A stretch of DNA of 40,871 bases from Candidatus Helicobacter avistercoris (GTDB taxonomy: Bacteria; Campylobacterota; Campylobacteria; Campylobacterales; Helicobacteraceae), in the NCBI GenBank assembly GCA_019115525.1, contig DXDJ01000068.1, positions 1-40,871 of the forward strand, given 5' to 3'. Shown piece by piece: positions 1 through 40,871 of this stretch (position 1 is the first letter of the stretch; the number at the start of each line of letters is the position of its first letter). The notes beneath the pieces are model-generated. The model searched no databases, was not told the DNA's origin, and saw nothing but the letters and a program-made list of their open reading frames with translations. The position numbers and the translations under genes are program-made.

Positions 1-76
1 CAAGGTAGCTCAGCTGGTTTAGAGCGCTGGTCTCATAAGCCGGAGGTCGGGGGTTCGAGTCCCCCTCTTGACACCA
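1..76 (+). tRNA. tRNA-Met (CAT anticodon), 5' end cut by window
   Basis: Cloverleaf is readable: D arm near 8-25, anticodon loop CTCATAA at 32-38 with anticodon CAT at 34-36, T arm with GGTTCGAGT near 50-60, and an encoded CCA at 74-76. The 3' acceptor strand TCTTGAC at 66-72 pairs with a 5' strand whose first two bases (G, T) lie before base 1, so the gene is 2 nt short here. The CAT anticodon could be elongator Met, initiator Met or lysidine-modified Ile2. Elongator Met is favoured because the first acceptor pair appears closed and the anticodon stem lacks three consecutive G-C pairs. Isotype is moderately sure. Confidence 0.9.
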
Positions 77-191
77 TATTCAAATGACTTTCTCCCTTTT
101 AACTTTTTATTTTTAGTCTTCTCACTAGAAAATATTGATTTTTATCAAAAAATAAGTTACACTAAAATAAATATAAAATAAGGAAAAGAAA

Positions 192-1130
192 TTGTTGGAA
201 TTCAAAAAACCTCTTCAAAAACAAGAAGAGATACTTGATCCTCTTGCTTCTAGCTTTCTCGACCGCCTTATTGAGGTTCAATTTAGAAGAAAAACACTCG
301 AGAATGCTCATAAGATTGATTTATATACGCGTTGCCTTAGAGCTATTAGCTCGGAAGAAGCACAAAATGGGGAAGATACCCTCTATTTCAAAGAATTGAA
401 TGAAGATGATAAAAAAATTTATCATTCAATCAAGATGATGTATCAGAATTGGAAAAATATTGATATTGATAAGGGTGGATATGTTATTTTGGATGATCAA
501 GAAATTCATCCTAGTTTTAAGGTTGAAATCGACTCTTATAATTTTGATTTTATAAAAAGCTACTTAAATCCTCATGAAGTTGAATTGGTTCTGCAAGATT
601 TCCAAAAAAGCGATCATCTTGCCTATGCTTTATGTTTGTTTATTTTTTCTTCAGGAATTTCAGAAAAAGATCTACTTGGAATAAGATTTCAAGATTTTGA
701 GCCAAAAATGAGAGGAAAAAACAATTTACTCAAGGGCTTGATTTTTACAGATTCTGGCGGACATGTCAATGACAAAGGTTCATCAAGTCGCATCTATCTA
801 CTCAATCCTTTTTCTCGTGAAAAGATCCTTGATGTTATTTCTCAACGCAGAAATATGGAAGAAGTCAAACCATCTCATGTTCTCTTTAAGGGGATGGGAA
901 GGGTAATCAACAAAGATTACACAAAAGAATTGTGCAAAAGAATTGCCACTATCACTCAGCGTGAAGTAAATTTTAAAACTCTCCGTGGGACACATGCTCG
1001 TTTGCTCTATGAAGACATTCCTACGGATGTGATTGGGTTTTCTCTAAGGGTAGAACTCATTCACTCTGCACTCATTAGCTCAGGTGTGAGTCTTAAAAAT
1101 ATTTCTTACGCACTTCCGCTTAAGAAATAA
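192..1130 (+). CDS. tyrosine recombinase-like protein, catalytic residues largely lost
   Basis: A 312-aa protein whose C-terminal half aligns by eye to the phage-integrase/Xer catalytic fold. The segment GISEKDLLGIRFQDF (about residues 154-168) matches the usual G-L-R-x-x-E-L-L-x-L-x-W-x-D-I block, and KTLRGTHARLLYE matches H-x-L-R-H-T-x-A. The first catalytic Arg is replaced by Ser, the HxxR His by Lys, the GH His by Phe, and no Tyr sits at the nucleophile position; only the second Arg is clear. A noncatalytic DNA-binding role or a decaying gene is inferred. The start is TTG at 192 (TTG also at 195) behind AGGA at 181-184; no nearby ATG. It lies just after a tRNA gene. It is not canonical XerH, whose motifs I recall as intact. 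Confidence 0.6.
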   Translation: MLEFKKPLQKQEEILDPLASSFLDRLIEVQFRRKTLENAHKIDLYTRCLRAISSEEAQNGEDTLYFKELNEDDKKIYHSIKMMYQNWKNIDIDKGGYVILDDQEIHPSFKVEIDSYNFDFIKSYLNPHEVELVLQDFQKSDHLAYALCLFIFSSGISEKDLLGIRFQDFEPKMRGKNNLLKGLIFTDSGGHVNDKGSSSRIYLLNPFSREKILDVISQRRNMEEVKPSHVLFKGMGRVINKDYTKELCKRIATITQREVNFKTLRGTHARLLYEDIPTDVIGFSLRVELIHSALISSGVSLKNISYALPLKK

Positions 1131-1153
1131 TCCCTCCCCCTTTTTATGAAACC

Positions 1154-2332
1154 TTATTTGCTCAATCTCATTGTATCAAGCACAATCATTAGCTCTTCAT
1201 TTGTTGGGATCGCAAATACCGCAACCTTACTATCAGAAGCACTAATTTGCTCAGTTCCTCTTGCATTGTTTTTACTTTCATCAATTTTTACACCAAGATG
1301 AGTGAGTTGTTGGCAAACATCATTTCTAAAATGTGCAGAATTTTCTCCCACTCCAGCAGTGAAAACAATCGCATCCACACCACCAAGACTAACTGTCAAT
1401 CTTGCAATCTCCTCTGCTACACGATAAGCCATAAATCCAAACGCTCTCTTAGCCCCTTCATTTTTGTCAGTATTGATCTCAAGTGTATAGAAGTTTGAGC
1501 TAAACTCAGAAAGCCCACCTACACCGCTTTTGTAGTAGAGAAAATCACGAATCTCATCAACTCCATAGCCTTTGTTCTCCATAAGATAGAGCAAGATTCC
1601 TGGATCAATGCTTCCTGGGCGTGTTCCCATACTTACACCATCAAGAGCAGTAAATCCCATTGTAGTCATCACAGATTTTCCATTCTCAATCGCACAAAGT
1701 GAGGCACCAGAGCCAATATGAGCTACGATCACTTTTTTGTCTGCAAAATCCGGATAGCTTTCTTTGAGTTTTTGAGCAATATAGGCATAAGAAGTTCCAT
1801 GCATTCCATAGCGTCTTACACCTTCTTTGTAGAGCGAATAAGGAATTGCATACATTGTTGCATTTCCTTGCATAGTTTGATGGAATGCTGTATCAAATAC
1901 TGCAACTTGGGGGATATTGGGGAATTTTTCTCTCAAAAGCTTGATTACTCTAAGGTTGTGAGGCTGATGCAATGGAGCAAGAGGGATAAGGCTCTCAATA
2001 TCTGCTACAACCTTATCTGTAATGAGTGCCGAATCTTTAAAGATTGTTCCACCATGAACTACTCTGTGTCCGCAAGCTTTGATTGTGTAATCTTTGTAAG
2101 TATCCATAATCCACGAGAAGAGATAATCAAGAACCAAAGCATGATTGTGAGCTTCTTTCTCACTCCATTTATGCTCTGCAATTGTATTGCCCTGTGCATC
2201 TTTTGCCTTAAAGCTTGGAGCAAGGTCAATTCCCTCAACCTGTCCTGAAGCAATTGCTTGAGTGTGAGTATCAAAGATTTTAAACTTTAGACTTGAACTT
2301 CCTGCATTGATAACCAAAATCATTTCTTTCAT
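1154..2332 (-). CDS. ackA: acetate kinase
   Basis: Converts acetyl phosphate + ADP to acetate + ATP, the second step of the Pta-AckA overflow pathway, in the cytoplasm. The 392-aa product has the N-terminal VINAGSSSLKFK signature, the GHRVVHGG block, the HIGSGASLCAI nucleotide loop followed by DGVSMGTRPGSIDPG, and FTAGVGENS near the C-terminus, all typical of the ASKHA-fold family and full length. An in-frame start further upstream (2359) exists, but AGGAGA lies 6 nt before the ATG at 2332, which fixes the start. It follows pta by 19 nt on the same strand, so one transcript is likely. It converges on the recombinase-like gene. Confidence 0.96.
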   Translation of the reverse strand: MKEMILVINAGSSSLKFKIFDTHTQAIASGQVEGIDLAPSFKAKDAQGNTIAEHKWSEKEAHNHALVLDYLFSWIMDTYKDYTIKACGHRVVHGGTIFKDSALITDKVVADIESLIPLAPLHQPHNLRVIKLLREKFPNIPQVAVFDTAFHQTMQGNATMYAIPYSLYKEGVRRYGMHGTSYAYIAQKLKESYPDFADKKVIVAHIGSGASLCAIENGKSVMTTMGFTALDGVSMGTRPGSIDPGILLYLMENKGYGVDEIRDFLYYKSGVGGLSEFSSNFYTLEINTDKNEGAKRAFGFMAYRVAEEIARLTVSLGGVDAIVFTAGVGENSAHFRNDVCQQLTHLGVKIDESKNNARGTEQISASDSKVAVFAIPTNEELMIVLDTMRLSK

Positions 2333-2351
2333 TTTTTCTCCTAATGTAGTT

Positions 2352-3269
2352 TTATTCACTTGCCAATACTGCTAGAGCCGAGCTTGCCACTCTTGCCTCT
2401 GCATTATCCGCTCTTGAAGTAAGAATAACTGGCACTTTTGCACCAAGAACAACACCTGCAACTTTTGCATACGCTAGATATACAAGAGCTTTAAAAAGGA
2501 TATTTCCTGCCTCAATTTGAGGAGCCACCAAAATATCAGGATCTCCGCAAACCTCAGAATCAATCTTTTTAATCTTTGCTGAGAGTGCAGAAATCGCATT
2601 GTCCATAGCCAAAGGCCCATAAACAAGAGCATTTGCCACTTCACTTTTTGCTCTTTGAGTAAGCTCGTGAGCCTCCATTGAGCTTGGGATTTTCTCATAA
2701 GGCATTTCAACTGCACTCAAAAGTCCTACTTTTGGGGTTTTAATCCCAAGTTTATGAGCCAAATCCACTGTATTTTTGATAATGCTCATTTTTGCATTGA
2801 TATCAGGTGCAATATTGATTGCTGCATCTGCAATAAATAGAGCTTTGTGATAAGCTGGTATATCCATGACAAAAGCATGTGTAATACTTCTATCAGTTCT
2901 TAAATTTGCATCTCTTTTTACAACAGCACTCATAATGTCATTGGTATGCAAATTCCCCTTCATAATTGCCTTAACTTCACCTTTTGTTGCAAACTCTGCC
3001 GCTTTTGTTGCTGCGTCTTTATCCTCTAAGACATTGACAATTTCAAAAGGAGAAATATCTAGTCCAAATTCTTTAGCTGTGGCAATGATTTTGCTCTCAT
3101 CTCCTACCAAAATCGGATCAATCAATCCTGCCTTATAAGAATCAACAACACCGCTCAAACTTGTTTCATCTGTGGGTTGAGCGACTGAAACTTTGATTGC
3201 TCCTTTGGCTTTTGCCTTTTGCAAAATGTCATCAAAGACATTGTATTCTCTACCTTGTAGTTGTTGCAT
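2352..3269 (-). CDS. pta: phosphate acetyltransferase (short, phosphate acetyl/butyryl transferase family)
   Basis: Transfers the acetyl group of acetyl-CoA to phosphate; acetyl phosphate then feeds AckA. The 305-aa protein matches the short Pta/Ptb catalytic family without the N-terminal DRTGG extension of long Pta. Visible blocks include PILVGDESKI near residue 52, MKGNLHTNDIMSAVVKRD near 103-120, VGLLSAVEMP and QIEAGNILFKALVYLA in the C-terminal third. Such proteins are often annotated as bifunctional enoyl-CoA hydratase/phosphate acetyltransferase. The neighbouring ackA argues for acetate metabolism rather than butyrate. GGAG sits shortly upstream of the ATG at 3269. It is first gene of the pair, with a TATAAT box about 30 nt upstream. 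Confidence 0.88.
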   Translation of the reverse strand: MQQLQGREYNVFDDILQKAKAKGAIKVSVAQPTDETSLSGVVDSYKAGLIDPILVGDESKIIATAKEFGLDISPFEIVNVLEDKDAATKAAEFATKGEVKAIMKGNLHTNDIMSAVVKRDANLRTDRSITHAFVMDIPAYHKALFIADAAINIAPDINAKMSIIKNTVDLAHKLGIKTPKVGLLSAVEMPYEKIPSSMEAHELTQRAKSEVANALVYGPLAMDNAISALSAKIKKIDSEVCGDPDILVAPQIEAGNILFKALVYLAYAKVAGVVLGAKVPVILTSRADNAEARVASSALAVLASE

Positions 3270-3300
3270 ACCAACGCTCCTTTTTTTGGTTTTAGTTGTG

Positions 3301-3306
3301 ATTATA
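3301..3306 (-). promoter_or_regulatory. -10 box for pta-ackA
   Basis: The minus strand reads GCGTATAATC here, a perfect TATAAT, predicting a start near 3294 and a leader of about 25 nt before the pta ATG. No -35 box stands at 16-18 nt; a TTGACA-like hexamer (3336-3341) is too far away. Absence of a -35 is normal for Helicobacter sigma-80 promoters. Confidence 0.5.
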
Positions 3307-3367
3307 CGCCCTAAATCTAAGAATGCTTACAATGTTGTCAAAAAATTGAACTTTTTTTGAGTTTTGA

Positions 3368-4333
3368 TTACCAAATGCTACTTTTTAGTAATCTTGCAAC
3401 CTCTTTTGCGTGATAGCTAATGATAATATCTGCTCCAGCTCTTCTAAAGCTAACCATTGTTTCCATCATCACTCTCTCATAATCTACCAACCCCGCTTCT
3501 CCTGCGAGTTTGAGCATACTATATTCACCACTAACATTATAAACTGCCAAAGGAAGCAAGCTTGCCTCATGAATATCACGCACAATATCCAAATATGCCA
3601 ATGCTGGCTTTACCATCAAAATATCCGCCCCCTCACTCTCATCAAGCAAGCTCTCCCTAAGTGCCTCTCTGCGATTTGCACCATCTTCTTGATAAGTTCT
3701 TCTATCCCCAAAGCTAGGAGCAGATTGAGCCACATCTCTAAAAGGTCCATAATATGCACTTGCAAACTTTGTAGAATAACTCATAATAGGAAGATGAATA
3801 AACCCTGCACCATCAAGCACGGCTCTTAAATGGGCTGTTGTATGATCCATCATTCCACTTGGGGCAATCATATCCACCCCTGCTCTTGCAAGATCAAGAG
3901 CCTGAAGTCCCAAAATTTCTAATGTCGCATCATTATTAACACTCTCTCCCTCCAAAATCCCGCAATGTCCATGATCTGTGTATTCACAAAAACACAAATC
4001 CGCACTCACAAACATAGAGGGGTATTTCTCCTTGATTGCTCTAGTTGCCCTTGCAACAATACTATCTCCAAGTGCAGAGCTTCCTCTCTCATCTTTATAA
4101 GCTGGAATCCCAAAAAGCAAAACCTGATAAATCCCAAGATCCATAAGCTCCTTGCACTCTTGCAAAACATACTCAATACTCATTTGATATACATCAGGCA
4201 TTGAAGCAATAGGGTTTTTGCAATCTTTTTGATCAATTACAAAAAGCGGATAGATAAACTGCGAGATATCCACTCTTGTCTCTCGCACCAAATCCCTCAT
4301 CCTAGGATTCATTCTAAGTCGTCTAAGCCTCAT
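3368..4333 (-). CDS. hemB: delta-aminolevulinic acid dehydratase (porphobilinogen synthase)
   Basis: Condenses two 5-aminolevulinate molecules to porphobilinogen in haem synthesis. The 321-aa protein carries the zinc cysteine triad C114-x-C116-x7-C124 ([13 protein letters not shown]), Schiff-base lysine K189 in [16 protein letters not shown], and second active lysine K242 in [10 protein letters not shown], with the family's usual length. AAGGA stands shortly before the ATG at 4333. It overlaps the end of arsS by 11 nt, indicating co-transcription with arsR-arsS. The hemB/arsS/arsR order is the one I recall from H. pylori. The zinc-type cysteines suggest a Zn enzyme. Confidence 0.97.
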
Positions 4334-5588
4334 CTTTTTTTCCTTTTATCTTGCAAGAATTTTCAACAACACATCCATGGATTATGAAGTGATTGAAATC
4401 ATTTTCATACTCATAAGTGATGTCAAATTTTTGAGATTCTAAAACATTTTTAATGATATAGAGCCCCAAACCAAAGCCTTGAGAATTATTCTCTTTGAAA
4501 TATGGTTTGAAATACTCACTAAACTCAGCCTTTAGTGGCTTTCCCTTGTTGCTGACAATAAGATTTTGCATTTGAGCTTTGATATAAACCTTTTTGTCTT
4601 CTCCATACTTGATAGCATTATCAAATAGATTTTTAAGTGCCAAAGTAAAAAGCTCAAAATCTGCTTTGAGCAAATCATCTTCGTTTTCTACAATAATTTG
4701 CTCATCATTATCGATTAGAAGCATAGCCTTGGTTTCAGTGATTGCCTCACTAAGCAGAAACTCTCTTTTTTTGATTTTGTAGGTTTTAGAATTCATCTGC
4801 TCTAGCTTTGCAAACTCCGTGATCAAATCTCCAAGTCTTGTAAAAACTGAGTTTAACCTCTCCTTTGCCACACCACCCTCCAGCATTGCAGTAATCAGCC
4901 TTCCTTTTGTAATTGGAGTATTAAGCTCATGCATAATTGAACGCAAAAACAAAGCCCTTGATTTATTGAGTGCCCTAATCTTTGCCACCGCATTATCAAA
5001 CTCTCTAGCCAATTCCCCTATCTCATCTTGATGATCTAGGCGACATGAAATATTCAAATCTCCTTCTGCAAATTTTTTTATATTTGAGTGCAAAACCTTA
5101 AGTGGGGCAAAGGCTCGAAGCAACAAAACAAACATAAAAGAGAGCAAAACAATTGCTACAAGAGTGATAATGTAAAAATTCAAAAAAGAATTGTTTGGAG
5201 AATATTTAAATAGCCAAGATTTTTTGTCAGTTTGCAACAAAATATAAATCCCACTATCAGTTTTTAGGGTTTTAGCAAATACACCTTGAAAGTTGGGTGG
5301 CAAACGATTGGTATTGATAAGTTGTTCTTTGATCCTAGGCTCAAATGTAGCTTTAAACCCAAATTCATCAAGATATTGATAAATCACATCAATATCTTGA
5401 CTCTCACGCACTATCGGGGAGATTGTGCTAATAAAATAACGATAGCGTAACTCTTCTCTTTGATTATCTTGCTCAATTTGATCTTTTATAAAATAAAAAG
5501 AAAACCCCAAAAAGCTCAATAACGCAAAGAGAAAAAGCCCAGTAATTTTAAAAAAAATAGAACTATCAACTAAAAAACGACGCAACAT
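4323..5588 (-). CDS. arsS: acid-responsive sensor histidine kinase ArsS
   Basis: Inner-membrane sensor kinase that in H. pylori responds to low periplasmic pH and phosphorylates ArsR. In this 421-aa protein membrane helices lie near residues 11-34 and 137-159, flanking a periplasmic sensor of about 100 residues. A HAMP-like linker follows at 160-215, the H-box has H220 ([14 protein letters not shown]), the N-box is LFDNAIKYG around N324, and the G-box is [11 protein letters not shown] at 371-381. Its ATG shares one base with the arsR stop (TAATG), so translation is coupled. The identification rests on family features plus the hemB-arsS-arsR order; the acid signal is inferred from H. pylori. 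The periplasmic loop has few His residues. Confidence 0.88.
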
Positions 5589-6277
5589 TAGCGGTTGATT
5601 TCAATCTTATAACCTACACCACGCACAGAGATAATATACTCTGGAGTTTTTGGATTTTGCTCAATCTTTGCTCTTAGTCTTCCAATAATAACATCAATGC
5701 TTTTGTTTGAGCTTTCAGGATTGATTGATTTTGTTTCAATCGCAATTGATTCTCTTGAGAAAACTTGCCCCACCTTGCTAAGAAGCAAAGATAAAATCTC
5801 ATATTCTGCTTTTGTAAGCTCCAATCTTTTACCCTTAAAGAGGATTTCTCTACTCTCAGGTCGCACTTCAAAAATATCTTGATGATCCTTTTTTTGCTTC
5901 TCTTCTTGAGATTTTGCATTGTAGCGTCTAAGCACCGAATGGATCCTTGCTACAAGCTCTTGAGGATCATAAGGTTTGGGAATATAGTCATCAGCCCCAA
6001 GCTCAAGTGCTTTGATTTTATCATTGACATCATTTCTAGCCGAAGAGATAATGATGGGGATGTTTTTTTGTTTGATCACTCTCTCGCACACCTCAAGTCC
6101 ATCAAGGTTGGGCAAAGTCAAATCCAACAAAAGTAAGTCAAATTTTTTGGCATTCACAGCACTCATCCCTGTATAGGGTTCATCATAGCTTGTAACATTC
6201 ATATCGTGATTTTTGAGATATTCACCCAAAATCTCTGCAAGTTCTACATCATCTTCAATCATCAAAATTTCTAACAT
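5588..6277 (-). CDS. arsR: OmpR-family response regulator ArsR
   Basis: Cytoplasmic transcription factor of the ArsRS pair, which in H. pylori controls acid-response genes such as urease. The 229-aa protein has an N-terminal receiver domain with acidic pocket E8-D9-D10, phospho-acceptor D52 in [12 protein letters not shown], and the conserved Lys in [11 protein letters not shown]-terminal winged helix (about 133-226) contains [13 protein letters not shown] and ends in the typical [11 protein letters not shown]52 and the length match what I recall of H. pylori ArsR. AAGGTG lies about 6 nt before the ATG. It heads the arsR-arsS-hemB transcript. Confidence 0.92.
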
Positions 6278-6306
6278 CGCTTCACCTTGTATAAGTATTT
6301 TTGTTT

Positions 6307-6312
6307 ATCATA
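6307..6312 (-). promoter_or_regulatory. possible -10 box for arsR-arsS-hemB
   Basis: The minus strand reads TATGAT here, one mismatch from consensus, placing a start about 23 nt before the arsR ATG. The upstream 20 nt are T-rich with no -35. Weak support; ArsR autoregulation is known in H. pylori but no operator could be identified here. Confidence 0.35.
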
Positions 6313-6365
6313 GCCAAAAAAACTTAAAACTTGGTTTTAGTGTAAAAAAGTTTGATTTTTAGTAT

Positions 6366-6395
6366 CTTAAAAATCCAAGAGGTGGAGCCTCTTGG
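6366..6395 (-). terminator. Rho-independent terminator after fliR
   Basis: Perfect 8-bp stem CCAAGAGG (6375-6382) / CCTCTTGG (6388-6395) with a 5-nt loop. Read on the minus strand it is followed by ATTTTTAAG, a short U-tract, so it terminates transcription from fliR before arsR. The plus-strand side is followed by A residues, so it is one-directional. Confidence 0.65.
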
Positions 6396-6431
6396 AAAAA
6401 CACAAAGGATTATAAAAATAGGAGAAAAGAT

Positions 6432-6448
6432 CGTCTTGTTTAAAGACG
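6432..6448 (-). other. second small hairpin in the fliR-arsR gap
   Basis: CGTCTT / AAGACG form a 6-bp stem, followed closely by a G-rich stretch, between the fliR stop and the terminator. No T-run follows on the minus strand. It may be a 3' end stabiliser; no function can be assigned. Confidence 0.3.
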
Positions 6449-6487
6449 GAGGGGATTATACTCCAATAATGTAAAGAAAATATTTAC

Positions 6488-7258
6488 TTATCCCAAAAAA
6501 ATTGTTTTGATAAATTCAAAAGCACTGATCAAGTCATTTTGAAAATGATAAATCACTGAGGGGATTACAAGAGTGATCACAAAAAGTCCAATAGCAATCT
6601 TGATGGGAAAGCCGATGGCTAAAAGATTGAATTGGGGGTTTGTCTTCATAATCATTCCAAAAATAATATCTGCAAGAAGCAAGATCGCCACAATTGGGAA
6701 AGCCATAGAAAAACCAACGGTAATCATTGTTACAAAGGCACTGACACAATACTCAATAATCCGATTACTTAAAGCAAAAGTCCCCAGTGGTAGATGCACA
6801 AAACTCTCAGACACGAGCAAAAAAAGGCCGTGGTGAAAATCCAAAGTTAGCACAAGCACCAATGCCAACATAGCAATGGTTTGAGCAATGATAGGTTTTT
6901 GAGCTCCGCTGACTGGATCATACGCACTTGCCATAGTAAGCCCCATCGAAAAACTCATTAAATCTCCCCCAAAAGTGATAGCAGAAAAAACAAAATTTAA
7001 AATCAAACCACTCACAAACCCCAGCATAATCTCCATAACCCCAGCAATAATAAACTCCACCAAACTCAAATCATAGTTCATACTCGGAAGCAAAGGGAAA
7101 AACATAAAAGTGCAAAAAAAGCTCAAAGCTCCTCTCACACTCACAGGCACAAGCTGATTCTCAAAAAAGGGAAAAAACGCAAACAATCCACTAAAACGCA
7201 AAAGTAAAAGTAAAAAACCTGCGATATTGTTTTGGGTTATATAAGAAATTAATTCCAT
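6488..7258 (-). CDS. fliR: flagellar biosynthesis export gate protein FliR
   Basis: FliR is a polytopic inner-membrane component of the FliPQR export gate of the flagellar type III secretion apparatus. The 256-aa product has the expected length and about six hydrophobic segments. Family-like stretches include LLRFSGLFAFFPFFE near the N-terminus, FSMGLTMASAYDPVSGAQKP in the middle, and AIGFPIKIAIGLFVITL near the C-terminus. The start is ATG at 7258 behind GAGTGAG. It stands as a single gene between divergent purB and a terminator, apart from other flagellar genes, as is common in Helicobacter where flagellar genes are scattered. Confidence 0.93.
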   Translation of the reverse strand: MELISYITQNNIAGFLLLLLRFSGLFAFFPFFENQLVPVSVRGALSFFCTFMFFPLLPSMNYDLSLVEFIIAGVMEIMLGFVSGLILNFVFSAITFGGDLMSFSMGLTMASAYDPVSGAQKPIIAQTIAMLALVLVLTLDFHHGLFLLVSESFVHLPLGTFALSNRIIEYCVSAFVTMITVGFSMAFPIVAILLLADIIFGMIMKTNPQFNLLAIGFPIKIAIGLFVITLVIPSVIYHFQNDLISAFEFIKTIFLG

Positions 7259-7320
7259 ATCTCACTCAAGTATTTTTAGATAGGATTGTAACGATAAAAA
7301 CCAAAAAGTGAGGTGCAAAA

Positions 7321-8649
7321 ATGGTTGAGCGATATGCAAGAGAAGAGATGAGTGCAAAGTGGAGTATGCAAGCAAAATATCAAGCTTGGCTAGAGGTTGA
7401 AAAAGCAATTGTGAAAGGATGGAGTAAGCTTGGTCTTATCCCTACTAGCGATGCAGAAAAGATCATTAAAAACGCAAAATTTGATATTCAAGAAATTGAT
7501 GAGATTGAAAAAGTTACAAAGCACGATCTAATCGCATTTACCACTTCTGTTGCCAAATCTTTGGGAGAGGAGAGTCGATGGGTGCATTATGGTGTTACAA
7601 GCAGTGATTGTATTGACACTGCAAATGCTTTGCAAATCCGAGATTCTATGCAATTGATTTTAGAAGACATTGCCAAACTCAAAGAAGTGATCAAAAAAAG
7701 AGCCCATGAGCATAAAAACACTCTTATGGTGGGACGAAGCCATGGAATCCACGGAGAGCCTATCACCTTTGGACTTGTGCTTGGCATTTGGTATGATGAA
7801 ATCTCACGCCATCAAGAAGCACTTCAAAACTCTCTAAAAACCATCAGCGTAGGGCAAATTAGTGGAGCAATGGGGAATATGGCTCACTCTCCCATTGAGC
7901 TTGAAGAGCTAGTTTGCAAGGAACTTGGGCTTAGCCCAGCTCCAATGAGCAACCAAGTCATCCAAAGAGATCGCTATGCAAGGGTGATTAGCGATCTTGC
8001 ACTTCTAGCAAGCAGTTGTGAGAAAATTGCTGTGGCAATTAGACACTATCAAAGAACAGAAGTATATGAAGCAGAAGAGTTCTTTTCTGCTGGGCAAAAA
8101 GGAAGCTCTGCAATGCCTCACAAACGAAATCCAGTGCTTAGCGAAAACATCACTGGACTTTGTCGAATGATACGCTCTTATGCAATCCCTGCAATGGAGA
8201 ATGTTGCACTATGGCATGAGAGGGATATTTCTCATAGCTCAGTTGAGCGATTTATCCTGCCTGATAGTTTTATCACGACTGATTTTATGCTCACTCGCTT
8301 AAGCAGTTTGCTTGAAAATCTTATTGTCTATCCCAAAAATATGCTCAAAAATCTCAATCTCACTGGTGGTTTAGTTTTCTCCCAGCGCGTTCTTTTAGAG
8401 CTTCCCAAAAAGGGGTTAAGTCGTGAGGAGAGCTACAAAATCGTTCAACGCAATGCAATGAAAGTATGGGAAGCACTAGGCAGAGGAGAGAGTGCAATCA
8501 ATGAGAGAGGAGAGAGCTTGTTTTTGCAATATCTCTTAGAAGATTCTGAGCTTGTTGCTCTTGTAGGGGAGCAGTGCATCAAAGAGTGTTTTGAGTATGA
8601 GTATTATCTCAAAAATGTTGATTCTCTTTTTGCTCGTGTGTTTAAATAA
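7321..8649 (+). CDS. purB: adenylosuccinate lyase
   Basis: Cleaves adenylosuccinate to AMP + fumarate and SAICAR to AICAR + fumarate in purine synthesis. The 442-aa protein has the fumarase/aspartase-superfamily signature GSSAMPHKRNP at residues about 261-271, containing the catalytic serine loop, plus WVHYGVTSSDCIDTA and GRSHGIHGEPITFG blocks. Length matches bacterial PurB. GAGG lies shortly before ATG 7321. Its stop overlaps the start of the CCA enzyme by one base (TAATG), so the two are translationally coupled. Confidence 0.97.
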   Translation: MVERYAREEMSAKWSMQAKYQAWLEVEKAIVKGWSKLGLIPTSDAEKIIKNAKFDIQEIDEIEKVTKHDLIAFTTSVAKSLGEESRWVHYGVTSSDCIDTANALQIRDSMQLILEDIAKLKEVIKKRAHEHKNTLMVGRSHGIHGEPITFGLVLGIWYDEISRHQEALQNSLKTISVGQISGAMGNMAHSPIELEELVCKELGLSPAPMSNQVIQRDRYARVISDLALLASSCEKIAVAIRHYQRTEVYEAEEFFSAGQKGSSAMPHKRNPVLSENITGLCRMIRSYAIPAMENVALWHERDISHSSVERFILPDSFITTDFMLTRLSSLLENLIVYPKNMLKNLNLTGGLVFSQRVLLELPKKGLSREESYKIVQRNAMKVWEALGRGESAINERGESLFLQYLLEDSELVALVGEQCIKECFEYEYYLKNVDSLFARVFK

Positions 8650-9782
8650 TGAAGCAGATTATTCCCCAAAGTATTCTTGAGATCCTACAGAAGCTTCAAA
8701 CTAAGGGTTTTGCCTCCTATCTTGTAGGGGGATGTGTGAGGGATTTTTTGCTTGGAGATATTCCAAAAGATTGGGATATCTGCACTCCTGCAACTCCAGA
8801 GCAAATCTTAGAAATCTTTGCAGACTCAATCACACTAGGAGCAAAATATGGCACCATTGGGGTAAAGAGTGCAGAGGGTATTGTCGAAGTTACCACTTTT
8901 CGCACAGAAAAGGAGTATGCTGATTTTAGGCATCCTCAAGTGCAGTTTTGCAAGGATTTGAGTGAGGACTTGAAGCGAAGAGATTTTTCTATCAACTCCA
9001 TTGCTTACAATCCTCAAATTGGCTTTGTCGATCCTTTTGGTGGAATGCAAGATCTAGAAAATGGGGTTTTAAGATGTATTGGCGATGCAAAAGAGCGATT
9101 GAGTGAAGATGCTCTTAGAATCTTACGCCTTGTGAGATTTAGCTCAAGATTTGATTTTTCTCCTCATCCTCAAACTTTGAGAGAAGCTCTCCTCTCTAGT
9201 CCAAAGCTAAAGATGATTTCATCAGAGAGGATTAGAGATGAGCTTTTGAAAATCTTACAAACCCCTTTTTGGGGCAAATATTTTTTGCAATACAAAGAGA
9301 TTTTCTCCCAAACTCTCCCAGAGCTTACAAAACCCTTCACTCATAAAATCTCCAATCACTCCATCCTCTTTGCCTACATCTTCCAAAAAGATCAAGATTT
9401 AGAGGCTTTGCAGAGATTAAAAATCGATAAGATCACATCCAAAAGAGTACAACTCCTCTTTGCTCACAAACATAGTGCAATCTCTCATGAAAAGATAGGA
9501 ATCAAACTCCTGCTCAAAGAAATCGGATATGACAATCTTCTAGCACTTCTAGAACTTCAAAAACTCATGGGGAAAGACACCAAAAAAACCTACAAAACTC
9601 TACAAGAAATTATGATCTTAGATGAATGCTATTGCCTCAAGGATTTGAAAATCAATGGGAATGATCTAAAGACTCTTGGCTATGAAGATAAGAAAATTGG
9701 AGAAAAATTAGAAGATCTACTTATCAAAGTTATCAAAGGGGAGATCCCCAATGAAAAAGAAAAATTACTCAATTATTGTTGA
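8649..9782 (+). CDS. cca: CCA tRNA nucleotidyltransferase (poly(A) polymerase family)
   Basis: Adds or repairs the CCA end of tRNAs. The 377-aa class II nucleotidyltransferase shows LVGGCVRDFLLGD then metal-binding D41-x-D43 (DWDICT), the RRDFSINSIAYNP motif near 110-121, and SEDALRILRLVRFSSRF near 153-169. There is no obvious HD phosphohydrolase domain at the C-terminus, unlike E. coli Cca. Since the tRNA in this window already encodes CCA, a repair role is likely. It is coupled to purB and its last 10 bases overlap convergent ftsZ. Poly(A) polymerase is the main alternative, but Campylobacterota generally have a single enzyme of this family. Confidence 0.88.
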   Translation: MKQIIPQSILEILQKLQTKGFASYLVGGCVRDFLLGDIPKDWDICTPATPEQILEIFADSITLGAKYGTIGVKSAEGIVEVTTFRTEKEYADFRHPQVQFCKDLSEDLKRRDFSINSIAYNPQIGFVDPFGGMQDLENGVLRCIGDAKERLSEDALRILRLVRFSSRFDFSPHPQTLREALLSSPKLKMISSERIRDELLKILQTPFWGKYFLQYKEIFSQTLPELTKPFTHKISNHSILFAYIFQKDQDLEALQRLKIDKITSKRVQLLFAHKHSAISHEKIGIKLLLKEIGYDNLLALLELQKLMGKDTKKTYKTLQEIMILDECYCLKDLKINGNDLKTLGYEDKKIGEKLEDLLIKVIKGEIPNEKEKLLNYC

Positions 9783-10939
9783 GGTCTTTTGAGGTTTCTC
9801 ATTACTGCAGGATAGTCCAAATCCATAGTTTGGACATCTTGGTATCCTTTGGCATTTTCAAAATGTCTGCGAATATCAATCTCATTTCGCATTGAGCGAA
9901 TTGCTTCTTGCTTTTGCTTCTCTTCTTTGAAGTTTTCTTTCTCAGCCTTGCTGATTGTTTCTTTTTCAAATCCCGTAGCAATGATTGTTACACGCACTTG
10001 ACCTGTTGACATATCTTCACAAGAAATTGTTCCAAACTTCACATCAGCATCCTCATGCACATACTCATGAATCAAATCCATCGCATCTTCAAGCTCACTA
10101 AATGGATGATCTTCGCTAAACTCAAAATTGAGCAAAATCCCCATTGCCCCCTCAATAGAAACATTATCAAGAAGTGGAGAAGTCAAAGCTCTCTTCAATG
10201 CCTCACTTGCAGCCCCCTGTCCCTCTGCCTCGCCAATCCCCATCAAAGCCAAGCCCTTATGTCCCATAACTGTTCTTACATCTGCAAAATCCACATTCAT
10301 ATTGTTTGGCCCATAATTAAGCATTACATTTGCAATCCCCGAAACTGCTCTAACCAAAACATCATCAACGATTTTAAAGCTTTCTTTGATCCCTGCTGTT
10401 GGAGGGATAACTGATCTTAGACGATCATTGGGAACAACAATAATTGAATCGCTAACTTCTCTTAGTCTTGCAAGTCCTCCCTCTGCCAATTTTGCTTTTT
10501 TTGGCCCCTCACCTTTGAAAGGTTTGGTAACAATAGACACAGTCAAAGCTCCAATCTCTTTTGCAATCTCTGCAATCACTGGCGAAGCTCCTGTCCCTGT
10601 TCCACCACCCAAACCTGTTGCGATAAAAACAATATCAGATCCATCAAGAACTTCTCGGATTTGCTCTCTGCTCTCCAGTGCAGAAGCTTCTCCAATCTCA
10701 GGTCGCATTCCAGCACCCAAACCTTTTGTTAGCTCTTCACCGAGTCGAATTTTATAGGGAGCAGGAGAACCATCAAGGTGTTGTTTATCAGTATTTGCAG
10801 CAACAATTTTTACATATTGGTGAAGTCCCACAGAATCTGCTAAATTGCTAATCGCATTTGAGCCTCCTCCCCCTACTCCAATAGCTGTAATTTTTGCTCC
10901 AAAGACTGGGCGAATTTCTTCTACAACAATTTTGTCCAT
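9773..10939 (-). CDS. ftsZ: cell division protein FtsZ
   Basis: Tubulin-like GTPase that forms the Z ring. In the 388-aa product the GTP-binding loop GGGTGTG is at residues 111-117, with T7-loop-like NVDFADVRTVM downstream. A charged linker (about 325-370) follows, then a C-terminal peptide LDYPAVMRNLKRPQQ that would bind FtsA. AAGGAG precedes the ATG at 10939. It follows ftsA by 10 nt, so they are co-transcribed. Its 3' end overlaps convergent cca by 10 bp, leaving no room for an intergenic terminator. Confidence 0.98.
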   Translation of the reverse strand: MDKIVVEEIRPVFGAKITAIGVGGGGSNAISNLADSVGLHQYVKIVAANTDKQHLDGSPAPYKIRLGEELTKGLGAGMRPEIGEASALESREQIREVLDGSDIVFIATGLGGGTGTGASPVIAEIAKEIGALTVSIVTKPFKGEGPKKAKLAEGGLARLREVSDSIIVVPNDRLRSVIPPTAGIKESFKIVDDVLVRAVSGIANVMLNYGPNNMNVDFADVRTVMGHKGLALMGIGEAEGQGAASEALKRALTSPLLDNVSIEGAMGILLNFEFSEDHPFSELEDAMDLIHEYVHEDADVKFGTISCEDMSTGQVRVTIIATGFEKETISKAEKENFKEEKQKQEAIRSMRNEIDIRRHFENAKGYQDVQTMDLDYPAVMRNLKRPQQ

Positions 10940-10949
10940 ACTCTACTCC

Positions 10950-12293
10950 TTAAAATAAATTTCCAAATTTTTTCATTGCCCTAACAAAGGCATTTTCTTT
11001 CTCTTCGGTTTCTTTTTTGAGATCATCTTCAAAAACTCCAGAAAAATCACTTTTTGGAGTTTCTTGCGTTTCTAAAAGCTCTTCTCCACCTTGGAAAAGT
11101 TTGCTTTTTTTGACTTTGAGTTGTTTTCTTTCTGGGATAAACTCGTAGTTTGTAAATCCTCCACTACCATAAAGAACAAGCCCGATTGCAGTTGCATAGC
11201 TAGGATCTCTTAGCTCTTCAGGCATCCCCTCAATTTCCCTAGGCAATGCAATACGCGTAAGGCATTCTCTAAAAAATGCTTCCACAAACTCCTCTATCCC
11301 ATGCAGTTTCATCAATCCCCCTGTAAATACAATTCCTGCACCAATTTGGGGTCTAAGCTCATTATTCTCAACCATTCTATGCAAGAAATCAAATGTTTCT
11401 GCAAGACGATAATAGATTACTTCTGAGAGATCTCCAAAAGTGATCACTTGGGGCTTTTCTTGCCCTCCTACAACAGGGATTTGCAAAGTTGTATTATCAT
11501 CGTGATCTTTTAGATTGATCAGTTTGCCATATCTCACCTTCAAATCCTCAGCGACATTAAGCGGAGTGTTAAAAACTACGGCAATATCACTTGTGATATT
11601 ACTTGATCCAACCTTAAGCACTTCATCATAGCACATTGATCTTCCAATATACATCATCACATCACAAGTGCTTCCACCAATATCAATGCACACAACGCCC
11701 AATTCTTTTTCATCTTCACTTAAAACAGCAATAGAAGAGGCATAAGAAGACAAAACAATATTCTCTATCTCAATTCCTGCATACTTGACAACTTTTTTTA
11801 GATTTTCAAGAGCGGTTTTTTGGAGGGTTACGATATGAACATTGGTTTTTAGTCGCTCTCCACTCATTCCATTAGGATCATCACAATCTTGATCATCAAC
11901 AATAAACTGGTAGGGCAAAACATGAATCACTTCATATTCTGCAGGAATGGTGGCATTATGAAGTGCAGCTTGGATTGTGCGTCGGATTTCATTGATTCCA
12001 ATCTCTCCACTTGTAACAGTAACTACACCAGAACTATTACGACTTTTTGCATAAACCCCTGAGACAGAAACAATGGCTTTATTGACATCAACTCCTGCCA
12101 TTTGTTTGGCATCTTCAACTGCTGATTTAAGAGAGTGAGCTGCTTGTTCAATGTAGCTTATAAAACCCTTTCGTATCCCTTGAGATTTAGAAAAACCACT
12201 ACCAATAATCTTTGGGATACCATCTACAACTTCTGCAATCAAACAAGTGATATTGACAGAGCCAATATCAACAGCCATCACTATTTCTTTCAA
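10950..12293 (-). CDS. ftsA: cell division protein FtsA (TTG start)
   Basis: Actin-fold protein that tethers FtsZ to the membrane and recruits divisome proteins. The 447-aa product starts MKEIVMAVDIGSVNITCLI (phosphate-1 loop), carries GVVCIDIGGSTCDVMMYIG (phosphate-2) and IVFTGGLMKLHG (adenosine motif). It ends with the amphipathic membrane-targeting helix FVRAMKKFGNLF. The codon at 12293 is TTG with AGGAG 7 nt upstream; an ATG five codons later has poorer spacing, so TTG is preferred. The gene sits 16 nt after the ppiD-like gene and 10 nt before ftsZ, all on one strand. Confidence 0.95.
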   Translation of the reverse strand: MKEIVMAVDIGSVNITCLIAEVVDGIPKIIGSGFSKSQGIRKGFISYIEQAAHSLKSAVEDAKQMAGVDVNKAIVSVSGVYAKSRNSSGVVTVTSGEIGINEIRRTIQAALHNATIPAEYEVIHVLPYQFIVDDQDCDDPNGMSGERLKTNVHIVTLQKTALENLKKVVKYAGIEIENIVLSSYASSIAVLSEDEKELGVVCIDIGGSTCDVMMYIGRSMCYDEVLKVGSSNITSDIAVVFNTPLNVAEDLKVRYGKLINLKDHDDNTTLQIPVVGGQEKPQVITFGDLSEVIYYRLAETFDFLHRMVENNELRPQIGAGIVFTGGLMKLHGIEEFVEAFFRECLTRIALPREIEGMPEELRDPSYATAIGLVLYGSGGFTNYEFIPERKQLKVKKSKLFQGGEELLETQETPKSDFSGVFEDDLKKETEEKENAFVRAMKKFGNLF

Positions 12294-12309
12294 AACCCTC
12301 TCCTAAAAA

Positions 12310-13785
12310 CTACTTTAATGAAATATTTCTTGTTATTTTATACTTATTTTCAAGATATTTAAAAAACTCTTTTTGGAACATTTGTTCTTTGTAAATCTCC
12401 AAAATTCTCTTTGCATCTGCTGTGAGATTTTGAGGAACTTGCTTTTGAAGTGTTTGACTTTCAATCTCATACACAACAATTTTTTCCATCAGAGGAATAT
12501 ATCCTTTCTTTTGGGAAGAAGAGAGGATTTTGTTGCTCACAATATTTTTCTCTTCATCACTTAAAGATGTAATTTTTTCTTGTGAAATAAGAGAAAGCTT
12601 GATGATTTGTCCTTTGATTCCGCTTTGTAAAAGCTCTTTTGCTTTCTTGAGTGCAAGATTTGATTTTTCTTGAGCAACGAGCATATTGCTTGCCTCATCA
12701 AATGCATCTTCAAAAGTTTTTGGACTTTGAGGCTTTTTCTCTACAAGCTTAAAGACAACATAACCTTGAGGGGTTTTAATGGGTTTATAACTCTCTCCTA
12801 CAACCGCTCCCTCGATTATCTCTTGCAATTCCACCCCTAGTTTTTTCTCCCCCTCCAAAACAATCTCTTCCTTGCCATAAATCTTATCGCTTCCTTTAAG
12901 AGCAATATACTCTTGAAGTGCTTTCTCTTCTGCCATTTCACTGCGTTTTTGATCTAGCACCTCATTTTTGACACTCTCAAAACTTTTGAAATTATTCTTC
13001 TCATCCAAATACTTGCTTTTGGTTTCTTCATACAAATCTTTAAGCTCTTGCTCTGTGGGTTTTTGGCTTTTTTCTTCTACAAGAACATAATCTATCTTAT
13101 ATTCTGCAGGATACAAAAAATTACTCTGATGCTCTTCCCAATATTTCTTCACTTCTTCCTTGCTAGGCTTGGGATGAAATTGTGAGAAAGAGAGAACTTG
13201 GATTTTTGCCTGATCAACAATCTCAAATGGGAATAAAAAAACTGATTTTTCTAGCTCACTTGCTTGAGGCTTTGGCAAAATCTCAAGAGCCTTTTTGATC
13301 AAAAGATCCTGCTTGATATTTTCCTCAAACTCTGCTGGGATAAGATTGTTGTTTTTTAGCACTTCTTGGTAAAGCTTGAGGCTAAACTTACTTTGTCCTA
13401 ACAAATCTTTTTCTTGAAAAACTTCAATCTTTGCAATCTCACTTGAAATCTCTTCATTACTCACATAAATCCCTAAATCTTGTGCAAAATTTTGCAACAA
13501 TGCTTTTTGAATCACCTGAGAGAGTGCCAATTCATCAAGTCCCATTTCTTTAGCTTTTTGCAAGTCAAGATCCCCACCTGAATTGTATTGATTGAAAAGC
13601 TGTCTAAACTGCATATCATATTGTTTTTGGCTGATTTTGATATCCCCCACTCTCGCAACAACGCCTTGATCCAAATTGAAACTATAAGATCCCCACCCTA
13701 CCATTCCAGCAGCAATAAAGGCAATTGTGCTAATCCAAATTGTAATAATGAGCCATTTTTTGTGTTTTTGCATCCAATCAATCAT
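12310..13785 (-). CDS. PpiD/SurA-like periplasmic peptidyl-prolyl isomerase
   Basis: A 491-aa membrane-anchored periplasmic folding factor. Residues 1-11 are cytoplasmic, a single membrane helix spans about 12-31 (ending AAGMVGWGSYSF), and a SurA_N-type chaperone domain follows (VARVGDIKISQKQYDMQFRQ, AKEMGLDELALSQVIQKALL). A C-terminal rotamase-like segment includes VGESYKPIKTPQGYVVFKLVE, the typical end of a parvulin domain. Architecture resembles PpiD. It is the first gene of the ppiD-like/ftsA/ftsZ cluster; the same order with bioA on the other side is what I recall of H. pylori HP0976-HP0979. Isomerase activity is inferred. Confidence 0.82.
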   Translation of the reverse strand: MIDWMQKHKKWLIITIWISTIAFIAAGMVGWGSYSFNLDQGVVARVGDIKISQKQYDMQFRQLFNQYNSGGDLDLQKAKEMGLDELALSQVIQKALLQNFAQDLGIYVSNEEISSEIAKIEVFQEKDLLGQSKFSLKLYQEVLKNNNLIPAEFEENIKQDLLIKKALEILPKPQASELEKSVFLFPFEIVDQAKIQVLSFSQFHPKPSKEEVKKYWEEHQSNFLYPAEYKIDYVLVEEKSQKPTEQELKDLYEETKSKYLDEKNNFKSFESVKNEVLDQKRSEMAEEKALQEYIALKGSDKIYGKEEIVLEGEKKLGVELQEIIEGAVVGESYKPIKTPQGYVVFKLVEKKPQSPKTFEDAFDEASNMLVAQEKSNLALKKAKELLQSGIKGQIIKLSLISQEKITSLSDEEKNIVSNKILSSSQKKGYIPLMEKIVVYEIESQTLQKQVPQNLTADAKRILEIYKEQMFQKEFFKYLENKYKITRNISLK

Positions 13786-13897
13786 CGTTTGCTAACCCCT
13801 TTGAAAAGAAAAATTTTGCGGAAAATGTCTTAAAATTGCAAATTATAACAAGTGAAATCTTTTTATTCAATTCAAAAATCAAATTTTGGAGTTTTTT

Positions 13898-15169
13898 ATG
13901 GCTTCTGCTTTTCTCTCACCTATATGGCATCCTTGCACACAACATAAAGATCACGAATTTATCCCTCCCATTTGCATCTCTTCTGCAAAAGGAGTTTATC
14001 TCTATGATGAAAAAGGAAAGGGCTATATTGATTGTATTAGTAGCTGGTGGGTCAATCTTTTTGGCCACTCTCATCCCTATATCAACTCCAAGCTATATGA
14101 ACAAGCTCAAAAGCTAGAGCATGTGCTTTTGGCTGGATTTTTTCACGAGGGGATTATGAACTATTCTCAGCGACTTTTGGCAAAAACCAACTTTGAGTTT
14201 CAAAAATGCTTCTATGCAGACAATGGCTCAAGTGCAATTGAAGTCGCACTTAAAATGAGCTTCCACAAAAACCTCATCATTGGTCAGAAACGACACAAGT
14301 TTCTCACCTTAGAAAACTCTTATCACGGCGAAACTTTAGGGGCATTAAGCGTAGGAGATGTAGGATTGTATCGCGACACTTATGCCCCCTTGCTTTTTGA
14401 GGTTTTAAGTATTCAAGTCCCCTATGATTCCCATACTATCCCAAAAGCTCTTCAAGATCTTGAAAATCTCTTAAGAAATGAAGGCACTCAAATTAGTGCT
14501 TTTATCCTTGAGCCTTTTGTGCAGTGTGCTGGAGGGATGAAAATCTATCCAAAAGAGTTTTTAGAACAAGCATGTCAAATGTGCAAAAACTATGGAATTG
14601 ATATTATTTTTGATGAAATTGCCGTGGGGTTTGGGAGATTGGGAAGCCTTTTTGCCTATGAGCAGACTGGTATTGTCCCTGATTTTCTCTGTCTTAGCAA
14701 AGGAATTACTGCAGGATATCTTCCACTCTCTGTTGTGCTAACCCACAATAGGATTTTTGAAGTCTTTTATGATGAATATGAAAGCAAAAAAGCTTTCTTG
14801 CATTCTCACAGCTACACAGGAAATGCTCTGGCTATTGCTTGTGCCAATGCAACTCTTGATTTGTTTGAGCAAGAAGACATCCTCTCTTGCAATATCCTCA
14901 AACGCGAGATGATTCTCTCTTGTTTATTGGAACTTGAGAGCTTTTCTTGTGTAGAGAACATTCGCTCTAAGGGGATGATTTTTGCCTTTGATTTATGCAA
15001 TCTCCCCTACAAAAGAGCTGGAATCGAGTTTTATCAAAGAGCCTTAAAAGAAGGACTGCTTTTGCGACCATTGGGCAATACAATTTACTTCATGCCACCT
15101 TTTATCATCTCTGAAGAGGAAATCAAAAAAGTTTTTGAGGGAATTAAAAGGGTTTTAGCAAGTTTGTAA
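13898..15169 (+). CDS. bioA: adenosylmethionine-8-amino-7-oxononanoate aminotransferase
   Basis: PLP-dependent class III aminotransferase making 7,8-diaminopelargonate from KAPA and SAM in biotin synthesis. The 423-aa product shows the BioA-typical N-terminus IWHPCTQHKDHEF, SSWWVNLFGHSHPYIN, AFILEPFVQCAGGM, IIFDEIAVGFGRLG and the PLP lysine K268 in CLSKGITAGYLPLS. A TTG-start extension from 13886 is possible, but GGAG at 13889-13892 sits 5 nt before ATG 13898, which decides the start. It is divergent from the ppiD-like gene and followed by hemH after about 50 nt. Confidence 0.94.
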   Translation: MASAFLSPIWHPCTQHKDHEFIPPICISSAKGVYLYDEKGKGYIDCISSWWVNLFGHSHPYINSKLYEQAQKLEHVLLAGFFHEGIMNYSQRLLAKTNFEFQKCFYADNGSSAIEVALKMSFHKNLIIGQKRHKFLTLENSYHGETLGALSVGDVGLYRDTYAPLLFEVLSIQVPYDSHTIPKALQDLENLLRNEGTQISAFILEPFVQCAGGMKIYPKEFLEQACQMCKNYGIDIIFDEIAVGFGRLGSLFAYEQTGIVPDFLCLSKGITAGYLPLSVVLTHNRIFEVFYDEYESKKAFLHSHSYTGNALAIACANATLDLFEQEDILSCNILKREMILSCLLELESFSCVENIRSKGMIFAFDLCNLPYKRAGIEFYQRALKEGLLLRPLGNTIYFMPPFIISEEEIKKVFEGIKRVLASL

Positions 15170-15218
15170 CTTTATTCTTATAAAATTACCGCTTTTGAGA
15201 AAATTATAAGGATGCACC

Positions 15219-16169
15219 ATCAAAAGAGCAGTTGTTTTACTTAATATGGGGGGACCCTCCAATCTCTTCGAGGTTGAAACTTTCCTCAAAAATATGTTTG
15301 CTGACCCTCATATTTTGCAAGTCAAAAGCACTTTTATGAGAAAAATCATTGGAACAATCATTGTCAATAAACGCCTTGAAGAAGCCAAGAAAAATTATCA
15401 AGCCATTGGTGGAAAATCTCCCATCACACCTACGACTTTTGCACTTACCCAAAAGCTAAACCAGCTTGATCCTAGCACTTACTACACTTATGCCATGCGT
15501 TATACTCCACCTTATGCGGATATGGTTGTGATGGATTTGCTTCATCGAGGGATTGAGGAGATTGTGCTTTTTAGTATGTATCCCCAACACTCTAGCACAA
15601 CGATTCAATCCTCATTGCAGGATTTTTATACAGCTTGTCAAAAACATCACTACAAGCCCAAAATCTCAAGTATCAATTCTTACCCCACTCATCCTTTATA
15701 TATCAATCTTGTTGCATCTAGCATTGTCCAGAGTTTGGGAGAAAACAACCCACAAGAATACACCCTTATCCTCTCAGCTCATGGGCTTCCCCAAAGCCTC
15801 ATTGATCGAGGAGATCTCTATGAGCAACACTCCAAAGCTACGCTAGAAGCTCTAAAACAAAAGCTTTTAGAGCAAAAAATAGTATTCAAAGAAATTTTGC
15901 TCTCCTATCAGTCCAAACTGGGGCCAATGAAGTGGCTTGAACCCTCTACAAAAGAGAGCATCAAAAACAAAACAAAAGTCATCATCTATCCCATAGCTTT
16001 TAGTATTGACAACTCAGAAACACTCTTTGAGCTAGATATCGAGCTTAAAGCTTTGGCACAAAAAGCTGGGGTGCAAGATTTTATCCGTGTCCCCTGCTTC
16101 AACGATAGCGATGGATTTGCACAAATGATTATCAATCTTACAAAAGGAGAGTTCTCATGTCAAAATTAG
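15219..16169 (+). CDS. hemH: ferrochelatase, with an apparent ATC start
   Basis: Inserts iron into protoporphyrin to make haem. The C-terminal 307 residues from ATG 15246 carry ferrochelatase signatures: SPITPTTFALTQ, AMRYTPPYADMVV, SMYPQHSSTT, ILSAHGLPQSLID (metal-site His), LSYQSKLGPMKWLEPST and IAFSIDNSETLFEL (proton-acceptor Glu). Ferrochelatases begin with a strand of the form AVVLLNMGGP, and here KRAVVLLN is encoded in frame just upstream of 15246. The only matching start is ATC at 15219, 6 nt after AAGGA (15208-15212). An indel after the ATG at 15211 is the alternative. The conservative boundary is 15246. Its end overlaps the next gene by 13 nt. Confidence 0.85.
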   Translation: MKRAVVLLNMGGPSNLFEVETFLKNMFADPHILQVKSTFMRKIIGTIIVNKRLEEAKKNYQAIGGKSPITPTTFALTQKLNQLDPSTYYTYAMRYTPPYADMVVMDLLHRGIEEIVLFSMYPQHSSTTIQSSLQDFYTACQKHHYKPKISSINSYPTHPLYINLVASSIVQSLGENNPQEYTLILSAHGLPQSLIDRGDLYEQHSKATLEALKQKLLEQKIVFKEILLSYQSKLGPMKWLEPSTKESIKNKTKVIIYPIAFSIDNSETLFELDIELKALAQKAGVQDFIRVPCFNDSDGFAQMIINLTKGEFSCQN

Positions 16170-16756
16170 CCATAAGTTTTTTCTTTGGGGTAGTCATCCT
16201 ACTTGCCGGTTGCAAAGATGAGAAAATTGACAAAAACGCCTTCTCAATGCAATCAAACATCTCCAAAGAAGAGCTAAACAAAGCACAAAATCTCGATAAA
16301 GCAAGCTATGCCGGACTTGAGCATATTTTTTTGGATACTTCAAAAATCTCTTCGGATGGAAAATACATTATGCTCATCTTTGGAAAAAACAATTGCCAAT
16401 GGTGCGATCGATTAAAAGATGACATCAAAGAAGATAAAAGCACACAAGAGATTTTGCTCAAAAATTTCAATAGCTACTACATCAACCTCAGTTACAGCAA
16501 ACAACATCATCTTGACTTTGATGGCAAAACAAGCACAATGGATTCGGCAAATCTCTCTGCTCAATACAATATCCGCCCTACTCCCACTATTGTGTTTTTG
16601 GACAAAAATGGAATGCCCATTGTGATCTATCCAGGATATCTTCCGCAAGATAAGTTTAGAATCTTTTTGAATTTTGTTGCAAGTGGGGAATACAAAACTG
16701 CCAAAAATCAAATGCAAATGCACCAAATGCTTCAAGAAAAACTACAAGGAGAATAA
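16157..16756 (+). CDS. thioredoxin-like lipoprotein (SoxW/CcmG-type)
   Basis: A 199-aa periplasmic thiol-disulfide protein. Lipobox LAGC puts the lipid on C19, so it is anchored to a membrane. The thioredoxin fold carries C80-x-x-C83 (NNCQWCDRLK) and a cis-Pro motif RPTPTIVFLD near residue 140. Its stop is immediately followed by the ccsBA ATG. A role in keeping apocytochrome c haem-binding cysteines reduced for CcsBA is inferred from the context and from the comparable H. pylori order hemH / thiol-disulfide protein / ccsBA (HP0376-0378, from memory). The gene symbol is left open. Confidence 0.85.
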   Translation: MSKLAISFFFGVVILLAGCKDEKIDKNAFSMQSNISKEELNKAQNLDKASYAGLEHIFLDTSKISSDGKYIMLIFGKNNCQWCDRLKDDIKEDKSTQEILLKNFNSYYINLSYSKQHHLDFDGKTSTMDSANLSAQYNIRPTPTIVFLDKNGMPIVIYPGYLPQDKFRIFLNFVASGEYKTAKNQMQMHQMLQEKLQGE

Positions 16757-19594
16757 ATGCTAAAATCACTCTTAAAAGTTCTACACACACTCCATCTTAT
16801 GGGGTTTGCAAAAAAGCTAACACAAAATTCTAAGTTTAACTCTTTTTTGAAACTCGCCTTTGCTTCCATGTGGGTTGCAATCCCTCTTACAGCTTTTTAT
16901 GCTATTGCTTGTGCTGTTGCCACTTTCATCGAAAATGACTATGGGACTCCTACGGCAAAAGCACTTGTATATTCAACTGGCTGGTTTAGTTTTTTGCATG
17001 CTTATTTATTGGTTGTTTTGATTGGATGTTTGATTACTTCTAAAGCATGGCAGAGAAAGAAGTATTCTAGTCTTCTTTTTCACTCTTCTCTGATTTTTAT
17101 CATCCTAGGTGCTGGGATTACTAGATATTATGGATTTGAAGGGGTAATGCATATTCGTGAGGGCGAGAAAAGCAATTTTATTTCTAGCACAGAAACCTAT
17201 ATCAATATCAAAATGACAGATTCTCAAGGAGAGAGTCAAACACAGGCTGTTTTGGCAAATCTCATTAGTGGGGAAACACTCCAAACTCAACTTGAATTTT
17301 TTGGAAAACCTCTAAAAATCAATGTCCAAGAAATAAGCAAGCTCTCCCTTGACAAAAGAGATCCAACCTCCAAAATGCTTCTAAATCTCACTTACAACAA
17401 CAATCCCGCAGAGCTTGAACTCATTGGTGGTGTAGGGATTGAGGGTCAACCTGTGATGATTGAGGGAGATGGGGTCAAAATCTTTGTATCATGGGGCGTT
17501 AAGCGACTTGTTCTCCCCTTTGCACTCCGATTGGTCAATTTCCAGCTTGATCGCTATCCTGGATCGATGAGTCCCTCCTCCTATGCTTCAGAAGTTGAGA
17601 TTATTGATGATGAGGCAAAGATTTTGAGCAAACCTTTCAAAATCTTTATGAACAATGTTCTTGATTATGGTGGTTATCGTTTCTTCCAAAGCTCTTATGA
17701 TCGTGATGAGCAAGGCACCATCCTCTCTGTAAATAATGATCCTGGAAAAAACATCACTTATTTTGGCTATGGCTTGCTTATCCTTGGGGCAATCTTCTTG
17801 CTTTTGGATCCAAGAGGAAGATTTGGAAAACTAGGAGGATTTTTGCAACAGCAAAAAATCTTCTCCATTCTTTTTGTTGCACTGATGGCTCTTTCACTCC
17901 AACATCCTGCTTATGCAACAACTCAAGAATCTCAGCTTCACTCTATGCAAGAGAGTCTTCAAAAATTCAAAGAAAGAACCAAGGATTTTTCAAAAGACTT
18001 TGAACGCGTATTAGTGCAAGATTTTGGTGGGCGTATTAAGCCTCTTAACGCCCTAGCTACGGATCTCATCCATAAAATCACAAAAAAGGATGGCTTCTTA
18101 GGGATGAGCAATACTCAAGTCTTCTTAGGAATGACTATGCAACCTCAAGAATGGCAATTGCTCAAAATGGTAAAAATCTCAAATCCTGCACTCAAAAAAC
18201 TCTTAGGAGTCCCTCAAGATGCAAGCTATATTGCCTTTCAAGATGTATTCTCCAATGGCACTTATATCCTCCAAAACTATGTAGAAGATGCCAACAACAA
18301 AAAACCTTCCATGCGAAACACATTTGATAAGGATGTAATCGCTGTGGATGAGAGAATCAATCTTGCATATCTCATCTATACAGGAGAAATGTTCAAATCT
18401 TTCCCAACAGCAACAGATCCCAATCGCTGGGCACAACCGCTTGAAGCTATCCAAAATGCAATCAATAGCAATCACAAAACTCAAGCACAAGAGGTTGCAT
18501 CAATTATCCAAAGCCTTTATAAGGGAATCAATCAAGGCCTTACTCTTGAGCAATGGCAAGAGGCAAACAATGCCCTCCTAGCAATCAAGGCATACCAAAA
18601 CAAATACAGCCCCAACCTTGTAATCTCAGAAAGCAAGATTGATTCAGAAATTTTGCTCAACAAAATTAATTTCTTCCGCTATCTGATTGTTCCTTTTATT
18701 CTTGTTGGTGTTGTTTTGTTTCTTATTACACTTGTTTATATTCTTAGAAACCAAAAAATGCCCTCAAAAATCAATCTCTTCTTTTGGATTTCTCTAAGTG
18801 CATTAACGCTTCTGCAAACCCTCGCCCTTGCTCTTAGATGGTATATTAGCGATCATGCCCCTTGGAGCAATGCCTATGAGTCAATGCTCTACATCGCATG
18901 GGCTTCAGCTATGAGTGCGGTGTTCTTCTTTAGAAAAAGCAATTTAGCAATCTCTGCTTCCTCATTCCTTGCGGGTATCTCACTTTTTGTAGCAAATCTG
19001 GGATTTATGGATCCACAAGTAAGTAATCTTGTCCCCGTGCTCAAATCCTACTGGCTCAATATCCATGTATCAATCATTACTGCAAGTTATGGATTTTTGG
19101 GGCTTTGCTTTGTGCTTGGTGTTATTACACTTCTGATGTTTATTCTTAGAAATGAAGACAAAAAAAATATCGATAGTGCTATCCTCTCTTTGAGTGCGAT
19201 CAATGAGATGGCTATGATTATCGGACTTTTGATGCTCACTGTTGGAAACTTCCTAGGGGGTGTATGGGCCAATGAATCTTGGGGAAGATATTGGGGATGG
19301 GATCCAAAAGAGACTTGGGCACTTATCTCAATCTGTGTGTATGGAATCATCTTGCATATCAGATTTTTGGGTATCAAAAATCTCCCTTATGTCTTTGCAA
19401 CTGCAAGTGTTGTAGGATTTTTCTCTATCCTTATGACTTACTTTGGAGTAAATTACTATCTCTCAGGAATGCACTCTTATGCTGCTGGAGATCCACTCCC
19501 TATTCCGATGTTTGTCTACTTCCTTGTAGGGGGAGTAATCGCACTCATTGCCATCTCTTTCTACAAGAGAAAGCTCTCTTTCCCTAAACTTTAG
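16757..19594 (+). CDS. ccsBA: cytochrome c biogenesis protein CcsBA (ResB-ResC fusion)
   Basis: System II cytochrome c synthase that exports haem and attaches it covalently to CXXCH of apocytochromes. The 945-aa fusion is typical of Campylobacterota. The N-terminal half is ResB-like with helices near residues 25-50, 75-95 and 97-115 plus a large periplasmic domain. The C-terminal half is ResC/CcsA-like with many helices and the tryptophan-rich WWD motif (GVWANESWGRYWGWDPKETWA, residues about 835-856) that binds haem. External histidines flank it, such as LNIHVSI and SGMHSY. Translation begins directly after the lipoprotein stop. The TAG stop donates the first G of an 11-G run. Confidence 0.95.
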   Translation: MLKSLLKVLHTLHLMGFAKKLTQNSKFNSFLKLAFASMWVAIPLTAFYAIACAVATFIENDYGTPTAKALVYSTGWFSFLHAYLLVVLIGCLITSKAWQRKKYSSLLFHSSLIFIILGAGITRYYGFEGVMHIREGEKSNFISSTETYINIKMTDSQGESQTQAVLANLISGETLQTQLEFFGKPLKINVQEISKLSLDKRDPTSKMLLNLTYNNNPAELELIGGVGIEGQPVMIEGDGVKIFVSWGVKRLVLPFALRLVNFQLDRYPGSMSPSSYASEVEIIDDEAKILSKPFKIFMNNVLDYGGYRFFQSSYDRDEQGTILSVNNDPGKNITYFGYGLLILGAIFLLLDPRGRFGKLGGFLQQQKIFSILFVALMALSLQHPAYATTQESQLHSMQESLQKFKERTKDFSKDFERVLVQDFGGRIKPLNALATDLIHKITKKDGFLGMSNTQVFLGMTMQPQEWQLLKMVKISNPALKKLLGVPQDASYIAFQDVFSNGTYILQNYVEDANNKKPSMRNTFDKDVIAVDERINLAYLIYTGEMFKSFPTATDPNRWAQPLEAIQNAINSNHKTQAQEVASIIQSLYKGINQGLTLEQWQEANNALLAIKAYQNKYSPNLVISESKIDSEILLNKINFFRYLIVPFILVGVVLFLITLVYILRNQKMPSKINLFFWISLSALTLLQTLALALRWYISDHAPWSNAYESMLYIAWASAMSAVFFFRKSNLAISASSFLAGISLFVANLGFMDPQVSNLVPVLKSYWLNIHVSIITASYGFLGLCFVLGVITLLMFILRNEDKKNIDSAILSLSAINEMAMIIGLLMLTVGNFLGGVWANESWGRYWGWDPKETWALISICVYGIILHIRFLGIKNLPYVFATASVVGFFSILMTYFGVNYYLSGMHSYAAGDPLPIPMFVYFLVGGVIALIAISFYKRKLSFPKL

Positions 19595-19604
19595 GGGGGG
19601 GGGG
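19594..19604. repeat. poly-G tract, 11 G
   Basis: Eleven consecutive G residues beginning with the last base of the ccsBA stop codon. It is outside coding sequence, about 53 bp before the -35 box of the restriction-modification gene. G-tracts of this length are hypermutable in Helicobacter and often phase-variable. Here a change in length cannot alter a reading frame, but could alter transcript folding or stability. Confidence 0.95.
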
Positions 19605-19656
19605 ATTACCCTTTTACCCATTTTTTATCTCTTCTAAAAACTCTTGGTATTTTTAC

Positions 19657-19686
19657 TTGACTTACCAAAAAGAGGTTTGATAAAAT
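19657..19686 (+). promoter_or_regulatory. promoter of the restriction-modification gene
   Basis: TTGACT at 19657-19662 and TAAAAT at 19681-19686 are separated by 18 bp, a good vegetative promoter, predicting a start near 19693 and a 30-nt leader. AAAGG at 19712-19716 sits 7 nt before the ATG at 19724. The presence of a -35 box is notable among the otherwise -35-less promoters in this window. Confidence 0.55.
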
Positions 19687-19723
19687 TAACCTTTCCTACA
19701 TAGTTTTATCCAAAGGCTTCTGT

Positions 19724-22486
19724 ATGTCAAATATTTTAAAAAACTACCTTGAAAAGATTAAAACCATCACGACCAAAGATAAAGAACACACCCACAGAAC
19801 CGCATTGCAACTCCTTCTAGAATCCCTTGCTGACAATTACTCAAATACCAAATCCAAGATTCATATCATTCACGAACCCAATAACGACAAAGAAGGTAGA
19901 GGAGCACCTGATTTTTTAGTCACACAACACTCTCTTACTCTAGGCTATATCGAAAACAAAAGACTTGATAGCAATCTTGATGAAATCGCTCAAAGTGAGC
20001 AAATCCTCAAATACACAAAACTAAGTCCAAATATTGTTTTGACTGATTATCTAAACTTTTGCCTTATTCGACTTGATGAAAAACACAACCCCTACATCAT
20101 CAAGCATTTTAGAATCTGCTCCTCTGATGAAATCGCAAAAATCCTCAAATATGAAGAAATTCTCAGAGAAAGAGAAGAGCAACTCTTGGAAATTTTTTCT
20201 ATCTTTTTCTCTTACGCACCTACATCTATCACCACAGCAAAGGACTTTTCAGATAGACTAAGCCTTAGAGCCAAACTTCTAAAAGATGAGCTTCTTTCAC
20301 TCCCCACAGACCAAACAGTGGCAAGTTTATTTAATACCTTTAGAGATGTGCTTTACAAAGAACTTTCATTCCAAGACTTTTGCGATAGCTTCGCTCAATC
20401 CCTCACATACAGCCTATTTCTTGCCAAGCTCAACAACGCAAAAAACACTCCTATCAATCTCTACAATGCCAAAAGCTTCATCCCCAAATCTTTCCCTCTC
20501 ATTCGTGCAATGAGTGGATTTCTTGATCAGCTTGAAGACCTTGATGGTGTGAAGTGGCTCATTGAAGAGATTATCGCCATTATCAACCATATTGACATCC
20601 AAACCATTATCAAACAACTCAATAAAATCAGTGAGAGAAATCTCTTTGGAGAATATATTCACAAAGACCCTTATCTCCACTTTTATGAAACTTTTCTAAC
20701 CTCTTATGATCCAAAGCTTAGAGAACTTAGAGGAGTGTATTACACCCCAGCCCCAGTGGTAGATTTCATCATCAACTCCATTGATTTGATTCTCAAAAAA
20801 ACTTTTTCTCAAAAAGAGGGATTGTCCTCAGCACTCACAAACGAGAAAATCACACTTCTAGACTTTGCCACAGGGACAGGGACATTTCTACTAGAAGCCT
20901 TTAGAAAAGCACTCAACCCCATTTCCAAAAATAGCCCAAAATATGCTCCAAAAAATCTTCTCCCTAGATTTTGTGGGTTTGAATTTCTTACAGCCCCCTA
21001 CACTATCGCTCATCTCAAGCTCTCTCAAACTTTCAAAGAAGAGTTTAGTTCTCCTCTTGAAGACCACGAGCGACTAAATATTACTCTAACAAATACACTT
21101 TATAATCTCAAGACTTCCTATGAAAAAAATTCAAAAAGTCATCTCTTTGTAGGAATGATTCAACTTGAGGATGAATACCAAAAAGCCCAATCCATTAAAG
21201 AGCAAGAAATCCTCATCATTACAGGAAATCCGCCCTATAGTGGAGCAAGTGGAAATAAAGGACTTTTTGAGTATGAAGTAAGAACCTCTTATGGACTTGA
21301 ACCCTCTATGCAAACTCTTGATGAATCCCAAGCTAAAGAGCTTCAAAGTAATATTACACAATATTACAGACTAAGAGATGAGCCAGAATATCAGTTAAAC
21401 ACGGATTTCAAAAAGGCAGTTAAGTTTCTTGATGGGCTCATCAAAGCACGAAAACTCCAAAATGAGAAAAACCCCAAATGGTTGCTTGATGATTATGTGA
21501 AATTTATCCGCTTTGCCGAATCCAAAATCGCCTCTCAAGATAGTGGGATCTTTGCTTTTATCTCAAATAATGGATTTTTAGACAATCCCACATTTAGGGG
21601 GATGAGATATGCTCTAATGCAGACTTTTGACACGATGTATGTCCTTGATTTACACGGTAATGCACGCAAGAAAGAAAAAGCCCCCAATGGAAGCAAGGAT
21701 GATAATGTCTTTGATATTATGCAAGGAGTGAGTATCAATATCTTTATCAAATCTCCCAAAAAGTCAAAAGCTCCTCAAATCTTTCACTATGATCTTTTTG
21801 GAAAACGCAAAGATAAATACCAATTCTTGCTAGAAAATTCTCTTGAAAGCATTCCTTGGACTTCCCTCACACCTCAAGAACCCCACTATCTTTTTATCCC
21901 TCAAGATGAGAACCTAAGAAAACGCTATGATCAAGGAGTTAGTGTCAAAGACATATTTAATCTTAATGGTGTGGGTATCTGCTCCAAGCGAGATCACATT
22001 GTTTTTCATAACACCAAAGAAGAAATTTTGCAACTTCTTAATGATTTTTCCACAAAACCCAAAGAGGAGCTTTATCATCTCTATAATATTGGAGAGGATA
22101 GTCGTGATTGGAAACTTGATTCTGCTATTACAAGTATTCAGAAAAACCTAAGAGATTTTACCCCCTATATCAGGCAATGTAATTATCGCCCATTTGACAC
22201 CAGATGGACTTACTATATTTCAGAATCTAGAGCTTTTATGGCATATCCAGTCTATGATATTTTTGAGCATTTTCTTGATAAAGAAAATATAGGACTAATG
22301 ATTGGAAGACAATTTGGTGCAGTAGGGAGTGATGAGTTTGACATTGTCTTTTGCACCGATAAGATTGTAGATTTGAATTTCTATCGCAGAGGGGGAGAAC
22401 AAGTTTTCCCTCTCTATCTCTACCCCACAGAAAGAAGCAAAAAGAAAGAACAAACACTATTTGACATAGGGGGGGGGGGGATGTGA
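19724..22486 (+). CDS. single-chain restriction-modification enzyme (type IIG / ISP-like), truncated by G-tract frameshift
   Basis: A 920-aa product in the state sequenced. The N-terminal nuclease-like domain has GAPDF with D63 and ENK with E77/K79, a PD-(D/E)xK pattern. A helical linker leads to an N6-adenine methyltransferase: RGVYYTPAPVVDF near 340, SAM motif DFATGTGTFLLEAF near 382-395, and catalytic NPPY at 502-505. A target-recognition region follows. No helicase motifs are seen, so it is closer to type IIG than to helicase-bearing type ISP. A 12-G tract (22469-22480) makes the frame end in GGGGM then TGA. With 11 G it would join the downstream 177-aa frame for about 1100 aa. It has its own promoter. 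Confidence 0.88.
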   Translation: MSNILKNYLEKIKTITTKDKEHTHRTALQLLLESLADNYSNTKSKIHIIHEPNNDKEGRGAPDFLVTQHSLTLGYIENKRLDSNLDEIAQSEQILKYTKLSPNIVLTDYLNFCLIRLDEKHNPYIIKHFRICSSDEIAKILKYEEILREREEQLLEIFSIFFSYAPTSITTAKDFSDRLSLRAKLLKDELLSLPTDQTVASLFNTFRDVLYKELSFQDFCDSFAQSLTYSLFLAKLNNAKNTPINLYNAKSFIPKSFPLIRAMSGFLDQLEDLDGVKWLIEEIIAIINHIDIQTIIKQLNKISERNLFGEYIHKDPYLHFYETFLTSYDPKLRELRGVYYTPAPVVDFIINSIDLILKKTFSQKEGLSSALTNEKITLLDFATGTGTFLLEAFRKALNPISKNSPKYAPKNLLPRFCGFEFLTAPYTIAHLKLSQTFKEEFSSPLEDHERLNITLTNTLYNLKTSYEKNSKSHLFVGMIQLEDEYQKAQSIKEQEILIITGNPPYSGASGNKGLFEYEVRTSYGLEPSMQTLDESQAKELQSNITQYYRLRDEPEYQLNTDFKKAVKFLDGLIKARKLQNEKNPKWLLDDYVKFIRFAESKIASQDSGIFAFISNNGFLDNPTFRGMRYALMQTFDTMYVLDLHGNARKKEKAPNGSKDDNVFDIMQGVSINIFIKSPKKSKAPQIFHYDLFGKRKDKYQFLLENSLESIPWTSLTPQEPHYLFIPQDENLRKRYDQGVSVKDIFNLNGVGICSKRDHIVFHNTKEEILQLLNDFSTKPKEELYHLYNIGEDSRDWKLDSAITSIQKNLRDFTPYIRQCNYRPFDTRWTYYISESRAFMAYPVYDIFEHFLDKENIGLMIGRQFGAVGSDEFDIVFCTDKIVDLNFYRRGGEQVFPLYLYPTERSKKKEQTLFDIGGGGM
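22469..22480. repeat. poly-G tract, 12 G, frameshift switch in restriction-modification gene
   Basis: Twelve G residues inside the coding region. At 12, the reading is ATA, four GGG codons, ATG, TGA: OFF, truncated. At 11 (or 14), the reading passes through GGA TGT GAA TCA AAA ATG into the conserved C-terminal domain: ON. This is the classic slipped-strand mispairing switch of Helicobacter and Campylobacter contingency genes. Confidence 0.95.
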
Positions 22487-23027
22487 ATCAAAAATGGAGA
22501 ATTTCGCCCCTGATTTTAGGAAAAAAATCGACTCACTCTATCAAGAACATTTTTCCCCTGAAGTCATTTTGGGCTATATCTACGCTATCTTATTTCATAG
22601 AGTGTATAGAGAAAAATATATCGATTTTCTCAAGATTGACTTCCCCAAGATTCCTTTTGTCAAAGACAAAGAGATTTTTCTCTCCCTCAGCTCTTTGGGG
22701 AGCAAACTCATTGCATTACACCTACTCAAAAGCGATGAGTTGGATTCTTCTGTGGGCGAACCCCTTTATGCTGATGTCAAAAATCCCATTATCGAGCAAA
22801 GCAAATATATCCATGGAGATATTTTTGTCAATTCAAGTCTACATTTCAAAAATGTTGATCCAAAGGTATGGGAATACAAAATCGGAGGCTATCAAGTGCT
22901 AGACAAATACCTCAAAAGCCACAAAGGAGAAAAGATTGATTATGAGCATTTTCAAAAAATTATCGCTATTTTGTATAAGTCTTTGGAGACTGAAGAGCAA
23001 ATTTCAAGAATTGATATAGGAGTGTGA
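22482..23027 (+). CDS. C-terminal domain of the restriction-modification enzyme, out of frame
   Basis: Continuation of the same gene in the +1 frame. An internal ATG at 22494 starts a 177-aa open frame: PDFRKKIDSLYQEHFSPEVI, then ILGYIYAILFHRVYREKYIDFLKIDFPKIP, and SLGSKLIALHLLKS. This matches the conserved end of type ISP/IIG target-recognition domains, in which a G-Y-I-Y-A-x-L-H-x-x-x-Y-R block precedes FPRIP. It is unlikely to function alone, and the ATG at 22494 lacks a convincing ribosome site. The stop at 23025-23027 lies just before the GNAT gene start at 23030. When the tract is ON, ribosomes would run to this point and could aid translation of the downstream cassette. Confidence 0.85.
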   Translation, partial: CESKMENFAPDFRKKIDSLYQEHFSPEVILGYIYAILFHRVYREKYIDFLKIDFPKIPFVKDKEIFLSLSSLGSKLIALHLLKSDELDSSVGEPLYADVKNPIIEQSKYIHGDIFVNSSLHFKNVDPKVWEYKIGGYQVLDKYLKSHKGEKIDYEHFQKIIAILYKSLETEEQISRIDIGV

Positions 23028-23029
23028 GA

Positions 23030-24256
23030 ATGAGCGATATCAAATATAAAAAATTTGCAGAGATCAATCTACAAGACCCCTTTTTTGACAATCTAAGAAT
23101 GGATTATCCTGAATTTGATACTTGGTATCAAAAAAAGGCTATGGCAGGAGAATCGGCTTATGTGCTTTATGAAGAAAACAAGCTTGTATGTTTTGTCTAC
23201 CTAAAAATTGAGGACTCTCTTGACACAAATATAATCCCTCCTCTATATCCTACAAGATGGGTAAAAATCGGAACGTTCAAGATTGAGGCTAGGCGTACGA
23301 AACTTGGACAAAGGCTCATCAAACGTGCTTTTGATTTTGCGATCTCTCATAATATTTTCGATCTCTATGTTACAGCCTATGACAAACATGCTGTTCTGAT
23401 TGACATTCTCAAACATTATGGTTTCGTAGAATATGGAAATAAAGGGGGCGAAAAAGTATTGGTAAAACACATTATTTCAAACAATGATCTCCCTACTTTT
23501 TCTGAGGTTTGTGAAAAACTAGAGCAATGCCCTCCAATGCCGCAAGAATTTAACAATCTCCAAATATCACGAAGAAACACCTTGAAAAGATACAGTCAAG
23601 ATATAAAATTTCAACAATGCGTTGAAAACTGTAAGCATTTTTTCTCTTTTTACGAGACTCTTAAGCTCTCGGGGAATCTATCCCTGAATTTTCCAACATT
23701 ATCTGCACGAAACAATAGGAAATACATACTAGGCATATATCCAGAATATCATACGCGTATGTTTTCAGACTCTAAGCTTCACACGGAATCTACTTCGATT
23801 TTGTGTGATATCTCCGAATCAAACAGTATTCACAAGGTTTATATTTCGGCTATTGCCGATACACAACTTCTCCAAAAAGGCGATATTGTTATCATTTATC
23901 GCACCAAAGATGATAATGCCCAGTCAGCAAATTACTCAAGTGTCGCAACTTCACTTTGTGTCGTTGAAGAATATAGATATATTAGTAGCTTCTATTGCGA
24001 AGATGATTTTATAAAATACTGCAAACCTCATAATGTATTTTCTATTGAAGAATTGCAAAGTTTTTACAAAACAAAACGATATCCCTATATTATTAAAATG
24101 ACTTATAATATAGCCTTCAAACGACGAGTTGTTTTAGATAAACTTAGAACTATCATTCCAAATGTATCATATTGGGGCTTTGTTTCCTTGGATGACCAAC
24201 AATTTTACCAAATAATACAGGAGGCGGGAATTAATGACAGCATTATTGTCCATTAA
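23030..24256 (+). CDS. GNAT acetyltransferase fused to a PUA/EVE-like domain
   Basis: A 408-aa protein from ATG 23030, which has AGGAG (23018-23022) 7 nt upstream; a GTG at 23024 is too close to that site. Residues about 1-150 look like a GNAT domain: DYPEFDTWYQKK, then WVKIGTFKIEARRTKLGQRLIK with a degenerate acetyl-CoA loop, and ILKHYGFVEYG. The C-terminal half contains VYISAIADTQLLQKGDIVIIYRT and SSVATSLCVVEEYRY, the G-D-x-V/I-x-Y-R and V-x-x-V-V-E pattern of PUA/ASCH/EVE-type RNA- or base-binding domains. The gene overlaps the ASCH gene and follows the restriction-modification frame by 2 nt. Substrate unknown; RNA-related acetylation is only a suggestion. Confidence 0.7.
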   Translation: MSDIKYKKFAEINLQDPFFDNLRMDYPEFDTWYQKKAMAGESAYVLYEENKLVCFVYLKIEDSLDTNIIPPLYPTRWVKIGTFKIEARRTKLGQRLIKRAFDFAISHNIFDLYVTAYDKHAVLIDILKHYGFVEYGNKGGEKVLVKHIISNNDLPTFSEVCEKLEQCPPMPQEFNNLQISRRNTLKRYSQDIKFQQCVENCKHFFSFYETLKLSGNLSLNFPTLSARNNRKYILGIYPEYHTRMFSDSKLHTESTSILCDISESNSIHKVYISAIADTQLLQKGDIVIIYRTKDDNAQSANYSSVATSLCVVEEYRYISSFYCEDDFIKYCKPHNVFSIEELQSFYKTKRYPYIIKMTYNIAFKRRVVLDKLRTIIPNVSYWGFVSLDDQQFYQIIQEAGINDSIIVH

Positions 24257-24608
24257 GCCTGAATTTGCCGAGGCAATCTTTAGTGGAAAAAAAAAGTTTG
24301 AATATAGAAAAAATATATTCAAAAAAAATGTAAAAAAAATACGAGTTTATGCGACAAAACCTGTAGGAAAGATTATTGGTGAATTTCTCGTAGATGAAAT
24401 CCTTGAGGATACACCAAACAACCTTTGGAAAAGCACCTATAGGAATAGTGGTGTAAAAAAAGAATTTTATATGCAGTATTTTCAGGGAAAAAAAATTGGA
24501 TATGCAATCAAGATTAAAGAATATACACGCTATGATGAGCCACAATGCCCCTACAAGATGAATCCCAAATTTGTAGCACCCCAATCATTTATGTATTGCC
24601 ATGAGTAG
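24234..24608 (+). CDS. ASCH-domain protein
   Basis: A 124-aa protein opening LLSIKPEFAEAIFSGKKKFEYRKN, the recognisable ASCH start (I-x-P-x-(F/Y)-x-x-x-I-x-x-G-x-K-x-x-E-x-R), with KPVGKIIGEFLVDEI and GYAIKIKEYTRYDEP later. ASCH domains are PUA-like folds thought to bind RNA or modified nucleotides, and some hydrolyse acetylated cytidine. AGGAGG shortly upstream and a 23-nt overlap with the GNAT-PUA gene show coupled translation. It overlaps the next gene by 8 nt. The 5' coding region contains A9 and two A8 runs (24287-24339), which may promote slippage. Function is not known from sequence. Confidence 0.72.
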   Translation: MTALLSIKPEFAEAIFSGKKKFEYRKNIFKKNVKKIRVYATKPVGKIIGEFLVDEILEDTPNNLWKSTYRNSGVKKEFYMQYFQGKKIGYAIKIKEYTRYDEPQCPYKMNPKFVAPQSFMYCHE

Positions 24609-25620
24609 TTTTTTAAGAGAATCAATAGTTATTAAATCAACGGCGGAGGTTACGCTAGAAATCCACATTAACCTATTTCTATCTCAAAAGAAATACAAAA
24701 AAGTAGCATTTGAAATGGGGATTTGGGTAAAACAAATTGACGAACAAGTACCTAAACAAACTATCCAAATCATTTTTCCTTTAACAACAGAAAAAAATAA
24801 TGACAAAAAGAATGGAGTGGAAAAAATTGAAGATTTAAGCTCTATGTTTCAAGGCAAGGATAAGGATTTCTCTAGATTAATATTTAATGAAGAGCTAAAG
24901 AGTAATAACGGGATTCTTGAGCTTGATGGTAACCCCATCTCTTTTCAAAAAATTACAGATGAAAGTTTTCCCTCAATTGAAGTTCAAAATGTAAAACAAG
25001 GGAATTATTATCGCTTTAGAATCACTGATATCGCGATAGATAGCTTGATTGTAGAACAACAATGCTCTAGCTTTATTGGAGATCCGATCAAGCGGAGCAT
25101 CAAAACAATTGGTTTTCATATAAACAATGTAAGAAACTTAGGCGAACAAAATATTGATGACAAAAATGAGATCAAGAATGTTTCTTTTGAATGTATCAAC
25201 ACTTTTGTAGTCTGTAATATGGGTGTAGATATTCTTGATAGTATGCAGGAAAAAAGATCTTTCAGAGCTCTTGAAGATCGTGAAGTGTGGGGAGAATATC
25301 TTAAAAAATGTATAGATAAGGATGAGATTTCAAAATCGATTGTGTATCAATTCAAAAAAGAAGAAAAGCAAGATGATAAAAATGATAAAAATGAAAGAAA
25401 AAAATTTAAGAACTTTAAACTTTTTCTTAGATTTTCAGAAACAGAAAACAATAAATGGGGAAGTTTTCTTACAGGTTCAACAATCATAACTTTAGCTTTT
25501 ATCACAAATACTCTTTTTTATCTTGTAACTAACGAGAAGATAATAATCAACGGTATAATAATAGTGTTTATTCTGCTTGCGGCTCTAGTAATGTTTTTTT
25601 ATACAAAATGGAAAGAATAA
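24601..25620 (+). CDS. uncharacterised protein with two C-terminal membrane helices
   Basis: 339 aa, not recognised. About 280 residues are predicted soluble, beginning with FLRESIVIKSTAEVTLEI; a lysine/aspartate-rich low-complexity stretch lies near 258-272. Then come two membrane helices at about 288-309 and 317-335 with a short loop, ending KWKE. No signal peptide, so the soluble part is probably cytoplasmic. The ATG overlaps the ASCH stop by 8 nt. A soluble sensor tied to a pair of C-terminal helices resembles membrane effectors of some abortive-infection systems; this is inference from shape only. Base composition is more AT-rich than neighbouring core genes, suggesting acquisition. Confidence 0.6.
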   Translation: MSSFLRESIVIKSTAEVTLEIHINLFLSQKKYKKVAFEMGIWVKQIDEQVPKQTIQIIFPLTTEKNNDKKNGVEKIEDLSSMFQGKDKDFSRLIFNEELKSNNGILELDGNPISFQKITDESFPSIEVQNVKQGNYYRFRITDIAIDSLIVEQQCSSFIGDPIKRSIKTIGFHINNVRNLGEQNIDDKNEIKNVSFECINTFVVCNMGVDILDSMQEKRSFRALEDREVWGEYLKKCIDKDEISKSIVYQFKKEEKQDDKNDKNERKKFKNFKLFLRFSETENNKWGSFLTGSTIITLAFITNTLFYLVTNEKIIINGIIIVFILLAALVMFFYTKWKE

Positions 25621-25626
25621 AGCATC

Positions 25627-26085
25627 ATGTGTTTACATCAAATGACAACAATCAACATTAAACCTAGTTTTAGTGAAGTAGCTATATATCACTATCTCTC
25701 TGAAGCAAAGCGGTTTTACCCAAACTTTGATTTATGGTATTTCACAAATGTACTCTCCTCTATTGCACGCAAAGAAAAACAAATTCTTATGATACAAGAT
25801 GACAAAGATCTCAAAGGTGTGTCTATCATCAAGAACACTCAAGAAGAAAAAAAAATTTGCACACTTAGAGTTATGGAAAAATATCAAAATCGTGGAATTG
25901 GACTTAGACTTTTTGAAAAAAGTTTTGAGACTCTACAGACACGTTTTCCACTTTTAAGCGTATCCGAAGAAAAGTATCCCGATTTCAAAAAAATCTTTGA
26001 TTACTATGGCTTCAAACTAACTAGTATAAAAGAAAACTATTATCGTATAGGAAAAAAAGAGTTTTTCTTCAACGAAAATCTTTAA
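25627..26085 (+). CDS. GNAT family N-acetyltransferase
   Basis: A 152-aa protein with a normal acetyl-CoA loop QNRGIGLRLFEKSFE (Q/R-x-x-G-x-G) near residues 91-105, preceded by strand TLRVMEKY and followed by FDYYGFKL. Its N-terminus contains FYPNFDLWY, the same YP-x-FD-x-WY signature as the larger GNAT gene at 23030, pointing to a shared subfamily. It begins 6 nt after the membrane-protein gene and ends immediately before the convergent glycosyltransferase stop. No ribosome site is strong; ATG 25627 is the first usable codon and another ATG lies at 25642. Substrate unknown. Confidence 0.7.
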   Translation: MCLHQMTTINIKPSFSEVAIYHYLSEAKRFYPNFDLWYFTNVLSSIARKEKQILMIQDDKDLKGVSIIKNTQEEKKICTLRVMEKYQNRGIGLRLFEKSFETLQTRFPLLSVSEEKYPDFKKIFDYYGFKLTSIKENYYRIGKKEFFFNENL

Positions 26086-27081
26086 TTATGCTTTCACAAA
26101 TCCACCTGTGAGGAAATATACAAATATCCTCACCCCCACTCTTCTATAATCCCTCTTCAACCTAAGAGATTCTAAATACACTCTTGGATAGACAAACCAC
26201 CCCTTTTCAAATCGATTTGCAATAAATGCCTGATACTCCCACATTTTTTGATGTTCGCCAAGTATCTTTTGCACCCTCTGTTTCACCTCTAGATAGTAGG
26301 GATTTTTTTCAGATTCTTTGAGTGTGTCAAATCGATCAAGAGACTTGATGACAAAGTCAAGTTGCGCGCTATTGCGCAGAGCAGTTTGGGAGTTATCGCG
26401 ACTTTTAGTGATTGAAGTAGGATTGTCACAATAAAAATACAATACCTCATCAAAACCGATGCATTTTTGAGCCAAGAGATTGATAACAAAGGATTTAATC
26501 GCATCCTCACCAAGAAGCAGTCTCTGCTCTTCTTTGATCTTGTGTGCAATGATTTCGTTTGCCTTTTGTATCAACTCTCTCTTATAAGCCTTTCCCCATA
26601 TTTCCCACTGGAACATATTGTTTTTCAAAATTTCACACCCCAAAGACACTCCATTGTAGAGTTTGAAAACTTCTTCTTTTTTTGAAAAAAGTCGCTTAGA
26701 GGCAAACCAGCAAATATCTGCTCTGCTCCCTGATTTTTGATATTCACTCTCTAAGGCTTCTTTGATTTTTTCACAAGTTTTTATATCGATAAAATCATCA
26801 GAATCAAGATGAATAATATATTCCCCCTCTGCACACCTCTCGCCAGATATTCTTGCAAGAAACAATCCTAGATTTTTGGGATTTCTTATAATTTTGATTC
26901 TTTTATCCCCTTGGGCATACTCTTGAGCGATTTGTATTGCCTGATCACTTCCACAATCATCCACGACAACAATCTCAATCTCACCAAAACTCTGCTTGAC
27001 ACAGCTCTCAAGACAGCGTGCAATGTATTTTTCTGTGTTATAGACAGGAATAATGATTGAAAACGCAGGAGTTTTTATCAT
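26086..27081 (-). CDS. family 2 glycosyltransferase
   Basis: A 331-aa GT-A fold inverting glycosyltransferase, likely adding a sugar to lipopolysaccharide, capsule or another surface glycan. It starts FSIIIPVYNTEKYIARCLES, then EIEIVVVDDCGSD, and the metal-binding acidic motif LDSDD at residues 92-96. The C-terminal third lacks recognised features beyond a hydrophobic end (VFVYFLTGGF). Its ATG overlaps the stop of the small membrane gene (ATGA). It converges on the accessory island with no intergenic bases. Donor and acceptor cannot be told from sequence. Confidence 0.85.
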   Translation of the reverse strand: MIKTPAFSIIIPVYNTEKYIARCLESCVKQSFGEIEIVVVDDCGSDQAIQIAQEYAQGDKRIKIIRNPKNLGLFLARISGERCAEGEYIIHLDSDDFIDIKTCEKIKEALESEYQKSGSRADICWFASKRLFSKKEEVFKLYNGVSLGCEILKNNMFQWEIWGKAYKRELIQKANEIIAHKIKEEQRLLLGEDAIKSFVINLLAQKCIGFDEVLYFYCDNPTSITKSRDNSQTALRNSAQLDFVIKSLDRFDTLKESEKNPYYLEVKQRVQKILGEHQKMWEYQAFIANRFEKGWFVYPRVYLESLRLKRDYRRVGVRIFVYFLTGGFVKA

Positions 27082-27260
27082 TTGTTTTTCTGAATCTCTT
27101 GGGCTTTTCTCGCCTCTTCTCTTTGCTCTTTATCAATCTGTGCGACTTGATATTGATTGACCCAATACATAATCACACAGATAATAATAATCAGCAAAAA
27201 ATCAATCTTTCTGAGTTTGAATCCTTTGCAGAAAAAACAAGGTTTCTTTTCTTTTCTCAT
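27078..27260 (-). CDS. small single-span membrane protein
   Basis: 60 aa: a basic N-terminus with CFFC (two cysteines, residues 8 and 11), one membrane helix near 20-36 (FLLIIIICVIMYWV), and a charged C-terminal helix rich in Lys, Glu and Gln. AAGGAG lies just before the ATG, and the stop overlaps the glycosyltransferase start by 4 nt, good evidence it is a real gene. It follows the YmdB-like gene by 9 nt. Not recognised; a partner or anchor of the glycosyltransferase is possible but unsupported. Confidence 0.65.
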   Translation of the reverse strand: MRKEKKPCFFCKGFKLRKIDFLLIIIICVIMYWVNQYQVAQIDKEQREEARKAQEIQKNK

Positions 27261-27269
27261 CCTCTCTCC

Positions 27270-28085
27270 TTAGAGTTTTGTCGCCTCAAGACTCTGAAGC
27301 CAACCGACTGTTTGTACATAGCGAAGCTTTTTTGCCCACTGCACTCTCCCCTCACTCATTTCAAGCACAATCATTTGGAAAATCACTTTTTCGCTTTCAC
27401 TCACTGCAAACTTGACTCTATTTGTTCCGGTTAGCCCTCGCTCAATAGGGGCTTGGGATTGCATCCCTATCACGCTATCAAACCCTCCGCACATCCCTAC
27501 ATCACTCACATAAAAACTCCCCTTATCAATCATCAAATCATCTGTGCCTATATGCGTATGAGTTCCAAAAATTGCCCCGACCTCTCCCTTTAGCATTTCA
27601 AACACTGCTCTTTTCTCACTTGTTGCCTCAGCATGAAAATCAATAATGATATTTTTGATCCCACGCTCCTGCAGAACCTCTACACTATCTCTTGCACATA
27701 TAAAGACATTATCACAATGGGGCATCCCAAAATGCCCCATAAGATTGAGCACGGCTACCTTTTCTTCACATACCTCTGTGATATACATCCCACTCCCTTC
27801 AAGTTCTTTGGAGCAATTATGCGGACGCAAAACTTGACTTTTTTCTTTCAAATAGGCTTTGATTTCGGGTTTATCAAAACTATGATTGCCTCCAGTGATG
27901 ACATCAATACCATAAGAGTGCAATAAATTGCAATGCTCGATACTTAAACCAAAACCATGAGAGGCATTCTCACCATTTGCAACAACAAAATCAAGTTGAT
28001 ATTGAGATTTGACTTGAGGTAGAAGTTGGGCAATAAGGAGTCTTGCTGATTTTCCGACTATATCGCCAATCAATCCGATTTTCAT
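27270..28085 (-). CDS. YmdB-family metallophosphoesterase
   Basis: 271 aa, full length for the TIGR00282/YmdB family of dimetal phosphodiesterases (2',3'-cyclic nucleotide phosphodiesterase activity is known for B. subtilis YmdB). Metal-binding motifs in order: GDIVGKSAR (D8), ANGENASHG (E/N), GGNHSFDK (N, H), IDFHAEATSEKRA (H) and GTHTHIGTDD (two H). It lies downstream of rplM-rpsI with 38 nt between and upstream of the small membrane gene. No clear ribosome site precedes ATG 28085. The cellular role in Helicobacter is unknown to me. Confidence 0.88.
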   Translation of the reverse strand: MKIGLIGDIVGKSARLLIAQLLPQVKSQYQLDFVVANGENASHGFGLSIEHCNLLHSYGIDVITGGNHSFDKPEIKAYLKEKSQVLRPHNCSKELEGSGMYITEVCEEKVAVLNLMGHFGMPHCDNVFICARDSVEVLQERGIKNIIIDFHAEATSEKRAVFEMLKGEVGAIFGTHTHIGTDDLMIDKGSFYVSDVGMCGGFDSVIGMQSQAPIERGLTGTNRVKFAVSESEKVIFQMIVLEMSEGRVQWAKKLRYVQTVGWLQSLEATKL

Positions 28086-28098
28086 TTTGAATATATAT

Positions 28099-28115
28099 CC
28101 CCCAAAGAGAGGGGG
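28099..28115 (-). terminator. possible weak terminator or attenuator after rpsI
   Basis: CCCCC (28099-28103) and GGGGG (28111-28115) form a 5-bp G-C stem with a 7-nt loop, followed on the minus strand by ATATATATT rather than a clean T-run. It may partly terminate rplM-rpsI transcription before the YmdB-like gene. Confidence 0.35.
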
Positions 28116-28123
28116 AAGAGAAA

Positions 28124-28513
28124 TTATCTCTTAGAGAATTGTGGGCTTCTTCTAGCTTTTCTTTTTCCGTATTTCTTACGCTCAACCTCTCTTGAATCTC
28201 TTGTAAGAAGTCCTTTTGGCTTCAAGATTGCACGGAAAGCAATATCATAGCTATTGAGTGCTTTGGAGATTCCATGTCTTAGAGCTTCTGCTTGAGCTGA
28301 GTATCCTCCACCAAGTGTTACTGCAACGATATCTACTGATTTTTCTTGTTTAGTAAGAACAAGAGGTTGCATTACTTTCATCTTGATAGCTTCGTGTCCT
28401 CCAAGCCAAGTATCCAAGCTCTCACCATTGATGCTAAGCTTTCCACTTCCACTTGTTAGCCAAACTTTAGCGACTGCTGTTTTTCTTTTTCCTGTTGCAT
28501 AAACTTTTGCCAT
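28124..28513 (-). CDS. rpsI: 30S ribosomal protein S9
   Basis: Small-subunit protein whose C-terminal tail reaches the P site. 129 aa, starting [15 protein letters not shown] and ending with the invariant SPQFSKR tail after [11 protein letters not shown]; the family's length and both ends are present. It lies 11 nt after rplM, the usual operon order. Confidence 0.98.
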
Positions 28514-28524
28514 TCTCTACTCCC

Positions 28525-28950
28525 TTACTTCGCTTTTGAAATTTGTGCTGTGTGAGGATGCTCGCTTCCTCTGTAAACTTTGAGCTTCTTAAGCATTGCT
28601 CTTCCAAGCTTATTTTTTGGAAGCATTCCACGAACTGCTAGGTGATAAAGCTTCTCAGGAGTTTTCTCTAGCATTTCCTCAAGAGTTTTACTCTTTGTGC
28701 TACCAAAGTAACCTGAGTGCGTGAAATATTCTTTGTCCTTTAGCTTAAGACCTGAAAACTTCACTTCTGTTGCATTGATGATAACAACATAATCACCGCA
28801 ATCAATATGAGGTGTAAAGCAAGGCTTATGCTTTCCTCTCAAATAAGTCGCGACTTCTGTGATCAAACGACCAAATACTTTGTCCTTAGCATCCAAAACG
28901 ATCCATTTTGGCTCGATTTGTGCCTTAGTTGCAATTTTTGTAATTTCCAT
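28525..28950 (-). CDS. rplM: 50S ribosomal protein L13
   Basis: Early-assembly large-subunit protein. 141 aa with WIVLDAKDKVFGRLITEVATYLRGK at the N-terminus, GDYVVIINA, and AVRGMLPKNKLGRAMLKKLKVY, all family blocks. AGGAAGG lies 5 nt before the ATG at 28950. It is first of the rplM-rpsI operon with a TAAAAT box about 33 nt upstream. Confidence 0.98.
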   Translation of the reverse strand: MEITKIATKAQIEPKWIVLDAKDKVFGRLITEVATYLRGKHKPCFTPHIDCGDYVVIINATEVKFSGLKLKDKEYFTHSGYFGSTKSKTLEEMLEKTPEKLYHLAVRGMLPKNKLGRAMLKKLKVYRGSEHPHTAQISKAK

Positions 28951-28982
28951 TCTTGCCTTCCTATCGCAAAATTAAAGAGAGG

Positions 28983-28988
28983 ATTTTA
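28983..28988 (-). promoter_or_regulatory. -10 box for rplM-rpsI
   Basis: Minus strand reads GGGATAAAATCC here (TAAAAT), giving a start near 28976 and a leader of about 26 nt. Upstream is a strongly AT-rich stretch as expected for Helicobacter; no -35 seen. Confidence 0.45.
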
Positions 28989-29036
28989 TCCCATAAATAC
29001 TTAAATATAGCTTAAATTAAGAAAAAAATAAGGGGA

Positions 29037-29516
29037 TTATTCCAAAGGATTTTGATCGGTAAACAGCCGTCTCTCTTGGTACATCAAGAGTCTTGCGGTT
29101 TCTTCGGGTAGCTTGAAAGCCTCATCATAGTTTTCTCTCACAATCCTACTCATGCGCTCAATTTCAATTGGAATATCCTCATATACATCTAGTACTAAAG
29201 AAAAAAGCTGAATATGTTGAGTGATAAGATCATAAAGTTTTTGGCGATTTTGCTCAAAGAGTTCATTGTCTTGAAAATATCTTCTTGCCTTATACATAAC
29301 ACGATAAAACACTTGCAAGGCTAAGCGTCTGGGCTTGATGTGGCGATTGATGATTTTTTTTGCATTTTGGGTGCTTTTGTCTATGTTTTTCTCTCCTGCC
29401 ATACAGATACACACAGGAAGCAAAAACATCATTTTGTCTACCTTAGCCCCCAAAGAGCGAGTTTGCCACTTAACAAAAAGATATTGAATCATTCCAAGTT
29501 TATACTGCTCTAGCAT
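29037..29516 (-). CDS. conserved hypothetical protein downstream of argB
   Basis: 159 aa, not recognised. A short mixed N-terminus (MMFLLPVCICMAGE, residues 29-42, is moderately hydrophobic but contains no clear export signal) is followed by a mostly helical, charged region: RRLALQVFYRVMYKARRYFQDNEL and LFEQNRQKLYDLITQH. It ends QERRLFTDQNPLE. The ATG at 29516 overlaps the argB stop (ATGCTAG), implying coupled translation; an alternative ATG eight codons later exists. No catalytic motif is visible. Confidence 0.65.
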   Translation of the reverse strand: MLEQYKLGMIQYLFVKWQTRSLGAKVDKMMFLLPVCICMAGEKNIDKSTQNAKKIINRHIKPRRLALQVFYRVMYKARRYFQDNELFEQNRQKLYDLITQHIQLFSLVLDVYEDIPIEIERMSRIVRENYDEAFKLPEETARLLMYQERRLFTDQNPLE

Positions 29517-30355
29517 ACAATCTCGCTTCCAACACCATCATTTGTAAAAAGCTCCAAAAGCAAACTATGCTCAACCCTACCATCAATAATATGCACCTTT
29601 TTAACTCCTGAGTGCAGGCACTCTACGCATGATTTGATTTTGGGTATCATCCCCCCACTGATTACCCCACTCTCTATAAGCTCTTCTACTTGAGATGTCT
29701 TGATACTCTCCAATAACTCGCCATTTGCTCCCAAAACTCCAAGCGTATCAGTGAGGAAAATCACCTTATCAGCTCTAAGTGATTTTGCAATCTCACAGGC
29801 TACCTCATCTGCATTTACATTGTATCCCCTCCCCTCGCTATCACCGCAAATAGGAGAGATTACAGGGATAATCCCCTCTTGAAGAAAAGAGTGCAGAATG
29901 CTTGGATTGCAAGAAATAATCTCACCTGTTAGTCCATATTTTCCTCCATCTTTTGCCCTTGCACTCAAAAGCGAAGCATCTTTGCCACTAATCCCCACAG
30001 CCTTAACACCATTGAGAGAAAGAAAATAAGCGATTTCTTTGTTGATTTCTCCACTTAAAACCATTTCTACAACTTCCATACATTCTTTTGTTGTAATACG
30101 GCAACCATTGAGAAACTCGCTTTTTACCCCCATGCTCTCTAGCATGCTTGTGATTCTCTTCCCGCCCCCATGCACGATAATTGGCTGAATCCCAAGCATA
30201 TACATCATCACAATGTCTTTGGCAAACTGCCCTCTTAGCTTAAGATCGACTTGAGCAGAGCCTCCATACTTGATCACGATTTTTGATCCACGAAAAGTCT
30301 TAATAAAAGGAAGTGCCTCTAGGAGGATTTGTGCAACTTGGGAATTATTATTCAT
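29510..30355 (-). CDS. argB: acetylglutamate kinase
   Basis: Phosphorylates N-acetylglutamate in arginine synthesis. The product has FRGSKIVIKYGGSAQVD (nucleotide-binding Lys), IVHGGGKRI, AVGISGKDASLL, NVNADEVACEIA and VIFLTDTLGV, typical of the amino-acid kinase fold. An upstream in-frame TTG at 30400 would add 15 residues, but that codon lies within the divergent promoter region; ATG 30355 (281 aa) gives a normal-length protein and a 27-nt leader. The spacing from AAGG to the ATG is long (11 nt). Confidence 0.95.
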   Translation of the reverse strand: MNNNSQVAQILLEALPFIKTFRGSKIVIKYGGSAQVDLKLRGQFAKDIVMMYMLGIQPIIVHGGGKRITSMLESMGVKSEFLNGCRITTKECMEVVEMVLSGEINKEIAYFLSLNGVKAVGISGKDASLLSARAKDGGKYGLTGEIISCNPSILHSFLQEGIIPVISPICGDSEGRGYNVNADEVACEIAKSLRADKVIFLTDTLGVLGANGELLESIKTSQVEELIESGVISGGMIPKIKSCVECLHSGVKKVHIIDGRVEHSLLLELFTNDGVGSEIVC

Positions 30356-30374
30356 TTTTGATTTTGCCTTTTTA

Positions 30375-30394
30375 TATAATGAGCGGAAATTATA
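30375..30394. promoter_or_regulatory. overlapping divergent promoters for argB and the dehydrogenase
   Basis: TATAAT on the plus strand at 30375-30380 would start the dehydrogenase transcript near 30387 (leader about 25 nt). TATAAT on the minus strand at 30394-30389 would start argB near 30382 (leader about 27 nt). The two boxes face each other within 20 bp, so polymerase binding should be mutually exclusive. Confidence 0.55.
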
Positions 30395-30412
30395 AGACAA
30401 AAAGGAGTAAAA

Positions 30413-31345
30413 ATGAAAATTGTTATTTTGGATTCTTTGACTTTGGGTGAAGTGGATTTGAAGAGGTTTGAGGATTTTGGAGAGCTAAGCATCTACTCGC
30501 ACACTCGAAAAGACGAAATCCTCCCTAGATGTAAGGATGCAGAAATCATCATCACTTGTAAAGTCCCCTTTGATGCTCAAACCCTCGATGCACTTCCCGC
30601 ACTCAAGCTCATTGCTCTTACTTCTACCGGAACCAACATCATTGACTTGCAAAAAGCCAAAGAGCTGGGGGTTGAGGTTAGGAATGTCGCAGGATATAGC
30701 ACATTTGCTGTTGCTCAACACACTCTAATGCTAGTTTTGGCACTTTTGGCAAAACTCCCTTTCTATGATGAGTATTGCAAGAGTTCTAAATGGTGCAATT
30801 CTTTGGTTTTTACCCATATCGTTGAGGGGTGTGAAGAAATCGAGGGGAAAGAGTGGGGAATCGTTGGATTTGGAAGCATTGGCAAACAAACTGCCAAACT
30901 CGCTTCTGCTCTTGGAGCAAAGGTAAGCTATGCCTCTACAAGTGGGCAAAACAATGACAAATCTTTTCCTCAAAAATCCCTTGAAGAGTTATTGAGCTCA
31001 AGCGATATTATCTCTATTCACGCTCCACTCAATCCCCAAACCTATCATCTTCTTGATTTTTCCAAACTCTCTTTGCTTAAGAATAATGCAATCTTAATCA
31101 ATGTTGGCAGAGGTGGGATCATCGATGAAGATGCCTTGGTGGAGAGAATGAAAGAGAGTGAGATTTGTTTTGGGAGTGATGTGCTAGAAGTCGAGCCACT
31201 CAAGAAAAATCACCCTCTACTTACCCCTTCGCTTCTTCCACGATTGCTCCTCACTCCTCATACTGCTTGGGCTTATCGACAAACCAGAGAAAGACTGATT
31301 GATAGCGTATATCAAAATGTCAAAACTTTCTTGGAGGGCAAATAG
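30413..31345 (+). CDS. D-isomer-specific 2-hydroxyacid dehydrogenase
   Basis: A 310-aa NAD(P)-dependent oxidoreductase. It has the Rossmann motif GFGSIGKQ near residue 151, INVGRGGIIDEDALVE with the substrate-binding Arg, an Asp/Glu catalytic partner in SDVLEVEP, and catalytic His in LTPHTAWA. AAAGGAG precedes ATG 30413. The family includes D-lactate, glycerate and phosphoglycerate dehydrogenases; the short length without an ACT domain and the general sequence suggest a glycerate/hydroxypyruvate-type enzyme, but the substrate cannot be set. A strong terminator begins inside its last codons. Confidence 0.88.
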   Translation: MKIVILDSLTLGEVDLKRFEDFGELSIYSHTRKDEILPRCKDAEIIITCKVPFDAQTLDALPALKLIALTSTGTNIIDLQKAKELGVEVRNVAGYSTFAVAQHTLMLVLALLAKLPFYDEYCKSSKWCNSLVFTHIVEGCEEIEGKEWGIVGFGSIGKQTAKLASALGAKVSYASTSGQNNDKSFPQKSLEELLSSSDIISIHAPLNPQTYHLLDFSKLSLLKNNAILINVGRGGIIDEDALVERMKESEICFGSDVLEVEPLKKNHPLLTPSLLPRLLLTPHTAWAYRQTRERLIDSVYQNVKTFLEGK

Positions 31346-31358
31346 CCCTCTTTTTTTT
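31334..31358 (+). terminator. Rho-independent terminator of the dehydrogenase gene
   Basis: GAGGGC (31334-31339), loop AAATA, GCCCTC (31345-31350), then eight T residues (31351-31358). The stop codon TAG (31343-31345) lies within the hairpin. A textbook terminator. Confidence 0.9.
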
Positions 31359-31453
31359 AATTTTTGAATTTTTTCTTCAAAAATACTTATCTTTTCTTCC
31401 TTGTTCTAATCAAGCTTTGCAAGAGAGAAATCAGCTTGAATACTTAAGCAAAA

Positions 31454-33184
31454 CTACAATCCACATCCGATTGAGAAGAAAAAATATCTTTCTTTCTCCT
31501 TTTTGGGATTGTAGAATGCCTTGTATCCCCATATCTGAGCTTGAAAATATTCTTTGTAGTTCATTTTTAATCCAATGCCTCCTCCACTTAGAAATCCTCT
31601 ATTACCTAGAGCAAAACTAGATGGCGAAAAAATATCTGCTACATATCCCATATCTATACCAATACTTGGGGCGATGATAAACCCATCTAAACTTGGTGGA
31701 TAGTAAGTTAGATCGTTACGGTTTAGTATTCCAAAATCCCCACTTAGAGCATTGCTTTCAAAACCTCTTACACTATACATCCCGCCCAATCCCATTTTCT
31801 CACTTGCATAGAGCTGTGTGCGTGAAAATTGAGTTTTTACTAGTGAAGAAAGATGCAATCGATGTTCTCCAAAAACAAAAGGGATATTGAAATAAGAATC
31901 AAGCACAGGAAGCGTATAGAAAAAATTTGGAGGGTTTTTTTGATTGGAAGGAAAATTGTCCATAGAGCCCAATGCTTTGATCCCTTGCTTTACTCCTATG
32001 CTTAGACTCACCGAGGCACTATTTTGAAAGTATCTTAAATAATCAAGTGAAGCAAAAACATATGTCAAATCTCTTCTTTGTGTAAGAAGCTCGATCTGTT
32101 CTAGGAAGTTTTTTGCCCATCGTTTTCCAAGTCCAAAACTTATGGAAAATTGGTTGAGATTGTCCATATATACAAGAACTTTTCCTCTGATCTCCAAACT
32201 CCCTGAATGTCCATTGTATTTCAATTCTTTTCCCACAAATTTTAGGGGATAAGCATAAAAAGAATAACTTCCAGAAGCACCAAGCAAAAATCTTCTAAAA
32301 GGGATTGAAAAATCAAGAGAGGTATAAAAGCTATGTTGATTGCTCTTCCAGCATGGAGTGATCACGCTATAAGAGCTTAGAATCTCTCCAAGAGAGAGGA
32401 GATTTTCTAAACCCACTTGAAAAGAAGTTTGATAAATCCCACTTCCACTATTACCTCCATTATCTACACTAGCAGATAGATAAAAAGGCAGGGAAACTCC
32501 ATTGATTTGCTTCGTATTAAACTCTACATCAATTTGAGTTTGTGCAACAGCACTATCACTTTTTTGGGGTTGAATAAAAAACCTTGGAAAAAGAGTCCTT
32601 AGCCTTCTGTAATTGTATATTCCCCTCTCAAGTGGGGAAATATCAAGAATATCTCCTTCTCTGATAGCAAAGTCTTTCCCCCAAAATGCAATCAAAGAAG
32701 GATAGTGGATAGAACCTACAATAGAGGTTTCTATATTGATCATCAATTCACCACTTTTGAGGTTTTGCGGTGGAAGAGCAAAAAGCGTGGTGATATACCC
32801 CTTCTCAATCGCCTCTTTTTTTAATTCCTCCAGTAAAATATAGATTTGTTTTTGATTAAGGCACTGGTCTTGATATTTTTTCAGATTTTTTTCAAGAAAA
32901 GTAAACTCATCAAGTACATTTGGCAAACTAGATTGCAAGGTAATGGTGCGAATTTTAAAACAAGGTAGATCTTCTTCTTTGGTATTGGATTGAATCTTCT
33001 TCTCTAATTTTTCAAGTTCCTTTTCTTCTTTTAGATTCTCTTTTGGTGGGGTTAGGAGAGGTGAGAGATCCTGAAGAATGAGGTTTTGCTTTCTAGCAGA
33101 GTTAAGCTGTTCTATCAGATCGGAAGGATTAATGATTTGAGAGTGCAATAAGACACAGCAGATTAACCCCAAAAGTAACTTCAT
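31454..33184 (-). CDS. TpsB outer-membrane transporter (ShlB/FhaC/CdiB family)
   Basis: Omp85-related pore that secretes the adjacent TpsA exoprotein across the outer membrane. In the 576-aa protein residues 1-15 look like a signal peptide, and a linker rich in Glu/Lys (about 40-70) precedes POTRA-like segments (CFKIRTITLQ; GYITTLFALPPQNLKSGELMI). The C-terminal 330 residues have beta-barrel character and carry the signature MYSVRGFESNALSGDFG (VRGF, near 480). It ends in GCGL rather than the usual aromatic residue. GGAGGG lies just before the ATG. It is divergent from tpsA with 129 bp between, whereas many cdiB/cdiA pairs are co-directional. Confidence 0.9.
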   Translation of the reverse strand: MKLLLGLICCVLLHSQIINPSDLIEQLNSARKQNLILQDLSPLLTPPKENLKEEKELEKLEKKIQSNTKEEDLPCFKIRTITLQSSLPNVLDEFTFLEKNLKKYQDQCLNQKQIYILLEELKKEAIEKGYITTLFALPPQNLKSGELMINIETSIVGSIHYPSLIAFWGKDFAIREGDILDISPLERGIYNYRRLRTLFPRFFIQPQKSDSAVAQTQIDVEFNTKQINGVSLPFYLSASVDNGGNSGSGIYQTSFQVGLENLLSLGEILSSYSVITPCWKSNQHSFYTSLDFSIPFRRFLLGASGSYSFYAYPLKFVGKELKYNGHSGSLEIRGKVLVYMDNLNQFSISFGLGKRWAKNFLEQIELLTQRRDLTYVFASLDYLRYFQNSASVSLSIGVKQGIKALGSMDNFPSNQKNPPNFFYTLPVLDSYFNIPFVFGEHRLHLSSLVKTQFSRTQLYASEKMGLGGMYSVRGFESNALSGDFGILNRNDLTYYPPSLDGFIIAPSIGIDMGYVADIFSPSSFALGNRGFLSGGGIGLKMNYKEYFQAQIWGYKAFYNPKKEKERYFFFSIGCGL

Positions 33185-33213
33185 TTTCCCTCCAAAACAA
33201 GTGTTTCCAAAAA

Positions 33214-33219
33214 ATTCTA
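33214..33219 (-). promoter_or_regulatory. possible -10 box for tpsB in the divergent intergenic region
   Basis: Minus strand TAGAAT, one mismatch from consensus, about 30 nt before the tpsB ATG. The plus-strand side holds TAATAT near 33244 as a possible tpsA -10, and AAAGGAG shortly before the tpsA ATG. Weak. Confidence 0.3.
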
Positions 33220-33313
33220 CAATCTTTTTTCATAAAATTAGTGTAATATTGAGTGTTTCATAAATTTTAATTTATTTAAGCTTTTTGTTAGCTTGTAATC
33301 AAAGGAGAATACA

Positions 33314-36300
33314 ATGAAAAGCCTCCACTTCCTACTTCAACGCTCTATATCTTTGTTTCTCTCTCTTGTACTGATTTTTCTTCCACTCTCAGCCAATCCA
33401 ATTGTGATTGATGTTAATTCTTCAAATACAAGTCTTGATAAAGCAAAAAATGGTGTGGATATCCTCAATGTTGCCACTCCTGACAAAAATGGAATCTCAA
33501 ACAATCTCTACCTAGAGTTCAATGTCAAAGAAAGTGGTTTGATTTTTAACAACTCGACTTCCGCACTTACTCCTAGTGTCTTAGGGGAAATCATCACAGC
33601 AAATCCTAATCTTATCAATCCTGCTTCTTTCATACTCAATCAAGTTACCTCTACTTCTCCATCTCTCCTTTTAGGGATAATGGAGATTGCTGGGAGTAGT
33701 GCCTCACTTTTAATTGCAAATCCAAATGGAATCACCTGTCAAGGATGTGGATTTATCAACACAAACAATGTTACCCTTGCTACTGGACTACCCCAGATTA
33801 TGACTAATGGATATATAGAGTTTAATATCCAAAGAGGAGAAATCAATCTAAAATCACTCAATGCTCTAGGATCCCAAGCACTCAATCTCTTAGCAAAAAA
33901 TCTCTCAATCAACTCGGAGCTTTATGCCAACACACTAAGAGCAATACTGGGTTCTAACCAAATCACTTTGGATGAAAAAGGCTCTCTTCTTCTGTGGCAA
34001 CCTATTCAAAGAGAAAATAATACAACCTCTCTAGGGCTTGATGTAGCCTACCTTGGAAGAGTGTATGCAAACTCTATTTTTGTCATTACAAATGATGAAG
34101 GAGTAGAAGCAAAAATTGAGGGGATAATGGCAACACACCCTAGCCAAAAAGAGGGCGATGGTGGGTTTTATATTGACATCAATGGAAATCTAAAAATTGC
34201 CACAGAACAAACTCAAGGAGAGACTCCTGCACTTTTCTCCTCCTCACAGATGCAAATCTCATCAAATACCCTAGAGAATGAAGGCTATATTATGTCTTTA
34301 GGGGATTTATCTCTTCAAACCCAATCCCTAGATAATCACTCCATCATCTCATCAAATCAAACTCTTAGCCTTCAAGCCAATGATGTAAAAAACACCAATG
34401 CACTCATACAAGCAAATAATCTCTTAATGCAATCAGAGAGAATACTTAATACCCAAGGCTTCATCCTTGCCAAAGAGAATGCTGTGATTGTGGCTAATGA
34501 AATTGAGAATAGGGCAAAGGTTGCATTAAATAACGAGATTGTTTCACGAAGAGAAGAAAGTTGGACTTCTGGAGATTTTATTAAAACCCAAAAGAGAAAA
34601 TATATTACGCATTATGAGGAAAAAATCAAAGAATATATTCCCTCAATGATTTATGCCAATATGTCCCTAACAATCAACTCAAATACTCTTTCAAACTATG
34701 ATGGACAAATCTATGCAGAAAACAACCTTGCAATACAAGCCAATCGGTTTGATAATCTTCTCACAAAGGCAAAGACAAGGATTCAAACAATCACAAAAAG
34801 AAAATGTGGATTTTTATATAGTAAAACTTGCACAAGTGAAGACAATAGCTATGGTGTCAAAACTCTTGAACTCCCAATTGTTGGGGATAACTTAGCTTTA
34901 GCACCTAGCAGTGGAGATTTTGATGTGTTTTCCTACTACTACCCCTATATCATTGAGCCAACAGAGATTAGCCAAGAGCAAATCAAAGACTTTATCTCTA
35001 GCGATTACTTCAGAGATAGATTTGTCTCTCTTAGCTATGAAACTCAAGCAGAATTTTTAGCTTCTTTAAGCTCTCAAGAGCGACAAAACTTCATCTCTTC
35101 TCTTGACGCACAAGATCAATCTCATTTGCTAAAAAGCTTCAGCAATACGCATTTGCAATCCTTCTCATCGACTCTAGCACTTCAAAATCTCTCATCTCTT
35201 TTGCCTATCAATCAAAGACTTAACGAAGAGCTAAAACAAAGATACACACTTCAAGCCCAGCAAGATAAAGATTTGCCTCTCTCCCTGCCTTCTCCTCTCA
35301 CATTTTCCTCCTCATCTTTGAGTGGAAATATTGGTGGAGAGAATATCTATATCCAAGCAAAAGTCCTCAATAATGAGGGAAGCATTTTTGCAAGTCGGAG
35401 TATTTTTGCTCAAACTCAAGAAAAACTACAAAACTCAGGGAATATCAGTGCAAATGATATTACCCTCAATTCAGATGGAGAGATTAGCAATATTGGAGGC
35501 AAACTCCAAGCAACAGAAAACCTAGCATTGAGTGCAGACTCTATTAGTATGTCCTCTAGTATTTATACTCATCAGGACTACACTCAGCATTCTGTTTTTG
35601 ATCCATCATTGTGGGGAAGCAAAAAAGCCCCTATCAAAACTTACAGCACACTCACTACACAATCTCAAAATCTTCTCTCTCAAAGCTCACTAGGTGGGAA
35701 AAATATCTCTTTAAATGCAAAAAACACCCTCTCAATTTCTGCAACAAATCTCAATGCCACAGACAATCTTATGCTCAATGCCAAAGATATTTCACTCTCT
35801 ACTCAAGCTCTAGTGCAAAAAGACTTTAGAGATAAAGCTTCCTTTAGCTCATCAAAAACCTTACTTACCAACTCTTTGAGTGCCAACAATATTCTTATCA
35901 ATGCCTCTGATTCTCTAACCTCCTCATCCTCTTCTATAAAAGCAGATTCACTCCTTGCCATCAATGCCAAAGATATTTCACTCCTAGCCGATCAAGAAGA
36001 AAGCTATTTGCACTCTAGCAAATCCAATGGGAGAAGAAAGAGCTCTACGACCACCTCAAGTTCTACATCCATTGTCAATACACTTGCAGGAGAAAATATT
36101 CTAATCAATGCTTCTGAAAGTGCCTTCTCAGTAGGAAGCTCAATCAAAGCCCAAGAAAACCTTTCTTTAAATGCAAAAAATTTTACTTCCCTCTCCGCTC
36201 TCTCTAGCTACTCCACATCTAGCTTATCTTCTAAGAAAGGATTGTTTAGCTCTAAGAGTTCTTCAAGCTCATATTCCAAAGAGAGTAATACTCTTGCAGA

Positions 36301-39300
36301 ATTTGAGGGAAAAAATATCTCACTAACCACTTCATCAGATATGCTATTACTTGGGGCAAATCTCAAAGCCCAAGAGGAAGTAAATATCATTGCGGATTCT
36401 TTTACACTTAGTTCTGTAAGTGATAAAAGCTCTACTTCTTCATCATCTTCCAAAAATGTTCTTTGGGGAGCTATCAAAAAGGCAAGAGGTGAGGAGACTG
36501 GTAAAGAAAGCTCAATCTCTTCTTCCATTACCGCTTCAAATCTCTCCATTCAAACCACCTCTGGAGATTTAAATCTTATAGGAAGTGAGATGTCTATTAG
36601 CTCCAATGCTTCTCTTTCTTCTTCTGGCTCTCTTAATATCCTAAACTCCTTTGACTTCACTTCGAACTCTTCGTATTCTTATTCAAGAACTCTTAGTGGT
36701 GCATTTGTGGATTTCAAACGAAAATTTAGAGCAGGATTAGAATTTAAAGAAAAAGAAAATAGCAACCAAACAAGCCAAAGGGATGTGGTGGCCTCAAATC
36801 TCAATGTAGGCTCTCTCAACCTTGTTGCAAAAGATGCCCTAACCATTACTGCAAGCAATATCAATGCAGAAAATGAAATCAAAGCTCAAGCCTCATTAGT
36901 CACCATTTCTTCAGCATCTCAAGTATCCCAAGAAAAGGAGAAGAATAGAGAAGGAACTCTAAGAGTGGGAGTAGAGATAGGCAATGCCTATGTAGATGCT
37001 TACTATGCTGGAAAGGATCTCTATGATGCAGGAGCAAGGATAGAGAGTGCCTCACACGCCCTAAGAAAAGCAAAGCAAGATTACAAAGAAGGCAAAATAA
37101 GCAAGGAAGCATTGCAAGACTATGAAACCAATCTTGCCCTTCTCTCAGCCTCACTTGTTGCAAGCACAACAAATTTTGCTTCATCTATCTCCTCAGTTGC
37201 TTCAAGTATAGCAAGTTCTTATGGAACAGGCTTGTATGCAGGAGGGTTTGCAGAGTATGAGGGGAATATCACAAACACTACATTCAAAAACACTACACAA
37301 GTTTCCTCTTCTCTCACAGCTTCATCTATCTCCCTCTCCTCCCTCTCCTCCTACACCCAATCCTCCTCTTCTCTCCTTGCTCATAATGTAGAAATACAAG
37401 CAAAAGGAGAGGTCAAGATTGAGGCTTTGGCAAATGAAAGAACCTCAAACTTTGAAAGTAAAGACTATGGGGCATCTATGAGCTTTGGCACTTCAGGAGT
37501 GAGTGGTGGAAGTGTAATGGGAGGATATAGTAAAGGAGAGCAAAGTAGCCTAGAGTATGTCGCCTCTTCTATCAATGCCTCTTCTCTCTCCATAACTTCA
37601 GGAGAAAAAACCACTCTCTCTTCCTCCTCTCTCCTCTCTAATGACATTGAGATAAAAGCCAAAGAGCTAGAAGTCATCTCCAAAAGCGATACCTACTCTA
37701 GCACTTCTAAGAGTTTCAATGCCAACATAGGTATAAGTGAGGGGGGTGGAGGAGTAGGAGGTGGATTTAGCAGTGAGAGAGAATCCCTCTCTTGGGTCAA
37801 TTTCCCCTCCACCCTTCTAGCCTCTCACTCTCTTAGCATTACCCTAGAAGACTCTCTCTTGCTTCAAGGGGGAGTGATAGGATTAGGAGAAGAAGGAGAG
37901 ACTATGAGTATTAGTGCTAAGAGTATAGAGGCAACTCATATCTCAAACTCCAGCTCTAAAGAGAGCAATGGATTTAATCTCTCTACTTCTCTAGGAAGAA
38001 GTTCTCTTGGAGTCAATCTCAGTGGAAATACAGAGCTTTCTTTGCTTAAACTTGGAAGCAAAAAAGAGGGGGTAAGCTATGCAACCCTAGCAACCCTAAA
38101 CCCTAATGCAAACATCACTCTCTCCTTACAAGATCAACCCTCTTTCTCCAAAGATACAATTCTCTCTAATACACAAAGTGAGAAAGACTTACAAACTCTA
38201 GGAGTAAATACCAATCTCTCTAATACTGAGCAAACCACTCAAGAGATACAAAGCAGAGCTTTGAATGCAACTCTAAGTATAAATAATCATCTCTTTAGCT
38301 CTGAGGGAAGAGAGAAGATAAAAAATGACTTGCTCAATCTTGGAAACAATCTAGCTCAAATAGGGAGAGGAGTAAGAAATAATATTCTTACTCAAAGTCT
38401 TATCAATACTGCCAAAGATAAAGACACTAACCTCTTCTTAGAAATGTATCGCTATGCACTCATTGATGATACTCTTAGCTCTCTTTTTAGCCAAGAAGAA
38501 CTACTAAACTCTCTTAATGGAGCAACAAACTTAGATTCTACTCAATTCCAAGAAGTCTTAAATGAAGTAGCCAAGATTGCAAGTGAAGAGAATGGATTTA
38601 GAGCAACTCTAAAAATCTACAATAATGAAGAAGTTACTAAAGGCTATGCTTACTCTGGAGTGGAGGGAGAATGGATAGGGTTTAATACTCTAAGCAATGA
38701 TATAACTAATCCTAATGCTATCATCAACACAATATTTCACGAAGCAAGTAATAAAGAGCTTCATCACAGCAATGATAACTATGCAAGTAATAGAGGCAAT
38801 AGTGCAGAGAGTATATTTGCACTAAAGAACTATCAGGGTAAAAATAAAAATACAATCTCTACACTAGAGTGGAATCAAAGAGAGACTACAAGAGAAACAC
38901 TTAGAGGAAGTGGAGTATTAACAAAGGGAAATGAGTATAATACTAGGGCTTGGAGTGGGCAAGGGAGTGGAAGTGGGGAGAGGGATAATGCGGAGATTAG
39001 GAGAAGACCACTAAACAACGCTCCAGATTGGACAATGTTGCGTAATCCTGTGTCCAATACACAGAATATTTGGCACGAACACATCTTCTTTGAAGATGAA
39101 AAAGGTGGAAATATAGGATTTACAACATCTGGGAAAAGTGCTGTTGTCAATACACAACACAGTGCAAAGAGTGGATTACCCTACAAAGAAACAAAAACTA
39201 TAGGCGAATTCTTCACAGAAACTGATCCCAATGTTATTGCAAGATATAGAGAAACAAATGGAAAGCATTATGATGATGCCATCATGAGAAAAGCAGTAGA

Positions 39301-39424
39301 AGATGTAAAAAAATCAGGCAAGTTTTATTATTACAATGCTCTAGGTAATAATTGCCAAGACTTTGTTGAGAGTGTTAAGAATAGATACCATGAGATATTT
39401 AAAGAGCAAGGCAAAAGAAAATGA
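33314..39424 (+). CDS. TpsA / CdiA-like filamentous haemagglutinin exoprotein with C-terminal effector domain
   Basis: A 2036-aa secreted exoprotein, predicted to deliver a C-terminal toxin to neighbouring bacteria. Signal peptide 1-27. The TPS secretion domain spans about 28-270 with NPNGI at 136-140 and CQGCGFIN at 142-149. FHA-type beta-helix repeats of about 20-25 residues (LSLNAKDISL-like) cover most of 300-1200, interrupted by a non-repeat helical insert at about 538-655. A helical hairpin (about 1220-1300) and Gly/Ser-rich repeats follow to about 1620. The pre-toxin region (about 1622-1887) has HEASN at 1809-1813, and the effector domain is about 1897-2036. No VENN motif is found. The stop overlaps the immunity-like ATG by 4 nt. 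Codon use matches neighbours but Ser content is very high. Confidence 0.92.
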   Translation: MKSLHFLLQRSISLFLSLVLIFLPLSANPIVIDVNSSNTSLDKAKNGVDILNVATPDKNGISNNLYLEFNVKESGLIFNNSTSALTPSVLGEIITANPNLINPASFILNQVTSTSPSLLLGIMEIAGSSASLLIANPNGITCQGCGFINTNNVTLATGLPQIMTNGYIEFNIQRGEINLKSLNALGSQALNLLAKNLSINSELYANTLRAILGSNQITLDEKGSLLLWQPIQRENNTTSLGLDVAYLGRVYANSIFVITNDEGVEAKIEGIMATHPSQKEGDGGFYIDINGNLKIATEQTQGETPALFSSSQMQISSNTLENEGYIMSLGDLSLQTQSLDNHSIISSNQTLSLQANDVKNTNALIQANNLLMQSERILNTQGFILAKENAVIVANEIENRAKVALNNEIVSRREESWTSGDFIKTQKRKYITHYEEKIKEYIPSMIYANMSLTINSNTLSNYDGQIYAENNLAIQANRFDNLLTKAKTRIQTITKRKCGFLYSKTCTSEDNSYGVKTLELPIVGDNLALAPSSGDFDVFSYYYPYIIEPTEISQEQIKDFISSDYFRDRFVSLSYETQAEFLASLSSQERQNFISSLDAQDQSHLLKSFSNTHLQSFSSTLALQNLSSLLPINQRLNEELKQRYTLQAQQDKDLPLSLPSPLTFSSSSLSGNIGGENIYIQAKVLNNEGSIFASRSIFAQTQEKLQNSGNISANDITLNSDGEISNIGGKLQATENLALSADSISMSSSIYTHQDYTQHSVFDPSLWGSKKAPIKTYSTLTTQSQNLLSQSSLGGKNISLNAKNTLSISATNLNATDNLMLNAKDISLSTQALVQKDFRDKASFSSSKTLLTNSLSANNILINASDSLTSSSSSIKADSLLAINAKDISLLADQEESYLHSSKSNGRRKSSTTTSSSTSIVNTLAGENILINASESAFSVGSSIKAQENLSLNAKNFTSLSALSSYSTSSLSSKKGLFSSKSSSSSYSKESNTLAEFEGKNISLTTSSDMLLLGANLKAQEEVNIIADSFTLSSVSDKSSTSSSSSKNVLWGAIKKARGEETGKESSISSSITASNLSIQTTSGDLNLIGSEMSISSNASLSSSGSLNILNSFDFTSNSSYSYSRTLSGAFVDFKRKFRAGLEFKEKENSNQTSQRDVVASNLNVGSLNLVAKDALTITASNINAENEIKAQASLVTISSASQVSQEKEKNREGTLRVGVEIGNAYVDAYYAGKDLYDAGARIESASHALRKAKQDYKEGKISKEALQDYETNLALLSASLVASTTNFASSISSVASSIASSYGTGLYAGGFAEYEGNITNTTFKNTTQVSSSLTASSISLSSLSSYTQSSSSLLAHNVEIQAKGEVKIEALANERTSNFESKDYGASMSFGTSGVSGGSVMGGYSKGEQSSLEYVASSINASSLSITSGEKTTLSSSSLLSNDIEIKAKELEVISKSDTYSSTSKSFNANIGISEGGGGVGGGFSSERESLSWVNFPSTLLASHSLSITLEDSLLLQGGVIGLGEEGETMSISAKSIEATHISNSSSKESNGFNLSTSLGRSSLGVNLSGNTELSLLKLGSKKEGVSYATLATLNPNANITLSLQDQPSFSKDTILSNTQSEKDLQTLGVNTNLSNTEQTTQEIQSRALNATLSINNHLFSSEGREKIKNDLLNLGNNLAQIGRGVRNNILTQSLINTAKDKDTNLFLEMYRYALIDDTLSSLFSQEELLNSLNGATNLDSTQFQEVLNEVAKIASEENGFRATLKIYNNEEVTKGYAYSGVEGEWIGFNTLSNDITNPNAIINTIFHEASNKELHHSNDNYASNRGNSAESIFALKNYQGKNKNTISTLEWNQRETTRETLRGSGVLTKGNEYNTRAWSGQGSGSGERDNAEIRRRPLNNAPDWTMLRNPVSNTQNIWHEHIFFEDEKGGNIGFTTSGKSAVVNTQHSAKSGLPYKETKTIGEFFTETDPNVIARYRETNGKHYDDAIMRKAVEDVKKSGKFYYYNALGNNCQDFVESVKNRYHEIFKEQGKRK
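38176..38975 (+). repeat. pre-toxin segment duplicated at 40420-40871
   Basis: This stretch of tpsA recurs at 40420-40871 with near identity. The first 120 bp align without gaps (offset 2244). The copy then lacks a net 354 bp (118 codons, in frame) around tpsA 38296-38655, gains 6 bp near 40663, and continues to the window end. The duplication marks the conserved side of the toxin cassette junction. Confidence 0.93.
39002..39421 (+). other. C-terminal effector domain of TpsA (putative permuted papain-like fold)
   Basis: The last 140 residues differ in style from the Ser-rich repeats. They contain NIWHEHIFFED with H1921 and H1923, GNIGFTTSG, KHYDDAIMRKAVEDV, and LGNNCQDFVESVKNRY with C2014. 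His first and then Asn-Cys-Gln/Glu-x-Phe is the order of circularly permuted NlpC/P60-LRAT cysteine enzymes (LRAT has NCEHFV). From memory, similar GNIGF ... YDD-IMR ... NNCQD sequences end some Rhs and T6SS effectors. Peptidase, amidase or acyltransferase activity is inferred; the target is unknown. Confidence 0.5.
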
Positions 39425-40251
39425 AAATATGTTTTTTTCTCCTATTCTTCCTCTATCTCATTTTGCTCTCACTGCAGGAAATAAAACGCAATAAACTTAT
39501 TATTCCCATAAGTCTTTTTTGTCTCTTAATCTATGGATTATCTTATTTTTATGCCATTACACCAAGCTCTTCAAAAGATTTTTCCATACTAATCTTTCTT
39601 GCTCTTGGGATATTGTTTGCCATCTTTCTTCGATTTTTTGATTTTCGGCTAAGTTTTCTACTCTGCCTTTTTATTATGGGATCAAGAATGATGGGATTCT
39701 CTTTTAGCCCCAATCAAGAAAATTTAGGCTTCTTTGTTGTTAATACACTCAATACAATTCCTATCCTATGGGGTTTATTTCTTGTTTATCATCAAAAACC
39801 CTATCAAAAATTCTTCTTCTTATTTTTGTGTTTTTCGCTCATTGCTTGCCTAGATACTTTCCTTGTCATTCAAAGCAATACTTTGCACACAATCCTTGAG
39901 AATACAATCCTTTTGGTCTGCACTTTATGGGCTTTGTTTTTAAGTCACAAAAATCAGAATTTTTTTCTTTTATGTTATTTTGTCCTGCTCTCAATTCTAC
40001 TTTTCAATAATTTTCTACCAATCATACTTTTTGCATATTTCCCCATTGGTATTGTCTTTATTCCTTTTACTTATCTTATTACCTACTCTGGCGAAATTCT
40101 CCTCTTCTTCCTTCTCTGCTATGAAATCTTCCTCAAAAATCCCAAAGGCTCTCACGCCGAGGGGCCTCAAGATCAAGGATCCCAAGCCCCATCCAAAGAA
40201 TCCAATACTCCATCTCACTCATCTCAATTCCATCCGCCTAGGGAATCTTAA
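39421..40251 (+). CDS. polytopic membrane protein, probable immunity protein for the TpsA effector
   Basis: 276 aa with about eight hydrophobic helices over residues 1-235, then a hydrophilic tail (KNPKGSHAEGPQDQ and a Ser/Pro-rich stretch to 276). It is not recognised by family. Its ATG overlaps the tpsA stop (ATGA), the position of a CdiI immunity gene, and expression of a neutralising partner in step with the toxin would fit. A membrane immunity protein would suit an effector acting at the inner membrane or periplasm, or one that enters through the membrane. Alternatives are an accessory secretion or anchoring protein. Its stop overlaps the next ORF by one base. Confidence 0.6.
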   Translation: MKICFFLLFFLYLILLSLQEIKRNKLIIPISLFCLLIYGLSYFYAITPSSSKDFSILIFLALGILFAIFLRFFDFRLSFLLCLFIMGSRMMGFSFSPNQENLGFFVVNTLNTIPILWGLFLVYHQKPYQKFFFLFLCFSLIACLDTFLVIQSNTLHTILENTILLVCTLWALFLSHKNQNFFLLCYFVLLSILLFNNFLPIILFAYFPIGIVFIPFTYLITYSGEILLFFLLCYEIFLKNPKGSHAEGPQDQGSQAPSKESNTPSHSSQFHPPRES

Positions 40252-40445
40252 TGCCTAGATTCTTTGTTTCCCTTCTCCTCTCCCTCACCCTCCTCCTCTC
40301 TCCAAGCCTATTCGCTTTTTCTTCCTTACCCCCTTCTTCCTCCAATACTGCCCAATCTCTTCAAACTCTCTCTAATCTCATTGAAAATCCAGAAGAAGGA
40401 ATCACAGGAGCAATCAAACAAGTGAGAAAGACTTATAAACTCTAG
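40251..40445 (+). CDS. signal-peptide ORF fragment running into the displaced cassette
   Basis: 64 aa: a clear export signal (MPRFFVSLLLSLTLLLSPSL, cleavage likely near residue 22), a Ser/Pro segment, then LIENPEEGITGAIKQ. The final eight residues are read from the duplicated tpsA sequence in a different frame, so the original C-terminus has been replaced by recombination. Its ATG shares one base with the immunity-gene stop (TAATG), with AGGGA upstream. Probably the broken 5' end of a former secreted-protein gene or a remnant of the immunity region. No function can be assigned. Confidence 0.45.
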   Translation: MPRFFVSLLLSLTLLLSPSLFAFSSLPPSSSNTAQSLQTLSNLIENPEEGITGAIKQVRKTYKL

Positions 40446-40871
40446 GAGTAAATACCAATCTCTCTAATACTGAGCAAAGCACCTAAGAGATACAAAGCAG
40501 AGCTTTGAATGCAACTCTAAGGGTAGATAATCATCTCTTAAGTAATGGAGTAGAGGGAGAGTGGATAGGGTTTAATACTTTAAGCAATGATATGACTAAT
40601 CCTAATGCAATTATCAATACAATATTTCACGAAGCAAGTAATAAAGAACTTCATCACAAAAGTAATAATGATGCTTATGCAACTAATAGAGGCAATAGTG
40701 CAGAGAGTATCTTTGCACTAAAGAACTATGCAAATACAAACACCAATACAATCTCTACCACACAATGGAATCAAAGAGAGACTACAAGAGAAACACTTAG
40801 AGGAAGTGGAGTATTAACAAAGGGAAATGAGTATAATACTAGGGCTTGGAGTGGGCAAGGGAGTGGAAGTG
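40420..40871 (+). pseudogene. displaced (orphan) TpsA pre-toxin cassette, cut by window end
   Basis: Near-identical to tpsA 38176-38975. In the tpsA frame two Gln codons are now TAA (40436-40438 and 40484-40486). After them the frame is open to the window end for 128 codons and encodes VEGEWIGFNTLSND, NTIFHEASNKELHH, and RGSGVLTKGNEYNTRAW. There is no start with a ribosome site, so it should be silent. A net 354-bp in-frame deletion relative to tpsA sits near 40540-40545. This is the arrangement of orphan cdiA-CT modules, which can recombine into the full gene to swap toxins. The toxin part itself lies beyond base 40871. Confidence 0.85.

Follow-up and report, generated by a model that had tools for sequence, protein, structure and literature searches.

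The window (the whole 40,871-nucleotide stretch of DNA analyzed here) contains a gene predicted from its sequence to encode a single-chain Type IIG restriction-modification enzyme of the Hpy99XIV/HpyAXVI family, and we consider it quite probable that this enzyme is phase-variable, switched ON and OFF by slippage at a G12 tract, with the assembled length corresponding to OFF (Table 1).

A G12 tract divides the enzyme gene into two frames

The frame opening at ATG 19724 encodes 920 amino acids and closes at a TGA (22484 to 22486) directly after the tract, and the adjacent frame from 22482 continues for 181 codons to a TGA at 23025 to 23027, carrying GYIYAILFHRVYREKY and FPKIP. The two parts were analyzed as separate sequences; joined, with the last Met of the first part left out, they amount to 1,100 residues, and no further stop or frameshift occurs across these 1,100 codons. 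The locus thus has a repeat of hypermutable type in frame and the remainder of the protein in another frame; the published cut-off for SSR phase variation is a G or C run of 7 or more (PMC6321876). Runs of eight or more G occur twice in the window, with 9 placements observed against 0.18 expected from shuffles. The original prediction, that a 12-G run ends the 920-residue frame at this TGA and that the next frame encodes the rest of the enzyme with both of the above motifs, is borne out in its coordinates, its frames and the joined length. A third frame 3' of the tract (22483 to 22902) is also open, for 139 codons with no similarity noticed, probably by chance.

Table 1. Features of the enzyme locus, in window coordinates.
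Feature	Position	Strand	Evidence
G11 run at the ccsBA stop codon, 3' end of ccsBA, upstream of the enzyme gene	19594..19604	+	
Type IIG N-terminal part: nuclease, N6-adenine methyltransferase, first part of target-recognition domain	19724..22486	+	PF02384, PF18135 1-160, PADLOC
Recognition segment of ~45 aa, type 5	22283..22429	+	segment HMM 60.2 bits, segment typing
G12 tract, proposed phase switch	22469..22480	+	sequence; absent from full-length orthologues
Type IIG C-terminal part, 181 aa, out of frame at G12	22482..23027	+	PF18135 166-320, pN/pS
PDC-M11A, GNAT-like candidate defence gene	23030..24256	+	PADLOC PDC-M11A, E=4e-121
PDC-M11B, ASCH domain	24234..24608	+	PADLOC

The N-terminal part matches PF02384 in a Pfam scan and the PADLOC model REase_MTase_IIG (E=4e-295), and its nuclease signature (P62-D63...E77-x-K79) and methyltransferase motifs D380-F-A-T-G-T-G-T-F and G501-N-P-P-Y (DFATGTGTFL; GNPPY) are invariant across the aligned orthologues, so that the 920-residue form retains both activities' motifs, as had been proposed. 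Two profile matches are divided at the tract: that to PF18135 (Type_ISP_C) covers positions 1-160 in the first part and 166-320 in the second (Pfam scan), and that to PADLOC PDLC03610 (Type IIG, profile length 1096) covers 2-880 before and 887-1064 after. Because both matches continue across the two frames, the tract interrupts a single domain. Nuclease, methyltransferase and recognition domain are all present, on one chain in the orthologues and in two frames as assembled here. A Type ISP enzyme would have an SF2 ATPase between nuclease and methyltransferase; the Pfam scan of the enzyme returned no helicase family that would indicate such a helicase-like ATPase, and its length is 1,100 aa compared with 1,406-1,578. 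The lack of a helicase match leads us to assign it to Type IIG rather than Type ISP, so that of the earlier assignment to type IIG/ISP the first half stands and the second applies to the C-terminal domain alone.

The recognition segment (residues 855-898) lies upstream of the tract and is the sole copy in the window and in its own genome, and a strongly conserved stretch (ENF...GYIYA...FPKIP) lies downstream. The nearest solved relatives are PDB 7LO5 and 7LVV, which we take to be DrdV, together with LlaBIII and LlaGI. A profile alignment places the tract near residue 817 of 7LO5, in the linker separating the recognition strands from the helical domain end. An AlphaFold2 model of the Helicobacter pametensis orthologue (13-sequence alignment) has pLDDT below 50 over residues 842-981, the region of interest.

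The downstream frame is conserved, and repeats occur at many positions in the family

The C-terminal part was matched in 54 of 149 related genomes, and among the 6 genomes examined from the genus the gene occurs in one other, that of H. pametensis ATCC 51478. There one frame of 1,115 codons encodes the whole orthologue, with 68% identity to the part before the tract and 71% to the part after it. The intact orthologues of Campylobacter, Brachyspira and other Helicobacter are likewise single frames with no tract at the window's site. The tract occupies a nonconserved linker (LFD-IGGGGCESKM-ENF versus LFD-KEMEEERV-ENF in H. pametensis). Against the H. pametensis orthologue, pN/pS is 0.200/0.586 before the tract and 0.174/0.749 after it: purifying selection on the downstream frame is strong, and its constraint matches that on the part before the tract (pN 0.174 versus 0.200), in keeping with the prediction of a conserved C-terminal segment. 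The downstream frame is therefore normally translated and preserved at the protein level, which favors regular ON periods over decay. Homologues ending naturally at residue 920, which the original prediction had named as grounds against it, were not found in intact form among the orthologues examined, and full-length single-frame orthologues are present. A linker frameshift in Campylobacter sp. W0018 (L090) was considered as a parallel switch and rejected; it involves a short A run, with a second frameshift near the start, and is treated as decay or sequencing error. A plasmid search returned distant homologues only (<60% identity; Borrelia and others).

Orthologues carry repeats near residues 28-38 (G11-13), 120-155 (G8-11) and 640 (C11-13), and at C-terminal position 82-88 ((AG)8-18, (GACA)24-30, (CATCAGG)12 or G11); H. 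pylori-type loci carry them at 831-851 (C12-14) and past the normal end (C10-20). The window's site is unique among the orthologue repeat sites seen, and the scatter of sites fits a repeated gain of switches. In stretches of sequence sampled from the source genome there are ~45 runs of G10 or longer (119 placements of G10), many of them near gene starts, and at least 5 contigs begin or end within a G run. At L140, around position 2797, a G11 run lies between two long frames of 420 and 410 codons.

The tract most likely acts as a plain ON/OFF switch

We propose that the length of the G12 tract shifts by slipped-strand mispairing, which would move the downstream frame so that the frames would be joined into an active enzyme of 1,100 aa (ON) at every third tract length. 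The assembled length would yield the 920-aa protein, which lacks the helical, conserved half of the recognition domain and presumably neither methylates nor cleaves (OFF); cells would thus be spared self-cutting when the switch flips. To judge from the sequence, the arrangement is most likely a simple ON/OFF switch in its OFF position, since the window copy has a single tract and lacks any additional recognition segment. Inactivity is the likeliest meaning of OFF because the 920-aa form retains the segment yet is missing the conserved stretch. Of the two outcomes first suggested for OFF, inactive or altered recognition, the former is probably correct and the latter much less likely: frameshifts at tract 1 of the H. 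pylori enzymes, in the same domain, abolish activity (PMC3936762).

The tract was read from one genome, a draft assembly of 80 contigs, and the count of 12 may be off by one. An assembly error, with the majority length in frame and the gene ON but still phase-variable, is unlikely, though it is the alternative that we weigh most seriously; the assembly is a draft in which several contigs start or end in G runs, showing that such runs are hard to assemble, but the assembly spans this tract, which lies midway along a 40.9-kb contig. Slippage of RNA polymerase or the ribosome on G12 could instead supply every cell with some full-length enzyme, tuning dose with no switch, and long G runs are indeed known to slip during transcription. 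We nevertheless regard this as quite unlikely, given that the motif of the homologue in H. pylori 26695 is listed only after frameshift correction (PMC3936762) and that leak-through there must hence be too weak to detect.

It is also conceivable, but in our judgment very unlikely, that the 920-aa form is active with a changed specificity, or that the two parts are made separately and assemble, with a restart at ATG 22494, which sits behind a G-rich, ribosome-binding-like run. In favor of such a reading, the recognition segment itself lies upstream of the tract, relatives have the last ~95 residues as a small separate frame next to a stop codon, and C-terminal frameshifts alter specificity in H. 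pylori homologues; set against this, the domain's most conserved part is within the stretch that is lost, and the H. pylori tract-1 truncation in that same domain is inactive until corrected (PMC3936762). A permanently broken, decaying pseudogene would account for the broken frame in the sole genome examined but is extremely improbable, with the other codons undisturbed, purifying selection equal on either side of the tract, and the break exactly at G12 in a variable linker.

The enzyme gene lies in a putative lineage-specific island

The candidate defence pair PDC-M11A and PDC-M11B lies directly behind the enzyme gene, with the PDC-M11A ATG 2 nt past the enzyme's normal stop. The OFF state may thus lower PDC-M11A translation, as the OFF frame stops ~540 nt earlier. 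The closest relative by ccsBA (G003; 82%) has homologous flanks up to ~19,670 (ccsBA) and from 27,087 (ymdB) and carries a different, 494-aa frame between ccsBA and ymdB. We interpret the enzyme gene, PDC-M11A, PDC-M11B and the following genes as a lineage-specific island at about 19735-27087.

The G11 run upstream of the enzyme gene, on which the original prediction is silent, lies ~50 bp upstream of a promoter-like TTGACT-TAAAAT (identified by eye). It was considered as a second switch of the enzyme gene and rejected: the closest relative has a G-rich run, GGGGGAGGGGG, at that site without the enzyme gene, and the run probably belongs to ccsBA. A second ccsBA-like gene elsewhere in the source genome (L125; contig C47, 9540-12235) is 48% identical to that of the window and has an internal TAG.

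Relatives probably carry a three-position specificity switch

Twenty-one genomes, each counted once, have in this gene a repeat, which may be (AG)n, (GACA)n, (CATCAGG)n, Gn or Cn, with two additional recognition segments behind it that occupy different frames (loci L046-L048, L050-L054, L056, L058, L060, L070-L074, L087, L088, L093-L095, L098, L100, L101, L104 and L111). These copies of the ~45-aa segment, A and B, sit behind the repeats at position 82-88 or past the normal end. They are in different frames in 18/18 loci examined, with a frame offset that is constant in the loci with the 82-88 repeat and opposite in H. pylori-type loci. Frame 1 closes 1-5 codons past the repeat; frame A closes after copy A, 48-66 codons past the repeat; and frame B crosses A out of frame and closes after copy B, 91-122 codons past the repeat. 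The B frame is open across A in all 18 loci, compared with 0.2-17% of trials per locus with random synonymous codons, and the remaining frame is closed in all 18, although these loci share ancestry and are not independent trials. L073 has a stop where the stretch assigned to copy A ends. There are two exceptions: H. cinaedi (L096) has one copy only, and in L071 copy A is unrecognized but the frame pattern is the same.

All three current states are found among the 21 genomes. G034 and H. apodemus share 99.8% over the 600 bases before the repeat, yet G034, with (AG)18, reads A and H. apodemus, with (AG)10, reads B; their main and B segments are near-identical, and their A segments are of different types. 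This pair would be explained by a change in repeat length together with cassette exchange, the length difference having been seen for another repeat than the G12 of the window. The two near-identical genes lie at L080:6939-7277 and L095:9057-9387. The segments form discrete types that recur from one position (main, A or B) to another. Nearly all loci have a type 9 segment as B, and the H. pylori-type B frame (91-96 codons) fits the CTRD of 94 aa (PMC3936762). The window's type 5 is shared with the main segments of H. muridarum, H. aurati and Helicobacter sp. 15-1451.

From these patterns we think it probable that a single repeat near or after the gene end acts as a three-position specificity switch in relatives of the window enzyme from Campylobacter, Helicobacter and the H. 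pylori group, with A exchanged between strains. Repeat number modulo 3 would select an immediate stop, the addition of A, or the addition of B, with overlapping frames holding both domains. Alternatively, copies A and B may serve recombination as silent donors. That their open frames are preserved speaks for translation as well, and both may hold. The window copy is a simple one-segment relative of these loci. The openly accessible papers examined on phase variation of Type IIG enzymes, HpyAXVI and Hpy300XI among them, describe ON/OFF switching and one added domain, two of the three states, and contain no description of frame A. After segment B, loci L088, L095 and L096 have the last ~95 residues (C86-179) as a small separate frame beside the B-frame stop, possibly a coupled small subunit.

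Phase-variable Type IIG enzymes alter both the foreign DNA that is cut and the chromosomal sites that are methylated, so they can alter the phage resistance and gene expression of a population. The window and its orthologues have such switches at several different positions of the gene. The arrangement in the relatives is more surprising than the window's ordinary switch: if it is true, a single repeat provides its gene with three specificities with no need for recombination, and the alternative domains encoded by frame are directly testable and could explain methylome differences between isolates.

Comparison with known systems

JHP1272 (Hpy99XIV) and HP1353-HP1354 (HpyAXVI), Type IIG enzymes of H. 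pylori, have two poly-C tracts; a frameshift at tract 1 leaves no activity, and an in-frame tract 2 adds the CTRD, experimentally studied at 94 aa, changing the motif from GGWTAA to GGWCNA or from CRTTAA to CRTCNA (PMC3936762). The window enzyme is 42-52% identical over nearly its whole length to the products of loci L070-L074, which are taken to be of the H. pylori group as judged by their two poly-C tracts and added segment, the published layout. Through these loci it has full-length homology to Hpy99XIV and HpyAXVI, covering nuclease, methyltransferase and recognition domain, and it shares with them a single chain and a G/C tract that breaks the frame within the recognition domain. In those enzymes, however, tract 1 lies before the recognition segment, and tract 2 with the extra segments lies past the normal end, whereas the window gene has one poly-G tract, after the segment, with one segment and neither a second tract nor a CTRD in the window and genome.

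The other likenesses are partial. Cj0031 of Campylobacter jejuni NCTC11168 is a phase-variable Type IIG enzyme with demonstrated ON/OFF methylation whose gene is likewise divided into two frames by a poly-G tract (PMC4889913), but it is reported to be a homologue of CjeFV, placed in a separate Type IIG family by PMC3936762. The DrdV-type structures 7LO5 and 7LVV are the best solved relatives, with a profile match that spans the methyltransferase and recognition domains but starts past the nuclease domain, and the record describes no phase-variable tract. LlaGI and LlaBIII (PDB 5FFJ and 4XQK; Type ISP) share the methyltransferase and the C-terminal recognition domain Type_ISP_C but are 1,406-1,578 aa long, with an SF2 ATPase that the window enzyme is missing. 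It is well supported that the window gene is an added member of a known switchable family, outside H. pylori and with its tract at a new site.
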